From: Alteromonas macleodii ATCC 27126
GTDB taxonomy: Bacteria > Pseudomonadota > Gammaproteobacteria > Enterobacterales > Alteromonadaceae
Assembly: GCF_000172635.2 (NCBI RefSeq)
Contig: NC_018632.1
Coordinates: 2,976,001 to 3,040,000, forward strand
Direction: 5' to 3'
Length of the DNA: 64,000 bases
The notes under the pieces were generated by a model. That model saw only the letters and a program-made list of their open reading frames with translations, ran no database searches and was not told the origin of the DNA. The translations under genes were made by a program, and so were the position numbers. Below, one piece after another: positions 1-64,000 of this stretch; position 1 is the stretch's first letter, and every line of letters starts with the position of its first letter.

Positions 1-596
1 TTAACAGTGATCAGGCCTGTAAGCTTAAACGCGTCGTCGACGACAAGAATTTTCTCAATGCGGTGTTCGTGCATTAGGTCTAACACCACATCAGAGCTTG
101 CACCTTCTTTAACGGTAACCAGATCATCCTTACCGGTCATTACGTTTCTAATAGGCAAATTCAAACGCTTTTCAAAGCGAAGATCGCGGCCTGTCACAAT
201 ACCAATTAGGTTATTATCTTTGTCAGTCACCGGGAAGCCAGAGTAACCAAGACGCTTAGAAAGCGCGATAACTTCACCGATGGTCGCATTCTCTTCAACC
301 GTTACCGGGTCAGATACCACACCACTTTCGTATTTCTTAACTTCACGTACGTGTTTGGCTTGCTCTTCGGGCTTCATGTTTTTATGAATGAAACCAATAC
401 CACCCTCTTGGGCTAGCGCAATAGCTAGACGGGCTTCAGAAACCGTGTCCATGGCAGCAGACACCATTGGAATATTTAACGTTACGCCACGCGTAAGGCG
501 TGTTTGTAAGTTGGCTGTGTGAGGGAGGACGGTCGAGTGGCCGGGAACCAGCAACACATCGTCGAACGTCAGGGCTTCTTGGATGATACGTAGCAT
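1..596 (-). CDS. guaB: IMP dehydrogenase GuaB, 5' part (truncated by window edge)
   Basis: Oxidises IMP to XMP with NAD+, the committed step of GMP synthesis in the cytoplasm. Only residues 1-198 of a protein that is usually about 488 residues are visible; the C-terminal half, with the catalytic Cys loop, lies to the left of the window. The N-terminus [19 protein letters not shown] is typical of the family, followed by the start of the TIM barrel ([19 protein letters not shown]). From about residue 93 the sequence is the inserted pair of CBS domains ([35 protein letters not shown]). The ATG at 596 fits the family start. It is divergent from xseA across about 100 bases. Confidence is high. Confidence 0.97.
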
Positions 597-635
597 GCAA
601 CAACACCTATTCAGTTGAGGGTTAATTGCGGCGCA

Positions 636-664
636 ATTGTAGTGTTTTTTAGTTTTCAGGTAAA
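636..664 (-). promoter_or_regulatory. Probable sigma-70 promoter of guaB
   Basis: On the minus strand there is TTTACC (659-664), a 17-base spacer and TACAAT (636-641), placed 40 bases before the guaB ATG. The spacing is ideal and both boxes are close to consensus. Inferred from sequence only. Confidence 0.5.
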
Positions 665-696
665 CTCTAAATGTATTAAACCCAGTGATTTTTTTT

Positions 697-2049
697 ATGT
701 TTACAAATTCGCCATCTACGTCTCGACAAATTTTAACAGTTACCAAGCTAAATCGCTTAGCCAGAACCGTACTGGAAGGCGAAATTGGCCTTATTTGGCT
801 ATCTGCCGAAATATCCAACTTTGTGGCAGCCGCATCAGGGCATTGGTATTTCACGCTCAAAGACAACAAAGCCCAAGTTCGCGCGGCCATGTTTAAGGGA
901 TCAAACCGCAATGTTCGTATTCGCCCTAAAGAAGGCGACAAAATTTTAGTGCGAGCGTCGGTTGGCCTTTACGAAGCACGCGGCGACTATCAACTGGTTG
1001 TCGAACACATGGAAAGCGATGGCGAAGGTGCGCTTAAGCAAGCGTTCGAAGCCTTAAAGTTCAAACTCAACAATGAAGGCTTGTTCGATACTGCTAACAA
1101 GCGTGCGCTACCTGAACGTATCAATCGCATCGGCGTAATAACTTCATCAAGCGGTGCAGCGCTTCACGATGTATTAAGTGTATTAAAACGACGCAGCCCA
1201 CAAACCGAAATCATTGTTTATCCGTCGATGGTTCAGGGTGAAACTGCACCTTTACAGTTAATTAATGCGTTGAGAACGGCTAACCACCGCGCAGAAGTGG
1301 ATGTGCTGTTACTTACGCGAGGCGGCGGTTCATTAGAAGACTTGTGGTGTTTTAATGATGAAAGCTTAGCAAGAGAAGTCGCTGCAAGTGCCCTTCCAAT
1401 AGTTAGCGCCGTAGGCCATGAGGTAGACTTCACCATTAGTGACTTCGTCGCCGATGTTCGCGCCCCTACCCCATCTGCTGCTGCCGAAATCTTAAGTCAG
1501 GATTCTGCCGCTCTTTACCAAACGCTAAGTCAGCAAAAACAACGCTTAGCAAGGGCAATACATCAGTACCTTCAAACGAGTAAACAACAGCTTGTTTTAA
1601 AGAAACAACGGCTAAATGCGTTGCATCCACAAAGCCGCATCCAATCGCAGTGGCAAACGTTAGACAGACTACAACTTCGTTTAGCGCATAAGATGCAAAA
1701 CGACTTGGCAAAAGCAGAGAAGCGATTACAAGGTCTTGATTACAGGCTAAACAAACAATCGCCATCAGCAAACGTGGCGCGTGCAAAAGACAAATTAAAC
1801 TATGCTAGCACCAAGCTCTTATCAAGCATGAACACACTTATTAGAAGCAAAAAAAATGAACTTGGTGGTAAAGTTAGCCTCTTACAATCCGTAAGTCCTC
1901 TTTCAACGCTCGCCCGTGGTTACAGCATTACTTTGTCCGACAAAGCAGCCATTAATAGCGTGAATAAAGTAAATGTAGGTGATGAGATAAAATCTCGGGT
2001 GACTGACGGAGAAATAACCAGTACAGTGACACACATTCAACGGCAATAG
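697..2049 (+). CDS. xseA: Exodeoxyribonuclease VII large subunit XseA
   Basis: Large subunit of ExoVII, which degrades single-stranded DNA together with the small subunit XseB (not encoded here). The 450-residue product has the N-terminal OB-fold ([11 protein letters not shown] through [10 protein letters not shown] and VRAAMFKG) and the central catalytic core ([61 protein letters not shown]). A long coiled-coil region follows, and the C-terminus carries the conserved [15 protein letters not shown] at 685 would add four residues (MIFF); the ATG at 697 gives the usual N-terminus and is preferred. It starts about 100 bases from divergent guaB, a common gammaproteobacterial arrangement. High confidence. 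Confidence 0.97.
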
Positions 2050-2064
2050 GTAGCCTTAAGTATT

Positions 2065-3222
2065 ATGCCCGTTCATGTAAACGCGTTTTCCTTTTCCAGT
2101 ATTTACCAGCGGGCCTGTGCATTTTGGAGCCTAAAGTCACAGCGGTTCGCTGTACCAAAAATTTTGACACCTTTGTGCGTTTTTGTTCTGTTACTAGTGC
2201 CTGACTTCACCTTTGCTTCTATGGTCAATCAACCTGTCTCTGTTTTTTCTACCTACCCGAGCGAGACGTTACTCAGGGCTTGTGGAGCCCAGCGAGCATT
2301 AAGCGAAGCTAATGCTTCTCAATCCACTAATTTGTGTTTTGAAGATGCTATTTCGCCCGACAGCTTTATTAAACTCCTAAGCGAATCAGGAGAGTTCAGT
2401 CATTTGTTCCCTTATGGCGAAGGAAACGACTACGAACTATTGATTGCTAATGTTGGCGCAGCGCCTGGCATGCATCGACAGCACGCAAAACAATTTGCAG
2501 AATTCACTTTACAATGGCGAGGGATAGAAATTGACTCATCTTCATTTGATGCGAGTGCTCTAGAAAACACAGATGTGAAAACGGAAACCGCTTTAGCCGA
2601 AGAAGAAGCTCAATCGTTGATTACCCGCTGGATTCAACATGCCAAACATTCTGGATTATTTACCAGCCAGTTTTTGTTCGATGCGCTAGAAGCTAGCGAC
2701 TATAAGGGTGGATTACAGGTACCAAACGCCATTGGCGACTTCACTAAATTAGATACTCAGTTATATCCAGACCCGTTTAACGGTGCAATTACTCGCTATA
2801 TACACCCTGAGTTTGAAGATGCGCTCGTTGACGTCACCGTATATCCCTTTTTAGATCAGCTTTCTTCAGATGAAAACGAGCTACTTCCTAAGCAACTAGA
2901 AAGTGATCTGCAAAGAGCTAGTGCTACAGCCGATTTACAGCAGTTAACTTTGTCTCAAATCAGTCCAGCCTCACGCTACGAGGTTAACAGCGCATTAAGA
3001 GGATGGAGGTTGGGGCTAAGCGCGACATCTGAAACATCACCAACAATTTACGCGACAACCTATGTCTTTAAGCTACAAGATAAAATCGTAAAAGTGTCTA
3101 CGACTTTTCCTCCTGACTTTTCAGACAATATTGTCAATCAATTGATTGTTAACGTAGAAGTTCCGCAAGAGTCTGAAATGATGAAAAAGGTTCGCTCTCT
3201 GCTTTTAGAAAGCGCCAATTGA
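2065..3222 (+). CDS. Unknown exported protein, 385 aa
   Basis: I do not recognise this family. The gene begins 15 bases after the xseA stop, so it is probably co-transcribed with xseA. The N-terminus is about 30 residues of basic and aromatic sequence, then a hydrophobic stretch (about residues 33-50, LTPLCVFVLLLVPDFTFAS) that could be a late signal peptide or a membrane anchor. The remainder is hydrophilic with no visible metal or catalytic motif; short patches such as LQWRGIEI and YPFLDQL look structured. It ends in a basic and acidic tail. The ATG at 2065 is the first in frame. That it is a real gene is supported by length and by typical codon use; the function is unknown. Confidence 0.75.
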   Translation: MPVHVNAFSFSSIYQRACAFWSLKSQRFAVPKILTPLCVFVLLLVPDFTFASMVNQPVSVFSTYPSETLLRACGAQRALSEANASQSTNLCFEDAISPDSFIKLLSESGEFSHLFPYGEGNDYELLIANVGAAPGMHRQHAKQFAEFTLQWRGIEIDSSSFDASALENTDVKTETALAEEEAQSLITRWIQHAKHSGLFTSQFLFDALEASDYKGGLQVPNAIGDFTKLDTQLYPDPFNGAITRYIHPEFEDALVDVTVYPFLDQLSSDENELLPKQLESDLQRASATADLQQLTLSQISPASRYEVNSALRGWRLGLSATSETSPTIYATTYVFKLQDKIVKVSTTFPPDFSDNIVNQLIVNVEVPQESEMMKKVRSLLLESAN

Positions 3223-3296
3223 TACCATAGAAAAGATTAGTTGTATCACTAGTTGCTAAACTTTGGCCAATGGGTAAGAGCGAACCGTTGCTGTTT

Positions 3297-3464
3297 TTAT
3301 TTTTCAATAAATCGCATTACAGGATTAATTGACTTACGTTTCACGTCACTGCTTAAAATGTGAACTTTCGCCTGTTCTCTCGGTTTATACCTATCAAACC
3401 AATTGTAAACCTGGTCTTTTTGAAGCGGCTGCTTCGCTGAGTGTAATTTTTCCACTGACATCAT
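3297..3464 (-). CDS. Small ORF, 55 aa, unknown function
   Basis: An open frame on the minus strand from an ATG-ATG pair (3464 or 3461), preceded by AAAGGAAG, which is a credible ribosome-binding site. The product is strongly basic with an aromatic patch (QVYNWFDRYKPREQAK) and ends in VMRFIEK. No membrane segment is visible. It sits 57 bases downstream of the PEP-CTERM gene on the same strand, so the two could be co-transcribed. I know no family for it. The RBS and plausible composition favour a real small gene; conservation is untested. Confidence 0.45.
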   Translation of the reverse strand: MMSVEKLHSAKQPLQKDQVYNWFDRYKPREQAKVHILSSDVKRKSINPVMRFIEK

Positions 3465-3521
3465 TCTTCCTTTGTCTGGATTATAAACGGTCGAAATTGT
3501 AATAATCGATAGACGTTACAC

Positions 3522-4247
3522 TCATTTTTTGATTACTTTTCTTCTGTTTGATAATAAGAACAAAAGCCCTGCGCCAAATAAGCTAAATGCCGCTGGCTCA
3601 GAAACACTAGTGGCTGTCGGGGCGTAATCGAACTCTACGAATACTTTACCCCAAGAACCCGTTGAGAATTCATTTGTAAAGCTACCCGTTCCCCCGTCTA
3701 CTTGATTAAATACGTTCGTTCTCGCATCCGTTGAAAACAAAAATTCGATTGGAGTTCCGGCTAGAAAGGCCGACAAGTCTACGTTTGCTAGCATCCCCGA
3801 CCGTTCGCCTGTTGTCACATCAAACTCAAATTCGGCAGAATCTTCACCTGGAATCATTGTGAATGTCCCCTCTGGTGAGCTTTGTGCAGAGACAAGCGGA
3901 TTAACGAAATTTGCTTGTTCAAATACAAATGTGTCAGCTACGCTACTGGATACTTGCCAGTTCGACGCTAGAAAGATATCTACGTCAGTGCGACCTGCTT
4001 CAGAGCTTCCATTAACGGATCTTCCTTCGCTGTCTATCTGTCCATAGACCGTTATATTTACAGCGTTCAGTGTACCCAGTGTTTGATCAAATGCGTCAAT
4101 AAACACACTTTCCGATAGCGGCGATACTTCTGCCACGTCGAAAGGACTTCCTTGTTCACCAAAGGATACTTCTTGCGTAATAATTGCTGCTTTTATTGGC
4201 ATTGTAGTCGCTGCGATGATGGCAGCGGCAATAATTCGCTTATTCAT
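3522..4247 (-). CDS. PEP-CTERM sorting-domain protein (choice-of-anchor E type)
   Basis: A 241-residue exported protein with a Sec signal peptide (about residues 1-21, ending IKAA). The C-terminal tripartite sorting signal consists of the motif SEP-A at about 217-220, a hydrophobic stretch (FSLFGAGLLFLLS) and a basic tail (NRRKVIKK). In known PEP-CTERM systems an exosortase cleaves at this signal and the protein becomes anchored or released in exopolysaccharide-producing bacteria; no exosortase is in this window. The body (ITQEVSFGEQG, LGTLNAVNITVYGQ) resembles the choice-of-anchor E domain, from memory. The motif here reads SEP rather than PEP, a tolerated variant. Probable sigma-54 promoter upstream at 4308-4322. 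Confidence 0.85.
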   Translation of the reverse strand: MNKRIIAAAIIAATTMPIKAAIITQEVSFGEQGSPFDVAEVSPLSESVFIDAFDQTLGTLNAVNITVYGQIDSEGRSVNGSSEAGRTDVDIFLASNWQVSSSVADTFVFEQANFVNPLVSAQSSPEGTFTMIPGEDSAEFEFDVTTGERSGMLANVDLSAFLAGTPIEFLFSTDARTNVFNQVDGGTGSFTNEFSTGSWGKVFVEFDYAPTATSVSEPAAFSLFGAGLLFLLSNRRKVIKK

Positions 4248-4307
4248 AAATTCATCCTGCTCATATAGTTAGAATTACCCCGACGGTCGAAGGGGCTCCC
4301 TGTGACT

Positions 4308-4322
4308 GCAAGAAAGAAACCA
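4308..4322 (-). promoter_or_regulatory. Candidate sigma-54 promoter of the PEP-CTERM gene
   Basis: On the minus strand the sequence TGGTTTCTTTCTTGCA has the invariant GG and GC separated by ten bases, with a perfect TTGCA -12 element. The -24 element is weaker than the TGGCACG consensus. It would start transcription about 50 bases before the PEP-CTERM ATG. PEP-CTERM genes in other bacteria are often under sigma-54 and the PrsK/PrsR pair. Confidence 0.4.
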
Positions 4323-4415
4323 TAGATTAATTTATGTGCAATACCGCATGTAGCATGGGTTAACAAAATTTAAGGTTATATAATGAAAGCTAAAAATTAT
4401 TCACTGATAGAAAAT

Positions 4416-4434
4416 ATTACACTTTAGTTGTAAT
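4416..4434. promoter_or_regulatory. Dyad ATTACA-N7-TGTAAT, possible activator site
   Basis: A 19-base inverted repeat. It lies about 95 bases upstream of the minus-strand -24 element, the usual distance for a sigma-54 enhancer-binding protein, and about 20 bases upstream of the plus-strand -24 element. Its role is inferred from position only. Confidence 0.3.
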
Positions 4435-4455
4435 TATGACCGACAGAATATAGTT

Positions 4456-4471
4456 TGGCACGGCTGATGCT
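4456..4471 (+). promoter_or_regulatory. Near-consensus sigma-54 promoter with no ORF downstream
   Basis: TGGCACGGCTGATGCT matches the -24/-12 consensus TGGCACG-N4-TTGCW at all but one defined position, with exact GG-N10-GC spacing. It points right, toward 4484-4660, where no gene starts, and beyond that antisense into der. Confidence 0.5.
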
Positions 4472-4623
4472 TTAGTAAAATCAGCAAAGGAGGGTTGAAA
4501 CTTAGGTAGGCTGATGCAATGCATGCAGTACACTGATAACGCTATAGATACTTGGGTCTGTTAACGCGGCAAAAACTAGCGTGGTAAGAAAGAGACATTA
4601 ATACTTTTTATAATAGCGGACTT

Positions 4624-4657
4624 GTACATCACTACGCTAATAAGCGCAGCGATGTAC
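4624..4657. terminator. Imperfect hairpin downstream of der
   Basis: Inverted repeat GTACATC...GATGTAC with an inner CGCT-aata-AGCG and two symmetrical mismatches. It lies 10 bases beyond the der stop on the minus strand. There is no clean T-run after it in the der direction, so it may be an RNA-end-protecting hairpin or the 3' structure of a plus-strand transcript. Confidence 0.35.
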
Positions 4658-4666
4658 TTAACAAGG

Positions 4667-6112
4667 CTACTTTTTATCTTTGTAATAAGACATCATACGA
4701 CGGCGCTTGCGCTGCTGCGCCAAGGTCAAATTAGCCTTCTTACCTTCAAACGGGTTGTTGCCTTCTCTGAATTCTATCTTGATAGGCGTGCCCATAATTT
4801 CTAGCGCTTTTCTAAAGTAATTCATCAAGAAACGCTTATAAGAGCTTGGTAAGTCATCCACTTGATTACCGTGAATAACAATAACCGGTGGGTTGTAACC
4901 ACCTGCGTGAGCATACTTCATTTTAACTCGGCGCCCACGCACCAGCGGAGGTTGATGGTCATCCTGAGCCATTTCCATAATTTGTGTAAGCAGCGCGGTA
5001 TTAATACGCTTGGTCGCGCTCATATACGCTTCTTGTACAGACTCAAATAAATTACCAACACCCGAACCATGAAGCGCAGAAATAAAATGAATTCGAGCAA
5101 AGTCGATAAAGCCTAAACGACGGTCCATCTCGCGCTTTATGTCGTCTTTCACGTCAGTACTTAATCCGTCCCACTTGTTCACGGCAACTACTAATGAACG
5201 ACCTGAATTAAGCACAAAGCCTAATAAGCTAAGATCTTGGTCGGTAATACCTTCTCTGGCATCAATAACCAATAGCACTACGTTAGCTTCTTCAATTGCC
5301 TGAAGAGTTTTAACAATAGAGAACTTCTCTACGGCTTCACTAATTTTCTTGCGCTTTCTCACGCCCGCGGTATCGATTAGGATATATTCACGCTCATCCC
5401 TTTCCATTGGAATGTACACGCTGTCACGGGTGGTGCCTGGCATGTCGAACACCACCACGCGCTCTTCACCTAAAATGCGGTTTGTCAGTGTCGACTTACC
5501 CACGTTGGGCTTACCTACGATAGCAAGTTTGATAGGTAACTCTTGCAGGCGTTGACGCTGCGTTTCAGCATCCTCTTCTTCTTCAGGCTCCTCATCGATA
5601 ATTTCCATGTCCGGGAAATCAGATTCAAGTGGCTTTAAGGCGTCCTGCAGCAATTGGCTAACACCGCGACCGTGCGCCGCAGCTATTTGCTTAATATCAC
5701 CTAAGCCTAAGGAATAAAATTCCGCACTTTCGCTATCGCCGTCAATTCCATCAACCTTGTTCGCCACAACAAACACTTTTTTGTTTATGCGTCGAAGATG
5801 ATCAGCAATACCTTGGTCGGCTGGCAGCATACCTGCTCTGGCGTCAACCAAAAACAATACGACATCAGCCTCTTCTATAGCTAACAAAGACTGTTGTGCC
5901 ATTTCAGCATCAATGCCCTCTTCATCGCCCGTAATACCGCCGGTATCCACTACTATGAACTGGCGCTTTTCAAATTTCGCTTGGCCGTATTTACGGTCGC
6001 GAGTTAGCCCCGGGTAGTCAGCAACTAGTGCATCACGGGTATTTGTAAGGCGATTAAACAAGGTTGACTTACCAACATTAGGGCGGCCAACCAAAGCAAC
6101 AACGGGTAACAT
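4667..6112 (-). CDS. der: Ribosome-assembly GTPase Der (EngA)
   Basis: Tandem GTPase required for maturation of the 50S subunit. The 481 residues carry two G domains. The first has Walker A GRPNVGKS at 9-16, DTGG and NKVD. The second, starting near residue 198, has [12 protein letters not shown] and NKWD. A C-terminal KH-like domain follows, with [12 protein letters not shown] and a basic tail. An acidic linker ([13 protein letters not shown]) joins the G domains. In E. coli der is the last gene of hisS-yfgM-bamB-der; here a terminator at 6350-6376 separates it from bamB and a promoter at 6242-6270 serves it. High confidence. Confidence 0.98.
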
Positions 6113-6241
6113 TTATCAGATCCTAGGGGTCATGAAAGCTAAAAAAGCACAAGCCGCATACACCATCTATTACAACTAACGTTCGGGAGCTGTATTCTCT
6201 AACGAGAGGTGAATTACTATGAGGCTTTTGAGAATGGGCGC

Positions 6242-6270
6242 ATTATACCTTGTTCACTACCTAATACCAA
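6242..6270 (-). promoter_or_regulatory. Probable sigma-70 promoter of der
   Basis: Minus strand: TTGGTA (6265-6270), 17-base spacer, TATAAT (6242-6247). It gives a leader of about 120 bases before der. Half of an inverted repeat ACCAATGG/CCATTGGT (6265-6311) overlaps the -35 box. Confidence 0.55.
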
Positions 6271-6349
6271 TGGCGTTCAATAACACGAAGAGAAACCGTC
6301 TACCCATTGGTAATTCCCAAGTTTAGGCCCGAAAAAACCGCGGGGTATA

Positions 6350-6376
6350 AAAAAAGGCGCTTTAAGCACCTTTTCT
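6350..6376 (-). terminator. Rho-independent terminator of the hisS-yfgM-bamB operon
   Basis: On the minus strand AAAAGG-t-GCTTAAAGC-g-CCTTTTTTT forms a stem followed by a T-run, 27 bases after the bamB stop. Confidence 0.8.
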
Positions 6377-6402
6377 GTTTAAATATTAGCGAAACGTTCC
6401 TG

Positions 6403-7662
6403 TTACTTTGGAACTTGCACCGACGCTATTACGCCATTACGTGTTACCGCTATAATCTTATCATCAACCTTCAACGGCGCAGCATAGATTGAATCATCTT
6501 CGTCATCGCCGCCAACATCTAGGCGTGCAACAACTTCACCTGTTTCTTGTTCAATCCAGTGTAGAAAGCCCCAGTTATCACCAACAACCACATGGTCGCC
6601 TACTGGAGTAGCAGCCGTTAATGAGCGATGCTTAAGTGAACCTTGAGACCAAAGCTCTACGCCGTTTCGTCTATCAAGGGCATAAACGTTAGAGTTGTTG
6701 TCTACAACAAAAATTTTATTGCCGTCGATATTCAAATTGCGAAACGATGCATATTCACGTTTCCAAATTACACGACCTGAACGTAACTCTACAGCAGCTA
6801 ATGTTCCGTTGTAAGAAACCGTGTAAACCGTGCCGCCAAATAAAACAGGCGTTGTGTCGATATCAACAATACGCTCTAACTCTGTTGCACCAGAAGGCGT
6901 TGCAATTACCGTTTCCCAAGCAAGTACACCTGTTTCGATAAGATTAACCTGAATTTTACCTGTAGGTGTGCCGATGATAGCACCACCGTTAGATGCGATT
7001 GGGCCAGAAATACCACGTAATGTTAGCGGAGGAGTATCACCTTCGTGTCTCCACAACTGTTCACCAGTGCGGGTATTAAAACCAAATAAGCTACCAGCAC
7101 CCGTGTTAACCACTAAGATACCTTCATCAGCTGCCGGAGCCGCTAAAATCTCACCGGGAACAGACGCATCCCAAACTAACTCTCCGGTTTCTGCATCCAT
7201 TGCAGCTACATAGCCGTTTTCTGTACCAATGAATACGTGTCTGTCTGCTACGGCGATACCACCAATACGTGCAGTCTCACCGCTACGCCACAAATTAGTG
7301 ACTGAGCTTAGCATGCCCTCAGAGCGAAACTGTGCGAAATCTTTCTCCCACAACACTTTACCCGACTCAGGGTCCATCGCGACAACGGCGCCATGGCGAT
7401 CGGCAGCATAAAGCTTGTCATAGGCATAAACAGGGCGAAGACGAGAGAAGTAATGATTAACGCCATCACCAATATCGCGATCCCACACTAATTTAGGTGT
7501 GAATTTAGCCTCAATAGGCTTTAAACGACGAATCTCTAATTCTTCATCATCTGCAAACCAGTCTGAAATAGTTGAGCAGCCAGACATTGTGATAGACACC
7601 GCGAGTGCCATACCTATCGTGCGAGCAAATCGACCTTTACGGCCACACGTGTTGTGAAACAA
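6403..7662 (-). CDS. bamB: Outer-membrane assembly lipoprotein BamB
   Basis: Beta-propeller lipoprotein of the BAM complex, which inserts beta-barrel proteins into the outer membrane. The 419-residue product has a signal peptide with lipobox MSGC (Cys29), then repeated PQQ-type WD-like blades with the recurring pattern A-x-D-x-x-T/S-G-x-x-x-W (AMDPESGKVLWEKD, AMDAETGELVWDA, GFNTRTGEQLWRH, ALDRRNGVELWSQ). The N-terminus before the hydrophobic core is longer than usual (RKGRFAR). It follows yfgM by about 45 bases in the same direction, as in E. coli. The start at 7662 keeps the signal peptide intact. High confidence. Confidence 0.97.
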   Translation of the reverse strand: MFHNTCGRKGRFARTIGMALAVSITMSGCSTISDWFADDEELEIRRLKPIEAKFTPKLVWDRDIGDGVNHYFSRLRPVYAYDKLYAADRHGAVVAMDPESGKVLWEKDFAQFRSEGMLSSVTNLWRSGETARIGGIAVADRHVFIGTENGYVAAMDAETGELVWDASVPGEILAAPAADEGILVVNTGAGSLFGFNTRTGEQLWRHEGDTPPLTLRGISGPIASNGGAIIGTPTGKIQVNLIETGVLAWETVIATPSGATELERIVDIDTTPVLFGGTVYTVSYNGTLAAVELRSGRVIWKREYASFRNLNIDGNKIFVVDNNSNVYALDRRNGVELWSQGSLKHRSLTAATPVGDHVVVGDNWGFLHWIEQETGEVVARLDVGGDDEDDSIYAAPLKVDDKIIAVTRNGVIASVQVPK

Positions 7663-7706
7663 ATTGCGTACCTCTTTATTATTTATACCAGCCCTAAGGC
7701 TTTCGC

Positions 7707-8327
7707 TTATTGCGCAGCAGATACCGATAGGTTATCTAACTTCATTTGTAAAAGCGGATTGTTGGCATTTTTTTCTAACGCATTTGAATAAGCTAAGCGA
7801 GCATCATCAAACTTGCCTTGTTTTTGATACACATCGCCTTTTAATTCAGAAACTTCTGCTGCAAATGCGTCGTTTGTTACATTGCTAAGCGTAGACAACG
7901 CCGCGTCCAGCTGGTTCATTTCAATTTGCACACGCGACAAACGAAGTGAGGCAAGTACTTTCAATTCGTCATTTTCGGCAAAGGTTACTACGCTATTTAG
8001 GTGAGAAGCTGCAGCGTCTAAATCACCGGCATCTACCGCTTGCTTAGCAGCAAGAAGACTAGCGATGCTTGCATAACCACTGTCTTTGTTCTCTTCGATA
8101 AAAGCTTTAACTTTTGCGTCACTGCCTTCGGTACCAAAAGTCTCTACGGCATTTTGATAGGCAACCGATGCCGCTTCTTTAGTTTCAATTTGCGCTTCTG
8201 AATACGCTCTCCAGCCCCAAAGGCCACCTAGACCAAGCGCTGCACCGACAATAATTGCAGTACCGTGCTCTTTCCAAAAACGTTTAATCGCTTCTACTTG
8301 TTGTTCTTCTGTTGCGAACTGTTCCAT
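7707..8327 (-). CDS. yfgM: Ancillary SecYEG translocon subunit YfgM
   Basis: An inner-membrane protein, 206 residues, with a short cytoplasmic N-terminus, one membrane segment (about residues 23-41, TAIIVGAALGLGGLWGW) and a periplasmic TPR-like helical domain. In E. coli YfgM associates with SecYEG and periplasmic chaperones such as PpiD. TPR-like repeats are visible (DAAASHLNSVVTFA, DAALSTLSNVTND, GKFDDARLAYSNALEKN). Genomic position between hisS and bamB matches the family. High confidence in identity, moderate in exact role. Confidence 0.93.
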   Translation of the reverse strand: MEQFATEEQQVEAIKRFWKEHGTAIIVGAALGLGGLWGWRAYSEAQIETKEAASVAYQNAVETFGTEGSDAKVKAFIEENKDSGYASIASLLAAKQAVDAGDLDAAASHLNSVVTFAENDELKVLASLRLSRVQIEMNQLDAALSTLSNVTNDAFAAEVSELKGDVYQKQGKFDDARLAYSNALEKNANNPLLQMKLDNLSVSAAQ

Positions 8328-8339
8328 GATGTCCTCTTT

Positions 8340-9623
8340 TTATTTTGCGCTCAGCATCTCTGCAACCTTATCAGATAAGGCATCGAAGCTGACCGTAACT
8401 TGTTCTTGACCATCGCGCAGTGGTTTAACACCTACTTCACGAGACTGCATTTCGTCATTGCCTAAAAGCAGCGCTAAACGTGCGCCTGTTTTATCTGCAC
8501 GCTTTAATTGTTTTTTAAAGTTGCCGCCGCCACAGTGCATCATTATGCGTGTATTAGGAAGCGTATTTCGAAGATGCTCTGCTACCTCAATAGCGTATGG
8601 CTGTGCCTCTTCGCCCATCGCCGTTACGTAAACGTCTGCGAAACTTGAGTCCTGACCTTCTTCGGTTAACGTGGTTAGCAACAGTACCAAACGTTCAATA
8701 CCCATAGCAAAACCAACCGCAGGCGTTGCTTTGCCCCCGAGTTGCTCTACCAAGCCATCGTAACGGCCTCCAGCACACACTGTACCTTGGGCTCCCAGGC
8801 TGTCTGTTACCCACTCAAACACAGTACGGTTGTAGTAATCTAATCCGCGCACTAGTCGAGGATTTATTTCAAACTCAATGCCTGCTTGCGTTAAGCGCGA
8901 ACACAAGGTTTCAAAATGTACTTTAGATTCTTCATCAAGATGATCGATTAGCGCTGGCGCATCGGCAATCGCAGCTTGAACATCAGGGTTCTTTGAATCG
9001 AGTACGCGAAGTGGATTCGTTTCAAGTCGACGCAGTGAATCTTCGTCGAGCTGGTCTGCACGCTGTTTTAAGAATTCAACCAGCGTATCGCGATATGCAG
9101 CGCGAGCTTCGTTTGAACCTAACGTATTAATTTGAAGTTTTACGTGCTGCTCAATACCAAAAGCTTTCCAAAAGCGTGCACTAAGAAGAATCACTTCTAA
9201 GTCGATGTCAGGGCCGTCCATACCGTAGGTCTCTACACCGAACTGATGGAACTGGCGATAACGCCCTTTTTGTGGACGTTCATGACGGAACATTGGCCCC
9301 ATGTACCACAGGCGTTGCTGCTGGTTGTACAATAAGCCGTGCTCGTTTCCTGCGCGCACGCAACTTGCCGTACCTTCTGGACGTAGCGTTAAGCTGTCGC
9401 CATTTCTATCTTCGAAGGTATACATTTCTTTTTCAACGATATCGGTAACTTCACCGATAGAACGTTTGAACAAGTCGGTGCTTTCAACGATGGGAGTACG
9501 TATTTCTTGGTAACCATAACTCGCCACAACCTGACGAAGTACAGATTCTACCTTCTGCCATGTACCGGAAATCTCCGGTAGGCAGTCATTCATGCCTCGA
9601 ATTGCCTGAATAGTCTTAGCCAC
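8340..9623 (-). CDS. hisS: Histidyl-tRNA synthetase HisS
   Basis: Class II synthetase that charges tRNA-His. The 427 residues contain motif 2 ([17 protein letters not shown]), the histidine-specific [12 protein letters not shown], a motif-3 region ([16 protein letters not shown]) and a C-terminal anticodon-binding domain starting with DVYVTAMG. The start codon is GTG at 9623, giving [16 protein letters not shown], the canonical N-terminus; no in-frame ATG gives a better match. yfgM begins 12 bases downstream. Its promoter appears to sit inside the ispG terminator hairpin (9662-9690). High confidence. Confidence 0.98.
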
Positions 9624-9651
9624 GTGAAATTCTCATACTGCTAAATAGTGA

Positions 9652-9675
9652 AAAGCCCCGCATTATAGGGGCTTT
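9652..9675 (-). terminator. Terminator hairpin after ispG
   Basis: AAAGCCCC-N8-GGGGCTTT followed on the minus strand by TTCAC. A stable eight-pair stem in the gap between ispG and hisS; the T-run is short, so termination may be partial. Confidence 0.55.
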
Positions 9676-9690
9676 GGGAATAAACAACAA
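9662..9690 (-). promoter_or_regulatory. Probable hisS promoter, -10 box in terminator loop
   Basis: Minus strand: TTGTTG (9685-9690), 17-base spacer, TATAAT (9662-9667). The -10 box lies in the loop of the terminator hairpin and the spacer covers one stem arm. Leader to the hisS GTG is about 30 bases. Confidence 0.55.
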
Positions 9691-9705
9691 TGAACAAAAA
9701 ATGTC

Positions 9706-10824
9706 TCAGTCTTTAACCGAGACCTGAATTTTATTTTGTTCACTCATACGCGATGCTTTGGCGCGAATCTTAGCTTCAAGCTTATCCACTAGATCGTCGT
9801 TAGGAAGACGTTCTTTAACGCGCTTACCGTCTTCATATAGGCCGCTCATGTTACGTGCGCCAGTGAGGCCCAAATCAGACACTTCTGCTTCGCCTGGGCC
9901 GTTAACCACGCAACCGATGATAGAGACATCCATTGGCGTAAGAATATCTTCCAATCGCTGCTCAAGAGCATTCACCGTGCCGATTACATCGAATTCTTGT
10001 CGTGAACAACTCGGGCAAGCAATAAAGTTTATACCGCGCGAGCGAATACGCAGTGACTTCAGAATATCAAAGCCTACCTTGATTTCTTCCACCGGATCAG
10101 CGGCTAACGATACGCGCAACGTATCACCAATACCTTCAGCCAATAGCATACCTAAGCCAACGGCACTCTTCACGGCGCCGGCGCGCTGACCACCGGCTTC
10201 GGTAATACCTAAGTGAAGCGGCTGGTCTATTTTTTGTGCCAATAAACGATAGGCGCCAACAGCTAAGAAAACATCTGACGCTTTAACGCTGACTTTGAAT
10301 TGATCAAAGTTAAGTTTATCGAGAATATCCACATGACGCATTGCCGATTCAACCAGCGCTTCTGGCGTTGGCTCACCGTACTTCTCTTGTAAGTCTTTTT
10401 CTAACGAGCCACCGTTCACACCAATGCGAATAGGAATATTTTTGTCTTTTGCACAATCGACCACAGAGCGCACACGCTCCATATTACCTATGTTACCTGG
10501 GTTAATACGCAGACAATCTACGCCGTATTCAGCAACCTTAAGTGCGATACGGTAGTCGAAATGAATGTCTGCAACGAGTGGCACACTCACCTGCTTTTTA
10601 ATTTCTTTAAATGCTTCAGCCGCTTCCATCGTGGGCACAGATACTCGAACGATCTCCCCACCCACTGCAACAATACGGTTTATTTGATCGACGGTCGCTG
10701 CCACATCAGTGGTTCGCGTATTCGTCATAGATTGAACAGCAATGGGAGCGCCATCACCAATGGGGACGTTACCTACATTAATACGCGTAGACTTTCTGCG
10801 TTTAATAGGACTTTCTGCAAACAT
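9706..10824 (-). CDS. ispG: 4-hydroxy-3-methylbut-2-enyl diphosphate synthase IspG
   Basis: Iron-sulfur enzyme of the MEP isoprenoid pathway that converts MEcPP to HMBPP. The 372 residues show the N-terminal TIM-barrel sequence ([43 protein letters not shown]) and the C-terminal [4Fe-4S] ligands in CPSC and [10 protein letters not shown]. It lies nine bases after rodZ and continues the rlmN-pilW-rodZ-ispG unit, a gammaproteobacterial arrangement. As an Fe-S enzyme it depends on the SUF locus further right in this window. High confidence. Confidence 0.98.
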
Positions 10825-10832
10825 CTAATTAC

Positions 10833-11870
10833 CTATAAAGGAAGTGCGAAGCGAGCTGTTTTACCGTTTTGGTATGAAGAAATATCAACAGACTCGCCGT
10901 TAACTGATATGCGCACATTATCCGGTGCACCGAGCGTAACTTCAACAGGAGGAACGCCTTGAATTTCCATAACTCGTCCTTTTAGCTTTACCCCATAGGC
11001 AATAGCTTCTCCAGACGCGTCTTTTATATTAACCCAACAGTCATCGTCGAAAGTGAAAACCATAGCAATTGGCGCTGCATCAGACTGACTATTCACATTA
11101 AGGTTGGGTTGGGGTTCGTTACTATTCGCAGAATCAACCAGAGCGGTTAGGTTATTGCTATCATTTACCTCTGTATCGGGTGCTGAGATTGCACCATCAT
11201 TCAAGCTACCGTCTTGGTTAAAACCGCTATCTTGGTCGCTGAATGCACCGCTGGTTTCTGAGCTTGTACTATCGCTCACGCCCGTGTCTAGCTGATTGTT
11301 TCCAGCCGTATCACCCTGCGACGACGAGGCGTCAGTAGTTACATTGTCGGTATCTGTGCCCGCCGATGGGACAGGCGTATTAGCGGCTTCTCGCTTAACA
11401 GCCTCACTAAGTGGCAGTTCAGCTACCGTGTCGTCACTAGGCTGTTGATACCACCACACGACAACGGCGGCAATAATAAGAAGTAAAATAACATAAGTTA
11501 CCATCATCCACCTGTCATCGTGTGTCTGTTTTGCGACACGCTTTGAAAAGCTCTGTAATTTCTCTGAAGACGGTACAGATGTTTGATTGTGGAAGCGTTC
11601 GAATGCCTCAATAACTTCTTGAGAATTCATGCCTAATTGCTTGGCATAATTTCTCACGTATCCTTTTGTAAAAGTCACCGAAGACTTTTCATCAATGACA
11701 TCATTTTCTAAATCATTGATTTGCTTAGCTTTCAAAAATAATTTATCAGCAATATCTTGTTGAGACAAACCTAGCGTTTCACGGCGCGCTTTTAGCATTG
11801 CCCCTGGACTTGGCGTGTTTTCTTGTTGTTGCGAAGTAACTTCTTGATTCGCTTTTTCTTCCGACACCAT
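10833..11870 (-). CDS. rodZ: Cytoskeleton protein RodZ
   Basis: Bitopic membrane protein that links MreB filaments to the cell-wall elongation machinery. The 345 residues contain an N-terminal helix-turn-helix domain (ARRETLGLSQQDIADKLFLK, about 28-90), a basic juxtamembrane region and one membrane segment (about 121-142, MMVTYVILLLIIAAVVVWWY). A long Ser/Thr/Asp/Asn-rich periplasmic linker (about 150-260) leads to the C-terminal DUF4115 domain (FDDDCWVNIKDASGEAIAYGVKLKG). Seven bases separate it from pilW. The linker is low-complexity and probably varies between strains. High confidence. Confidence 0.96.
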   Translation of the reverse strand: MVSEEKANQEVTSQQQENTPSPGAMLKARRETLGLSQQDIADKLFLKAKQINDLENDVIDEKSSVTFTKGYVRNYAKQLGMNSQEVIEAFERFHNQTSVPSSEKLQSFSKRVAKQTHDDRWMMVTYVILLLIIAAVVVWWYQQPSDDTVAELPLSEAVKREAANTPVPSAGTDTDNVTTDASSSQGDTAGNNQLDTGVSDSTSSETSGAFSDQDSGFNQDGSLNDGAISAPDTEVNDSNNLTALVDSANSNEPQPNLNVNSQSDAAPIAMVFTFDDDCWVNIKDASGEAIAYGVKLKGRVMEIQGVPPVEVTLGAPDNVRISVNGESVDISSYQNGKTARFALPL

Positions 11871-11876
11871 TAAACC

Positions 11877-13067
11877 TTATTCCTCCTGCATACTCGGTGG
11901 TACTAACCAAAGCGTCTGACCAGCAATAATAGCGCCAGTATTTTCAAGGTTATTCCACTCTTGCAGTGTTGCCATTTTGATATTGTGCAATAAAGAAATA
12001 CGATATAAGTTTTCACCTTCTTTTACTACATGGAATTTATCACTTTGCACAGATAATTCAGTATTTTGTGCTTTTTCTGGTGTGTTAGCTGTGGCTGTAG
12101 GAGCGTTGTCGGTGTTATTGCTCTGAGATTGACGCTGAGCGTCGTTGTCTTGGGCGACGCTCTTTTCATTTTCTTTATCGTTTGATGATGTTTGTGTAAG
12201 CCCGTCGGTATTTGTTTGGTTTTCGCTTATTTGTGTTTCAAAATCGTTTGGCTGTGTAGATTTGACGGTTTTAACCACTTTGTTTTGCATACTTTCACGT
12301 TGCACTAAGTAACGTTTAGTAAGCTCACTTTCAGGGAACAATGACATCATCATTTCGCCATACCCCTTTGCAGTCTCTAGATCCCCTTTCCCTTTGGCTA
12401 TTTCATAAGCTAACCACAATGAATCTGGCGTAACTTTGGCAACACGTTCGTATTTTCGTAACGTAGATTCAGCAAGTTCCCACTGTTCTGAAACCGTGTA
12501 AAGTTCACTGAGTAAGAACAGGCTTTTGCCCCTAGCAGGCTGATGTTTTAATGCGTCTTGAAAATAGCCGATCGCTTCATCTAGCTTACCTTGACTTTGC
12601 GCGCACAATGCCAAGTTCTCGTAGGTTTGCGCTGCGTTAGCGTAAAGCCTGTTATTTATCGCATCAAAGAAATACGCTTTGGCTTTTTCGTATTCGCCGT
12701 TTTGGCATTTAAACGCGCCATAACTGTTGGCAATATCGCCATTGTTAGGCGCTAGGTCGATAGCAGTTTCATAGTACTCTTCCGCTCGAAGGTTATCGCC
12801 CACCAGTTGATAGTAATATGCCATAGCGAACTGAACGTCTGCAGAGCGTGGATTAAACTCAAGCGCTTTGTCGAGGTTCTTTTTTGCCTGCGTGTAGTTG
12901 TTATTTTGAAGGTAGGTAAGACCAAGGGACATGCGTGTTTTGGCAGCTTCTTCGTGATCGAAGTTACCGCCATACAACCCTGACTGGCTATTACTGACAC
13001 AGCCAGAAGTGAAAATAATCGCGCTTAAAAAGCCAATTTTAAGTGAAGTTCGCAATCCCGCAACCAT
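11877..13067 (-). CDS. pilW: Type IV pilus biogenesis/stability lipoprotein PilW with C-terminal LysM
   Basis: TPR lipoprotein needed for outer-membrane PilQ secretin assembly in type IV pilus systems. The signal peptide ends in lipobox TSGC (Cys23). About six TPR-like repeats follow (LGLTYLQNNNYTQAKKNLDKALEFNP, MAYYYQLVGDNLRAEEYYETAIDLAPN, LDEAIGYFQDALKHQP and others). PilW/PilF proteins are usually about 250 residues; this one is 396 because of a Gln/Asn/Ser-rich linker (about 270-345) and a LysM peptidoglycan-binding domain (about 346-392, HVVKEGENLYRISLLH...GQTLWLVPP). It sits between rlmN and rodZ, as in many gammaproteobacteria. Confidence 0.93.
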   Translation of the reverse strand: MVAGLRTSLKIGFLSAIIFTSGCVSNSQSGLYGGNFDHEEAAKTRMSLGLTYLQNNNYTQAKKNLDKALEFNPRSADVQFAMAYYYQLVGDNLRAEEYYETAIDLAPNNGDIANSYGAFKCQNGEYEKAKAYFFDAINNRLYANAAQTYENLALCAQSQGKLDEAIGYFQDALKHQPARGKSLFLLSELYTVSEQWELAESTLRKYERVAKVTPDSLWLAYEIAKGKGDLETAKGYGEMMMSLFPESELTKRYLVQRESMQNKVVKTVKSTQPNDFETQISENQTNTDGLTQTSSNDKENEKSVAQDNDAQRQSQSNNTDNAPTATANTPEKAQNTELSVQSDKFHVVKEGENLYRISLLHNIKMATLQEWNNLENTGAIIAGQTLWLVPPSMQEE

Positions 13068-13091
13068 AGTCTTACCCTAATATCTTAATGA

Positions 13092-14208
13092 TTATTGGGC
13101 CATTTTTACTGAAATTGCTTCGCCCTTCACCTGTTTTTTTAACATTCTTTTCGTTCTGTCTACCACATCACCCACTAATTGACCGCATGCTGCGTCGATA
13201 TCATCACCTCGCGTTTTACGCACAACGGTTGTAAACCCATATTCCATAAGCACTTTTGCGAATCTATCAATACGCGAATTGCTTGAACATGTATAAGGCG
13301 AACCTGGGTAAGGGTTAAATGGTATTAAGTTTATTTTACTAGGTGTGTCTTTCAATACCTTTGCCAACTGGTGCGCTTGTTCAGTGCTGTCATTGATGTT
13401 TGAAAGCATAATATTCTACCGTTACACGGCCTTGGTTCGCTTTAGATTTGGCCAGATAACGACGTACGCCTGCTAAGAAGGCTTCGATATTGTACTTCTT
13501 ATTGATAGGCACGATTTCGTTGCGCAACTCATCGGTGGGTGCGTGTAGTGAAATAGCTAACGCTACGTCTATTTGGTCACCCAACATATCTAGCGCAGGT
13601 ACTACACCAGATGTACTTAGCGTAACGCGGCGTTTAGACAGGCCGAAACCGAAATCGTCCAGCATAATATCCATTGCTGGTACAACGTTTTTAAGGTTAA
13701 GCAGTGGCTCACCCATACCCATCATTACTACGTTAGTGATAGGGCGTTTGCTTGAGTCTTTTGAAAGACCAAGGAAAGTAGCTACACGCCATACCTGACC
13801 AATAATTTCACTTACACTTAGGTTACGGTTAAACCCCTGCTGCGCCGTTGAACAGAAAGTACACTCTAGCGCGCAACCTACCTGTGATGACACGCAAAGC
13901 GTTGCACGGTCAGTTTCTGGGATCCAAACAGATTCAACTTCCTGACCACCTTCAAGGGTAAGTGCAAACTTAATAGTGCCGTCGCTCGCTTCTTGAAAGT
14001 ATGCAATTTCAGGCGCTTTAATTTCGCAATTTTCAATGAGCATCGCGCGAAGGTTTTTATTGAGGTTACTCATTTCCTCGAAATCGCTGATACCGTGCTG
14101 GTAAATCCATTTCATCACCTGATCGGCACGAAACGGTTTCTCGCCCATTTCTTTGAAGAAATTGCGCAAGCCTTCGCGATTTAAGTTTAATAAGTTAGTT
14201 TTTGCCAT
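13092..14208 (-). pseudogene. rlmN: 23S rRNA/tRNA adenine-C2 methyltransferase RlmN, broken by a frameshift
   Basis: Radical-SAM enzyme that methylates A2503 of 23S rRNA and A37 of some tRNAs. The coding sequence is split. The first frame (14208 to 13390) runs normally through the CxxxCxxC cluster motif (Cys112, Cys116, Cys119) and GRVTVEYY, then terminates. The second frame (13409 to 13092) carries the rest, from [13 protein letters not shown] to [15 protein letters not shown], which includes the methyl-accepting cysteine. The family reads VEYVMLSNIND at the join. Loss of two bases (or gain of one) near 13405-13412 explains the shift. As sequenced neither half can be active. A base-calling error is likely because yajC shows the same problem. 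Confidence 0.9.
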
Positions 14209-14522
14209 GAATAAGATGACCCTTTTACCTTCGAGGGATGCCCCTCTTACTACTGAATACGGTGTAAAAACCAGCGATTCGACTATGTCTTGAACGACAT
14301 TTAAGAAAAAGAAAAGCGCTGATTAAAATTTGCGCGGATTTTACCACAGATGAGATTTGAGAAAAAGCCGATTTAACGCAGAGAAACGTTAAGTTTGGCA
14401 ATGCGCGAGAAGCGTGGTTTAGCTTGCCTAAATGAGCGCCGAGCAAAGCAGCATAAAGCGTGCTCAGACGCTCAGAAACAAAAAACGGGGCTTATAGCCC
14501 CGTTAATTCTACCTACGTAATC
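14209..14522. other. 314-base intergenic region between rlmN and ndk
   Basis: Contains the ndk terminator (14482-14506) at its left end and a possible weak rlmN promoter on the minus strand (TAAAAT at 14338-14343). I see no supportable gene. Confidence 0.4.
14482..14506 (-). terminator. Rho-independent terminator of ndk
   Basis: On the minus strand AACGGGGC-TATAA-GCCCCGTTTTTTG forms an eight-pair stem with a T-run, about 17 bases after the ndk stop. Confidence 0.85.
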
Positions 14523-14954
14523 TTAGCGAGTACGTGGGCAGATTTCTTCTTCAGAGAAGAAGTAAGCAATTTCACGTGCTGCTGACTCAGGTGCGTCAGA
14601 ACCGTGAACTGCGTTTTCGTCGATTGACGCAGCGTAGTCTGAACGCAGTGTACCTGCAGCTGCATCAGCTGGGTTAGTTGCGCCCATGATTTCACGGTTA
14701 GCTAGAACTGCGTTTTCGCCTTCTAGTACTTGAACCATAACAGGACCAGACGTCATGAAGTCTACAAGTGCGCCGAAGAAAGGACGCTCTTTGTGTTCTG
14801 CATAAAAGCCTTCTGCTTGCTCTTTGCTCATGTGGATCATCTTAGATGCCACGATGCGAAGACCTGCAGATTCGAAACGGTTGTAAATTGCACCGATTAC
14901 GTTTTTAGCTACCGCATCAGGCTTGATAATCGAAAAAGTACGCTCAAGAGCCAT
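14523..14954 (-). CDS. ndk: Nucleoside diphosphate kinase
   Basis: Transfers the gamma phosphate between nucleoside di- and triphosphates through a phosphohistidine. The 143 residues match the family length and sequence: [15 protein letters not shown] at the start, [16 protein letters not shown], and the active-site histidine in [13 protein letters not shown]. It is transcribed alone, with its own promoter (15005-15033) and terminator (14482-14506). In E. coli ndk is likewise next to rlmN. High confidence. Confidence 0.98.
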
Positions 14955-15004
14955 GTTCTCTCTCCAAACAAATAGTGTGTGTATCTTTAAAATTTTGGCC
15001 GCGA

Positions 15005-15033
15005 ATTATAGGCAATAAATAGCAGCTTGACCA
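15005..15033 (-). promoter_or_regulatory. Probable sigma-70 promoter of ndk
   Basis: Minus strand: TGGTCA (15028-15033), 17-base spacer, consensus TATAAT (15005-15010), about 50 bases before the ndk ATG. Confidence 0.55.
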
Positions 15034-15210
15034 GAGCCTTTATCAAATCAGATATAAAGTACTGTTTTTATGCGCAAATGTAGAGAAAGGTTAGCCTGTT
15101 GGCGATGACAATATGATGACAGCGTACAGATTATTTTGCACAGAACTAATTATCGAGGACTCACCTGCCCCACTGCCTTTACTATGAAACCCTAAAACGG
15201 CTTAAAGAAA

Positions 15211-15236
15211 CCAACGCTTAAAAAGTTAAGCGTTGG
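15211..15236 (-). terminator. Terminator hairpin at the end of the SUF operon
   Basis: Perfect 11-pair inverted repeat CCAACGCTTAA / TTAAGCGTTGG with a four-base loop, followed on the minus strand by TTTCTTT. The sufE stop codon lies inside the hairpin (15226-15228). It can also act weakly on the plus strand, where CTTTT follows. Confidence 0.7.
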
Positions 15237-15636
15237 CTTTTGCTAATTCTTGAATTTTACCCACAATGGCGCGTAAGCCATTGCCGCGGGTTGGCGTTAT
15301 ATGACGCTCTAGGTCTAGTGCTTCAAAATAGCCGTCGATATCAAACGCCAAAATATCTGTTGGCGTTTTGTCATTATAAGCGGCAAGTACTAACGCAAGC
15401 AGCCCTTGAACGATAACTGCATCGCTGTCTACGTCAAAGTTGATTTTATTGCCGTCGTAAGACTCCACCAGCCAAACGCTGCTCTGACACCCTTTGACCA
15501 AACGCTCGGGTGTTTTAGCATCTTCAGGCAAGCCCGGAATAGATTTCCCTAAATCAATGATGTACTGATAACGCTGTTCCCAATCGTCGAAGAACGCTAA
15601 ATCATCAATAATTTCGTCACTGCTAGGTAGTTGCAT
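15226..15636 (-). CDS. sufE: SufE-type sulfur acceptor
   Basis: Accepts persulfide sulfur from SufS and passes it to the SufBCD scaffold. The 136 residues contain the acceptor cysteine in VKGCQSSVWL (Cys50), the region LVLAAYNDKTPTDI, and the C-terminal pattern HITPTRGNGLRAIVGKIQ typical of SufE/CsdE. It is the last gene of the operon, about 60 bases after sufT, and its stop codon falls within the terminator stem. CsdE is a close relative, but the genomic context favours SufE. Confidence 0.95.
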   Translation of the reverse strand: MQLPSSDEIIDDLAFFDDWEQRYQYIIDLGKSIPGLPEDAKTPERLVKGCQSSVWLVESYDGNKINFDVDSDAVIVQGLLALVLAAYNDKTPTDILAFDIDGYFEALDLERHITPTRGNGLRAIVGKIQELAKANA

Positions 15637-15695
15637 TGCTATTTCCGCTTAATTTGTTTGAAAAATTGTGTGATTAAATTTCACTGTGTGGATGA

Positions 15696-16229
15696 TTAGA
15701 AGAACAGGCCTGCTTCAAGCTGTGCTTCTTCACTCATCATATCACGGGACCATGCAGGGTCGAATACAAGCTCTACGTTGACGTTTTTAACATGGGGAAC
15801 CATGGCAACGCGGTATTCAACGTCGCCAACCAATACTGGGCCCATGCCACAGCCTGGTGCGGTCAGGGTCATATCAATATTAACGCTGCCTGTGCCTTGG
15901 TCAATTTCCACTTTGTAGATAAGACCAAGGGATACAAGGTTGATAGGGATCTCAGGGTCAAAGATAGTTTCAAGCGCATCCCACACTTGCTGTTCGCTAA
16001 TGTGACCATCTTCTGGCGCGTCAAAGCTTAATGTCATCGCCTTACGGCCAATAGCACCTGCATCAGTACCGTCGATGCGGTACATGTTGCCGCGCCACGT
16101 TACCGTATAGTTACCACCGAGCTCTTGGGTGATATTCACAAACTCGCCTTCAGGGATCACGGTAGGATTGCCCGCTGGAACCAAGCGCGCTTTACAGTCG
16201 CGCTCGGTGGTCACCATTTTTTGCTTCAT
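15696..16229 (-). CDS. sufT: Fe-S assembly protein SufT (DUF59/MIP18 family)
   Basis: Auxiliary factor in Fe-S protein maturation; in other bacteria SufT supports cluster delivery under high demand. The 177 residues have a unique N-terminal part (about 1-80) and a C-terminal DUF59 domain (VWDALETIFDPEIPINLVSLGLIYKVEI, TLTAPGCGMGPVLVGDVE, VELVFDPAWSRDMMSEEA). The conserved DPE and GCGM motifs are present. It lies between the A-type carrier and sufE, consistent with a role in the same pathway. Good confidence in family, moderate in mechanism. Confidence 0.92.
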   Translation of the reverse strand: MKQKMVTTERDCKARLVPAGNPTVIPEGEFVNITQELGGNYTVTWRGNMYRIDGTDAGAIGRKAMTLSFDAPEDGHISEQQVWDALETIFDPEIPINLVSLGLIYKVEIDQGTGSVNIDMTLTAPGCGMGPVLVGDVEYRVAMVPHVKNVNVELVFDPAWSRDMMSEEAQLEAGLFF

Positions 16230-16279
16230 AAGCTACTTAGTACTCTTTGTTCTACCACTGATGGCCTTTGACGTGGCAC

Positions 16280-16636
16280 TTAGCCAACGTTAAAGCTTTC
16301 ACCGCATCCGCACTCATCAACCACGTTCGGGTTGTTGTATTTAATGACGCCGTTCACACCTTCTGTAACGTAATCAATTTCAGTATTACGCAGTAGGTCG
16401 GTGGCATCTGCAGCAACGGCTACGTTAAGTAGTGGCGAAATTTCAACAATTTCGTCATCGGCTTGCGCACTATCTGCGAAATCAAGCACATAAGCGTAAC
16501 CTGTACAGCCGCTTACTTTTGTCGATAAACGAATTAACTGACCAGGCTTGTCTTTAAGCTTACTTTCGAAATGCTTAACGGCACTGTCAGTTAGCGAAAT
16601 GAGCTTTGTACTAGGTACGAAAGTTTCAACACTCAT
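16280..16636 (-). CDS. sufA: A-type Fe-S carrier (SufA/IscA family)
   Basis: Carrier that transfers assembled clusters to target proteins. The 118 residues have the three conserved cysteines: Cys44 in VSGCTGYAY, and Cys109 and Cys111 in ECGCGESF. The core I-x-x-L-x-D-x-A-x-x-x-x pattern is visible near the start. It begins nine bases after sufS. It is also similar to IscA; operon context makes SufA the better name. Confidence 0.93.
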   Translation of the reverse strand: MSVETFVPSTKLISLTDSAVKHFESKLKDKPGQLIRLSTKVSGCTGYAYVLDFADSAQADDEIVEISPLLNVAVAADATDLLRNTEIDYVTEGVNGVIKYNNPNVVDECGCGESFNVG

Positions 16637-16645
16637 AATGCCTCC

Positions 16646-17863
16646 TTAGGCCAACATCATTTTTGCTTTTTTAAGCGCAGCAAATAGGCTGTCTACTTCT
16701 TCAAGCGTATTGTAAATTGAGAACGACGCACGGGCAGTACCCGGTATACCGAAGCGCTTCATTAGCGGCTGTGCACAGTTGTCACCGGTGCGGATCGCAA
16801 CGCCTTGTCTATCCAGAATGAAGCCCACGTCCGCCGGGTGCGCACCTTCAAGTAGAAAGCTCAGCACGCCTACCTTGTTAGGTGCCGTACCGATTATCCG
16901 CATACCGTCAAACGCTTCGGCCTGCTCTGTAGCATAGGCAAGCAGCTTTTGTTCATGTTCATGCAAAGCATTGACATCAAGAGCACTAAACCAATCTACT
17001 GCAGCGCCCATACCAATGGCACCTGCGATGTTTGGCGTACCGGCTTCTAATCGATTTGGCAATGCTCCCCATGTGGCTTCATGGTAGGTCACGTCTTTGA
17101 TCATCTCGCCGCCTACCTGCCAAACAGGCCAGGTTTCTAGCACCTCTTTTTTGCCCCACAGACAGCCAATGCCCGTTGGGCCGAATAGCTTGTGGCCTGA
17201 AAACGCGTAAAAATCACAGCCAATGTCTTGTACGTCAACACCGCCGTGAGCAATGCCCTGTGCGCCATCAACCAGCACCCATGCGCCAACCGCTTTCGCT
17301 TTTTCAGTCAGCAGTTTAATTGGGTTCACCGTACCTAGTGCATTCGATACGTGGGGAAACGCCACTAGCTTTGTGTTTTCAGACAGCAGTCTATCGAAAG
17401 CGTCTACGTCTAACTCTCCGCTGTCGAAAATAGGTACAACATTTAGCGTTGCACCAGAACGGCGACACGCTTGTTGCCAAGTAACCAAGTTTGCGTGGTG
17501 CTCAAGCTCGGTCACCATTACTTCGTCACCTTCGCTTAGTAGCTGTCCAAGACCATTGGCGACTATATTGATGGCTTCTGTGGTGCCGGATGTCCAAATA
17601 ACTTCTTCACGCGCTTTCGCGTTAATGAACTTTGCAACGCTGGAACGTGCATTTTCGTAACGGCGCGTGGCTTCATCCGATAAATGGTGCGCACCGCGGT
17701 GCACGTTTGCATTCGTCCCCGTGTAAAAATCTACTAAGGCGTCGATAACGGCCTGAGGTTTTTGTGTTGTTGCCGCGTTATCTAGGTAGACCAGCGGCTT
17801 GCCGTCTACCGTTTTAGATAAAATAGGAAACTGGGCACGAAGTGCTGCAACGTCTAAGCTCAT
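16646..17863 (-). CDS. sufS: Cysteine desulfurase SufS
   Basis: PLP enzyme (class V aminotransferase fold, type II desulfurase) that removes sulfur from cysteine and hands it to SufE. The 405 residues show VYLDNAATTQKPQAVIDAL, VHRGAHHLSDEAT, the PLP lysine in FSGHKLFGPTGIG, and the catalytic cysteine in RTGDNCAQPLMKRFG. Its start overlaps the sufD stop by four bases, indicating translational coupling. This is the second cysteine desulfurase of the locus; the other (21709-22875) is IscS-type. High confidence. Confidence 0.97.
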   Translation of the reverse strand: MSLDVAALRAQFPILSKTVDGKPLVYLDNAATTQKPQAVIDALVDFYTGTNANVHRGAHHLSDEATRRYENARSSVAKFINAKAREEVIWTSGTTEAINIVANGLGQLLSEGDEVMVTELEHHANLVTWQQACRRSGATLNVVPIFDSGELDVDAFDRLLSENTKLVAFPHVSNALGTVNPIKLLTEKAKAVGAWVLVDGAQGIAHGGVDVQDIGCDFYAFSGHKLFGPTGIGCLWGKKEVLETWPVWQVGGEMIKDVTYHEATWGALPNRLEAGTPNIAGAIGMGAAVDWFSALDVNALHEHEQKLLAYATEQAEAFDGMRIIGTAPNKVGVLSFLLEGAHPADVGFILDRQGVAIRTGDNCAQPLMKRFGIPGTARASFSIYNTLEEVDSLFAALKKAKMMLA

Positions 17864-19116
17864 TTCACCTCCATTTGGGCGAAGCGCTCACTTAAAATTG
17901 GTGCTAGCCATTCACGGACTGCCGCATTAGGCACGTCATTTATAAGCTCTTGAATGAAGCCAAAGTTGAACATTACCAGTGCTTTACTGCGAGAAACGCC
18001 GCGGGTAAGCATGTAATACAAGGCTTCTTCTTCAATTTCAGCAACCGTTGCACCGTGGGCACATTTTACGTCATCAGCATAAATTTCAAGCTCAGGCTTG
18101 GTGTTGATAACGCCGCGACGAGATAGCAACAAGTTGCGGTTATTAAGTTCAGCCAATGTCTTTTGCGCATCACGATGAATATGAATGCGACCATTGAACA
18201 CGGCACGTGCTTTATCGCCTACAATCCCACGCGCGTTTTCTTCTGTTGTGCCATTAGGCATCGCGTGCTCAATGGTGGAGTGAAGGTCAAATAACTCGCC
18301 TTCCGCCAGAAGATAAATGGCATTCATTTTTGCATCGGCAAATTCGCCGGCGTGATGAATGTCTACATCTAAACGGGAAAGCTCACTTCCATAGCCCACC
18401 ATGGTGCTGTTAAGCGTGGTGCGGTTATGAAGTTTGAAGTGGCTGCCGCCTAATTGCTTGGCTTTGCCGGTAAACATAGCAAAACGATAGTGCTCTAGGT
18501 GTGCATCATCAGCAAGGTCATATTCAGCAAACGCTGTGGTTAAACTTTCAGTATCGCCAAAACCTTGCTCGATAACAGTAGCACTTGCGCCTTCAGCGAC
18601 CTTCACCACCACACGCGTATGAGCATCAACATTTTGCGACGCCATGTTCACAATGCGAATTGGCGTGTCAATCCTCGCACCTGCTTCAACATTAATAAAT
18701 ATACCGTGTTGGCACAGCGCATCGTTAACTAGGCCAAACATATGACGGGTTGGTTTAACCTGACCGTATACACTGCTGATTGCTTGCTGCGTGGCAGTAT
18801 CATCATTATTAAGCGACGTGATGCTCATGCCCGCTGGCACATTTAGCGTATTAACCTGCGTGACCAAGACACCGTCTACAAATACTAGGTCGATAGCATT
18901 TAGGTTATCGATAGCGGGTACCGGTAAACTGTCTGCCTGAACCGCTTGCTTAGCTTCACGCTTTTCAACGGGTGTTAGCGGCGTAAAACGCCAGCTTTCG
19001 TTTCTACGGGCTGGCCAACCATCAGCTTTTAACTTTTCTAAGGCCTGCTGACGCACGGGCGCTAAGTAATCGGAGATTTGCGCCGCATCAATGACCTGTT
19101 CTAGCCATTGACTCAT
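17860..19116 (-). CDS. sufD: SUF scaffold subunit SufD
   Basis: Partner of SufB and SufC in the SufBC2D scaffold on which Fe-S clusters are built. The 418 residues have the SufBD beta-helix core (C-terminal half: GSHFKLHNRTTLNSTMVGYG, NGRIHIHRDAQKTLAELNNRNLLLS, EIYADDVKCAHGATVAEI). The conserved CAHGAT motif, with the cysteine and histidine implicated in cluster formation with SufB, is present. It overlaps sufS and sufC by four bases each, so the three are translationally coupled. Confidence 0.96.
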   Translation of the reverse strand: MSQWLEQVIDAAQISDYLAPVRQQALEKLKADGWPARRNESWRFTPLTPVEKREAKQAVQADSLPVPAIDNLNAIDLVFVDGVLVTQVNTLNVPAGMSITSLNNDDTATQQAISSVYGQVKPTRHMFGLVNDALCQHGIFINVEAGARIDTPIRIVNMASQNVDAHTRVVVKVAEGASATVIEQGFGDTESLTTAFAEYDLADDAHLEHYRFAMFTGKAKQLGGSHFKLHNRTTLNSTMVGYGSELSRLDVDIHHAGEFADAKMNAIYLLAEGELFDLHSTIEHAMPNGTTEENARGIVGDKARAVFNGRIHIHRDAQKTLAELNNRNLLLSRRGVINTKPELEIYADDVKCAHGATVAEIEEEALYYMLTRGVSRSKALVMFNFGFIQELINDVPNAAVREWLAPILSERFAQMEVK

Positions 19117-19874
19117 GCTTCAGCCTCCTCGTACGCTTTACCTAGGAATGCGTATCCGCTCTTCTCTACTTCCAGCGCTAGTGACGCGTCACCGCTTTTC
19201 ACAATTTTGCCGTCGGCAAGAATGTGTACAAAGTCAGGTTTGATGTAGTCTAGGAGACGCTGATAGTGGGTAACAACGATGAAGCTTCGCTCGCCATCGC
19301 GCTGGCTGTTAACACCATCGGCAACAACCTGAAGTGCATCAACGTCAAGGCCAGAGTCTGATTCATCAAGAATACAAAGCTTTGGCTCTAGCAAAATCAT
19401 TTGCATGATTTCGTTACGCTTCTTCTCACCACCAGAGAAGCCTTCGTTTACACCGCGCTTCAAGAAATCCAATGGAAGCTGTACCTGCTTGCACGCTTCT
19501 TTTGCTTTCTTTAAAAACTCAGCAGCTGTTAATGGCGCTTCGCCGCGCTGTTCGCGCATAGCGTTAACTGACTCTTTCATGAATTCCATATTGCTTACGC
19601 CAGGAATTTCAACTGGGTATTGGAACGCAAGGAAAAGGCCTTCACGGGCACGCTCTTCTACTTCAAGCTCTAATAGGTCTTTACCGTTAAGCGTGGCTTC
19701 GCCTTCGCTTACTTCGTAACCTTCACGACCAGATAGGACGTAGCCTAGTGTACTTTTACCGGCTCCGTTGGGGCCCATGATAGCGTGTACTTCACCAGGT
19801 TTAACTTCAAGGTTAAGACCTTTAATGATGTTTTTCTCTTCCACGCTGGCATGTAAATTCTTGATACTAAGCAT
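19113..19874 (-). CDS. sufC: SUF scaffold ATPase SufC
   Basis: ABC-type ATPase that drives conformational changes in the SufBCD complex in the cytoplasm. The 253 residues contain Walker A (GPNGAGKST), the Q-loop region, the signature FSGGEKKRNEI, Walker B (LCILDESDSGLD) and the switch histidine (VVTHYQR). Length matches the family. It begins three bases after sufB and overlaps sufD by four bases. Confidence 0.97.
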   Translation of the reverse strand: MLSIKNLHASVEEKNIIKGLNLEVKPGEVHAIMGPNGAGKSTLGYVLSGREGYEVSEGEATLNGKDLLELEVEERAREGLFLAFQYPVEIPGVSNMEFMKESVNAMREQRGEAPLTAAEFLKKAKEACKQVQLPLDFLKRGVNEGFSGGEKKRNEIMQMILLEPKLCILDESDSGLDVDALQVVADGVNSQRDGERSFIVVTHYQRLLDYIKPDFVHILADGKIVKSGDASLALEVEKSGYAFLGKAYEEAEA

Positions 19875-19877
19875 TGA

Positions 19878-21314
19878 TTACCCCACTGAACCTTCAAGAC
19901 TAATTTCGAGCAGCTTGCCGGCTTCTACGGCAAATTCCATTGGCAGCTCTTTGAATACTTCTTTACAGAAACCGTTAACAATCATAGAAACGGCCTTTTC
20001 TGTGTCTAAGCCACGTTGCTGACACAGGAATAATTGTTCGTCGCTCACCTTCGATGTTGTTGCTTCGTGCTCAACAATGGCTGAAGGGTTGCGGCTTTCG
20101 ATATACGGGAATGTGTGCGCGCCACATTTGTCACCGATAAGTAGCGAGTCACACTCGGTGAAATTACGTGCACCGTCTGCGCGAGGGCCCATTTGAACCA
20201 GCCCGCGATAGGCATTGTTACTGTTACCCGCTGAAATACCTTTAGAGATGATGGTCGACTTGGTGTTTTTACCCACGTGGATCATCTTAGTACCGGTATC
20301 AGCCTGCTGGCGACCACGAGTAAGCGCTACTGAGTAGAACTCACCTACACTGTTGTCGCCTTTAAGTACACAGCTTGGGTACTTCCACGTTACCGCAGAA
20401 CCTGTCTCTACCTGCGTCCACGAGATTTTGGCATTGGTATGCGCTACACCACGTTTTGTCACGAAGTTGTAGATACCGCCTTTACCGTTCTCGTCACCCG
20501 GGTACCAGTTCTGTACCGTTGAGTATTTAATTTGCGCATCGTCCATTGCCACTAGCTCAACCACTGCCGCGTGCAGCTGGTTTTCATCTCGCTGTGGTGC
20601 AGTACAACCTTCAAGGTAGCTTACATAGCTGCCTTCATCAGCAACAATCAAGGTACGCTCGAACTGACCGGTGTTCATTTCGTTAATACGGAAATAAGTA
20701 GAAAGCTCCATTGGGCAACGTGTGCCTTTTGGAATATAGACAAATGAACCGTCAGTAAATACAGCGCTATTAAGCGCAGCAAAATAGTTATCTGTGCGCG
20801 GCACTACCGAACCGATGTATTTCTTTACAAGGTCCGGGTACTTCTGTACTGCCTCAGAAATTGGGCAAAAGATCACACCCGCTTCTTCAAGCTTATCACG
20901 GAACGTAGTAACAACCGATACCGAGTCGAATACCGCATCTACTGCTACGCCTGCCAGCATTTCCTGCTCGTGTAGAGGAATGCCCAGCTTTTCATAGGTG
21001 CGAAGTAGCTCAGGGTCAACTTCATCTAGCGACTTAGGCTTATCTTTCATACTCTTTGGTGCCGAGTAATAAGAAATGGCCTGATAATCGATTTTCGGAT
21101 AGTCGACATGCGCCCAATCAGGCTCTTCCATTTCTAGCCATGCATGATAAGACTTCAAACGCCATTCAAGCATCCATTCAGGCTCGTTTTTCATTGCTGA
21201 TATGCGGCGGATAACCGACTCGTCCAGGCCGCTTTCAAACGTTTCCGATTCGATTTCTGAATAGAAACCCGCATCGTACTTTCTTTCTAACGCCTGTTCG
21301 ATCTGTTCACTCAT
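19878..21314 (-). CDS. sufB: SUF scaffold subunit SufB
   Basis: Main scaffold protein for de novo [4Fe-4S] assembly. The 478 residues include the N-terminal segment [32 protein letters not shown] and the core [45 protein letters not shown] and [26 protein letters not shown]. It has its own IscR-box promoter (21507-21539) and a leader of roughly 185 bases. The upstream iscS gene ends 394 bases away, so sufB starts a separate transcription unit running to sufE. High confidence. Confidence 0.97.
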
Positions 21315-21708
21315 GTTGGGATCTCACTTGTTTGCCTGCATTTGCTGCCACTAACCTTTCTATTTAACTGGCAAATAAATCACCCCACGGTCTTGGTAAT
21401 TTATATCGACTTTCAACTTCAACAACGTCATTTATTTGGGTTTACGCCCAAAAGAGTTGCCAAAACTGCCAGTTACATTGCGGACAGCCTAAAATTTTGG
21501 TGCCGTAGTATATAATACCCGACTATTTCACTCAAATATTCAGCCATTAATTTATGGCCACTTACGCGTTTTAAACGCTTCTTAAAGGTCCATTTCCTTC
21601 AAACGCGCATTAATTTTCTTCCACATTCACTAAAATAAAAAAGAATGCGCTAACACTAACTACGCTTTGCCTACTACAAAAAACCGCGCTCAACGACGGT
21701 ATAGGCGT
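21315..21708 (-). other. 394-base region between iscS and sufB: promoter and leader
   Basis: No ORF of note. Holds the sufB promoter with an IscR box (21507-21539). The leader contains an 8-base inverted repeat AACTGGCA (21364-21371) / TGCCAGTT (21469-21476) and a hairpin TTTGGG-N6-CCCAAA near 21438-21455. These could form a structured 5' UTR. Confidence 0.45.
21507..21539 (-). promoter_or_regulatory. IscR-controlled promoter of sufB
   Basis: A 25-base type 1 IscR box (21515-21539, plus strand ATACCCGACT...CTCAAATAT) overlaps a minus-strand promoter: TTGAGT (21530-21535), 17-base spacer, TATACT (21507-21512). It closely matches the box before iscR (23418-23442). The geometry implies repression by holo-IscR. 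Confidence 0.7.
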
Positions 21709-22875
21709 TTATGCTGAAACCGCTTGGCGTAGTCTTGTGGTTACATCCACTACTTTTTGTATTACGTAATCGATGTCTTCTTGGGTCGTAAAACGCCCCA
21801 CGCTGAATCTAATTCCTGCATGCGCCAATTCATTGCTGCGGCCAATCGCTTTTAACACATACGAAGGCTCTAAACTCGCTGACGTACATGCCGACCCTGA
21901 AGATACGGCAATATCATTTAAGCCCATCATCAAGCTTTCGCCGTCTACACCCGCAAAACTCACATTTAGAATGCCTGGGATTCGCTGTGTGGCGTGTCCG
22001 TTTAAATAGACATCGTCGAGCTGCTGAAGGCCCTGCCACAGCGATTCACGCAGCGCTAATATGCGCGCACTGTCCTCTTCCATTTTTGAGGAGGCTAGCG
22101 CGATGGCTTCACCCATTCCAACAATTTGATGGGTGGCTAATGTACCCGACCGCATGCCGCGCTCGTGGCCACCGCCATGAATTTGTGCCACCAGATTAAT
22201 TTTGGGACGGCGACGCACATATAGTGCCCCCATACCTTTCGGGCCGTATATCTTGTGCGCCGATATAGACAGCAAATCTATAGGAAGCTCAGCTAAATCA
22301 ATGGCAATTTTGCCCACACTTTGCGCACCATCCACATGAAAAAGAATGCCTTTGTCACGACAAAGCTGGCCAATAGCTTGAATGTCTTGGATAACCCCAA
22401 GTTCATTGTTAACGTGCATCACCGACACCAAAATAGTGTCGTCGCGCAACGCATTTTCAAGCGCATATAAATCAATTAACCCGTTCGACTGTACTTCAAG
22501 ATACGTAACCTCAAAGCCTTGGCTTTGTAAGTACTCACAGGTATCTAAAACCGCTTTGTGTTCGGTATTAACGGTAATGATATGTTTGCCTTTATTGGCA
22601 TAACCTTGGGCGACGCCTTTTATAGCAAGATTGTTCGATTCAGTGGCCCCCGAAGTAAAAACAATTTCTCTAGGGTCGCAATTAATCGCGTCGCTGATTT
22701 GATTTCTAGCAACATCAACCGCTTCTTCTGCCATCCAGCCGAAGCGATAACTACGAGAAGCTGGGTTACCAAAGTTGCCATCCAGCGTTAGGCATTTTGC
22801 CATTGCCTCGGCCACACTTGGGTCTACCGGTGTTGTTGCTGCGTAATCTAAATAAATGGGTGTTGATAAAGCCAT
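21709..22875 (-). CDS. iscS: Cysteine desulfurase IscS (NifS/IscS type)
   Basis: PLP-dependent desulfurase of the housekeeping ISC type. The 388 residues show [19 protein letters not shown], the PLP lysine in [20 protein letters not shown], and the mobile-loop cysteine in [16 protein letters not shown]. It follows iscR by 18 bases. IscU, HscB, HscA and ferredoxin, which normally come next, are absent; sufB follows instead. E. coli IscS is slightly longer (404); the C-terminal tail here is shorter (TRLRQAVSA). It may also supply sulfur for tRNA thiolation. Confidence 0.94.
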
Positions 22876-22893
22876 GCGTTACTCAATACCAAT

Positions 22894-23379
22894 TTAAAGT
22901 TGAATACTAACTTCGATATCTTTGGTGATATGACGAAGTGATGCATTACCGTCTTGGCGGTCGGCTACTTCTTGCACATCACGCTTTGCCATTAACTCGC
23001 CCAACGTAATTGAATTCAAAAACGCCGCAATGCGATCACTTAGGTCTTGCCACAAGCTGTGCGTTAGGCAGCGATCGCCGCCTTGACAGTCTGCTTGTCC
23101 TTGGCAACGTGTCGCATCAATGGACTCGTCGACGGCGCGAATGACTTCGCCTATCGCAATTTTGCTTGCTTCACGGCCTAACAAATAGCCGCCGCCAGGC
23201 CCGCGAACGCTGTCTACTAATTGCTCTTTACGCAATCGAGAAAAAAGCTGTTCAAGGTAAGATAAAGAAATTTCTTGTCGTTCTGAAATGTCGGCAAGAG
23301 GCACTGGACCACGCTTTGAATGCAAAGCGACATCAAGCATTGCGGTAACCGCATAGCGCCCTTTCGAAGTGAGTTTCAT
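22894..23379 (-). CDS. iscR: Fe-S-sensing Rrf2 regulator IscR
   Basis: Rrf2-family transcription factor that binds a [2Fe-2S] cluster and represses its own operon when clusters are plentiful. The 161 residues have the N-terminal winged helix ([51 protein letters not shown]) and the ligands Cys92, Cys98, Cys104 and His107 in [17 protein letters not shown], at the same positions as in E. coli. The C-terminal tail is acidic and polar. Two IscR boxes lie just upstream (23418-23467). High confidence. Confidence 0.97.
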
Positions 23380-23417
23380 TGGATTCTCCCGCCGTTTTAT
23401 AGTGCGGGAATTTTCAC

Positions 23418-23467
23418 ATACCCGACTAAAATGGTCAAGTATAAGACCCAGTAAATTAGTCAGGTAT
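23418..23467 (-). promoter_or_regulatory. Two tandem type 1 IscR boxes upstream of iscR
   Basis: The first box (23418-23442) reads ATACCCGACT...GGTCAAGTAT on the plus strand, close to the E. coli type 1 consensus. A second, weaker 25-base match follows immediately (23443-23467, ending TTAGTCAGGTAT). A -35-like TTGACC lies inside the first box on the minus strand, in the same place as in the sufB promoter. Autorepression of iscR is the expected outcome. Confidence 0.7.
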
Positions 23468-23627
23468 TATTGATTCGATTCATCGCTTTTTTGTATCAGG
23501 ACTTTCGTTTCGTTTAAGCACCATCCTATTAAGCACTATTAGGCGCAAAATTTGCGCGGAAAGGTCTGCTAATAAAAGGCGATGAATGGCTTATTTGAAG
23601 GGTAAATAATATTGGCGACCATAAGCG

Positions 23628-24539
23628 CTATTTGTTTGCATTTAAGTGAATATGAGCAAGAATACTGTCTGCTATCCGATGTGATTGAACGGTATCAATT
23701 TGATGGCGCAACCCACGCAACACTTGATGTTTAGCACCTGATATAGCTCTAGCTGTTGCAACACCGCCACTGGGATGCACCATGTGATCAACATCTCCGT
23801 GAATCACTAATGTTGGAGCTTTGACATTTTGAAGCATTGGCGTTCGGTCCCCGGATTTCATAATAGCACCGATTTGCCGGAACATCGCTTTTGCATCACT
23901 TTTGCCACCATTGCGCTGCCATGCCAAACGCGCGTACTGATGCCATTGGTTTACGGCTCCGTTTGCAGCTACATCGCCAATATGCGTCATCATTGCCTGA
24001 TAGTTTTTTACTGCGTCATTTTCGTTCATTGGCGCTTTAGCTCTTGCCATTCGCCATAGCGTTGAATAAGAGGGTTGCCCTACGCGGCGATTTCCTGTCG
24101 TCGAGAAAATAGACGTCATAGATATCACTTTTTCAGGATGCAGACTTGCGAGGGTCTGTGCAATCATCCCTCCCATAGACATTCCTGCGATATGTGCGCT
24201 TGTTATATTTAACGCCTCTAACAACTGTGCAGTATCTTCAGCCATCCGCTCAAGTCCATATGCACCTTTCGGCGACCTTCCTCTTAACTGCTGTAATAGG
24301 CTGGGATGCGGCGTGTCGCTGCGTACTGACCTTCCTGCATCACGATTGTCAAAGCAAATAACGCGAAATCCACTAGCAACTAAACGCTCAATAAGCGCGT
24401 TTGGCCAATAAACCAACTGAAGGCCTAAACCCACAATAAGTACAATGGTATCGGTATTTCCGACACCATGTTCGGCATAGCAAAACCTATCACCGCTTTT
24501 AAGCGTTACGTATTGCTCATGATGCTGGGCTAAACTCAT
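23628..24539 (-). CDS. Alpha/beta hydrolase
   Basis: A 303-residue serine hydrolase of the alpha/beta fold. Visible elements are the oxyanion region VGLGLQLVYW, FDNRDAGRS after strand 4, the nucleophile elbow GMSMGG (Ser121), an acid in HGDVDHMVHP and a C-terminal histidine in GLRHQID. There is no signal peptide, so it acts in the cytoplasm. It lies 49 bases downstream of the monooxygenase at 24589-26043 and is probably co-transcribed. A sensible inference is that it hydrolyses the ester or lactone made by that enzyme. Substrate is unknown; this family also includes 3-oxoadipate enol-lactonase-like and haloperoxidase-like enzymes. Confidence 0.85.
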   Translation of the reverse strand: MSLAQHHEQYVTLKSGDRFCYAEHGVGNTDTIVLIVGLGLQLVYWPNALIERLVASGFRVICFDNRDAGRSVRSDTPHPSLLQQLRGRSPKGAYGLERMAEDTAQLLEALNITSAHIAGMSMGGMIAQTLASLHPEKVISMTSIFSTTGNRRVGQPSYSTLWRMARAKAPMNENDAVKNYQAMMTHIGDVAANGAVNQWHQYARLAWQRNGGKSDAKAMFRQIGAIMKSGDRTPMLQNVKAPTLVIHGDVDHMVHPSGGVATARAISGAKHQVLRGLRHQIDTVQSHRIADSILAHIHLNANK

Positions 24540-24588
24540 TTAAAGCTCTCGTGATTTAATAAAAGTAAGTGTGCGTCTATTAAAATTT

Positions 24589-26043
24589 CTATTCAAACTT
24601 AAGCGCTGGATCGTCTACACGGCCTTTCCGAAAAATTTTCACGTCTTGTGCATAATTGAACGACATAGACCAAGGAAACTGCATGCCTTGACGTGGCAAC
24701 TGTTCTAAAGAGCGTTGGATGTAGCCAGCGCCAAAGTTTAGCAACGGTTGTGTTTCCATATTTGGGTCTGCTACAGGTGTACACTGTGTAAAGCCGTGCT
24801 CTTCCATATGATTGAGCAATCGCGTGAAATGTTCACATAGAAGGCCAATTTTTAGTGTCCACGATGAAGCTGTATAGCCCACCGCAATAGCAAAATTAGG
24901 CACGCCACTGAGTAACATACCTTTATACGTAACACATTCTGGAAGCGAAATAGCTTCACCATCAATTTTTGGCACTATTCCTCCTAAAGGCAGAAGGTTT
25001 AATCCAGTGGCTGTTACTATAATATCTGCTTCAATATGCTGGCCCGAATCAAGTTTAATGCCCGTTTCAGTAAACGTATCTATAGTATCTGTTGCAACCG
25101 ACGCCTTACCTTTCGAAATCGACTCGAATAAATCTCCACCCGGAACTGCACACAGTCGTTGCTCCCAAGGATTGTAAGGTGGGTTAAAGTGTATATCTAC
25201 TGGATATCCTTCGGGTAACATTTTTGCATTAAGACTGCGTATTATTTTGCGCGCACGATGCGGAAAGCGCTGACAAAATGCGTACACCCAACGCTGTTTC
25301 GCTATGTTAAACCAACGCGCAGCTTTAAACGCTGTATCCTCGCTAAACCACGCGCGTAAATGTTTTGCGATTGGGTCATCTACGGGAACAGGCAATACGT
25401 AGGATGGCGTTCTTTGCAGCATAGTCACGTGCGATGCGCTTTTCGCTAGTGCGGGAACCAGCGTTACCGCCGTTGCACCGCTTCCGATTACCACGACGCG
25501 TTTGTTTTCGTATTCCAGATCTTCAGGCCAATGCTGTGGATGTACAATCTGACCGTTAAATTGTGATTGCCCTTTGAAATGTGGTGCATAACCTTTATCG
25601 TATCGATAATAACCCGAAGCGTTAAATATCCATCTGGCGGCAATGTGCTCGTGCTGCCCACTCTCTTCTGACTTTAACGTAACCCGCCAATAGTGTTTAT
25701 CGCTTTGCCAATCTATATCTACCACACGAGTTAAAAAACGTATGTGCTCTTTAATACCGTTTTCAGCCGCGGTTTCTTCTACGTAAGCCTTTATTGAACG
25801 ACCATCAGCAATGGCCTTTTTCTCTTTCCAAGGTTTGAATTCGTAGCCAAAGGTGAATAAATCAGAATCTGAGCGTATTCCCGGGTATTTGAATAAGTCC
25901 CATGTGCCGCCCAAATCACCGCGGGCTTCTATAATAGAATATGAAAGGTCAGGACATTTTTTTTGAATGTGGTAGGCGCAGCCGATACCCGAAATTCCGG
26001 CTCCAACAATTAGTACGTCGAGTAATGGCGCTGTTTCTTGCAT
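24589..26043 (-). CDS. Flavin monooxygenase, Baeyer-Villiger type
   Basis: FAD/NADPH-dependent monooxygenase, 484 residues. The N-terminal FAD-binding motif is GAGISG (14-19) with GGTW downstream. The Baeyer-Villiger fingerprint F-x-G-x3-H-x3-W-P is exact (Phe162, Gly164, His168, Trp172-Pro173). A second Rossmann motif GSGATA (187-192) binds NADPH. Such enzymes insert oxygen next to a ketone, giving an ester or lactone. It is paired with the hydrolase downstream. The pair sits between cysE and iscR, which are neighbours in many gammaproteobacteria, so it looks like an insertion. Substrate cannot be read from sequence. Confidence 0.9.
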   Translation of the reverse strand: MQETAPLLDVLIVGAGISGIGCAYHIQKKCPDLSYSIIEARGDLGGTWDLFKYPGIRSDSDLFTFGYEFKPWKEKKAIADGRSIKAYVEETAAENGIKEHIRFLTRVVDIDWQSDKHYWRVTLKSEESGQHEHIAARWIFNASGYYRYDKGYAPHFKGQSQFNGQIVHPQHWPEDLEYENKRVVVIGSGATAVTLVPALAKSASHVTMLQRTPSYVLPVPVDDPIAKHLRAWFSEDTAFKAARWFNIAKQRWVYAFCQRFPHRARKIIRSLNAKMLPEGYPVDIHFNPPYNPWEQRLCAVPGGDLFESISKGKASVATDTIDTFTETGIKLDSGQHIEADIIVTATGLNLLPLGGIVPKIDGEAISLPECVTYKGMLLSGVPNFAIAVGYTASSWTLKIGLLCEHFTRLLNHMEEHGFTQCTPVADPNMETQPLLNFGAGYIQRSLEQLPRQGMQFPWSMSFNYAQDVKIFRKGRVDDPALKFE

Positions 26044-26161
26044 AACGTCCCTGAAAAGTGATGATCAACCTTTCATCTCAATGTATGTTGGAGTTATGCA
26101 TGAGTCAATGTGCTTGTTAATGTAGTGTAAAAACAAGCCTTTGTGAATATTTACTATATAA

Positions 26162-26188
26162 GGGTGAAGGTTCTCGGCCTTAGCACCC
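26162..26188 (-). terminator. Probable terminator of cysE
   Basis: GGGTGAAGG...CCTTaGCACCC pairs as a nine-base-pair stem with one bulge; on the minus strand it is followed by TTATATA. It lies 24 bases after the cysE stop. Confidence 0.5.
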
Positions 26189-26211
26189 GAAAATAGTATG
26201 CGGAATTAGAG

Positions 26212-27036
26212 TTAAATAGCGGGGTCGAAAGAAGAATGCGCCTTCTCTCGCTCTTGGGTTTCCGTTAGGTCGAAACCCGTTTCTGCGAAATCTTCAGCGC
26301 TAATATTGTGTAAATTATCGGTACACACATCGCCACCTAGTGACTGAATGACCTTGCACATCTCTTCCACTTTGGTGTCCATTTGGTGCATATGCTCTAG
26401 CATTATGCCCATCGCATTGGCCACAGGATCAGGGTTATCTGGCGCGACAGCATAGGCATCAAAACCATATTTCTGGGCAATTTTATCTCGCTCAGGGTTT
26501 ACCGACGCATTCATCTCTTTTTGCTTCGAGATAATGATACGACCCGGGATCCCCACCGCCGTAGCGCCATCAGGAATATCTTTTACGACCACAGAGTTAG
26601 ACCCTACTTTAGCGTTTTCACCTATAATAATAGGCCCTAACACTTTAGCACCAGCCCCAACTACAGCGCCTTTTTTAAGGGTTGGGTGGCGCTTACCTGC
26701 TCTCCAGCTAGTGCCTCCAAGAGTAACGCCGTGGTAAAGGGTGACATCATCGCCAATTTCTGCAGTTTCACCAATAACCACACCCATACCGTGATCGATA
26801 AATACCCGTCGTCCTAACGTGGCACCAGGATGAATTTCAATCCCCGTAAGCCAACGGCTAAAGGTTGATAAACTGCGTGCCAACCATTTCCATTCAGCCT
26901 TCCATAGTTTGTGACTGATGCGATGTAGCCACACTGCATGAAGGCCAGGATAGTTAGTTAGCACTTCAAAGGTGTTTCTGGCCGCTGGGTCGCGATGAAA
27001 AACACCTTGAATATCATCTTTTATACGGGCGAACAT
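26212..27036 (-). CDS. cysE: Serine O-acetyltransferase CysE
   Basis: Makes O-acetylserine from serine and acetyl-CoA, the first step of cysteine synthesis. The 274 residues carry an N-terminal helical region and a left-handed beta-helix with hexapeptide repeats ([43 protein letters not shown]). The catalytic His-rich segment and the turn [28 protein letters not shown] are present. The C-terminus is extended and acidic, not the usual short Ile-ending tail. Position next to trmJ and on the iscR side matches the Pseudomonas/Vibrio order; cysteine is the sulfur source for IscS and SufS nearby. Confidence 0.96.
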
Positions 27037-27041
27037 AGTGT

Positions 27042-27806
27042 TTACTCTTTTTCTTCTATCGCTGGTGCAGGGTCTGCATCGCCAGAGTTAGCATTCTTCA
27101 CCGATTTATCGATAGACGCCAATATACCGCGCAATATATTAAGCTCTTGAGACTCAGGGCGTGCTCGGTTAAACAAGCGGCGCAGCTTAGTCATAACCAC
27201 ACCCGGGTGACTTTTGCGAATGAATGACGTGCCTTCTAGCGTGGTTTCCAAATGCGTATAAAAACGCTCTAAATCGTCATTCAGTGGATATTCTTCCTCA
27301 ACACTTGGATAGGTTTCGCGATTTAGATAGGCCATGCGAATTTCATAACAAAGGGTTTGCACTGCTGCTGCTAAATTAAGTGAGCTGTATTCAGGGTTGG
27401 CTGGAATACACATATGGAAGTGACACTGCTGCAGCTCTTCATTAGTTAAACCACTGTTCTCACGCCCAAACACCAAGGCTACCGGGTACTTTTCTACTTC
27501 TTGGACCAGCTTTTCGCCACAGTCGCGCGGGCCTAACATAGGCCATGAATGAGTGCGAGAGCGTGCAGACGTCCCTACTACCAAGCCACAGTCTTTAACT
27601 GCCTCTTCCAGCGTGCTTACAATTTTCGCGTTAGCAAGCACATCACCAGCCCCTGCCGCCAATGCACTGGCTTGGCCGTCTGGCTCATTTACTGGGTCGA
27701 CAAGATATAAGCTGCTCAGCCCCATGGTTTTCATAGCTCTTGCTGTCGAGCCGATGTTTCCCGTGTGAGACGTGTTAACTAAAATAATGCGAATATTCTC
27801 GAGCAT
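27042..27806 (-). CDS. trmJ: tRNA (cytidine/uridine-2'-O)-methyltransferase TrmJ
   Basis: SPOUT-fold enzyme that methylates the ribose of position 32 in several tRNAs. The 254 residues contain [26 protein letters not shown] at the start, and the knot motifs [15 protein letters not shown] and [21 protein letters not shown]. Family length is about 245. It ends five bases before cysE and is divergent from suhB, as in E. coli, where trmJ lies between suhB and iscR. High confidence. Confidence 0.97.
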
Positions 27807-27953
27807 GCGTGTAATACCTACGTACTTATTTGGATAGCGTCTTTAATTCGATAATACGCGCTTTTGGCGTGCTATCTTACAGACCTTAATAGCGTGAAGT
27901 TTAACACAGCGGCAGTATAGATGGCTATTCACGCTATTGTGCTGGGATTTCAT

Positions 27954-27981
27954 TTGCATCGCGCATAGATTCTGGTAGACT
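27954..27981 (+). promoter_or_regulatory. Probable sigma-70 promoter of suhB
   Basis: Plus strand: TTGCAT (27954-27959), 16-base spacer, TAGACT (27976-27981). Leader to the suhB ATG is about 75 bases. Confidence 0.5.
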
Positions 27982-28061
27982 CCGCCCGTTTTCGAAAACA
28001 ACTAGCTATTTTTTGTACAGTTAGTTTGTTTCATTGGTCTTTTACAATTGGTGGTTTATCT

Positions 28062-28838
28062 ATGCATCCTATGCTGAATATTGCGGTGCGCGCTGCGCGT
28101 GCGGCTGGAACAGTTATTGTTCGTGGTTTTGAAAAACATAATGAAGTAGCAACAGAGTCAAAAGGCTTAAACGACTTCGTTACTCAAGTTGATAAAGAAG
28201 CAGAACAAGCAATTATTGCCAAAATTCAGCAGTCTTACCCGAACCATTGCTTCCTAGGTGAAGAATCGGGTGAAGTTTTGGGCACAGAAACTGATTATCA
28301 GTGGATCATCGATCCACTAGATGGCACCACTAACTTTGTAAAAGGCATTCCTCACTTTGCCGTTTCAATTGCACTTCTTCACAAAGGTCGCTTAGATCAA
28401 GCGGTTGTTTTCGACCCAATTCGCAGCGAACTATTCACCGCGAGCCGTGGTCAAGGCGCGCAGCTTAACGGTTATCGTATTCGTGCTTCTAAGCCTCGTG
28501 ACCTTTCTGAAACCATTATTGCTACTGGCTTACCGTTTAAGAACAAGTCTCAATTTGGCGAGTATGCACTAAGCCTTAACAAAATTTTCCACGAAGTGGG
28601 CGACATTCGCCGCGCAGGTAGTGCAGCGCTAGACCTTGCTTACGTTGCAGCTGGCCGCCACGACGGTTACTGGGAGCGCGGCATTAAATCTTGGGATATC
28701 GCAGCAGGTGAGCTTATTGTTCGTGAAGCTGGCGGTTTGGTAACAGACTTTAAAGGCGGAAACGACCCGCTTCACAAAGGCGAAATTGTTGCTGGTAGCG
28801 TGAAGGTGGTTCAAGGCCTAGTTAAGCATCTTAAGTAA
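28062..28838 (+). CDS. suhB: Inositol-1-monophosphatase SuhB
   Basis: Lithium-sensitive phosphatase family; in E. coli SuhB also joins the rRNA antitermination complex. The 258 residues have the metal-binding motifs EESGE, DPLDGTTNF and WDIAAGELIVREAGG. The ATG at 28062 gives MHPMLNIAVRAARAAG, identical in pattern to E. coli SuhB; an upstream ATG at 28026 would add 12 unrelated residues and is rejected. Its stop codon lies in the first of four short tandem repeats (28824-28885). High confidence. Confidence 0.97.
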   Translation: MHPMLNIAVRAARAAGTVIVRGFEKHNEVATESKGLNDFVTQVDKEAEQAIIAKIQQSYPNHCFLGEESGEVLGTETDYQWIIDPLDGTTNFVKGIPHFAVSIALLHKGRLDQAVVFDPIRSELFTASRGQGAQLNGYRIRASKPRDLSETIIATGLPFKNKSQFGEYALSLNKIFHEVGDIRRAGSAALDLAYVAAGRHDGYWERGIKSWDIAAGELIVREAGGLVTDFKGGNDPLHKGEIVAGSVKVVQGLVKHLK

Positions 28839-28885
28839 GAAGCATCTTAAGTAAGAAGCACCTTAAGTAAAAGCAGCTTAAATAA
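28824..28885 (+). repeat. Short tandem repeat at the 3' end of suhB
   Basis: Four copies of a 15-16 base unit: AAGCATCTTAAGTAAG twice exactly, then AAGCACCTTAAGTAA and AAGCAGCTTAAATAA. The first copy encodes the last three codons and stop of suhB; the rest are downstream. Probably arose by slippage. Confidence 0.8.
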
Positions 28886-28937
28886 ATCGCTCGTAAGCAC
28901 ATAAACTGAGCCGATAAACCAAGCACAGTTAAACAGT

Positions 28938-28981
28938 AAAGGCGCTATGACACGAATGACGTGACATAGCGCCTTTTTCTT
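28938..28981 (+). terminator. Strong terminator of suhB (possibly bidirectional)
   Basis: AAAGGCGCTATG-a-CACG-aatga-CGTG-a-CATAGCGCCTTT followed by TTCTTTTTC. A long stem with one symmetric mismatch. The acyltransferase on the opposite strand ends just beyond it. Confidence 0.85.
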
Positions 28982-28985
28982 TTTC

Positions 28986-30272
28986 TCATTTATAGTTTTC
29001 GTTTAACTTTAGGCCAAACAAAAATCTAAGTATTAAAAAGCGCTTGGCGACTTCGTATGTCAGTGCGCACCCCACAACGGTTATTAGCATTATTAAAATA
29101 AATTCTTCGAGTGTCGACGATACACGGGAGCTCAAAAAGAACGCCGCCACCACAATTATCGTTTGATGCACCATATAGTATGGCAACACGCCTTTGTTCA
29201 AATAGCTCACCACCTTACTCGGGTGAGACAAATATTTTCGACCGAACCCCAATATTGCTGCCAACCATGCCCAGTGATTAAGTACAACGATTACACCAAC
29301 CAAAACACGAAACCCAGGCGACGACTCCATTAACTGCCCTGTAGGGCCTAGCAAGTCGTGACGGTCTAAAATTATGACGCTGTAAAGTACTATCGCAATG
29401 GTTAAGCTTACGTAACGGGACCTCATAATTGCAGCATACAATGCGGGTCTAAGCGCGACCACAATACCTACCAGCATCACAAAAAAGTACTTTGCATGAC
29501 TATACCAATCATTAAGCAAGTCGTGCGACGTGGGATATGCTACTCGTAGTTCCAGCCATATGGCAGTCATGATCGTAACCACTAACACGCTAAACAGCGC
29601 CAAACTATCGAGTACTCTCAACGCCCTTACTTCCACAAATCTGATAAGCGGGAAAAACAGCAATATGAAAGCGCTATACACAAAAAGGTAAGGTAAAAAC
29701 CAAAGGTGATTCCATGTCAGTAAGCCAATTACCGATTGTTTGTCGATAAACAAGTCAGTATTTGGATTGATGTAAGCAACGTAGAACTCGCTAAACGGCA
29801 TGGCTAGTGCTCCGCTGACTGTCCACTCTGCATAAACTTGTGGCGCGACGATAACAAACATACCGAATACAAGAGGAATTAATATCCGCAACGCCCTCTT
29901 CCCCAGTAGTGAAAGAGATACACGCCAGCGAGAGGTCGTTTGGCCATAAGCGCGGCGCAGCACGACGGTAAATACCATGGCAGAGATCAAAAATAATAAA
30001 GACATACGCCATTGGTTGGTCAATATCATCACATCTTGTAAAAGTGGAAATTGCACGTCGCTTTTTATATGCCAGCCCCACTCTAGAACGTAATACATTC
30101 CGATGTGATAAAAAATGAGTACACCAAACGCGATGACACGCAGTGCATCCAACTCGAAATAACGCTGAGTGACAGGACTCTCGACCACGGCCTTCTCTTT
30201 CGCCTCCCCCTTTGAAGTTCTGTTAACAAACGTTGCTTCCTGATCAACATATGCTTGCGTCAATGTCCTCAC
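28986..30272 (-). CDS. Membrane acyltransferase (acyltransferase family 3)
   Basis: Integral inner-membrane protein, up to 428 residues, with about ten membrane segments. The family pattern is clear at the first segment (ELDALRVIAFGVLIFYHIGMYY, conserved His about residue 57). Family members transfer acyl or succinyl groups to sugars on polysaccharides, glucans or O-antigens. No in-frame ATG lies near the N-terminus. The GTG at 30272 is only two or three bases from AGGAG; the TTG at 30263 has AGGAG at a better spacing. The first 40 residues are therefore uncertain. It is divergent from the LytTR regulator across about 100 bases, which may control it. Substrate unknown. Confidence 0.85.
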   Translation of the reverse strand: MRTLTQAYVDQEATFVNRTSKGEAKEKAVVESPVTQRYFELDALRVIAFGVLIFYHIGMYYVLEWGWHIKSDVQFPLLQDVMILTNQWRMSLLFLISAMVFTVVLRRAYGQTTSRWRVSLSLLGKRALRILIPLVFGMFVIVAPQVYAEWTVSGALAMPFSEFYVAYINPNTDLFIDKQSVIGLLTWNHLWFLPYLFVYSAFILLFFPLIRFVEVRALRVLDSLALFSVLVVTIMTAIWLELRVAYPTSHDLLNDWYSHAKYFFVMLVGIVVALRPALYAAIMRSRYVSLTIAIVLYSVIILDRHDLLGPTGQLMESSPGFRVLVGVIVVLNHWAWLAAILGFGRKYLSHPSKVVSYLNKGVLPYYMVHQTIIVVAAFFLSSRVSSTLEEFILIMLITVVGCALTYEVAKRFLILRFLFGLKLNENYK

Positions 30273-30372
30273 TCCTATTCAATAGTGTTTAACTAACGTG
30301 TTGCATCTAATGTGATAGACGTCCGACAGCAAACGCCTAAGTGACGAGAATTAAGGGAAAAAGGGTTAAGCG

Positions 30373-31269
30373 GTGAATAACTGGGATGAAAAATGGAGTC
30401 AGTTTCTTAGGGATTCTGAATCAAAACATAAATACGCTGCATTTGTTTTGCTTACAGCCTATTTGTTTATAAACAATTCAATCAATGCTGCGTCTAGTTG
30501 GACTGAATTTTCTCGAAGCGACAATAACAGCGTAGCACTTTGGGAGCCGTACGTTTGGGAATACTCGAGTGCTTTGAGCACCGCTTTGCTCGTCATCCCA
30601 TTAATTATCGCTATACGTATACTCGATCAGAAGGTAAAAGTGGGAGCGACATGGCTTGGGTGGCATTTTGCCTTCGCCAGTTTATTTTCAGTAGCCCATG
30701 TATCATTAATGGTAGCATTTCGAAAGCTCGTCTATTTATTCTCTGAACGCAATTATGACTTTGGGATATGGCTCAATGAGTTCATCTACGAATATCGAAA
30801 GGATGTATGGGGCTATATTACTCTGATTACTTTTTACTATATTGCACGGTTTGGCTATCAACGCTTAATTGGTGAAGCATCACCTATTACACGCGACACA
30901 TCACAGATAACGAATGACAACGTGGCCAGCACCTTACCTGACTATTTATTAGTGAAAAAGCTCAATAAGGAGTTTTTGGTTCAAGTCACTGACATACAGC
31001 GAGTAGAAGCCTCAGGAAATTACATTAACCTTCATACTCACGTGGGCGTTTACCCCTTGCGTTATACCCTTGGCCGGTTTTGTGAAGAAGGAGCGCATCA
31101 AGGCTTTATGCGAGTGCACCGGTCGCACGCAGTGCGAATACCTGCCATTGTGTCTATAAGTTATGAAGAAACAGGGGATGGAACAATAATGCTCAATAAC
31201 GGTCAATCAGTAGCGCTTTCCAGGCGATATAAAGATGATCTGAAACAAGCATTAGCCCCCAATCAATAG
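30373..31269 (+). CDS. Membrane-bound LytTR-family transcription regulator
   Basis: A 298-residue protein with about four hydrophobic segments in the first 170 residues (for example YAAFVLLTAYLFINN, ALSTALLVIPLIIAI, GWHFAFASLFSVAHVSLMVAF, YITLITFYYIARFGY). A C-terminal LytTR DNA-binding domain (about 195-293) contains the pattern I-x-x-V-E-A-S-G-N-Y and GFMRVHRSHAV. There is no receiver domain, so it is a one-component sensor whose membrane part probably detects the signal. The start is GTG at 30373 behind a purine-rich AAGGGAAAAAGGG. The divergent acyltransferase is the obvious candidate target. Confidence 0.88.
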   Translation: MNNWDEKWSQFLRDSESKHKYAAFVLLTAYLFINNSINAASSWTEFSRSDNNSVALWEPYVWEYSSALSTALLVIPLIIAIRILDQKVKVGATWLGWHFAFASLFSVAHVSLMVAFRKLVYLFSERNYDFGIWLNEFIYEYRKDVWGYITLITFYYIARFGYQRLIGEASPITRDTSQITNDNVASTLPDYLLVKKLNKEFLVQVTDIQRVEASGNYINLHTHVGVYPLRYTLGRFCEEGAHQGFMRVHRSHAVRIPAIVSISYEETGDGTIMLNNGQSVALSRRYKDDLKQALAPNQ

Positions 31270-31293
31270 TAAATTCCACTTTTGATAAAGCAT

Positions 31294-31322
31294 AAAAAAA
31301 CCGCATCGTAGATGCGGTTTTT
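31294..31322. terminator. Bidirectional terminator between the LytTR gene and secF
   Basis: AAAAAACCGCATC-gta-GATGCGGTTTTT: eight GC-rich pairs with A-run and T-run on both sides, serving convergent genes on both strands. Confidence 0.88.
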
Positions 31323-31343
31323 GTACGTTTCAAGCGTGTAAAA

Positions 31344-32285
31344 CTAAGGCATAGGATCTAAATCTGCGCCTTCCTTTTCCACTTGTGGTGGCATTAGGTC
31401 TTCTTTACTAATACCCAATGCAAGTGCCACTGAACTTGCGATATACACCGATGAGTAAGTACCAACCACTACACCGAACAACAAGGCGGTTGCAAATCCG
31501 TGAATAAGCGCCCCACCCTTGTAGAATAGTGCAACCAATACCAACACCGTGGTTAATGATGTGATGATAGTACGGTTTAGGGTTTGCGTTAGCGAGATGT
31601 TGATAATCTCAACAGGCTCACCTTTACGAATTTTGCGGAAGTTCTCACGAATACGGTCACACACAACGATGGTATCGTTAAGTGAATAACCAATTACCGC
31701 TAGTACCGCTGCAAGTACCGTTAGGTCAAACTCGATTTGAAGTACTGAAAACAAACCCAGCGTAAGTATAACGTCGTGAGCTAGTGCCGACACTGACCCT
31801 AGAGCGAATCGCCATTCAAATCGCATCGCGACATAAACTAGAATACACAAGAGTGCGACTAGCATCGCAAGGCCGCCCTGTTCGGTAAGCTCTTCACCTA
31901 CGTTAGGACCTACGAACTCGATACGACGCATATCAACCTCAGTACCGGCAGCGCGCAAGGCAGCTAGTACCTGTTCACCAATAGTCACGGCTTTAACGCC
32001 ATCACGAGGAGCAATGCGGATAAGTACATCTTGGCTGCTGCCAAAGTTTTGCACTATAGCATCTTCAAAGTTCGCTTCGTTTAGCTGGGCGCGAATGCCT
32101 TCTAAGTTAGCAGCGTCCTCATAGCCAACTTCAATTAGCGTACCGCCAGTGAAGTCTAGCCCCCAGTTAAGGCTATTAACGCCTAGCGACACGAACGAAC
32201 CTAAAATGAGTACCGTTGATAACACCATCGCAGGAATGCGAAGGCGCATAAAATTGACGGTATCGGATAGTTTTAATAATTGCAT
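31344..32285 (-). CDS. secF: Protein translocase subunit SecF
   Basis: RND-family membrane protein that, with SecD, uses the proton gradient to assist protein export. The 313 residues show six membrane segments, the signature GLDFTGGTLIEVGY near the start and the conserved DFDLTVLAAVLAVIGYSLNDTIVVCDRIREN (here with EFDLT). It ends in DLMPPQVEKEGADLDPMP, a common marine gammaproteobacterial tail. It begins nine bases after secD. High confidence. Confidence 0.97.
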   Translation of the reverse strand: MQLLKLSDTVNFMRLRIPAMVLSTVLILGSFVSLGVNSLNWGLDFTGGTLIEVGYEDAANLEGIRAQLNEANFEDAIVQNFGSSQDVLIRIAPRDGVKAVTIGEQVLAALRAAGTEVDMRRIEFVGPNVGEELTEQGGLAMLVALLCILVYVAMRFEWRFALGSVSALAHDVILTLGLFSVLQIEFDLTVLAAVLAVIGYSLNDTIVVCDRIRENFRKIRKGEPVEIINISLTQTLNRTIITSLTTVLVLVALFYKGGALIHGFATALLFGVVVGTYSSVYIASSVALALGISKEDLMPPQVEKEGADLDPMP

Positions 32286-32294
32286 GTTACTTCC

Positions 32295-34139
32295 TTAAAT
32301 CGCCAATTTCTCTACGCGTCGACCGCCCCATACTGCGTTAACAATAACGCGCGTAACAAGGATTGCGGTAAACATCGAGGTTGCTATACCAATCATCAGT
32401 GTAATCGAGAAGCCTTTAATTGGGCCTGTGCCCACGGCAAACAGGATTAAGCCTGCAATGAAGGTGGTAATGTTAGCATCTAGAATGGTAGAAAAAGCAC
32501 TGTCGTAACCTTGATGAATGGCATGCTGTGGGCTGCGGCCATCACGTATCTCTTCTCGTATACGCTCAAAGATAAGCACGTTTGCATCTACCGCCATACC
32601 AACGGTCAGTACAATACCTGCCATACCCGGTAGCGTAAGCGTTGCACCAGGGATCATCGACATAATGCCCACAATCATAACTAGGTTTGTAATCAGAGCG
32701 ATGTTCGCTACCACACCAAACGCTTTGTAGTAAATCAACATGAAAACAAGTACCGCTGCCAGACCATACATAATAGCCTGCATGCCCAGCTCAATGTTTT
32801 CTTTACCCAAGCTTGGTCCAACCGTACGCTCTTCAACAATTTGAATTGGCGCAATCAGTGCACCTGCGCGAAGTAGCAACGCTAAGTCACGGGCTTCTTT
32901 CGGTGAATCAAGACCTGTGATTTGGAACTTGCTACCCAGCTGCGCACGAATAGTCGCAACCGAGATAACTTGCTCGTGTTTTTCAAACACTAGCTTGCCG
33001 TCTTTGTTACGTTCGCCAGTCGACTTGTATTCGATAAACACCGTAGCCATTGGTTTACCAATGTTCCCACGAGTTGAGCGAGACATCTTATTACCGCCTT
33101 CAGAATCAAGCGAGATGTTTACGTTCGGAAGTCCGTACTCATCAACACCGCTATTCGCATCAATAATATGGCTACCGGTAAGCATAATACGCTTTTCAAG
33201 AAGCTGAGGAATGCCTTGCTGATCTTCAATCACTTGAGAGCCAGGAGGAACGCGGCCGTTCAATGCATCACGGATATCGTTCTTCTGATCTACCATGCGA
33301 AATTCTAGTGTTGCTGTGGCATTAAGAATCTCTTTCGCACGGGCGGTGTCTTGAATACCTGGAAGCTGCACAACAATGCGATCAGCACCTTGCTTTTGTA
33401 CAAGCGGCTCAGCCACACCAAGTTGGTTTACACGGTTGCGAATAATGGTAATGTTTTGCTTAACCGCGTTGTCGCGAATTTCCTGAAGCTTGCTTTCAGC
33501 AAAAATAGCGCGAAGTGTTAAGTCGTCCACCTGGTTAAAGGTTAGGTCGCGACTTTGGTTGCGCAAAAAGAACTCTGCCTTGTCTAGCGCATCTTCATCA
33601 CGGAACGTAATGTCGATATGATCGTCAACCTGTTTTACACCGCGATAACGAATGCCTTCTTCACGCAGTGAAGTACGGAAACCACCCTCTGCGTCTTCTA
33701 GCGACTTAGCAATCACTTCGGTCATATCCACTTCCATCAAGAAGTGAACACCACCGCGAAGGTCAAGACCTAGCTTCATTGGCGCGCCACCTAGGCCTTC
33801 AAGCCATTCTGGCGTGTCAGGGGCAAGGTTCATAGCCACGTAGTAGTCATCACCAAGCGCCTTTTCAAGCGTTTCGCGCGTTACAAGCTGGGTATCAGAA
33901 TCCGAAACGCGAACTAATATTTGTTCGTTCTCAAACTCAACACGTTTTGGAGAGATATTCTTTTCACTTAGCGCGGCTTTTACTTGTTCCACAGTGGCGT
34001 CAGTTACCACAGCGTCACGGCCTGCTGAGATTTGTACGGCGTGATCTTCACCGTAAATGTTAGGAAGCGCATAAAGTGCACACATTGCAACCACAATGAG
34101 TGCACTCAGTACTTTCCAAATAGAGTTTTTGTTTAGCAC
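32295..34139 (-). CDS. secD: Protein translocase subunit SecD
   Basis: Partner of SecF. The 614 residues have a first membrane segment (about 9-27), a large periplasmic domain with [17 protein letters not shown] and [27 protein letters not shown], and five C-terminal membrane segments ending with [20 protein letters not shown] and the region [22 protein letters not shown]. Length agrees with E. coli SecD (615). A small GC-rich hairpin (34163-34178) lies between yajC and secD. Confidence 0.98.
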
Positions 34140-34162
34140 TGGATAATCCTTTCGTGCCAGTA

Positions 34163-34178
34163 CCGGGAAGCGTCCCGG
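34163..34178 (-). other. Short hairpin between yajC and secD
   Basis: CCGGGA-agcg-TCCCGG, a six-pair stem with a four-base loop and no T-run. It may affect mRNA stability or yajC/secD balance. Confidence 0.35.
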
Positions 34179-34194
34179 CCCCGGCTTTTGTTAC

Positions 34195-34529
34195 TTACAG
34201 TGACTTCATCGTGCCTTTAGGCAGCACAGCAGTTACTGAAGACTTCTGAACAACGATGTTGTTTGAATCGTTAAGTGCAACTTCAATGAAGTCTTTTTCT
34301 TCTGACACTTTAGTGATTTTCCTACCAAACCACCTTGTGTTAACACTTCATCGCCTTTGCTAAGTGACGATACTAGGTTTTTATGCTCTTTTACACGCTT
34401 AGCCTGTGGACGGTAAAGCAAGAAGTAAAAGATTAAACCAAATACAGCTAGCATGATGATCATTTCCATGCCGCCACCTTGCGGCGCACCAGCAGACTGT
34501 GCGTAAGCGTTAGAGATAAATAGGCTCAT
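34195..34529 (-). pseudogene. yajC: Sec translocase accessory subunit YajC, broken by a frameshift
   Basis: Small membrane protein that associates with SecDF. The reading frame is normal from the ATG at 34529 (after GGGGAA) through the membrane segment (MEMIIMLAVFGLIFYFLLYRPQ) and SSLSKGDEVLTQGGLVGK. It then shifts: the run of four A on the minus strand at 34317-34320 should be five. With one added base the protein continues ITKVSEEKDFIEVALND to PKGTMKSL and stops at 34195, giving 111 residues, the normal length. As written, the frame reads a false tail ending at 34233. A homopolymer base-calling error is likely. Confidence 0.9.
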
Positions 34530-34553
34530 AAAATTCCCCAAATATTATCGTTG

Positions 34554-35734
<1,181 letters not shown>

Positions 35735-35839
35735 GTAATTCGGCTGAGATCATGCCCCGTATCTATGTTTATCTGTAACTAAGCTAGAAAGGCCTGCAAA
35801 ACACCGATTTAAACGCCTAATGTCCTTGGGCGAATGTGC

Positions 35840-36886
35840 TTAGGCGCGTTCAATAAACATAGAATCTCCATAGCTAAAGAATCGATATTCTTTCTCTATC
35901 GCTTCTTGATACGCCTTCATGACATTCTCTTTGCCAGCAAATGCGCTAATTAACATCATTAGCGTGGACTCTGGAAGGTGAAAGTTAGTGAACATTGCGT
36001 CTACCACTTTAAACTCAAAACCAGGGTAGATAAAAATCTCAGTATCTTCGTTAAATGGCGCAATAACTTCCTCGTCACCGCGCTCTGCACTTGCCTTTGC
36101 CGCTGACTCCAAAGAGCGTACAGAGGTTGTACCCACTGCAATAACGCGTTTACCGTTGGCCTTTGTGGTTAAAACAGCGTCAACAACGTCTTGTGGTACT
36201 TCGGCGAACTCTGCGTGCATCTTGTGCTCTTGAATATTATCAACGCGCACAGGCTGGAACGTACCCGCGCCAACGTGCAAAGTTACAAAGGCCAAATTCA
36301 CGCCTTTTTCTTTTAACGCAGCCAGTATTGCATCGTCAAAGTGTAGTCCTGCAGTAGGCGCCGCTACCGCGCCCGGCTTTTGATTGTAAACGGTTTGATA
36401 GCGCTCTTTGTCTGAACTTTCATCGGGACGGTCGATGTAAGGAGGTAGCGGCATGTGGCCATGGGCTTCTAGCAGCGTTAATACGGTCTCATCGTGGTCA
36501 AACTGTAAAATAAATAGCGCATCGTCTCGCCCTGTCACCGTAACATTCACTTTTTCTTCAAGAATAAGCGTAGTTCCAGGTTTAGGTGCCTTGCTCGCGC
36601 GAACATGCGCCAACGCTGTATTGTCTGATGTTATACGTTCGATCAGAACTTCAACCTGTCCGCCCGTTTCCTTTTTGCCCAGTAAACGTGCAGGAATAAC
36701 CCGCGTATTGTTGAACACCAAGAGGTCGCCTGGCTCTACAAATTTCAGCATGTCAGCGAACATCGTGTGCGCTACATTGCCAGTCTTCCCATCTAAATGT
36801 AACAAGCGACTCGCTGTACGTTGCTGAGTTGGGTATTTGGCGATAAGTTTTTCGGGTAGCTCGAAGCTAAAATCTGATAGTTTCAT
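35840..36886 (-). CDS. queA: S-adenosylmethionine:tRNA ribosyltransferase-isomerase QueA
   Basis: Adds the cyclopentyl-like ring from SAM to preQ1 in tRNA during queuosine synthesis. The 348 residues match the family length: [19 protein letters not shown] at the start, [57 protein letters not shown], and GDSMFIERA at the end. It lies upstream of tgt, separated by about 170 bases. High confidence. Confidence 0.98.
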
Positions 36887-37320
36887 AAATACGACTAAAT
36901 TACGGCATAAAAGTTAGACAAAAGTAGAATATTAAGTGTTATTTAAGTTGCAACTAAAGGCTAATAAAAATAGATCTACAGATTAAGCTAAAGTCAAAAT
37001 AAAAACAAAAAATGTTGATTATCAACAAATTAAAAATTAACGTATATTATAAAATAACTTTATATTGAACAATATACGTACAATTCAATTTATTAAATAG
37101 CACTTAACTCCTTAAACGGTTAAGATACCTGCAGATAGTGATGATGTTCTCCCATAAACATTCCTTATCATTCGTACCCAGCACTTGCTGGGTATTTTTT
37201 TATCTGCTTATTTTCCCTGCCTACCTTCACTCATCGCAACGTTATTACGAAGCTTCGATTCCTCTGCGCGACAGGTTAGTTGAATATCGATATCTTATAA
37301 ACGGCGGTATTTTACGCTGT
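36887..37320. other. 434-base AT-rich intergenic region with inverted repeats and an orphan terminator
   Basis: No supportable protein gene. Contains a palindrome TGTTGAT-T-ATCAACA (37013-37027), a long-armed inverted repeat ACGTATATT/AATATACGT (37040-37079), a small hairpin CTTAA-acgg-TTAAG (37111-37124), and a plus-strand terminator (37175-37201). No plus-strand gene precedes the terminator, so a small RNA is possible. Confidence 0.5.
37175..37201 (+). terminator. Orphan plus-strand rho-independent terminator
   Basis: TACCCAGC-actt-GCTGGGTA followed by seven T. There is a T-run only in the plus direction. No gene on the plus strand lies upstream before queA, which runs the other way. Confidence 0.7.
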
Positions 37321-37596
37321 TTATTGCTGAAGATCAGTTAAGATTTCCTCTAAAAGCGCCGCATCTAATGGACGCGCCTTCAACACGTACAAAATCTGCA
37401 GAAGTAAATCGGCGCCCATAATACCTTTATTTACCTTATTTCTAAGATTATCTGCGCTTTGCTCCACGCCAATCTCTTCCAGCCTTTGGCTTAACGCTTG
37501 ATATTTTACGCCGCGCACAGACATCTCAGATTTCACGACTCTTGCTACCGTTTGCCGCCACGCATTTTTAGCACCTTGCGTATTTCCAGTGTTCAC
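37321..37596 (-). CDS. DUF6471-type small protein
   Basis: A 91-residue protein that resembles DUF6471 (from memory): WRQTVARVVKSEMSVRGVKYQALSQRLEEIGVEQSADNLRNKVNKGIMGADLLLQILYVL. The arrangement of helices recalls a helix-turn-helix DNA-binding protein, so a regulator is possible but unproven. The preferred start is the GTG at 37596, four bases after GGAGG; an upstream GTG at 37614 would include the RBS in the coding region. It is divergent from the yjfI-like gene at 37864 and may regulate that locus. Confidence 0.7.
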   Translation of the reverse strand: MNTGNTQGAKNAWRQTVARVVKSEMSVRGVKYQALSQRLEEIGVEQSADNLRNKVNKGIMGADLLLQILYVLKARPLDAALLEEILTDLQQ

Positions 37597-37674
37597 ACAG
37601 CCTCCAAAAACCACACAAATGTGATATATATTTTACAAAACACACTTTTTTACACTTATAGCATGTATTTAATG

Positions 37675-37704
37675 TTGACGATTATGGCACAACAGGTCTA
37701 CACT
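37675..37704 (+). promoter_or_regulatory. Probable promoter of the yjf-like locus
   Basis: TTGACG (37675-37680), 18-base spacer, TACACT (37699-37704), giving a leader of about 150 bases before the gene at 37864. Confidence 0.5.
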
Positions 37705-37863
37705 GCAAGTCTAGATATTGGCGAAGATGAAAATAGTCGTTACAGTAACTTCGGTGGTTAATACAGCAAAGTATCTGTTTTTAATAAAGTGCAGTTGTAT
37801 AACACACCACTTACACGACATTCATTTTCACAACTATCGCTTCAATAATTAAAGGAGAAAGGT

Positions 37864-38253
37864 ATGAGCTGGGAACTGGAAAGCATCGAAGCCTTATTTA
37901 AAGAGCATGATGACTTTGTGGTAACACGTGAGGAAAACTGCTTACTTATTGCTAATCAAGACGGCATAGATGCCTGGCTTGCTATCAGCGGAGAGCAGAT
38001 CTTAGTAGAGAGTCTTTTGTTTGCAGCGTCGGAAGTAAAAGATAAGCCAGCGCTAGATCATGAAATATTGTCTACTCATATGGTGTTCCCTTTGACCACG
38101 GTAGGCATTTCAAACATTGGTGGTGAAGAGTACTACACTGCCTTTGGTGCGCTAAGTGCCCAGTCAAAAGCCGAAAGTATCGTTATTGAAGTGGAAACCC
38201 TGTTTCAGAATGTTGCATCTTTCTTAGATGCCTACGAAACACACCTTAACTAA
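37864..38253 (+). CDS. yjfI: DUF2170 protein (YjfI-like)
   Basis: A 129-residue soluble protein, acidic, with no signal peptide or membrane segment. Features include WELESIEALFKEHDD at the start, DAWLAISGEQILVESLLF, and the region LDHEILSTHMVFPLTTVGI. It corresponds to E. coli YjfI, first gene of yjfIJKLMC, whose role is unknown. A strong RBS (AAAGGAG) precedes the ATG. The next gene, a PspA-like protein, starts 23 bases later; a chaperone or partner role is only a guess. Confidence 0.85.
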   Translation: MSWELESIEALFKEHDDFVVTREENCLLIANQDGIDAWLAISGEQILVESLLFAASEVKDKPALDHEILSTHMVFPLTTVGISNIGGEEYYTAFGALSAQSKAESIVIEVETLFQNVASFLDAYETHLN

Positions 38254-38276
38254 AATTTACTTCTAAGGAGAAGCGA

Positions 38277-38957
38277 ATGTCAGTGTGGAAAAAATTAGTA
38301 ACTGCAGTAAAAGGTGGTGCAACCGAAGCTGCTCAATCTGTCGTAGACAGTCAGGCTATTCGAATTCTGGAACAAGAAATTAGAGAAGCCAAAGAAGAAT
38401 TGCGTAAGTCAGACCATGCACGTACCCAAATCTTGGCAAAGTGTAAACTTTCTCAGCAAAAAGTGGATAGCTTCAATTCGTCAATTGCGGAATACGAAGC
38501 TCACGCGCGCAAGGCCATCGATAGCGACCGCCAACTCGCGTTAGACTGTGCGCAAAAGGTGTCCGAACTTAAAGAAGAACGAGACCAAGAACAAACATAT
38601 CTTGATCAGTTCCAGCAGTCAGAAAAGCAGCTGGCACAAAATATCCAACAGGCGAAAGCGAATTTACGTCGCTTAGAGCAGCAAGTGGATATGGTAAAAG
38701 CCACTGAAAGCGTTCAGAAGGCGCAAGTAGCGGTTTCTTCACGCCACATGGGTGCGAATAGCAAAATGAAAACGGCGACAGAGTCACTGTCACGTATTCA
38801 AGATAAGCAAAAGATGCGCAATGCTGAGCTACAAGCTGCAGAAGAGTTAGCAAACAATGAATCGAGCAGCGATCTAGAAAAACGCTTAGCCGAAGCGGGC
38901 ATTAAAGGGGGTAAAACCTCGGCCGATGACGAGCTAGCGCGAATTCTAGGCAAGTAA
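38277..38957 (+). CDS. yjfJ: PspA/IM30-family membrane-remodelling protein (YjfJ-like)
   Basis: A 226-residue, almost entirely helical, charged protein of the PspA/IM30 (ESCRT-III-like) superfamily. PspA proteins bind stressed inner membranes and form scaffolds. The coiled coil runs from about residue 25 to 170 (for example LEQEIREAKEELRKSDHARTQ and KANLRRLEQQVDMVKATESVQKAQ). The C-terminal part ends in a short conserved tail, TSADDELARILGK. It matches E. coli YjfJ rather than canonical PspA, since no pspBC or pspF is nearby. A terminator-like hairpin (38963-38991) follows. Confidence 0.9.
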   Translation: MSVWKKLVTAVKGGATEAAQSVVDSQAIRILEQEIREAKEELRKSDHARTQILAKCKLSQQKVDSFNSSIAEYEAHARKAIDSDRQLALDCAQKVSELKEERDQEQTYLDQFQQSEKQLAQNIQQAKANLRRLEQQVDMVKATESVQKAQVAVSSRHMGANSKMKTATESLSRIQDKQKMRNAELQAAEELANNESSSDLEKRLAEAGIKGGKTSADDELARILGK

Positions 38958-38962
38958 GTTAG

Positions 38963-38991
38963 AAAAATGGGAGCTACGCGCTCCCATTTTT
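38963..38991 (+). terminator. Terminator or attenuator after the PspA-like gene
   Basis: AAAAATGGGAGC-tacgc-GCTCCCATTTTT followed by AATTCTT. It would end the yjfI-yjfJ transcript, or attenuate it, before the channel gene. Confidence 0.8.
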
Positions 38992-39105
38992 AATTCTTGT
39001 TACAATAATTTCCTGCGTAAATTACTGTTAAGTAAAGCGCGAATCTAGACAAATCAAGTACTTCAAGGCAGAGTAAGGGCACGCATAACAAGGGCTGTTT
39101 CTTTT

Positions 39106-40161
39106 ATGTCTCCATGGATAAAACTGCGAAAAATCATGCTGCAATATTTTGCAGAATCACGTTGGTACACCATTGTCGGTGCCACCGCCTTTTACGCAGT
39201 AACAAGTTATTGGCTGCTATACGCTGCAGACGAGCACGATTTAATTACCAACGCCGACTTTGTTTACTGGCTGGCGGTCACCGCCTCTACAGTGGGCTAT
39301 GGTGATTTGTCACCCGTCACGCCAGCGGGAAAACTGATTGTAGCGCTTTACGTCATACCGCTTGGTTTGAGTATCTTCGCCATGGTAATTGGCCGGATTG
39401 CAGCTTGGGTTTCATTAACGTGGAAGAAAGGATTGTTGGGTATGAACAGCTTGATACTAAATGAGCATATCTTGGTAATTGGGTGGAATGAGCAGCGTAC
39501 TATGCTGCTGCTTGATTTAATACTGCAAGAACGCGATGCCATGCCAGAGCGCCCCGATATTGTACTGTGCGTGAAGGCCGACATCACTAATCCCATGCCT
39601 GGCGTGATTGAGTTCGTGAAGGTAGATTCGTTTAACAAAGACGAAGATATGGATCGCGCCTGCGTGTCCACCGCCCGAACTATTCTTATCGATAACCCAC
39701 AAGACGATGTCACCATGACTACCGCGCTGTATTGTACTAAGCGTAATCCTGATGCACATCAGGTGGCTTATTTTGATGATGATAGTCTAGTGAGCTTACT
39801 TCAGGATCACTGCCCTAAAGTGGAGTGTACACCCAGCGTGGCAATAGAAATGTTAGTTAAAGCCGCTTTTGATCCTGGTTCAAGTATGCTTCATCACGAC
39901 TTACTGAGTATTGAAGAAGGCCAGGCGCAATTTTCAGTAAAAATACCAGAAAGTAGCCACGCCATTTCTGTTGCTAAGTTATTTATTAATTTGAAACGTA
40001 AACACGATGCCATCTTTATTGGTTATGCGCCAAATGGTCTTGTGAAAGAAATGGTGGTAAACCCACCGTTGGACGTTACGTTAAACCCGGGCGACACTTT
40101 GTTTTACATTGCTGAGCGCCGCATTAACGCAATTAACTGGTCTTCTCTAGACGCTGATTAA
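39106..40161 (+). CDS. Potassium channel with RCK-like cytoplasmic domain
   Basis: A 351-residue inner-membrane channel of the two-segment KcsA/MthK type. The first membrane helix is at about 22-41 and the pore helix and selectivity filter are TVGYGD (62-67), which is the K+ signature. A second helix (about 74-98) follows. The C-terminal half has a Rossmann-like TrkA-N domain (HILVIGWNEQRTMLLLDLIL, where the usual GxGxxG is GWNEQR) and a TrkA-C-like end. There is no counterpart in the E. coli yjf operon. It lies between the yjfJ-like and yjfK-like genes, 11 bases before the latter. Confidence 0.92.
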   Translation: MSPWIKLRKIMLQYFAESRWYTIVGATAFYAVTSYWLLYAADEHDLITNADFVYWLAVTASTVGYGDLSPVTPAGKLIVALYVIPLGLSIFAMVIGRIAAWVSLTWKKGLLGMNSLILNEHILVIGWNEQRTMLLLDLILQERDAMPERPDIVLCVKADITNPMPGVIEFVKVDSFNKDEDMDRACVSTARTILIDNPQDDVTMTTALYCTKRNPDAHQVAYFDDDSLVSLLQDHCPKVECTPSVAIEMLVKAAFDPGSSMLHHDLLSIEEGQAQFSVKIPESSHAISVAKLFINLKRKHDAIFIGYAPNGLVKEMVVNPPLDVTLNPGDTLFYIAERRINAINWSSLDAD

Positions 40162-40172
40162 GAGGCGTAAAC

Positions 40173-40817
40173 ATGTTTAGTAAACTATTTAAAAAATCAG
40201 AACCTAAAAAACCTAAGTCGCCAGAAATAATGGGGCTTTATTTAGGTGGCTCTTTCGAGTTAGATAACTTGAAACTTTCGCTATTAGAACCGGAGCTCAC
40301 TATTGAAGGCGCAGCCCGTTCTCAATTAATTCAAGCGGTAGGAGAAGCGCCCTTAGATACAGGTGGCACTCTGCTTCGCTTTTACACCGACGACGATGGA
40401 TTTTTACAGGTGGTCACCGACGGCGGCTTGTCTGAGAATCACATTACCGATGTTAAGCTGTGGCACTTTTATGAAACGAAAACCATTGGTAATACTGCTC
40501 AGTGGAACGAATGCTTGAAAAACATTATCAGCCAGCCCACCTATGAGCTTGACGGTAAGGTCTATATCCGCGTGTGGGGGGCAGTGGGCGATGAGTCACC
40601 GCCTGTTGCCGTCACTGAAACTACCTATGAAGAAGATGGTGATGTGAGTACTACTGATCAGTTTATGATGCTGTATGAACGCCCAATCAGTAATGACAGA
40701 GTTGAAACCCTGCTTGTTGTGGGTGAAGAAAAGCAAGTAGGTAATAATTTAGATAGATGTTTGGTGATTTCAACGGGGTTTGATGTTGAACCTGCAGATA
40801 TCACTATAAACGGTTAA
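40173..40817 (+). CDS. yjfK: DUF2491 protein (YjfK-like)
   Basis: A 214-residue soluble protein with a basic N-terminus (FKKSEPKKPKSPEIMGLYLGGSFEL) and the body VEGAARSQLIQAVGEAPLDTGGTLLRFYTDDDGFLQV in family order (here IEGAARS). It corresponds to E. coli YjfK (DUF2491), of unknown function. It has no signal peptide. It is tightly spaced with the channel gene upstream and the DUF350 gene (15 bases) downstream, so all are probably one transcript. Confidence 0.87.
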   Translation: MFSKLFKKSEPKKPKSPEIMGLYLGGSFELDNLKLSLLEPELTIEGAARSQLIQAVGEAPLDTGGTLLRFYTDDDGFLQVVTDGGLSENHITDVKLWHFYETKTIGNTAQWNECLKNIISQPTYELDGKVYIRVWGAVGDESPPVAVTETTYEEDGDVSTTDQFMMLYERPISNDRVETLLVVGEEKQVGNNLDRCLVISTGFDVEPADITING

Positions 40818-40832
40818 TAAAAGGGAATAACT

Positions 40833-41249
40833 ATGGATACGATCATGCAATCTTTGGCTGGCCTGGATAACTTTGCGCTTTACTTCGGCTTGTCGATTGT
40901 TTTTTTGTTTATCTTCAAATTGGTGTACGCCTTGGTCACACCTCACGATGAATGGAAGCTGGTAAAAGAAGAGAAAAACGTTGCCGCTGCCATCGGCTTT
41001 GGTGGCGCTATAATCGGTTTTGCCATCGCCCTTGGCAGCGCAGCTTCAAACTCGGTTGCTGTAGTAGATTTTGCTATTTGGGCGCTTGTTGCTGTGATTG
41101 CACAATCCCTAGCGTTTGCCATTTTGCGTTTCAGCTTTATGCCGAAAATCGCTGAGCGCATAAACAATAACGAAGTTTCTGCGGGCGTTATGCTTGCCAG
41201 CATGTCTATTGCCGTAGGCTTACTCAATGCCGCTTGCATGACCTATTAA
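40833..41249 (+). CDS. yjfL: DUF350 membrane protein (YjfL-like)
   Basis: A 138-residue inner-membrane protein with four hydrophobic segments, corresponding to E. coli YjfL (DUF350). Segments are at about 13-33, 48-69, 75-98 and 115-136 (for example AAAIGFGGAIIGFAIALGSAA and GVMLASMSIAVGLLNAACM). DUF350 proteins often co-occur with PspA-like proteins and ATP-grasp ligases. Function unknown; a membrane partner of PspA or of the channel is a possible role. Confidence 0.88.
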   Translation: MDTIMQSLAGLDNFALYFGLSIVFLFIFKLVYALVTPHDEWKLVKEEKNVAAAIGFGGAIIGFAIALGSAASNSVAVVDFAIWALVAVIAQSLAFAILRFSFMPKIAERINNNEVSAGVMLASMSIAVGLLNAACMTY

Positions 41250-41259
41250 GGGGGCAGCG

Positions 41260-41928
41260 ATGACTGATAAACGAAATACTCAGCTTGATGTTATTGATAG
41301 CGTGCAAGGTGAGAAGCCCGCATTAAAACGCACCAAACATATTGACCTTGGTCGCATGCGCAAAGGTTTTAGCGTGAAGCCTTTAGCATTGGGTGTGGCC
41401 AGCGTTATTTTAAGTGGTTGTGGCGGCGAAAAAGAAGACGCCACTATTTACACCTCGCTAGAAGACTGTAAACAGGATTTTCCTGATGCAGTAGAGCGTT
41501 GTGAAGCTGCCTACCAGACAGCGGTCGACGAGGCCATGCGCACCAGTCCGCGCTTTAGCTCTGAGTACGACTGCGAACATGAATTTGGCCCTAACCAGTG
41601 CCAATATGTGAATAATAGTAGCGGCAGCTTTTTCATGCCGTTCATGGCAGGCTACATGGTGAGCTCTCTGCTATCGCCAAATCGCTATTACTCACAGCCC
41701 TTATATACTTCCTATTCATATAATTCACCGTTTCGTTCACGCTGGATAACGGCAGACGGCTATGTGTTCGACGGTGACATTCGCAAAAGAAAATATCGCG
41801 TAAACAAAGACGTTTATAAGCCTAAGCCTACCGTGAACCGCACAATGAAACGAGGCGGGTTTGGTAGCAGCGTTCGTGCAAAATCATCTTGGGGTAGCAG
41901 CAGCCGTAAAGGCGGCTGGGGCGGATAA
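41260..41928 (+). CDS. yjfM: DUF1190 protein (YjfM/YgiB-like) with Gly-Gly C-terminus
   Basis: A 222-residue protein of the DUF1190 family. Residues 24-34 ([11 protein letters not shown]) are the family's basic N-terminal patch; residues 41-54 ([14 protein letters not shown]) are hydrophobic with a lipobox-like end at Cys54, unusually far from the N-terminus. The middle holds conserved cysteines ([33 protein letters not shown]) and a Gly-rich turn [12 protein letters not shown]. The tail is low-complexity Ser/Gly/Lys ([13 protein letters not shown]) and ends ...GGWGG. An ATP-grasp amide ligase begins two bases after its stop. Whether it is a lipoprotein is uncertain. Confidence 0.87.
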
Positions 41929-41930
41929 CT

Positions 41931-43097
41931 ATGTTTAGAATGCCTTGCCAGCCTCGCAAGGGCTGGCAGCAGTTGGCTAACGAGTTTGGTTTTCATTTCC
42001 ACACCATGTATGGCGAGCCTTATTGGGATGAAAGTGCCTACTACCAATTCACGCTAGCGCAAATTGAAAACGACATTGAAGACCCCACAGCCGAGCTACA
42101 TCAAATGTGCTTGGCAGTGACCGAAGATGTGGTTAATAGTGAGGAATTACTTACTCGTTTTCGAATTCCAGAGCAACATTGGGACTTAGTAAGAGACAGC
42201 TGGCAGGAAAGAGCCCCCAGTTTGTATTCACGCCTTGACCTTGTCTACAGCGGCAAAGGGCCAGCTAAGCTGCTAGAAAATAATGCAGATACGCCCACCA
42301 GCTTGTATGAATCTGGGTTTTGGCAGTGGCTGTGGCTTTCACAAAATGTGGATGCCGGCAAACTCGCCCTGCACGCTGATCAGTTCAATAGCTTGCAAGA
42401 AAAACTAGTTCATCGCTTTCGCGAAATAGCATTGCACTACAACATTAATCAACTGCACATGGCGTGTTGTAAAGATACCGTAGAAGACCGCGGAACAGTG
42501 CAGTACCTACAAGACTGCGCTACAGAGGCCGGGCTTTTAGCTGACTTCGTTTTTATTGAAGACATTGGGTTAGCGGACACGGGCGTTTTTACCGATCTTC
42601 AAGACGCGCCAATTACAGACTGCTTCAAGCTTTATCCTTGGGAGTTTATGCTGCGCGAAGAGTTTGGCGATGTGTTAGAAGGTGCCCAAGTTAATTGGAT
42701 AGAGCCCCCATGGAAATCGATAATTTCCAATAAAGCCTTGCTTCCTCAGCTTTGGAATAAATTTGAAGGCCACCCTAACCTGCTTCCCGCTTATTTTTCA
42801 GATGAAATAAACACAAACACACTATCAGGAAAGTGGATTAAAAAGCCTCTGTTTTCAAGGGAGGGCGCGAATGTTTCTATCATTGAAGGTGGAATTGAGA
42901 ATAGGCTTAGCGATGGTCCTTACGGCGAAGAAGGCTATATTGTTCAAGTATTTGAACCTTTACCCGTTTTTGAAGGTAACCATACACTCATAGGTAGTTG
43001 GTTGGTAGATGACATGCCAGCAGGTATTTCAGTAAGAGAAGATGTATCTGCTATTACCCAAGATCTCTCTCGCTACCTTCCTCATATTATTTTGTAA
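41931..43097 (+). CDS. yjfC: Glutathionylspermidine synthase-like ATP-grasp ligase (YjfC/YgiC-like)
   Basis: A 388-residue ATP-grasp enzyme related to the synthetase half of E. coli glutathionylspermidine synthase, which joins a glycine carboxylate to a polyamine. Typical parts include [79 protein letters not shown], and the substrate/ATP region [20 protein letters not shown]. It ends [17 protein letters not shown]. It lacks the amidase domain of Gss. It lies directly after the DUF1190 gene, the same pairing as ygiB-ygiC and yjfM-yjfC in E. coli. Its real substrate is unknown. Confidence 0.9.
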
Positions 43098-43116
43098 TCT
43101 ACTTTAGGGGCGTTCG

Positions 43117-43656
43117 ATGAAGCCGCTTTCTTTCCAAATTCGCGTTCTACTGACGCTAGGTGCATTGTTAATCGTAATAGAAGTAGCAAACTTACTTACC
43201 GGCAATGCACTTAATCAGTTTGGTGTAGTGCCTCGTACACTGTCAACCTTGCCATATATATTCACAGCCCCTTTCCTTCACGGTACACCCACGCATTTGA
43301 TGGCTAACTTGGTGCCTCTTTTGCTGTTCATGTGGCTTACTATGCAGTGGGGAAAACGCACGTTTCTTATCGCTACGCTAAGCGCACTGCTTATAGGTGG
43401 TTTGGGCGTGTGGCTGTTCGGTAGAAGCGCTACGCATATTGGCGCGAGCGGCATGGTATATGGCTACTTCGGCTTCCTCGTGCTAGCAGGATTTAGAAGT
43501 AACAAAGTGCGGTATTTGCTTATTTCACTAGTAGTTGCAGCGCTATACGGAGGAATGCTGGTTGGTGTGCTTCCCACATCCAAATTTATTTCCTTTGAAT
43601 ATCATCTGTTTGGCTTTATTGGCGGCTTATTTGCCGCATGGCACTGGGCACGCTAA
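43117..43656 (+). CDS. Rhomboid-family intramembrane serine protease
   Basis: A 179-residue, six-segment membrane protease. The catalytic dyad is visible: Ser111 in GASGMVYGYFG and His163 in EYHLFGFIGG. The oxyanion HxxxN motif is HLMAN (His60, Asn64). Rhomboids cleave membrane-spanning proteins. It starts 19 bases after the ATP-grasp gene, so it is probably in the same transcription unit. E. coli yjf and ygi loci have no rhomboid. A substrate among the neighbouring membrane proteins is conceivable, but only by position. Confidence 0.9.
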   Translation: MKPLSFQIRVLLTLGALLIVIEVANLLTGNALNQFGVVPRTLSTLPYIFTAPFLHGTPTHLMANLVPLLLFMWLTMQWGKRTFLIATLSALLIGGLGVWLFGRSATHIGASGMVYGYFGFLVLAGFRSNKVRYLLISLVVAALYGGMLVGVLPTSKFISFEYHLFGFIGGLFAAWHWAR

Positions 43657-43702
43657 TTAGTTTACGTATAATTAGCCTCAAGATAAGACGTTGTAATTAG
43701 AT

Positions 43703-44404
43703 ATGTCAGCAGTACAAGAACCTACACAAAAAAACCAAGGCTTTTTCGGCAACCTCGCGTTTAACATTGTTATTCCTGTGGTGCTAATGAGCTATGCAAG
43801 TTCGGAAGATTACCTAGGCCCTGCGTGGAGCATTGTGGCGGCACTCAGCTTTCCTATTGGTTATGGCCTATGGGATTTAAAAGAGTCGGGAAAGGTCAAC
43901 GGCTTTTCCATTTTAGGCATTATCAGCGTACTACTTACCGGCGGGTTTAGCTTACTTAAACTGCCCGCAGAGTATATTGCGATAAAAGAAGCCGCTATCC
44001 CAGGCATTATCGGTATTGCTGTACTGGTAACCCAGTACTCTAATAAACCCTTGGTCAAAATGCTTATTTTGAACGACCAAATCATAAACTGGCCACACCT
44101 AAACCAAGTTCTTGATGCGAAAGGAAAGCAGAGCGAGTTTAAAAAGAAAGTCGCGGTTAGCTCTTACATCGTAGCCAGTTCGTTTTTCCTCTCTTCTGCA
44201 CTTAACTATATTTTAGCTAAAATGATTTTGGTCAGTGAGCCAGGCACTACGGCCTACACTGAAGAGCTTGGCCGAATGACTGCGCTTAGCTATCCAGTCA
44301 TTGTGATCCCGAGCATGATTTTGCTTATTGCAGCGCTCTGGTATTTATTCGCTCAAATCAAAAAAATTACTGGCGAAGAACTCGATAACTTTATTAATCA
44401 GTAA
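43703..44404 (+). CDS. VC0807-type membrane protein
   Basis: A 233-residue polytopic inner-membrane protein with about six hydrophobic segments (for example IVIPVVLMSYASSEDYLGPAWSIVAALSFPIGYGLWDL and YIVASSFFLSSALNYILAKMIL). The early pattern NxxxPxxxxxxxS with GPxxxxxxAxxFPxxxG is that of the VC0807 family (recognised from memory). Function is unknown. It begins 46 bases after the rhomboid gene and is followed by a terminator-like hairpin. Confidence 0.75.
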   Translation: MSAVQEPTQKNQGFFGNLAFNIVIPVVLMSYASSEDYLGPAWSIVAALSFPIGYGLWDLKESGKVNGFSILGIISVLLTGGFSLLKLPAEYIAIKEAAIPGIIGIAVLVTQYSNKPLVKMLILNDQIINWPHLNQVLDAKGKQSEFKKKVAVSSYIVASSFFLSSALNYILAKMILVSEPGTTAYTEELGRMTALSYPVIVIPSMILLIAALWYLFAQIKKITGEELDNFINQ

Positions 44405-44739
44405 AAAGACAATCGATAAGGGGCTTAACGCCCCTTTAACATGCCCTTCCCTACGACTGAAGCTATTACATATTTTGTAATTTAGGCTACTAAAGCAATT
44501 TCCTGAAACGCAGAAGAATACTAGCCATCAAATTCCCACACCGCTTTTAACCAAAAAGCGTGAGTATTACGTATACTCTCAATGATAAAAATAACCCATT
44601 CTATTAGAACATGTTGGCGCTAATTTAAAGCGCGCATAGCACCTCTAGCATTACGCCACAAGCGCTGAATATTGTGTATTGCGCGCATGCTTGCTCCTTC
44701 ATGTTCACACTAAGACGGTTCAATACGAAACGGCAAATT
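44405..44739. other. 335-base region upstream of the ABC operon
   Basis: After the hairpin at 44418-44440 it holds two short dyads with 5-base spacers, ATTACA-N5-TGTAAT (44465-44481) and GAGTAT-N5-ATACTC (44562-44578), either of which could be an operator. I see no supportable gene. Confidence 0.4.
44418..44440 (+). terminator. Hairpin at the end of the yjf-like locus
   Basis: AAGGGGC-ttaac-GCCCCTT followed by TAAC; a stable stem with a short T-run, 14 bases after the last stop. Confidence 0.55.
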
Positions 44740-45462
44740 ATGCTGACCATAAAAGACTTAAAGAAATCCTTTACACAGACAGGGGCTCCGCTCATCAACA
44801 ACCTTAGCCTTACCGTAAAGACAGGTGAATCGGTGAGTATTCAGGGGGCTTCTGGCTGCGGTAAATCTACCTTGCTGTCGCTTATTGCTGGGTTTGAGAC
44901 GCCCGACGGTGGAGATATTTCGGTAAATGGATTGTCGATTGCTGGCAATAGCAAACTCGATAATACATTTAAAGCGAAGGATATTGATAATTTTCGCAAA
45001 CAGCATTTAGGTATTGTGTTTCAAAGCTTCAATCTATTCGACTGCTTTAATGCGTGGGACAACATTGCCTTTACTGCAAGGCTAAAAGGTAATGTAGATA
45101 ACGACTACCAATTAGCATTAATGGAGCAGCTTGGGATATTACCCCTAGCGCAAAAGCCGCTAAGTCAGTTATCTGGCGGTGAACAGCAGCGCTGTGCCAT
45201 TGCTAGAGCACTTGTACATCGCCCCTCGCTTATCTTGGCCGACGAACCCACCGGCAATTTAGACGAAACCACTAGCGAAACCGTGTCTGACTTACTCTTT
45301 AAAACTTGTAAAGAGGCCAATACTTCTCTTGTTGTGGTAACTCATAGCCAAGACGTCGCAGTAAAAGCAGACGCCGCTTTGCGACTACATAAAGGGGTAT
45401 TAGAGAGTGTGAAATATAAAACTAAAGAACAAACCTTATCTTCACCAGTAGCAGCAAGCTAA
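44740..45462 (+). CDS. ABC exporter ATPase (LolD/MacB-like)
   Basis: A 240-residue ATPase of the lipoprotein-release/MacB subfamily. It has Walker [10 protein letters not shown], the Q-loop IVFQSFNLF, the signature LSGGEQQR, Walker [13 protein letters not shown] and the switch histidine in VVVTHSQD. The ATG at 44740 yields [11 protein letters not shown], the normal start; a longer ORF upstream (44674) adds 22 unlikely residues. It is followed by the large permease and a lipocalin-like lipoprotein, the Att-type (attE-F-G-H) arrangement. Its membrane partner is at 45534. Confidence 0.93.
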
Positions 45463-45533
45463 TTACAGGTGAAAAACGTTAGCGATATGCGCCCTGTGAA
45501 AAACCCACCGAAAACAGCAAGTAGGAAGATAAC

Positions 45534-48473
45534 GTGCTACGCACTTTATTATTAACGCTTTCTAGCTTACTAGCAATGGCAAAGCAAAGGCCGTGGGAGC
45601 CTCTGCTCATTATGACCGCGATTGTACTGGCCAATGCTGGCTTAGTTACCGTTTTATTGATAAACGAAGGCGCTACACAAGGTGAACTGTTACAGTCAAA
45701 GCAAGGGCTTACCTTGGGCAGTATCATCACTCCAGCAGACAGTAGAGCTCGCTTTACACAAAGCGATTATGCCACGCTTCGCAAGCAGGGTTTTACCCAG
45801 CTTGTTGCGATAGCTGAAAGAGACGTTACCCTATCGTGCAATGGCAGCGAGCCCACAGCAACAACTCTCACATTACTTGGTGTTGATACTCAGCCTATTT
45901 TAGGAAGTGCATTTAGAACGAGAGGTTTTGAGGCGCCTTCCCTAAACGATAGCGCTGTTTCACTATCCTATTTATCGCAAAATGCGAAGAAATTTAGTGA
46001 AATGGAAAACCAGCAGACGCCAGCGGGACGCGAATTGCGCTCAAATTCTGGGGGCGACTTCGCTGTAAATGGGCTTATTCACCCCTTAACGAACGCAAAA
46101 CTGGCTTGTCACGACACGCTCAATGAAATCCATAGAAAATCCGCGCCAAGTCCCTACTGGCCTGCAACGGTAAGCGCGTATGTGAGCAGCTTTGCTCCGC
46201 AAAATACAATTTTGATCTCTATCGATGAGTTTTACAGAGGCGGGGTAACGATTGAGAATGATGAACCTGTTAAGCCTGTTATTCCTGACAATGCTAAACG
46301 CGCGCAAGAGAAACAAGCAAAGCAACAGAAAGCTTACGTCCCACTTTCCGGGTTTATTACACTTTCACCGCTATCACATCAGCATTTAACCCAAATAGAA
46401 ACCCTACTTGGAATACCTGTAAAGCAAACCACTAGCAATACAGACAATGACACCGGTTCGTTGCCAGATAGTTTTAGACTAAATCTTTGGGCGATGAGTG
46501 GACTGATGGGCGTTGTGGCGCTTTTTATAGTACTTAACGCGCTAAACTTGATGTACCGCACGCGGCTACCCAATATCATTCGTTTACGGCAGCTGGGCAT
46601 ATCTCAGCGAATTTTAAGCATTGCCCTATTCACCGAGTTGCTTGTTTACTGCGTAATAAGTATTCCAATTGGCATGTTCATCGGTTTTCAAGCGGCGTCA
46701 TGGTTGTCACCTGTGATAAACGGTACATTTACGTCGTTGTTTAACGCTGTATTTGTTAACCCAGACGTTAATCTGCTTTTCACCTTCGGCTTCGCATTAA
46801 CAACGACCTTTATATCGCTGGTTGTTTTTTCGTTAGTTTCTATAGTTAAGCTTTCAAATGCCCTAACCGTAGCGCCTGTCAAAAAAGAAAATGCGTTAGG
46901 CCAATTTGCCGTAGGTCTTATCTCATTATGTGCCCTACTACTGTTATTTATCGCTGAGGGGTTCGTATCTTCTGCAGCTTCAGCACTTTTCTTTGTTGCA
47001 CTGTTACTCCTTACCAGCTGCGCGCTTATTCTTCTTTGGTTACCTATTTTCTCTAAGCTACTGACTAGATTTGTACCAAGACAGTGGCCCGTGTTCCACT
47101 ACGTCATTGCTAATATGCATTTACTGTCTAGCAAAACCCGTCTCGCCGTTTGTGCATTCTTTATCGCGCTAACCGCAAATATTGGTATGAACACCATGAC
47201 GGACAGCTTTAGAGACGCCACTGAACAGTGGTTAACGCAAAGGCTTTACGCGCCTTTCTATCTGTACACCGACGCGCCACTTAGTCGTATCGAAACGTTA
47301 TCTACCAAATCGTTACCTCCGCTTGCTTTAACTCCTTTACTTAAGGCCGAGGGAGCTGTTATTGGCTCACATGCTCAAGAAGAGACACATAAAGAGATAC
47401 ATAAAGAAACACGTGAAGTCAGTAACAGCTCGCCCACCCACGTTTCTATCAGTAGCTACCCCGTTCACCAAAACGGTAAAAAGGCGCTTGTCCTCGATGA
47501 TGTAATAAACAACGACCTCAACACAGCGTGGCGTGAGTTTACAGAAGGGAAAGGGGTATTCATCAATCAGCAATTAGCGTTTGCCCTTAACGCAAAGTTA
47601 GGACACACGCTAGATATAGAAAATACTCGCCTTCGTAAAACTGCGAATTCAAGTTCTTCGGCGGTTAATCCATCTAGCGAGGCTTATAGCTCGCCACAAG
47701 ATAAAACTACTGACCCAACACAAGGCTCACAAAGCAGTTCGTCGAACTCAAACGTATTTGCAGCGACGCCTCAATGGAAAGTACTGGGTATTTATCCCGA
47801 CTACGGTAACCTGAACGGGCAAATATTAGTGCCTCTTCCCTCATTTAATCGAAACGATGTCCTTATCAGGGATCAACTTTTTTCCGGTGTAGTGGCTATT
47901 TACCCAGAGCCGCCTATTGAGACTAACGTGATAGGCGACAACAAACAAAGCACCTATGGAAAGGACATCCTCGAACAGCAGCTAAAATCACAGTTAGGGG
48001 AACACCGCGAAATTGCCCTTTATACCCGACAAGCGCTGTTAGATACCTCTATGCAGACCTTTGATCGTACCTTTGTATTAACCGACGGCCTTAACATTAC
48101 TACCCTATTGGTGGCGGGCGTCGCCTTCGCTGTTTCGCTGACGGTGCTAACCATAGGCAGCGCAGCGCAGTTATCTGTATTGCGTGCCCTTGGCGTTAGT
48201 CAGCTTAAAGTAAAAGCATCTCTGTTTGCGCAATATCTGCTGCTTTGTTTTATCTCAGCCTTGCTCGCCATTCCTTTTGGCGTGTACTTGGCCTATGTCT
48301 TTATTCAACAAGTAAACCGGCATGCATTTAACTGGGTGTACCCGCTTTCAATTAATGCAGAGGTTATTCTCTCTAGCGTGGGGTTATCGCTGCTTATCGT
48401 TTCACTGGTTCTGTTGTTACCTTTAGGAAAACTTAAGCCGAAAATTGATTTAAGGCAGGAAGTTCAGCTATGA
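45534..48473 (+). CDS. ABC transporter permease, double FtsX type
   Basis: A 979-residue inner-membrane protein. It looks like a fusion of two FtsX-type permeases: a membrane segment near 25-44, a soluble domain of about 270 residues, three or more segments at 320-440 (MSGLMGVVALFIVLNALNLMYRTR), a central pair of segments (460-510), a second soluble domain (about 570-850), then three segments at 855-970. Long Ser/Thr/Pro/Asn linkers break the soluble domains (about 675-735). The start is GTG at 45534 after AGGAAG. It overlaps the next gene by four bases. MacB/Lol-type mechanotransmission is the expected mode. Confidence 0.9.
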   Translation: MLRTLLLTLSSLLAMAKQRPWEPLLIMTAIVLANAGLVTVLLINEGATQGELLQSKQGLTLGSIITPADSRARFTQSDYATLRKQGFTQLVAIAERDVTLSCNGSEPTATTLTLLGVDTQPILGSAFRTRGFEAPSLNDSAVSLSYLSQNAKKFSEMENQQTPAGRELRSNSGGDFAVNGLIHPLTNAKLACHDTLNEIHRKSAPSPYWPATVSAYVSSFAPQNTILISIDEFYRGGVTIENDEPVKPVIPDNAKRAQEKQAKQQKAYVPLSGFITLSPLSHQHLTQIETLLGIPVKQTTSNTDNDTGSLPDSFRLNLWAMSGLMGVVALFIVLNALNLMYRTRLPNIIRLRQLGISQRILSIALFTELLVYCVISIPIGMFIGFQAASWLSPVINGTFTSLFNAVFVNPDVNLLFTFGFALTTTFISLVVFSLVSIVKLSNALTVAPVKKENALGQFAVGLISLCALLLLFIAEGFVSSAASALFFVALLLLTSCALILLWLPIFSKLLTRFVPRQWPVFHYVIANMHLLSSKTRLAVCAFFIALTANIGMNTMTDSFRDATEQWLTQRLYAPFYLYTDAPLSRIETLSTKSLPPLALTPLLKAEGAVIGSHAQEETHKEIHKETREVSNSSPTHVSISSYPVHQNGKKALVLDDVINNDLNTAWREFTEGKGVFINQQLAFALNAKLGHTLDIENTRLRKTANSSSSAVNPSSEAYSSPQDKTTDPTQGSQSSSSNSNVFAATPQWKVLGIYPDYGNLNGQILVPLPSFNRNDVLIRDQLFSGVVAIYPEPPIETNVIGDNKQSTYGKDILEQQLKSQLGEHREIALYTRQALLDTSMQTFDRTFVLTDGLNITTLLVAGVAFAVSLTVLTIGSAAQLSVLRALGVSQLKVKASLFAQYLLLCFISALLAIPFGVYLAYVFIQQVNRHAFNWVYPLSINAEVILSSVGLSLLIVSLVLLLPLGKLKPKIDLRQEVQL

Positions 48474-49906
48474 AAAACCATTTAGGTAGCGCCAACACTA
48501 CGTTTTTGCGATTTAAAGCCAACATCTTTTTAGTACTTGTAGCTGTTTGTTTCACTTTGAATGCATGTACTGAAAACCCAAAAGATGAAAACGAAACTCT
48601 GGGAACCTCCACGCCAAACGGCTTTTTTGGAAACATGCAGTCGAGCGACGCCTTTACGCCAGTAAAGCGGGGCAATACTGTTGAATTACCGCGCGATCAC
48701 ATGAGTCATCCCGATTTTCAGTTAGAGTGGTGGTACCTTACGCTTGTGTTAGGTACTGAAGACGGGCAAGAGTTCGGCCTTCAATATACGCTTTTTCGTT
48801 TCAATACTGAGCTAAATGCCCCTCCAAGCGTTAAGGCTAATGCTGAAAATAGTGCTGAAGTTAACGCCAAAAGTAAATCCGAAAGTAGTGCCGAAACTAG
48901 TGCTAGTCATAGCTCTGAAGATAACCTCCATACTAACGCCAACAACCATATCGCAAAAAACTGGAGCAATGGCCAGCAGTGGATGGGACATGCTTCGCTA
49001 CACACCGCTGAACAGCATTATTTCGAAGAACGATTTGCAAGCGGCGGTGTAGGTAATGCCTATGTGAATCAACAACCCTTTACAACAGTTATTGACGATT
49101 GGGTTTGGAAAGCGGCACAGGCGGAGGTCCAAACAGGTGCAGAAAGCAAAGCCATGTTCCCGTCCGTGTTAAAAGTCGCTTTTGGGCAAAGCAGCACGCA
49201 TCATCCGGTCAAAATAAATGGAAAAATCCCCGCTACCGCCGCAGACAGCTTATCAGAATTAAATGATACACTGGGCGTTAGCGCCGTCAAAGTCTCGCTT
49301 AATCTAGATACCTATGGGCCTTTCATCAAACAGGGTGATAACGGCTACAGTAAAAAAACACAAGACGAACGCCTTCGCTCCTACTATTACAGCCAGCCGT
49401 TCATTAACGCGGAAGGTACGTTAAACATAGAGGGCAATAGCGTAAAAGTTACGGGTAAAGGCTGGTTTGATCACGAATGGACGAGCCACTTAGCCAACAG
49501 TGAAGCCATGGGATGGGATTGGTTCTCGCTGCATTTAGACGATGGAAGTAAATTGATGGCGTTTCGCATGCACGCCATGAATAAAAACATGAAAAATAGC
49601 AAAAGCAAACACAGCGAAATATTCACAACGGCTAGCTATATAGCGGAAAATGGCACGAAAGAAACTATCGACCAAGCCAACGTATCAATTACGCCAACGG
49701 CCTATGAAACAATCAACGAGGGAGAGTCAGCTCGCTCTGTTCCCACCGCTTGGCGCATTCAAATACCAGAAAAAGATATCGACCTATCCATTCGCCCGTT
49801 CAAGGAAAGCCAATGGAATAACAGCTTATTTCCCTATTATGAAGGGCGAGTGGATATAAAAGGCTCCCATTCAGGGAGCGGCTTTATGGAATTGACAGGC
49901 TACTAA
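48470..49906 (+). CDS. Lipocalin-like lipoprotein (AttH/CrtC family)
   Basis: A 478-residue exported lipoprotein: hydrophobic signal segment (about 15-30) and lipobox LNAC (Cys33). The AttH/CrtC-type fold is marked by DFQLEWWYLTLVLGTEDGQEFGLQYTLFRF, WMGHASLHT, GWFDHEWTS, WDWFSLHLDDGSKLMAFRMH and GSGFMELTGY at the end. A low-complexity Ala/Ser/Asn/Glu insertion lies at about 118-160. It is translationally coupled to the permease. In similar operons the ABC transporter and AttH-like protein act together at the envelope; the cargo is not known. Confidence 0.9.
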   Translation: MKNHLGSANTTFLRFKANIFLVLVAVCFTLNACTENPKDENETLGTSTPNGFFGNMQSSDAFTPVKRGNTVELPRDHMSHPDFQLEWWYLTLVLGTEDGQEFGLQYTLFRFNTELNAPPSVKANAENSAEVNAKSKSESSAETSASHSSEDNLHTNANNHIAKNWSNGQQWMGHASLHTAEQHYFEERFASGGVGNAYVNQQPFTTVIDDWVWKAAQAEVQTGAESKAMFPSVLKVAFGQSSTHHPVKINGKIPATAADSLSELNDTLGVSAVKVSLNLDTYGPFIKQGDNGYSKKTQDERLRSYYYSQPFINAEGTLNIEGNSVKVTGKGWFDHEWTSHLANSEAMGWDWFSLHLDDGSKLMAFRMHAMNKNMKNSKSKHSEIFTTASYIAENGTKETIDQANVSITPTAYETINEGESARSVPTAWRIQIPEKDIDLSIRPFKESQWNNSLFPYYEGRVDIKGSHSGSGFMELTGY

Positions 49907-49946
49907 GGCCTGTTGACCTTTGATATACAGCGAAGCGTAATAGCCC

Positions 49947-50867
49947 CTAATAAATAGACCAATTGATGCGTTCACTTAGCGATGTCAAAGCCGCCACACC
50001 TAGCTGAGAATTACCCACGCTATTAAGCGCTGGCGAAAATACGCATATTGAGAAGCGTCCTGGTACAACAGCCACTATGCCTCCACCTACGCCACTTTTA
50101 CCCGGCAAGCCTACTTTAAAAGCAAAGCTTCCAGCTTCGTCATACATCCCACTAGTCGCCAGAAGCGCGTTCACTTGTTTGGTTTGATAAGGCGTTAGCA
50201 CCTTTTCATTTGCACAAGTAGAAAAACCTGCGTTAGCAAGAAAGCTCGTTGAGCGCGCCAAGTCCTCACAACTCATCTCTAGCGCACAGTTGTGAAAGTA
50301 ATTACGAAGCACATCTTCCACTTCGTTTTCAAAATTTCCGTAGGCTTTCATCAAATATGCCATTGCTGCATTGCGAGAGCGGTGCTCGTATTCAGACTCC
50401 GCCACCACCTTATTTACCACGATATCGCCGTTACAGCTTAAGCGTCTTACGAAATCTCGCATGGCAATATAAGGGGAAGCGAACCGAGATTGCACCATAT
50501 CACTAACCACCAGCGCACCGGCATTAATGAAGGGGTTGCGGGGAATACCGTTTTCATATTCCAACTGTACAAGAGAATTAAACGGCAGGCCGGATGGCTC
50601 GCATCCAACTCGCTCCCACATAGTTTCACCGTAGTGATTAATAGCTAAAACAAGATTAAAGACTTTTGAGATACTTTGAATAGAAAAAGGAACGCTCGCA
50701 TCGCCTATCGACGTTATTTGACCGTTTGTATCGCAAATTGAAATGCCAAATTGCCGTGGATTAACCGTGGCCAACGCAGGGATGTAGTCGGCAACTTTTC
50801 CCATGCCCAACATGGGCTCAACTTCATCATAGATATCTTGAAGTAGTGCCAGCATTTCGTTTTTCAT
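49947..50867 (-). CDS. glsA: Glutaminase GlsA
   Basis: Hydrolyses glutamine to glutamate and ammonia; beta-lactamase-like fold. The 306 residues contain the S-x-x-K catalytic motif in [12 protein letters not shown], the [14 protein letters not shown] region ([14 protein letters not shown]), [19 protein letters not shown] and the glycine-rich [16 protein letters not shown]. Length fits the family. It converges with the lipocalin-like gene, whose stop is 40 bases away. High confidence. Confidence 0.97.
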
Positions 50868-50896
50868 AGTTCCCCTTTCCTGCTTACCACAGATAA

Positions 50897-50936
50897 AAAT
50901 AAAGCGCCTTGTTATAAAAACGCTGGCGCTTTAATT
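50897..50936 (-). terminator. Terminator of the alkaline phosphatase gene
   Basis: AAAGCGCC / GGCGCTTT arms with a 16-base loop; on the minus strand followed by ATTTTTAT. It lies about 25 bases after the phosphatase stop. Confidence 0.6.
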
Positions 50937-50957
50937 TCTATACAAACAATGTAGCGA

Positions 50958-52436
50958 TTAGTTACAGCGCCAATCTTCCTTAAAGTCACACAAGCCATCA
51001 TCATCTTCGTCTGACGTAAGCTCAATGTTGGTCGATACCTTTTCTGATACTTTATTTGAATCGGAATCGATTATTACTGGCTGTTTTTTATCGATAAAAC
51101 TGAAGATTGTTTTTGCAATATCCGTGTTATCAATTTGCCCCATAAGCGATTGATAACCAGCGCCAAAAGCAAATACTTCAACATCTACACCAGTGTGACC
51201 GCCTGTTGTCCACCCCGTGTTTGTTTTGGTGTCTAAGAAGGTTTTTACTGCCATGAAGCGAGTTTCATCATCTTGGTTTGATACGCTATCTAGCGTGGCA
51301 AGCTCTTCTTCACTCAACGACAAGCCAAGCTTCTGCGCCACAAATTCGCCAGGGTTCTCTTCATTTGCCATCTCTAAAGCAATTGTCATTACCGAGGCTG
51401 ACATAGACTTAAGATGTTCAGGGCTCCAGCGGTAGTCGCCGTTTGCGCCAATGGTTAAGCCACCTGTGCTGTGATCCGCCGTCAAAATAACCAAGGTGTC
51501 AGGATTCGTTTTTACATAATCTCGCAAATATTCCATGGTTTGCGCTAAGTCGTGCATCTCAGCCATGGCAGACGCGATATCGTTTGCGTGACCAGCCCAA
51601 TCTACTTGACTTGCTTCAACGAGAAGAAAGAACCCATTGTCGTTTTCTAAGTGTTTAATAGCATGTTGAGTTAGGTACTCAAGACGATTTTTGCGCTTGT
51701 CATCTAATACCGCAGGCAGCGCTACTGGAGCAAACAGACCGAGAACATTACTTCCCGCAGGCACTGAAGCCAGACGGTTATATGAATCGGCATATTCGTA
51801 GCCAGCATCAATAAACTGCGCCAAAATATCTCTGTCATCGCGTTCAAAGTAAGACGTTCCACCGCCTAGCATCACGTCAGCGACAAACTTACCGTCCACG
51901 CGAACATCAAAGAAATCTTCAGCTATTTCGTTGTAGTTCTTACGGCTTTCGTTATGCGCAATGTATGACGCAGGTGTCGCATGAACAATTTGAGACGTTA
52001 CTGCCAAACCAGTACGCATGCCTTTACTCTTAGCATGGTACATAACAGAGTTTACTGGTTGTTTATTTACATCAACACCAATTGCACCGTTGTATGACTT
52101 AACGCCAGTAGCAAGAGCGGTTGCAGCTGCGGCTGAATCGGTAACGTAACCAGATACTTGCGCAGGATACGTTGAAGCATTGCCCACTAAAATATCGTCA
52201 AACACAACCGATTCGATTTTCGGTGTTGACGGGTCATCTACATAATTACGATAAGCCGTGGTATAGGCAGGCCCCATACCGTCGGCTACAACCATTATTA
52301 TATTTTTCGGTACACCTTTAGTTTGCGTACCGGTTGCACTTGCTGATTCGGTCATAGATTCAGTGATACCACAACCCGCAAGAACAGCAATAGACGCACA
52401 ACTTAGTAGTGATGTGCGAACAAATTGTTTAATCAT
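50958..52436 (-). CDS. phoA: Alkaline phosphatase (PhoA superfamily), lipoprotein
   Basis: Zinc-dependent phosphomonoesterase, 492 residues. The signal peptide ends in lipobox LAGC (Cys22), predicting an outer-membrane or periplasmic lipoprotein. Catalytic features are MVVADGMGP for a metal-binding aspartate, the active-site serine in VTDSAAAATALATG, VDWAGHANDIASA, and the metal histidines in TADHSTGG and GGHTGVDV. The C-terminus has an Asp/Glu-rich tail (TSDEDDDGLCDFKEDWRCN) resembling a calcium-binding or thrombospondin type-3-like repeat. No Pho box was found by eye. Confidence 0.93.
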   Translation of the reverse strand: MIKQFVRTSLLSCASIAVLAGCGITESMTESASATGTQTKGVPKNIIMVVADGMGPAYTTAYRNYVDDPSTPKIESVVFDDILVGNASTYPAQVSGYVTDSAAAATALATGVKSYNGAIGVDVNKQPVNSVMYHAKSKGMRTGLAVTSQIVHATPASYIAHNESRKNYNEIAEDFFDVRVDGKFVADVMLGGGTSYFERDDRDILAQFIDAGYEYADSYNRLASVPAGSNVLGLFAPVALPAVLDDKRKNRLEYLTQHAIKHLENDNGFFLLVEASQVDWAGHANDIASAMAEMHDLAQTMEYLRDYVKTNPDTLVILTADHSTGGLTIGANGDYRWSPEHLKSMSASVMTIALEMANEENPGEFVAQKLGLSLSEEELATLDSVSNQDDETRFMAVKTFLDTKTNTGWTTGGHTGVDVEVFAFGAGYQSLMGQIDNTDIAKTIFSFIDKKQPVIIDSDSNKVSEKVSTNIELTSDEDDDGLCDFKEDWRCN

Positions 52437-52614
52437 TTAAACTTCCCTGAGTAAGTAAGGTACCTACTGGCCTGGATACCCGCAGATACAACAATAACGA
52501 CACTATCGCGAATGATTCTTTGGTGATCATAATGGTGTTAGCAAAGCGATAAGATGCAATAGTGTAAAGCAGGCTGGCAAGATGCTCAAAGCTTTTGGAC
52601 AAAATAACGCAAGC

Positions 52615-52640
52615 ATGAGATGACCATCTGGTCATCTCAT
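52615..52640. repeat. Perfect 26-base palindrome-like inverted repeat after cheV
   Basis: Two 12-base arms, ATGAGATGACCA and TGGTCATCTCAT, separated by TC. It is 29 bases past the cheV stop and has no T-run on either side, so it is either an operator or a processed mRNA 3' hairpin. Confidence 0.6.
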
Positions 52641-52669
52641 TAAATTAGCAACTTTTAAGAAGGAAGCGA

Positions 52670-53629
52670 CTACTTATTTTGTGATGAGAGGTATTCGCGC
52701 ATGCGCTGTTGTGCCACGTCAACGAGCATGTCGGGCTGGAATTTGGAGATAAACCTGTTGCATCCAACTTTTTCTACCATGGCGTCGTTGAAGCTTCCGC
52801 TTAATGATGTGTTGAGTGCTATAAATAAATTGCTCATACGAGGATCGTTACGCACTTCAGAAGTAAGCCGATAGCCGTCCATTTCTGGCATTTCTGCGTC
52901 GGTAAACATTAGCAAAATTTCGTCGGTTGGATTCTTCCCCTCATCGGCCCACTCCTTCAGCAGCGCTAACGCTTCAGCGCCGTTTTTACGTTCGATGATT
53001 GTTATACCTAGCTGCTCTAACGTATCTTTAATCTGTTTTCTTGCTGTGCTTGAGTCATCTACTATCAACACTTTCTTGCCTAAGAAGTGGTTAACAATGT
53101 CTTTATCTAGCACTTCTTCAGAGATAGATGTGTCGTAATCGATGATTTCCGCGAGTACTTTTTCAACATCGATGATTTCTACCAGCTCTTGTTTACCCTC
53201 AACATTCACCTGAGTTATGGCGGTTAAATAATTGGATTTTCCAATGCCGCTAGGGGGTGGCTGAATGGTTCCCCACGATGTATTCACTATGTTTTTCACT
53301 TCACCAATAATGAAGCCCTGCACGCTTCTGTTATATTCAGTGATAATGACATTCTTCGCTGTTGCTTGCGTAGCTGCACCGCGCATTTTGATTGCCTGAC
53401 GCAAGTCTATAATTGGAATGGAGCTTCCTCGGTAGTTCATCACGCCTTTCAGGTTGTGATGTGAACCCGGCATTATATTGAGCTTGGGTACGTTTATAAC
53501 TTCTTTAATTTTAAAGACGTTCATGGCAAAAATGTGTCGCGTTCCCAGTTGAAACATCAAAAGCTCAAGCCTGTTTTCGCCAACAAGCTTGGTTCTTTGG
53601 TCAACTGACGACAATACACTACTACTCAT
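52670..53629 (-). CDS. cheV: Chemotaxis coupling protein CheV
   Basis: A 319-residue CheW-receiver fusion that couples chemoreceptors to CheA and may tune adaptation. The N-terminal CheW domain (about 18-165) has LELLMFQLGTRHIFAMNVFKIKEVIN and GVMNYRGSSIPIIDLRQAI. The C-terminal receiver domain begins KKVLIVDDSSTARKQI and has the phosphoacceptor aspartate in LMFTDAEMPEMDG. The ATG at 53629 is preferred to the GTG at 53638. No other chemotaxis gene is nearby. High confidence. Confidence 0.96.
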   Translation of the reverse strand: MSSSVLSSVDQRTKLVGENRLELLMFQLGTRHIFAMNVFKIKEVINVPKLNIMPGSHHNLKGVMNYRGSSIPIIDLRQAIKMRGAATQATAKNVIITEYNRSVQGFIIGEVKNIVNTSWGTIQPPPSGIGKSNYLTAITQVNVEGKQELVEIIDVEKVLAEIIDYDTSISEEVLDKDIVNHFLGKKVLIVDDSSTARKQIKDTLEQLGITIIERKNGAEALALLKEWADEGKNPTDEILLMFTDAEMPEMDGYRLTSEVRNDPRMSNLFIALNTSLSGSFNDAMVEKVGCNRFISKFQPDMLVDVAQQRMREYLSSQNK

Positions 53630-54066
53630 AACACCCACTTTTCATATTATATATCAACAAGCTAAAACAAATGCGCCCTCGTATCGGACAAGATTATTTA
53701 GCGTGAAGCTTTACGCCTAAATTTACCTTGCTCACACCGGCAAAGCTATTACCCTTTTAGCTAATAGACAGACGAAATAGTCAACACCAGCAAGCATTTG
53801 CAACCTACGTAAGTTATTTATTACCGACCACTTCTTGCCCCGCTGCTGCCCCATTGCCTTAAAACCACCAAACATAGGTGTCAAAGATTTACAGTATCTA
53901 GACTTCTCTCGGCGCCAGTCATTCACAAAATAAATGGCCGCAATGCAAAATATATATTTCTATTATTCCAAATCCGGCACTAGGATGAAATGGAATCAAC
54001 GGGAACGCCCTACAGCGTAAACATAAACAACGTTAAGTATTTTAATTATAGTCGGGAGAGACGCTC
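53630..54066. other. 437-base region between cheV and aceA
   Basis: Divergent upstream regions of cheV (a TATAAT at 53646-53651 on the minus strand, no good -35 box) and aceA. A 64-codon minus-strand ORF (53732-53926) has no RBS or recognisable domain and is not called. Nothing else is supportable. Confidence 0.4.
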
Positions 54067-55662
54067 ATGTCGCAATATCAACAAGACATTGATAACTTCG
54101 CCACATTAAAGGCAGCACAAAACGGAACTTGGGAAGGTATCAACCCAGAATTCGCTGCACGCATGAAGGTTCAAAACCGTTTTAAAACAGGTTTAGACAT
54201 TGCTCGCTACACTGCAAGCATTATGCGCAAAGACATGGCTGAATACGACGCAGATTCGTCTCAGTACACACAGTCACTAGGCTGCTGGCATGGCTTCGTA
54301 GGCCAACAAAAAATGCTTTCAGTTAAAAAGCATCAAGGCACAACTAACAAAAGCTACCTTTACCTTTCAGGCTGGATGGTAGCAGCACTTCGCTCTGAAT
54401 TTGGTCCTCTTCCTGACCAATCAATGCATGAAAAAACATCAGTGTCTGCGCTTATCGAAGAACTTTATACTTTCCTTCGCCAAGCAGATGCGCGTGAATT
54501 AGGCGACCTTTTCCACAAGCTAGACGACGCTAAGAAAAACGGTGGTGATGTAGCTGCGATTCAAGCTGAAATCGACAATTACGAAACTCACGTAGTTCCA
54601 ATTATCGCAGATATCGATGCGGGCTTTGGTAACGAAGAAGCAACCTACCTACTTGCAAAGCAAATGATTGAAGCAGGTGCATGCTGTATCCAAATTGAGA
54701 ACCAAGTATCGGACGCGAAGCAATGTGGTCACCAAGACGGTAAAGTAACCGTGCCACACGAAGACTTCCTAGCGAAAATCAATGCAGTACGCTATGCATT
54801 CCTTGAACTAGGTGTTGATGAAGGTGTAATTGTTGCACGTACTGACTCACTAGGTGCTGGTCTTACTCAGAAGATCCCAGTATCTACATCAGAAGGCGAC
54901 TTAGCTGCTCAGTACAATGCGTTCCTTAAAACTACCGAAGTTGCAGGGGCAGAAGATCTAAGTGAAGGTGACCTAGTTCTTAAGCAAGGTGGCAAACTGG
55001 TTAAGCCTGAGCGTCTACCAAACGGCTTGTTCCGCTTTAAAGACAACACAGGTTTTGACCGTGTAGTACTTGACTGCGTAACGTCACTTAAGCACGGCGC
55101 TGACTTGCTTTGGATTGAAACTGAAAAGCCTCACGTTGGCCAAATTGCTGAAATGGTTAACGCTATTCGCGAACAAGTACCAAACGCAAAGCTGGTTTAT
55201 AACAACTCTCCATCATTCAACTGGACGCTTAACTTCCGTCAGCAAGTGTTTGATGCTTGGACAGAAGAAGGCAAAGACGTATCTGGCTACGACCGCGCGA
55301 AACTTATGTCTGCCGACTATGATGACAGCGAACTTGCAGCAGCAGCGGACGAGAAGATTAAGAGCTTCCAGGCTGACGCAGCACGCGAAGCGGGTATCTT
55401 CCACCACCTTATCACGCTACCGACTTACCACACTGCAGCGCTGTCTACTGACAACCTTGCAAAAGGTTACTTCGGTGAAGAAGGTATGCTTGCTTATGTT
55501 CGCGGTGTTCAGCGTCAAGAAATTCGCCAAGGTCTAGCGTGCGTTAAGCACCAAGCGATGGCAGGTTCTGACCTAGGTGATACACACAAAGAGTACTTCT
55601 CTGGTGAAGGTGCACTTAAAGCGTCTGGTGAAGATAACACCATGAACCAGTTCGACGTATAA
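54067..55662 (+). CDS. aceA: Isocitrate lyase AceA (long form)
   Basis: Splits isocitrate to succinate and glyoxylate, the first step of the glyoxylate shunt. The 531-residue long form is found in Pseudomonas and marine gammaproteobacteria; E. coli AceA has 434. It contains the metal-binding sequence IIADIDAGFGNEEATYLLAKQMIEAGACCIQIENQ and the catalytic motif KQCGH (a variant of KKCGH). GRTDSLGAG-type (VARTDSLGAG) and VYNNSPSFNW regions follow. The RBS GGGAGAG precedes the ATG. A strong terminator follows at 55711. High confidence. Confidence 0.97.
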   Translation: MSQYQQDIDNFATLKAAQNGTWEGINPEFAARMKVQNRFKTGLDIARYTASIMRKDMAEYDADSSQYTQSLGCWHGFVGQQKMLSVKKHQGTTNKSYLYLSGWMVAALRSEFGPLPDQSMHEKTSVSALIEELYTFLRQADARELGDLFHKLDDAKKNGGDVAAIQAEIDNYETHVVPIIADIDAGFGNEEATYLLAKQMIEAGACCIQIENQVSDAKQCGHQDGKVTVPHEDFLAKINAVRYAFLELGVDEGVIVARTDSLGAGLTQKIPVSTSEGDLAAQYNAFLKTTEVAGAEDLSEGDLVLKQGGKLVKPERLPNGLFRFKDNTGFDRVVLDCVTSLKHGADLLWIETEKPHVGQIAEMVNAIREQVPNAKLVYNNSPSFNWTLNFRQQVFDAWTEEGKDVSGYDRAKLMSADYDDSELAAAADEKIKSFQADAAREAGIFHHLITLPTYHTAALSTDNLAKGYFGEEGMLAYVRGVQRQEIRQGLACVKHQAMAGSDLGDTHKEYFSGEGALKASGEDNTMNQFDV

Positions 55663-55710
55663 CGCGAACAGGCAATGAGTTAAACGGAAAGTATCCCAAC
55701 CTTTCCTACA

Positions 55711-55735
55711 GGGCACCTTCGGGTGCCCTTTTTTG
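55711..55735 (+). terminator. Rho-independent terminator of aceA
   Basis: GGGCACC-ttcg-GGTGCCC followed by six T: seven GC-rich pairs, a stable UUCG tetraloop, and a T-run. Confidence 0.92.
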
Positions 55736-55944
55736 TGCACGTCATTCACTTCACTTATGCTTTTTGCATAAAACAAAAAAAGCCATATTTTCCTAAATTT
55801 CATAAAAAAACAATATAACAATTATATTTCAATACCTTATAGGTATAACGGCGGCCAATTTAAGACTAAACGCTTATCTGACATTGAAATAAAAAAGCTT
55901 TATAATAGCTATGTTTAATTAGGTTTAAAAAGAGCATTAGAATA

Positions 55945-56889
55945 ATGAATATAGCGAAGGTCGACCTGAATTTATTGGTTTATTTAGATGTGCTGTTGCG
56001 CGAAGGAAGTGTAACAAAAGCTGCAAACCAGCTAAGCATTACTCAGCCAGCAATGAGTAACGGCCTGAAGCGTCTTCGCGATCTATTTAAAGATCCACTT
56101 TTAGTGCGTACCAGCGATGGGATGACCCCCACTAAGCGCGCGCTTGAACTACAACCCATTATTCGCGATGTGCTTAGTCGATTGGAAAGCTCTATTCAAC
56201 CCGAGACTGATTTCGATCCGTTAACCAGCGACAGAACCTTCCGCATTATGACCAGTGACTATGCAGAGAGTACCTTGTTACTTGAACTTGTTGGAAGACT
56301 GGCGGATTTAGCGCCCAATATTACGCTTGACCTTATTACGCCGAGTGACGTGACGTTTCACGATGTCGAGCAAGGTAAAGTGGACATGGCAATTAACCGC
56401 TTCGATGAATTGCCTTTGTCGTTTCACCAAAAAGTTATCTGGTATGACACCTTTAGCTGCGTAATGAGTTCCGACCATCCGCTAGTAGAAAAATGCAACC
56501 TAGAAGGCTATTTGAGTGCCCAGCATATTTGGGTAAGTAAAACTGGGTTTGGCGTGGGTGTAGGTATTGATCCAAATGAAGTACAAAAATTGGGTTGGGT
56601 TGACGCAGAGCTTACAAAAATTGGCAAACAGCGTGCTATTCGCGTATTTACTCGTCATTACCATGCAGCGCTTCAGATTGCGAAAAAGCAAAAACTCATT
56701 GCTACCTTACCAAGCAAAGCGGCACGTTTATTCAAACACGACCCTGATGTGGTGATTAAAGAGCCGCCTTTCGACATACCACCTATTGCGCTAAAAATGG
56801 CGTGGAGTGCCCTACTTCACCACGACGCAGGTCACATTTGGTTGCGCCGCTTAATCAGCGATGTAGCTAGCGAAATGAATGCGGGTTAA
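55945..56889 (+). CDS. LysR-family transcription regulator
   Basis: A 314-residue regulator with an N-terminal winged helix (VDLNLLVYLDVLLREGSVTKAANQLSITQPAMSNGLKRLRDLFKDPLLVR) and a C-terminal effector-binding domain of the NodD/LeuO-like subgroup (TSDYAESTLLLELVGRLADLAPNI). It lies between aceA and malate synthase G and in the same direction, so it is a good candidate to control the glyoxylate shunt. Its effector cannot be inferred. Confidence 0.9.
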   Translation: MNIAKVDLNLLVYLDVLLREGSVTKAANQLSITQPAMSNGLKRLRDLFKDPLLVRTSDGMTPTKRALELQPIIRDVLSRLESSIQPETDFDPLTSDRTFRIMTSDYAESTLLLELVGRLADLAPNITLDLITPSDVTFHDVEQGKVDMAINRFDELPLSFHQKVIWYDTFSCVMSSDHPLVEKCNLEGYLSAQHIWVSKTGFGVGVGIDPNEVQKLGWVDAELTKIGKQRAIRVFTRHYHAALQIAKKQKLIATLPSKAARLFKHDPDVVIKEPPFDIPPIALKMAWSALLHHDAGHIWLRRLISDVASEMNAG

Positions 56890-56987
56890 ACATTCACAAA
56901 ATATATGGCAGAAATACAAACCATAAATTAAAAAACTATCTCTATACACACTACACTGGGTGAACAGACAAATGTATAGAGGTAGTT

Positions 56988-59183
56988 ATGCAAGGATATA
57001 TTACTAGAGGCCGATTACAGGTTGCCGAACAACTCGATAACTTTATTAATGAACAGGCACTTCCTGGCACAGGCGTAGATAAAGACACCTTTTGGCAAGG
57101 TGCAGAAACCCTCTTCGAAAAATTCATTCCTCAAAATCGCGCACTATTAGAAAAGCGAGAACAGCTTCAGCGCGCTATCGACGATTATCATAAAGCTGGT
57201 AACCCGGTAAACGGAAACGAATATACCGACTTCCTAAAAAGCATCGGTTACCTTGTTGAGCAGCCGTCACAAGTAAGTGCACAAACACAAAATGTAGACG
57301 CCGAAATAGCAACAATGGCAGGCCCTCAGCTAGTCGTGCCAATCAACAACGCTCGCTATGCACTTAACGCGGTAAATGCCCGTTGGGGTAGCCTTTACGA
57401 CGCACTATACGGCACTGATGTCATCAGCAGTGAAGGTGGAGCAGAAGCGGGAAAAAGCTACAACCCCGTACGCGGCGCCAAAGTAGTTGCGAAAGCGAAA
57501 GACTATCTAGATAGCATGATACCCCTTGCGAAAGGCAGCCACGCTGACGTTACTGAGTATAAGATTGAATCGGGTAAATTGGCGATCACTCTTGCCGACG
57601 GCGATGAAACCACCTTAGCAAACACAGAGCAATGGCAAGGATACCAAGGTGACATTAGCGCACCGTCAAGCCTGCTATTTGCACACAACGGTCTGCATTT
57701 TGAAATTCAACTAGACCCGACTCACCCTATTGGCGAGAGTGATGCCGCAAACGTAAAAGACGTACTGGTTGAAGCCGCATTAACCACCATAATGGACTGC
57801 GAAGATTCCGTTGCTGCTGTTGACGCTGAAGATAAAACCTTGGTGTATAGCAACTGGTTAGGCTTAATGAAAGGCTCGCTAAGCATTGAAATGACAAAGG
57901 GCGGCAAGCAGCTTGTTCGCGCTATGCATGACGATAGAAGCTACCAGCCGTCTAAACACGCTTCACAAGACGAGCTAAAAGATGGCGAACTAGTACTTTC
58001 TGGTCGAAGCCTTATGTTTGTTAGAAACGTGGGCCATCTTATGACTAACAATGCTATGCTCTTTGACGGCGAAGAAGTGCCAGAGGGGATCATGGACGGT
58101 TTAGTCACTTCACTTATCGCAAAGCATGATCTTTTAGGAAACAGCAAATTTAAAAACAGCCGCGAAGGCAGTATTTATATTGTTAAACCTAAAATGCACG
58201 GGCCAGAAGAAGTTGCATTCTCTAACGCATTGTTTGGTGCTATCGAAGCGATTATCGATGTTCCAGCTAACACCCTTAAAATGGGCATAATGGATGAAGA
58301 GCGCCGTACGAGTATTAATCTACAAGCTTGTATTGCCGAGGCTACTTCACGCGTTGTGTTCATTAACACGGGCTTCTTAGACAGAACCGGTGATGAAATT
58401 CATACCTCAATGCTTGCCGGCCCTTTTGCAGAAAAAGCCGCGCTCAAGTCTATGGCGTGGATTAAGGCTTATGAAACTGCAAACGTTGCAGTAGGCCTTC
58501 GCTGCGGCCTTTCTGGCAAAGCGCAAATTGGTAAGGGCATGTGGCCAATACCTGATGAAATGCAAAATATGATGACCGCCAAAATAGGCCACCCTAAGGC
58601 TGGCGCTAATACTGCTTGGGTTCCCTCACCTACTGCAGCAACACTGCACGCGCTTCATTACCACGATGTAAATGTGTTTGACGTTCAAAAGTCGCTAGAT
58701 GAAAACTTTAGTGGCCTTGCTGACATACTTACCATTCCATTGTTAGAAGATGCCTCTACTTTGACGCGTGAGAGTATTAAGCGTGAAATTGACAATAACG
58801 TTCAGGGCATTTTAGGCTACGTTGTACGCTGGGTTCACCAAGGCGTAGGCTGCTCGAAGGTTCCGGACATCAACAATGTAGGCTTGATGGAAGACCGCGC
58901 GACGTTGCGAATTTCATCGCAGCATATCGCTAACTGGCTAGAGCACGGCATTGTAAGTGTAGATCAGGTAAAAGAGTCTTTGGCCCGTATGGCTGTCTTG
59001 GTAGATGAGCAAAATGCGGGGGATCCTGAGTATATCCCTATGGCACCTGATTTAGACAGCTCAATTGGCTTCTTAGCCGCAAGCGATCTAATCTTCAAAG
59101 GTAAAGAGCAGCCTAGCGGTTACACAGAACCTTTACTGCACGCCCGTCGCCGCGAAATGAAGGCAAAACTTGCAGCGAGCTAG
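56988..59183 (+). CDS. glcB: Malate synthase G
   Basis: Condenses glyoxylate and acetyl-CoA to malate, completing the glyoxylate shunt. The 731 residues identify the G isoform (isoform A is about 530). Typical sequence includes [55 protein letters not shown], the catalytic region [35 protein letters not shown] and a C-terminal domain with [14 protein letters not shown]. It is separated from the lysR gene by about 100 bases and ends before a terminator. High confidence. Confidence 0.98.
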
Positions 59184-59574
59184 CACAAAATATGAGGGCT
59201 AAGAATTGGAAACTAAAAGCTATATTCCATACGGTAAAACACCAAAGAATTAGCTAGCTAGTTTCAAGCCTCATCAGACGCATTTGAATAAGGCTCACTC
59301 TGTTAGTCAACAGCAGTGAGCCTTTTTATTTATTGCTGGTGTATTACTAATGCGTTTGCATTTATTGTCGCGACGCGTGAAATCACTTCGCAAACACACT
59401 CAAAAGCGAACTGTGTAGTGATATGGCAACACTTTAGACTAAAGATATCGCTTATCTCCCCCTTGATACTTTGCTGATAATGTATGAGTAAACTACGCTT
59501 TTATAGTGTGGGGCGCAGCGTTTGTTATTCCGTTGGAACTAAACACTTAGCGCAAAGCCTCCTTAGTTTGGAGT
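59184..59574. other. 391-base region after malate synthase
   Basis: Contains the terminator at 59291-59330. The remaining 240 bases before the patatin gene hold no clear ORF or promoter match. Confidence 0.4.
59291..59330 (+). terminator. Rho-independent terminator of malate synthase gene
   Basis: GGCTCACT-CTGTT-agtc-AACAG-c-AGTGAGCC followed by TTTTTATT: a long stem with one bulged base and a T-run, about 110 bases after the stop. Confidence 0.85.
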
Positions 59575-60465
59575 ATGCACATGCAGATAGCCTCGGCAGC
59601 AATACCGAATAATTTATTACAGGCGAACGTCACGCAAATTGTGCCCATCTTTTCAGGTGGAGGAACAAGATTGAGCGCCCATATCGGCATCATTAAAGCG
59701 CTGCAGGACATGGACGTAGGCTTCGACACTTTAGTGGGTGTATCAGGTGGCTCGATTATCGCTTCGCTTTATGCCAAAGGTTACACAGTGGAGCAAATGC
59801 GAGAGCTCGCACTGGTTACCGATTTCAAGCAATTCACTGAATTTTCACTCGTAAGATTACTCCGGGAAGGCGGACTTTCTTCTGGCGACGTATTTCAACG
59901 ATGGATTGACGAACAGTTGGAAGGCGCAGTGTTTGCCGACCTCCCACTCAACTTGCATATTCTCGCTACCGACGTAAACGGCGGCGGACCAGTTTTGTTC
60001 AACAAACAAACCTCTCCAGATATGAAGGTGTCAGAAGCAGTGCGGTACTCTATGTCGATACCGCTCATCTTCTCGTTCAAACCCTTTAAAGAGCACCTGC
60101 TAGTAGACGGCGCTATATTGTCTGAAGATGCGCTGTTTGAAGATTGGCGAGGCGATGGCACGCCATCAGTATGCTTCAGACTGCAAAGCACCGAACAAAA
60201 ACGCAAGGCTATTAAAAAGAACTTACTTCAACTGCCCCAATACATCAGCATGCTTATTCGCACGTTTATGACGGCAATATCCAGGGAGTACGTCAATGCG
60301 AAGTATTGGCACAATACGGTGGTGGTGAATACCGGGGAGATTTCCGCGGTAGATTTTTCGCTTACACCTGAAATTAAAAACACACTTTTTGAGCTCGGTT
60401 ATGCAACCACGAAAGAGTTCTTGCCCAAAAAGTGTGCGGGATTTATGAGAAGCAGTGCACTTTAA
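59575..60465 (+). CDS. Patatin-like phospholipase (RssA/CapV-like)
   Basis: A 296-residue Ser-Asp dyad lipase. The oxyanion loop is SGGGTR, the nucleophile elbow GVSGGS (Ser57), and the acid is in VDGAILSED. Ser, Asp and Gly motifs are in canonical order. There is no signal peptide. The C-terminus is rather basic and ends in GFMRSSAL. ATG at 59575 follows TTTGGAGT. It stands alone, so membrane-lipid turnover is the likely role; CapV-type defence phospholipases come with a CD-NTase gene and none is here. Confidence 0.9.
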   Translation: MHMQIASAAIPNNLLQANVTQIVPIFSGGGTRLSAHIGIIKALQDMDVGFDTLVGVSGGSIIASLYAKGYTVEQMRELALVTDFKQFTEFSLVRLLREGGLSSGDVFQRWIDEQLEGAVFADLPLNLHILATDVNGGGPVLFNKQTSPDMKVSEAVRYSMSIPLIFSFKPFKEHLLVDGAILSEDALFEDWRGDGTPSVCFRLQSTEQKRKAIKKNLLQLPQYISMLIRTFMTAISREYVNAKYWHNTVVVNTGEISAVDFSLTPEIKNTLFELGYATTKEFLPKKCAGFMRSSAL

Positions 60466-60498
60466 CGGTTTCAGAAAGTAATTATAAGTCGCTAGCGC

Positions 60499-61515
60499 TT
60501 ACACTTTATAAAAGTCGCGATACCAGTCGACAAACGCTTTTACGCCTGTTTCAACATCGGTAGATGGCTGGTATCCAGTATCTTCAACTAGCGACGACAC
60601 ATCAGCATAGGTGTCAGGCACATCGCCTGGCTGCATAGGAAGAAGTTCTTTCTTCGCCTCAATACCCAATGCACTCTCAAGGGTTTCAATAAACTTCAAA
60701 AGGTGCACTGGTGTTTGCGCACCAATATTGTACACCTTATAGGGCGCCTTACTCGTACTTGGATCTGGATTGCCGCCGTCCCAATTCTCGTTAGGTTTAG
60801 CCACATTATCCAATGAGCGAATTACGCCTTCAACGATATCATCGATATAAGTGAAGTCACGACGGTGGTTACCATAGTTGTAAACCTGTATTGTTTTGCC
60901 TTCCAAAATAGCTTTAGTGAACTTGAAAAGCGCCATGTCTGGACGGCCCCAAGGCCCGTAAACAGTGAAAAAGCGCAGCCCCGTTGTAGGCAAGTTATAC
61001 AGGTGACTATAAGTATGAGCCATTAGCTCGTTAGCTTTTTTAGAAGCCGCATACAAGCTAACTTGATGATCTACGTTATGCTGTTCTGAAAACGGCATAG
61101 TCTCATTCGCTCCGTAGACTGAGCTAGACGACGCGTACACCAAATGCTCGACTTTATTATGGCGACATCCTTCTAGAATATTCACAAAGCCAACAATATT
61201 TGAGTCGACGTAAGCGTTAGGATTTTCAAGTGAATAACGCACACCAGCTTGAGCAGCCAAATGCACCACTCTATCAAATTTGTGCTCTTCAAAAAGCGCA
61301 GCCATTTTGTCGCGCTCCTCTACCCCCATCTCGATAAATGAAAATAAATCAGCAGCAGTAGATGATTTAATCTCGTCTAGACGAGCGTGCTTTAATTTCA
61401 CTTCGTAATAATCGTTAATGTTGTCAATCCCGACAACTTGGTCACCACGATTGATAAGGTATTGCGATACAGCTGCACCAATGAAACCAGCTGCTCCGGT
61501 GACTAAGATTTTCAT
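60499..61515 (-). CDS. NAD-dependent nucleotide-sugar epimerase, UDP-glucuronate 4-epimerase type
   Basis: A 338-residue short-chain dehydrogenase/reductase of the extended type. It has GAAGFIG (7-13), DNINDYY, and the Y-x3-K site in [47 protein letters not shown]. This sequence is characteristic of LpsL/Cap1J-type UDP-glucuronate 4-epimerases, which supply UDP-galacturonate for polysaccharides. It is the last of a minus-strand series and lies three bases after the nucleotidyltransferase gene. It suggests a surface-polysaccharide locus. Confidence 0.9.
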
Positions 61516-61518
61516 TTA

Positions 61519-62667
61519 TTAATCCCTTTTACTCGTCAGATTGTTCTGGATACTTTTCGAATTTTCTACTTTAGTGAAAATATGCTTCCCAAGCACGCTT
61601 TCTAATATGGCTCGCACAGATTTTACAGTCAGATGGTAAAACAATATTGGAAGAGGCATCTTCAAAAAATGTCCTCTCAGCATAAGCAGCCATGCAGAGA
61701 TTATTCCAAAAAAATCAGTACTTAAATAATGCTTAGGTGATAATCCTGAAATGAAAACTTTGTCCTTAAAAGAAAGCTCAAAAACAAATAACTTCTTATC
61801 AAAAAGGGAGATTGTTTCGGATGGTAATTTCAGCTCGAAACATAGAGATAAATACCTAATAGCTCTTTCAACTTCGCTCTTAAAGTTAAGCGCCTTACTT
61901 ATGTTAATCACTTCAATCCAAAATTCAGAACTTTTACCTTTAGACAGTAAATAAAGGTCGAAGAAATCTCTATAAGCATACTTAAAGTCTTCATTAAAAA
62001 ACAAATGGATACTGCTATGCACAAACATCGCGGGCTCTGTCAAAGTCTCAATGCCATGCGAATGCGTTTTGGTATATCTAAACAGTATTTCTGTATCTAC
62101 CATCCGCCCAGATATTATTGGTACTAAATTATGGTGCAAATCCAGTACAGTTCCCCTTACTCCGTGCGTCAACGGAGGAATTTCATGCGCCCACTTTCTA
62201 TAATACTGGTCATCATAATCGTTTATATCTTTATGGCACCAGCCTGCTAGAATAAGTGCTTTTTCAACCGCTGTAATATCGCTTTTTTTTACTATAACAT
62301 CAACATCACCACACGTTCTTCCAATACTAGCGGAGCAATTGCTTAAAACATAAGCCCCCCCTTTCAGAAAAACTAGCTTTTTAGTTTTGCCTTTCAAATA
62401 GGTGCTTAATTTTTCTGCTTCGTAGCGAATTTGCGTATGTTGGTGCTCGGCTAGGGTTATAGCATTTTCAAAATGCCGTTGGACACATTTCTCGAGAGTT
62501 GCTAGCACCCCAACATCGCGAAACCGATAGCCAAACCTAGCCAAAAGCTGCTCGCTCCTCATTACTAAAATAAGGGATTCCCACTGTCTCAATGAAACAG
62601 AAGTTGCTAATTGGGGCTCTGTGTACAACTGTATAATTGACTTTTGACTCAACAATGACTGACTCAC
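61519..62667 (-). CDS. Nucleotidyltransferase-fold protein (HPr-rel-A-type cluster)
   Basis: A 382-residue protein of the NTP_transf_5-like nucleotidyltransferase group. The probable active site GRTCGDVDVIVKKSD (about residues 112-126) has the G-D-V-D metal-binding aspartates. A helical C-terminal half follows, ending in a lysine-rich tail. Proteins of this type occur next to HprK-related kinases and PqqD-like proteins, as here. It overlaps the kinase gene by four bases. Target molecule unknown. Confidence 0.78.
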   Translation of the reverse strand: MSQSLLSQKSIIQLYTEPQLATSVSLRQWESLILVMRSEQLLARFGYRFRDVGVLATLEKCVQRHFENAITLAEHQHTQIRYEAEKLSTYLKGKTKKLVFLKGGAYVLSNCSASIGRTCGDVDVIVKKSDITAVEKALILAGWCHKDINDYDDQYYRKWAHEIPPLTHGVRGTVLDLHHNLVPIISGRMVDTEILFRYTKTHSHGIETLTEPAMFVHSSIHLFFNEDFKYAYRDFFDLYLLSKGKSSEFWIEVINISKALNFKSEVERAIRYLSLCFELKLPSETISLFDKKLFVFELSFKDKVFISGLSPKHYLSTDFFGIISAWLLMLRGHFLKMPLPILFYHLTVKSVRAILESVLGKHIFTKVENSKSIQNNLTSKRD

Positions 62668-63521
62668 AAAATTTCTTCCTCTATAAAATCTTGAAGGTCA
62701 ATAAGATTATTGTGCCAAACTCTAAATGATTTAGCCTTTTCCACCGTCTTAACAATCGTGTCAAACCCAATCTTTCCGAGAGCAGTGAAATTAAAAGCAT
62801 TGTTACTCAATTGCATAAACGAGTTTGAGTTATCCAACGCTTCTATTTCTAGAATATTTCCAGCCGTGTATTGCGGATAGATTATTCCCACTATTTCAGC
62901 TTCTTCAAACCTCATATCCCACGATGAAATAGGAGGAGATACATGTATAACATCCCCCTTGTGCGTATCTTTGGCTATTGATGAAAACGACGCATGAGGA
63001 AACCATTTTTTAGCCAACTTAATGGAGTTGTTTTTCAAACATATTGGCCGAACAAATGGATGACAGCGCCCAGTCTTTAGGTTTATCAGTGCCATTTCAT
63101 CTGATAATAACTGCCACCCGTTAAATGCTAAATGTGTTGTGATTGTACTCTTTCCGCTGCCTGGCGGAGCGGGAAACAAAATTGCTTTACCATCTTTGGC
63201 AAGCACTGCGGAATGGACCAGTAAAAAAGACATTTCATGAGACGCAACTGTCCAATTCATCCCCCACTCAAGCATCGCAAATGCCTGACTATAGTCCAGT
63301 GGTTTAAACGGCTCTCGTAAGTCGCACAAAAATCTAGCTTGCTTTCGAAAAAGTTGGCGAATTAGCCCAGAGTTATGAACTTGTAAAAAGTAATCTGTAA
63401 AAGCTTGCTCCTCAAAACAATATGAAGGGTACAATTTCTCAAGATTGGAATTTACCAAAGGTATATTAGTAGAAAGTTTAAAACTAAAGGGGGCTAGCGA
63501 GAGGCTAAGTGGCATACTCAA
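62664..63521 (-). CDS. HprK-related kinase A
   Basis: A 285-residue protein resembling the C-terminal kinase part of HPr kinase. The P-loop is FPAPPGSGKSTITTHL (Gly121-Ser125), followed by GWQLLSDEMALINL, equivalent to the second acid loop. The N-terminal 90 residues are unrelated to HprK and may bind the target. Related kinases in lasso-peptide clusters phosphorylate the peptide C-terminus. It overlaps genes on both sides by four bases, so translation is coupled. Confidence 0.82.
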   Translation of the reverse strand: MSMPLSLSLAPFSFKLSTNIPLVNSNLEKLYPSYCFEEQAFTDYFLQVHNSGLIRQLFRKQARFLCDLREPFKPLDYSQAFAMLEWGMNWTVASHEMSFLLVHSAVLAKDGKAILFPAPPGSGKSTITTHLAFNGWQLLSDEMALINLKTGRCHPFVRPICLKNNSIKLAKKWFPHASFSSIAKDTHKGDVIHVSPPISSWDMRFEEAEIVGIIYPQYTAGNILEIEALDNSNSFMQLSNNAFNFTALGKIGFDTIVKTVEKAKSFRVWHNNLIDLQDFIEEEIL

Positions 63522-63742
63522 CGGCTTCTCTCTATCATTTCTTTTGCGGCTAACTCGGAAATTACTTTCGAAGAGTGATTAAGAGGACTATCGTTAAAAG
63601 TTGTTTCACGTAACAGTTTCATGAAACAATGGATGTTAAAGCTGACACATACCACTTCAAAGTTGCTTGAATTGTAAAGTGCAATACCAGAGTTATCACT
63701 AAAGGGATGAACAAATACTTCATCCCTCAAAACATAACACAC
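63518..63742 (-). CDS. PqqD-like small protein of the HPr-rel-A system
   Basis: A 74-residue protein resembling the PqqD-family members that accompany HprK-related kinase A (VFVHPFSDNSGIALYNSSN, NSSKVISELAAKEMIERSR in part). PqqD proteins bind substrate peptides for modifying enzymes. The start is GTG at 63742, preceded by GAGGT at about 12 bases; no in-frame ATG lies nearby. It follows the stop of the upstream gene by one base and overlaps the kinase by four. Confidence 0.7.
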   Translation of the reverse strand: MCYVLRDEVFVHPFSDNSGIALYNSSNFEVVCVSFNIHCFMKLLRETTFNDSPLNHSSKVISELAAKEMIERSR

Positions 63743-63743
63743 T

Positions 63744-64000
63744 TTATACTGTTACCTCAGATGCAATGCAACCATTTTGACACTGGTCGATTATTGCGGC
63801 AAGTTCAATACCTAACTTGCCAGCATTGGAACTATAGAGTTCGGATAAGTAATCAACGTAATTTTGCAAAGAGCCAAACGAAGCTAAAACAGGGTAATGC
63901 ACACCATGCATACCGTGGTATTTTGCGTTCAAATACATGCTAACGATATGGCAGTTAACGTTATCGGGGCCCGATAAATCAAACTTGTTTTTGGGATTCC
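63744..64000 (-). CDS. 3' end of an unidentified gene (continues beyond window)
   Basis: An open frame enters at the right edge and stops at 63744. An ATG at 63938 exists, but the frame is open upstream of it to the edge (…SGPDNVNCHIVSMYLN), so the true start is outside. The visible 84 residues include GMHGVHYPVLASFGSLQNYVDYL and end QCQNGCIASEVTV. I do not recognise it. Position suggests a member of the same kinase/PqqD cluster, since the next gene starts one base after its stop. Confidence 0.6.
   Translation of the reverse strand, partial: NPKNKFDLSGPDNVNCHIVSMYLNAKYHGMHGVHYPVLASFGSLQNYVDYLSELYSSNAGKLGIELAAIIDQCQNGCIASEVTV

What the first reader, a model, noticed from the sequence alone, without database searches (positions are those of the whole stretch)
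37864..44404. PspA-like / K+ channel / ATP-grasp envelope locus, extended with a rhomboid protease
Seen: nine same-strand genes with short gaps: DUF2170, PspA/IM30-like, a KcsA/MthK-type K+ channel (TVGYGD), DUF2491, DUF350, DUF1190, a glutathionylspermidine synthase-like ATP-grasp enzyme, a rhomboid and a VC0807-type protein. Known: six correspond to E. coli yjfI-J-K-L-M-C, whose function is not understood. Here a channel gene is inserted and two membrane proteins are appended. Inference: a membrane-integrity or ion-balance stress system in which the PspA-like protein, channel and ligase act together. A hairpin terminator after the PspA-like gene suggests differential expression of the two halves.
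Basis: partly seen in the sequence, partly recalled or inferred. Interest (0 to 1): 0.75.

Follow-up and report, generated by a model that had tools for sequence, protein, structure and literature searches.

The report
Polyamine-ligase stress operon with tagged lipoprotein
An ocean bacterium carries a known but little-understood membrane-stress gene cluster, and comparison across many bacteria suggests that its ligase attaches a polyamine to a conserved tail on the small envelope protein encoded beside it, which can be tested directly in laboratory E. coli.

Summary
The nine genes are real and correctly identified. The first seven, channel included, are already published as the third group of PspA operons in Ravi et al. 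2024 (passages). The channel is no local insertion: 29 of 42 PspA loci examined have it, while E. coli lacks it. Rhomboid and VC0807 follow the ligase in 41 and 37 of 67 DUF1190-bearing genomes of the family, but unrelated upstream genes are equally syntenic. The hairpin after pspA is conserved in position.

The new result concerns the ligase, a close relative of the E. coli YgiC/YjfC peptide-spermidine ligases. The gene just upstream usually encodes a small anchored protein with a tail RGGFG-(variable)-GG, even in most loci where the body is not recognised as DUF1190. No tail gene lies directly upstream of 12 GspSA-type paralogues. I propose that the tail is the ligase's protein substrate, polyamine-capped at its C-terminal glycine: inferred, not shown. 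The key biochemical paper was not readable here and may already suggest it for E. coli.

The parts
37321..37614 (-). DUF6471 protein (97 aa), divergent neighbour and candidate regulator of the operon
   Evidence: Pfam DUF6471 87 bits. Divergent just upstream of DUF2170 in 19 loci: all 18 channel-bearing loci of the order set L034-L093, plus L097; in none of the 7 assessable PspA loci of that set without a channel (L056 is cut there); but absent from 10 other channel-bearing loci, two of them order genomes (L134, L135). A DNA-binding role is inferred; PDB matches were not significant
37675..37704 (+). sigma-70-like promoter TTGACG-18-TACACT
   Evidence: 9 of 12 matches; both boxes conserved in 7 of 7 aligned intergenic regions, the window and six genus-mates
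37864..38253 (+). DUF2170 (YjfI/BacA-like, CesT/Tir-type chaperone fold according to the literature)
   Evidence: fold statement from passages of PMC11237479 and PMC10948618
38277..38957 (+). PspA/IM30 family protein (YjfJ type)
   Evidence: 127 bits; one of 3 PspA-family genes found in this genome
38963..38991 (+). intrinsic-terminator-like hairpin after pspA
   Evidence: hairpin at this position in 13 of 15 other loci with a pspA-channel gap of at least 72 nt
39106..40161 (+). K+ channel, pore (TVGYGD) plus RCK region, MthK type
   Evidence: phmmer to MthK 3rbz E=2.8e-21 over residues 53-336
40173..40817 (+). DUF2491 (YjfK)
   Evidence: 272 bits; alignment A2; no significant PDB relative
40833..41249 (+). 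DUF350 (YjfL)
   Evidence: 128 bits; one of two DUF350 genes in the genome, the other holding two domains
41260..41928 (+). DUF1190 lipoprotein (YgiB/YjfM type), proposed ligase substrate
   Evidence: 174 bits; lipobox LSGC in the translation; four invariant Cys (C70, C81, C105, C114) in 26 aligned homologues
41851..41865 (+). RGGFG motif of the tail
   Evidence: G200, G202 invariant, R198 and F201 nearly invariant in A1; of 3 matches to the RGGFG codon pattern in the genome only this one lies in such a tail
41917..41925 (+). C-terminal Trp-Gly-Gly, proposed ligation site
   Evidence: GG ends 79 of 96 DUF1190 proteins in loci with a ligase
41931..43097 (+). ATP-grasp peptide-polyamine ligase (YgiC/YjfC family)
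   Evidence: 511 bits; PDB 7uk8 YgiC E=2e-162, 7uk6 YjfC E=3.8e-126; catalytic positions conserved
43117..43656 (+). rhomboid protease, probably active
   Evidence: 74 bits; HxGASG and the last-helix His conserved in 12 of 12 aligned (window, 10 family loci, L098)
43703..44404 (+). VC0807-family membrane protein, loosely attached
   Evidence: NF041646, 179 bits; promoter-like site 43645-43672 just before it
44418..44437 (+). hairpin AAGGGGC-TTAAC-GCCCCTTT, likely end of the unit
   Evidence: Read directly from the sequence; not among the sites listed

Best explanation
This is an Alteromonas form of the published PspA-K+ channel-polyamine-ligase envelope operon. Its chemical core is the DUF1190 protein and the ligase, often with DUF350. 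Proposed mechanism: the DUF1190 lipoprotein is made with a basic C-terminal tail. The cytosolic ATP-grasp ligase recognises the RGGFG part and joins a polyamine (spermidine or a relative) to the C-terminal glycine by an amide bond before the protein is fully exported. The capped, strongly cationic lipoprotein then sits at the envelope and binds anionic lipids or LPS. PspA with its DUF2170 partner supports the inner membrane, and the RCK channel adjusts K+ when the membrane is stressed. Transcription starts from a conserved sigma-70-like promoter, probably controlled by the divergent DUF6471 protein; the hairpin after pspA keeps the distal genes at a lower level. Shown: genes, conservation, tail-ligase association, retained catalytic residues, promoter and hairpin conservation. 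From the literature: peptide-spermidine ligase activity of E. coli YgiC/YjfC. Inferred: the tail as substrate, timing before export, the physical effect, and the roles of DUF6471, DUF350, rhomboid and VC0807.
For: Ligase: 7uk8 YgiC E=2e-162; RefSeq names YgiC and YjfC peptide--spermidine ligase. Residues aligned by eye to GspSA R316, D318, E330, N332, R598 (roles recalled) are R101, D103, E116, N118, R369, all invariant in 24 aligned ligases. Co-occurrence: 61 of 63 DUF1190 genomes in the phylum sample also have the ligase family (counted; G376 and G615 do not). Tail: GG ends 79 of 96 DUF1190 proteins in ligase loci, G at -2 in 90 of 96, internal GG only 37 of 1776 dipeptides nearby; GG ends 0 of 345 proteins of the other eight operon families and 14 of 1488 other ORFs of at least 200 aa. 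The distance from motif to C-terminus varies from 1 to 45 residues, yet the end is mostly kept. Strict tail test directly upstream of YgiC/YjfC-type ligases: 58/60, 14/33, 1/3, 13/20, 77/80 and 0/1 loci in six sets, against 0/12 for GspSA-type ligases and 33 of 15093 background ORFs; 4 of 5 further loci. The 13 of 20 are loci chosen because the genome had no usable DUF1190 hit; none of those 13 matched my DUF1190 HMM at E 1e-5 (two, L157 and L158, reached 4e-5 and 9e-6 in the smaller search); of 10 such upstream proteins scanned, 7 had no Pfam DUF1190 match at E 1 and 3 a sub-threshold one. E. coli YgiB ends RGGFG...SMGG and YjfM RGGYG...HWGG. The C-terminal part (median 83 residues) has median net charge +8, positive in 96 of 99. 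SUMO is conjugated to spermidine at an LGG carboxylate (PMC12270671, passages).
Against: Topology: DUF1190 looks exported (lipobox-like in 85 of 99; invariant Cys), while the ligase has no apparent signal peptide. The terminal GG is not universal (79 of 96); some end GS, SSSS, GE or AHS, so the internal motif is better kept than the proposed ligation site. In the phylum set only 14 of 33 loci pass the strict test directly upstream; by my reading of the printed tails 10 more hold a genuine tail elsewhere in the locus, and others carry RGGFG without a terminal Gly or GGFG without the Arg. The strict rule was fixed after seeing tails. Ligases with no tail neighbour found exist: L146, L161, L178, L201, L259, L263. 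No structure of a complex could be computed. E. coli ygiB-ygiC stands without PspA or channel nearby and DUF350 is found in only 39 of 60 order loci, so the tagging core may act apart from the rest.
Confidence: 0.5

Rival explanations
1. The tail is a docking or membrane-binding element, and the ligase makes a small peptide-polyamine metabolite or modifies another protein; the gene pair is conserved for a shared regulatory reason.
For: RGGFG is better conserved than the terminal GG; some tails end in Ser or other residues; the protein looks exported and the enzyme cytosolic.
Against: Terminal GG is mostly kept although the spacer varies from 1 to 45 residues, and the tail gene sits directly upstream of this ligase type but of 0 of 12 GspSA-type paralogues.
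Confidence: 0.3
2. The genes are a plain PspA membrane-stress operon in which the channel, DUF350 and ligase act separately on K+ and polyamine pools; the ligase product and tail are side issues, as in the published view that polyamine level is monitored by PspA systems.
For: PspA, CesT/Tir-like partner and polyamine genes recur together and this role was proposed in Ravi et al. 2024 (passages); E. coli yjfIJKL is raised in heat-evolved strains (PMC12492005, passages).
Against: The DUF1190-ligase pair occurs without PspA or channel in the fetched stretch of 34 of 60 order loci (in L076 DUF1190 itself was too weak for that search) and at E. coli ygiBC, so the pair has its own function.
Confidence: 0.15
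3. Rhomboid and VC0807 are true parts of the system: the rhomboid cuts an operon membrane protein (for example a mis-inserted or released lipoprotein) and so switches the response off. This can hold together with the best explanation.
For: Same strand, 19 nt after the ligase; downstream in 41 of 67 genomes and 15 genera; catalytic motif kept in 12 of 12, and in L098 the rhomboid lies between pspA and the channel; the next gene downstream, an ABC ATPase, is found in only 4 of 12 full-operon loci against 10 of 12 for rhomboid and VC0807.
Against: DUF6471 and QueA upstream are equally syntenic in the family, 12 and 11 of 12; a promoter-like site lies before VC0807; 26 of 67 lack the rhomboid there, some because of contig ends, and VC0807 lies far away in several genera.
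Confidence: 0.35

Closest known systems
PspA third-group operon of Ravi et al. 2024 (PMC11237479)
   Same: CesT/Tir (DUF2170)-PspA dyad, K+ channel with ligand-sensing part, DUF350, DUF1190 lipoprotein, DUF2491, GSPS-like ATP-grasp ligase (passage)
   Different: The words rhomboid and VC0807 do not occur in its main text; the passages seen do not mention DUF6471 or a conserved C-terminal tail (not searched for in the full text; its tables and supplements were not seen)
E. coli yjfIJKLMC and ygiBC
   Same: Same six families in the same order; both DUF1190 paralogues end in the RGGF/YG...GG tail
   Different: No channel in yjf, and none of the extra genes in the stretches seen (downstream of yjfC was not examined)
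E. coli YgiC/YjfC peptide-spermidine ligases (Pederick et al. 2023; nothing read, title seen in reference lists)
   Same: Full-length homology to both; 62% identity to L089 of A3, from an f18 genome
   Different: Activity not tested in this organism, which has no SpeE hit and has nspC, so the natural amine may come from the carboxyspermidine route (recalled)
Glutathionylspermidine synthetase/amidase GspSA
   Same: ATP-grasp fold and catalytic residues
   Different: No amidase domain here; glutathione-side loop DSASC reads DTPTS (by eye); no tail gene directly upstream in 12 GspSA-type loci
P. aeruginosa bacA-F
   Same: DUF2170 plus PspA at the head of an operon (PMC10948618, passages)
   Different: That paper proposes a sigma-54 site; here a sigma-70-like promoter is conserved
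SUMO-spermidine conjugation in eukaryotes (PMC12270671)
   Same: Spermidine on a C-terminal Gly-Gly carboxylate (passages)
   Different: E1/E2 chemistry; here one ATP-grasp enzyme would do it

Membership tests
PspA third-group (polyamine ligase) operon | DUF2170-PspA dyad with GSPS-like ligase, DUF350, DUF1190, DUF2491 and K+ channel | tested here: met
   against the description
YgiC/YjfC peptide-spermidine ligase | Full-length homology to YgiC/YjfC without amidase domain | tested here: met
   (7uk8, 7uk6); 388 aa, single GSP_synth domain
YgiC/YjfC peptide-spermidine ligase | Catalytic residues equivalent to GspSA R316, D318, E330, N332, R598 (roles recalled) | tested here: met
   R101, D103, E116, N118, R369 by the alignment, invariant
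YgiC/YjfC peptide-spermidine ligase | Ligase activity on a peptide and spermidine | not testable with these tools
   Needs biochemistry
DUF1190 lipoprotein | Pfam match over cut-off and lipobox | tested here: met
   174 bits against 22; LSGC in the translation
MthK-type K+ channel | Pore with TVGYGD followed by an RCK region | tested here: met
   Residues 53-336 align to MthK 50-322, E=2.8e-21
MthK-type K+ channel | Gating ligand (Ca2+ in MthK) | not tested
   Ligand unknown
Rhomboid protease | GxSG serine and last-helix histidine | tested here: met
   Conserved in 12 of 12
Rhombosortase | TIGR03902 over its cut-off | tested here: not met
   34.3 bits against 84
Classical Psp system | PspB, PspC, PspF neighbours | tested here: not met
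   No such domains among the nine genes and DUF6471; elsewhere in the genome not tested
Classical Psp system | sigma-54 promoter | tested here: inconclusive
   A sigma-70-like promoter is conserved; no sigma-54 scan was made
Glutathionylspermidine synthetase/amidase | Fused amidase domain | tested here: not met
   Only GSP_synth found

The most novel reading that the evidence does not exclude
Bacteria own a protein-tagging chemistry that was overlooked: a short C-terminal signal, R-x-G-F-G then a variable spacer then (aromatic or Met)-G-G, carried by several small envelope proteins with otherwise dissimilar bodies, marks them for a single dedicated ATP-grasp enzyme that caps the terminal glycine with a polyamine. 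It would be a one-enzyme counterpart of SUMO-spermidine conjugation, with the PspA-channel genes as one of several contexts using it.
Probability: 0.42. Interest if true: 0.82.

Novelty: new variant of a known kind. Interest (0 to 1): 0.6.

Why it matters
YgiC and YjfC are named peptide-spermidine ligases, but I found no statement of their natural substrate in the papers that could be searched. The tail names a specific candidate in E. coli K-12 (YgiB and YjfM), testable in one mass-spectrometry experiment. If right, it defines a new C-terminal protein modification in bacteria and links polyamines to the PspA envelope response.

Tried and rejected
Rhombosortase reading of the rhomboid: rejected, below cut-off. 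Channel as a local insertion: rejected. Rhomboid/VC0807 adjacency as proof of function: downgraded after the flank control. A second membrane-spanning segment that would return the DUF1190 tail to the cytosol: marginal hydrophobicity only (17-residue mean 0.98 median, at least 1.2 in 29 of 99), so not claimed. Rfam: no match at gathering score in 36500-45500. PDB profile searches for DUF1190, DUF2491 and DUF6471: nothing significant. The gene with two DUF350 domains (L137) stands near a GIY-YIG-like ORF (by eye) and showed no such operon. Structure prediction of DUF1190 and DUF2491: the machine was busy at every attempt, so no fold evidence.

Limits of the counts: genome samples are drawn evenly from larger groups. 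In one search the window row is invalid (the script picked a wrong record), so the window hairpin rests. The named set is the best 80 of 593 candidates and overlaps the unnamed set (equal contig lengths for at least four: L164/G272, L183/G035, L198/G258, L224/G276), so the sets must not be added. Ligase-bearing genomes with no DUF1190 hit: 30 by my count; 19 of them plus G467 (weak hits elsewhere) were fetched and 5 more; the other 6 have only GspSA-type or fragment hits. 'GspSA-type' is my label for weaker PF03738 hits; the 12 fetched lie in open frames of 621-656 aa, but the amidase domain was not tested, and two of the 12 loci hold a chance-like match to the strict rule elsewhere (L248, L254). 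One search used a looser rule. The rule was fixed after seeing tails, so it is not blind. The first script failed on file names and was redone.

Full report
What is there. The nine genes exist as described, on the + strand at 37864-44404, with Pfam or NCBIfam support for each. The genome is one 4.65-Mb contig. The best named match of the ligase is Alteromonas abrolhosensis, 97% (L162), so the window is probably from an Alteromonas close to that species. Six genes equal E. coli yjfI-J-K-L-M-C in order.

What is already known. Ravi et al. 2024 (PMC11237479; passages) describe a third group of operons with the CesT/Tir-PspA dyad, an ATP-grasp ligase related to glutathionylspermidine synthetase, a K+ channel with intracellular ligand sensing, DUF350, the DUF1190 lipoprotein and DUF2491. 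The channel is therefore part of the known set. In my samples it is present in 18 of 26 PspA-bearing loci of the order and in 11 of 16 of the phylum and second-copy loci, so its absence from E. coli is probably loss. E. coli yjfIJKL is up-regulated in heat-evolved strains (PMC12492005, passages), and the P. aeruginosa DUF2170 protein BacA has a chaperone-like fold and a biofilm role (PMC10948618, passages).

Additions in this lineage. In 147 sampled genomes of the family, 67 have DUF1190. The rhomboid lies downstream on the same strand within 6 kb in 41 of these 67, VC0807 in 37, both in 33, over 15 and 13 genera. All 12 rhomboids aligned keep HxGASG and the last-helix His. One distant locus (L098) has a related rhomboid between pspA and the channel. 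Against this, genes on the other flank are just as syntenic: among 12 full-operon loci of the family DUF6471 is beside the operon in 12 and QueA in 11, the twelfth (L045) ending near there, while rhomboid and VC0807 are in 10; the next gene downstream, an ABC ATPase, is found in 4. The rhomboid link is therefore plausible, not proven, and VC0807 is weaker. Neither word occurs in the main text of Ravi et al..

A missed candidate regulator. DUF6471 is divergent just upstream of DUF2170 in 19 loci: all 18 channel-bearing loci of the order set L034-L093, plus L097; it is in none of the 7 assessable PspA loci of that set without a channel (L056 is cut there). It is not a fixed partner of the channel: 10 other channel-bearing loci lack it, including the order loci L134 and L135. 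A sigma-70-like promoter (TTGAC[CG] ... TACACT) is conserved in 7 of 7 aligned regions, the window and six genus-mates.

The tail. DUF1190 proteins end in a basic, Ser/Gly-rich tail with RGGFG and usually a terminal Gly-Gly. Of 96 in loci with a ligase, 79 end in GG and 90 have G at -2; nearby internal GG is 37 of 1776 dipeptides. Controls: 0 of 345 proteins of the other eight operon families (sum of eight rows) and 14 of 1488 other ORFs end in GG. Position -3 is W, M, F or Y in 73 of 96. In an alignment of 26 diverse homologues the invariant columns are four Cys, a Pro and four Gly, the Gly including two of the motif and the penultimate one. E. coli YgiB and YjfM carry the same tail. In the phylum sample 61 of 63 DUF1190 genomes also have the ligase family, and among 14 named control genomes both families ring in the same two, E. 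coli and Caulobacter.

A prediction, tested. If the ligase reads this tail, ligases in genomes without a recognised DUF1190 should sit beside something else with the same tail. Twenty such loci were fetched. Thirteen of 20 have a strict tail protein directly upstream, none of them matching my DUF1190 HMM at E 1e-5 (L157 and L158 reached 4e-5 and 9e-6). Of the other seven, L145, L147, L153, L156 and L160 have looser tails upstream; L146 and L161 have none. Ten of the upstream proteins were scanned against Pfam: 7 gave no DUF1190 match and 3 a sub-threshold one, so some bodies may be remote DUF1190 relatives. Five more loci of one family gave 4 of 5. By the strict rule the other sets gave 58/60, 14/33, 1/3, 77/80 and 0/1 (L259); 12 GspSA-type ligases gave 0/12 directly upstream (two chance-like matches elsewhere in those loci) and background ORFs 33 of 15093. 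In the phylum set 10 further loci, by my reading of the printed tails, have a genuine tail elsewhere in the locus. In this genome only the DUF1190 gene combines RGGFG codons with such a tail.

The enzyme. The ligase aligns full-length with YgiC and YjfC of known structure, which RefSeq names peptide--spermidine ligases; Pederick et al. 2023 on this activity was seen only as a cited title and is not held. Catalytic positions are invariant in 24 aligned ligases (roles recalled). This genome has one such gene, no SpeE hit and a strong nspC hit, so its polyamine probably comes from the carboxyspermidine-type route (recalled).

Mechanism and doubts. I propose polyamine capping of the C-terminal glycine of the tail, giving an even more cationic envelope lipoprotein (C-terminal part net charge median +8) that works with PspA and the channel under membrane stress. 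SUMO-spermidine conjugation at LGG shows that the chemistry on a Gly-Gly carboxylate occurs in nature (PMC12270671, passages). The main doubts are topology (exported protein, cytosolic enzyme), tails without terminal GG, a rule fixed after seeing the data, and the lack of structure predictions. Searches for prior statements of a YgiB/YjfM-spermidine link showed none in the listings of the held library, but the key subscription paper was not readable and may contain it.

Verdict. The operon is a member of a published kind with lineage-specific additions; the tail-ligase pairing is the part worth a specialist's time.

Noticed in passing
   Followed up: yes
G000:C1:3084958-3085815 (outside the window), L137:4950-5879: A second DUF350 gene with two tandem DUF350 domains, apparently not in a PspA or polyamine operon.
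   Followed up: partly
G000:C1:1197144-1197785 and 3708362-3709018: Two further PspA/IM30-family genes in the same genome.
   Followed up: no
L178 and L201 (Photobacterium): YgiC-type ligase genes with no tail protein directly upstream; the partner may be elsewhere or lost.
   Followed up: partly
L146 and L263: Two ligase loci of one family share a similar upstream CSC-containing protein without the tail, a possible alternative partner.
   Followed up: partly
L265: Two small anchored proteins precede the ligase, one with a full RGGFG...GGG tail and one that ends in GGG only.
   Followed up: no
L110, L119, L120, L124, L126, L128: Rearranged version in which ligase-PspA-DUF2170 run opposite to (channel)-DUF2491-DUF350-DUF1190.
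   Followed up: no
43645-43672: A promoter-like site (10 of 12) lies between the rhomboid and VC0807, which may have its own transcription.
   Followed up: no
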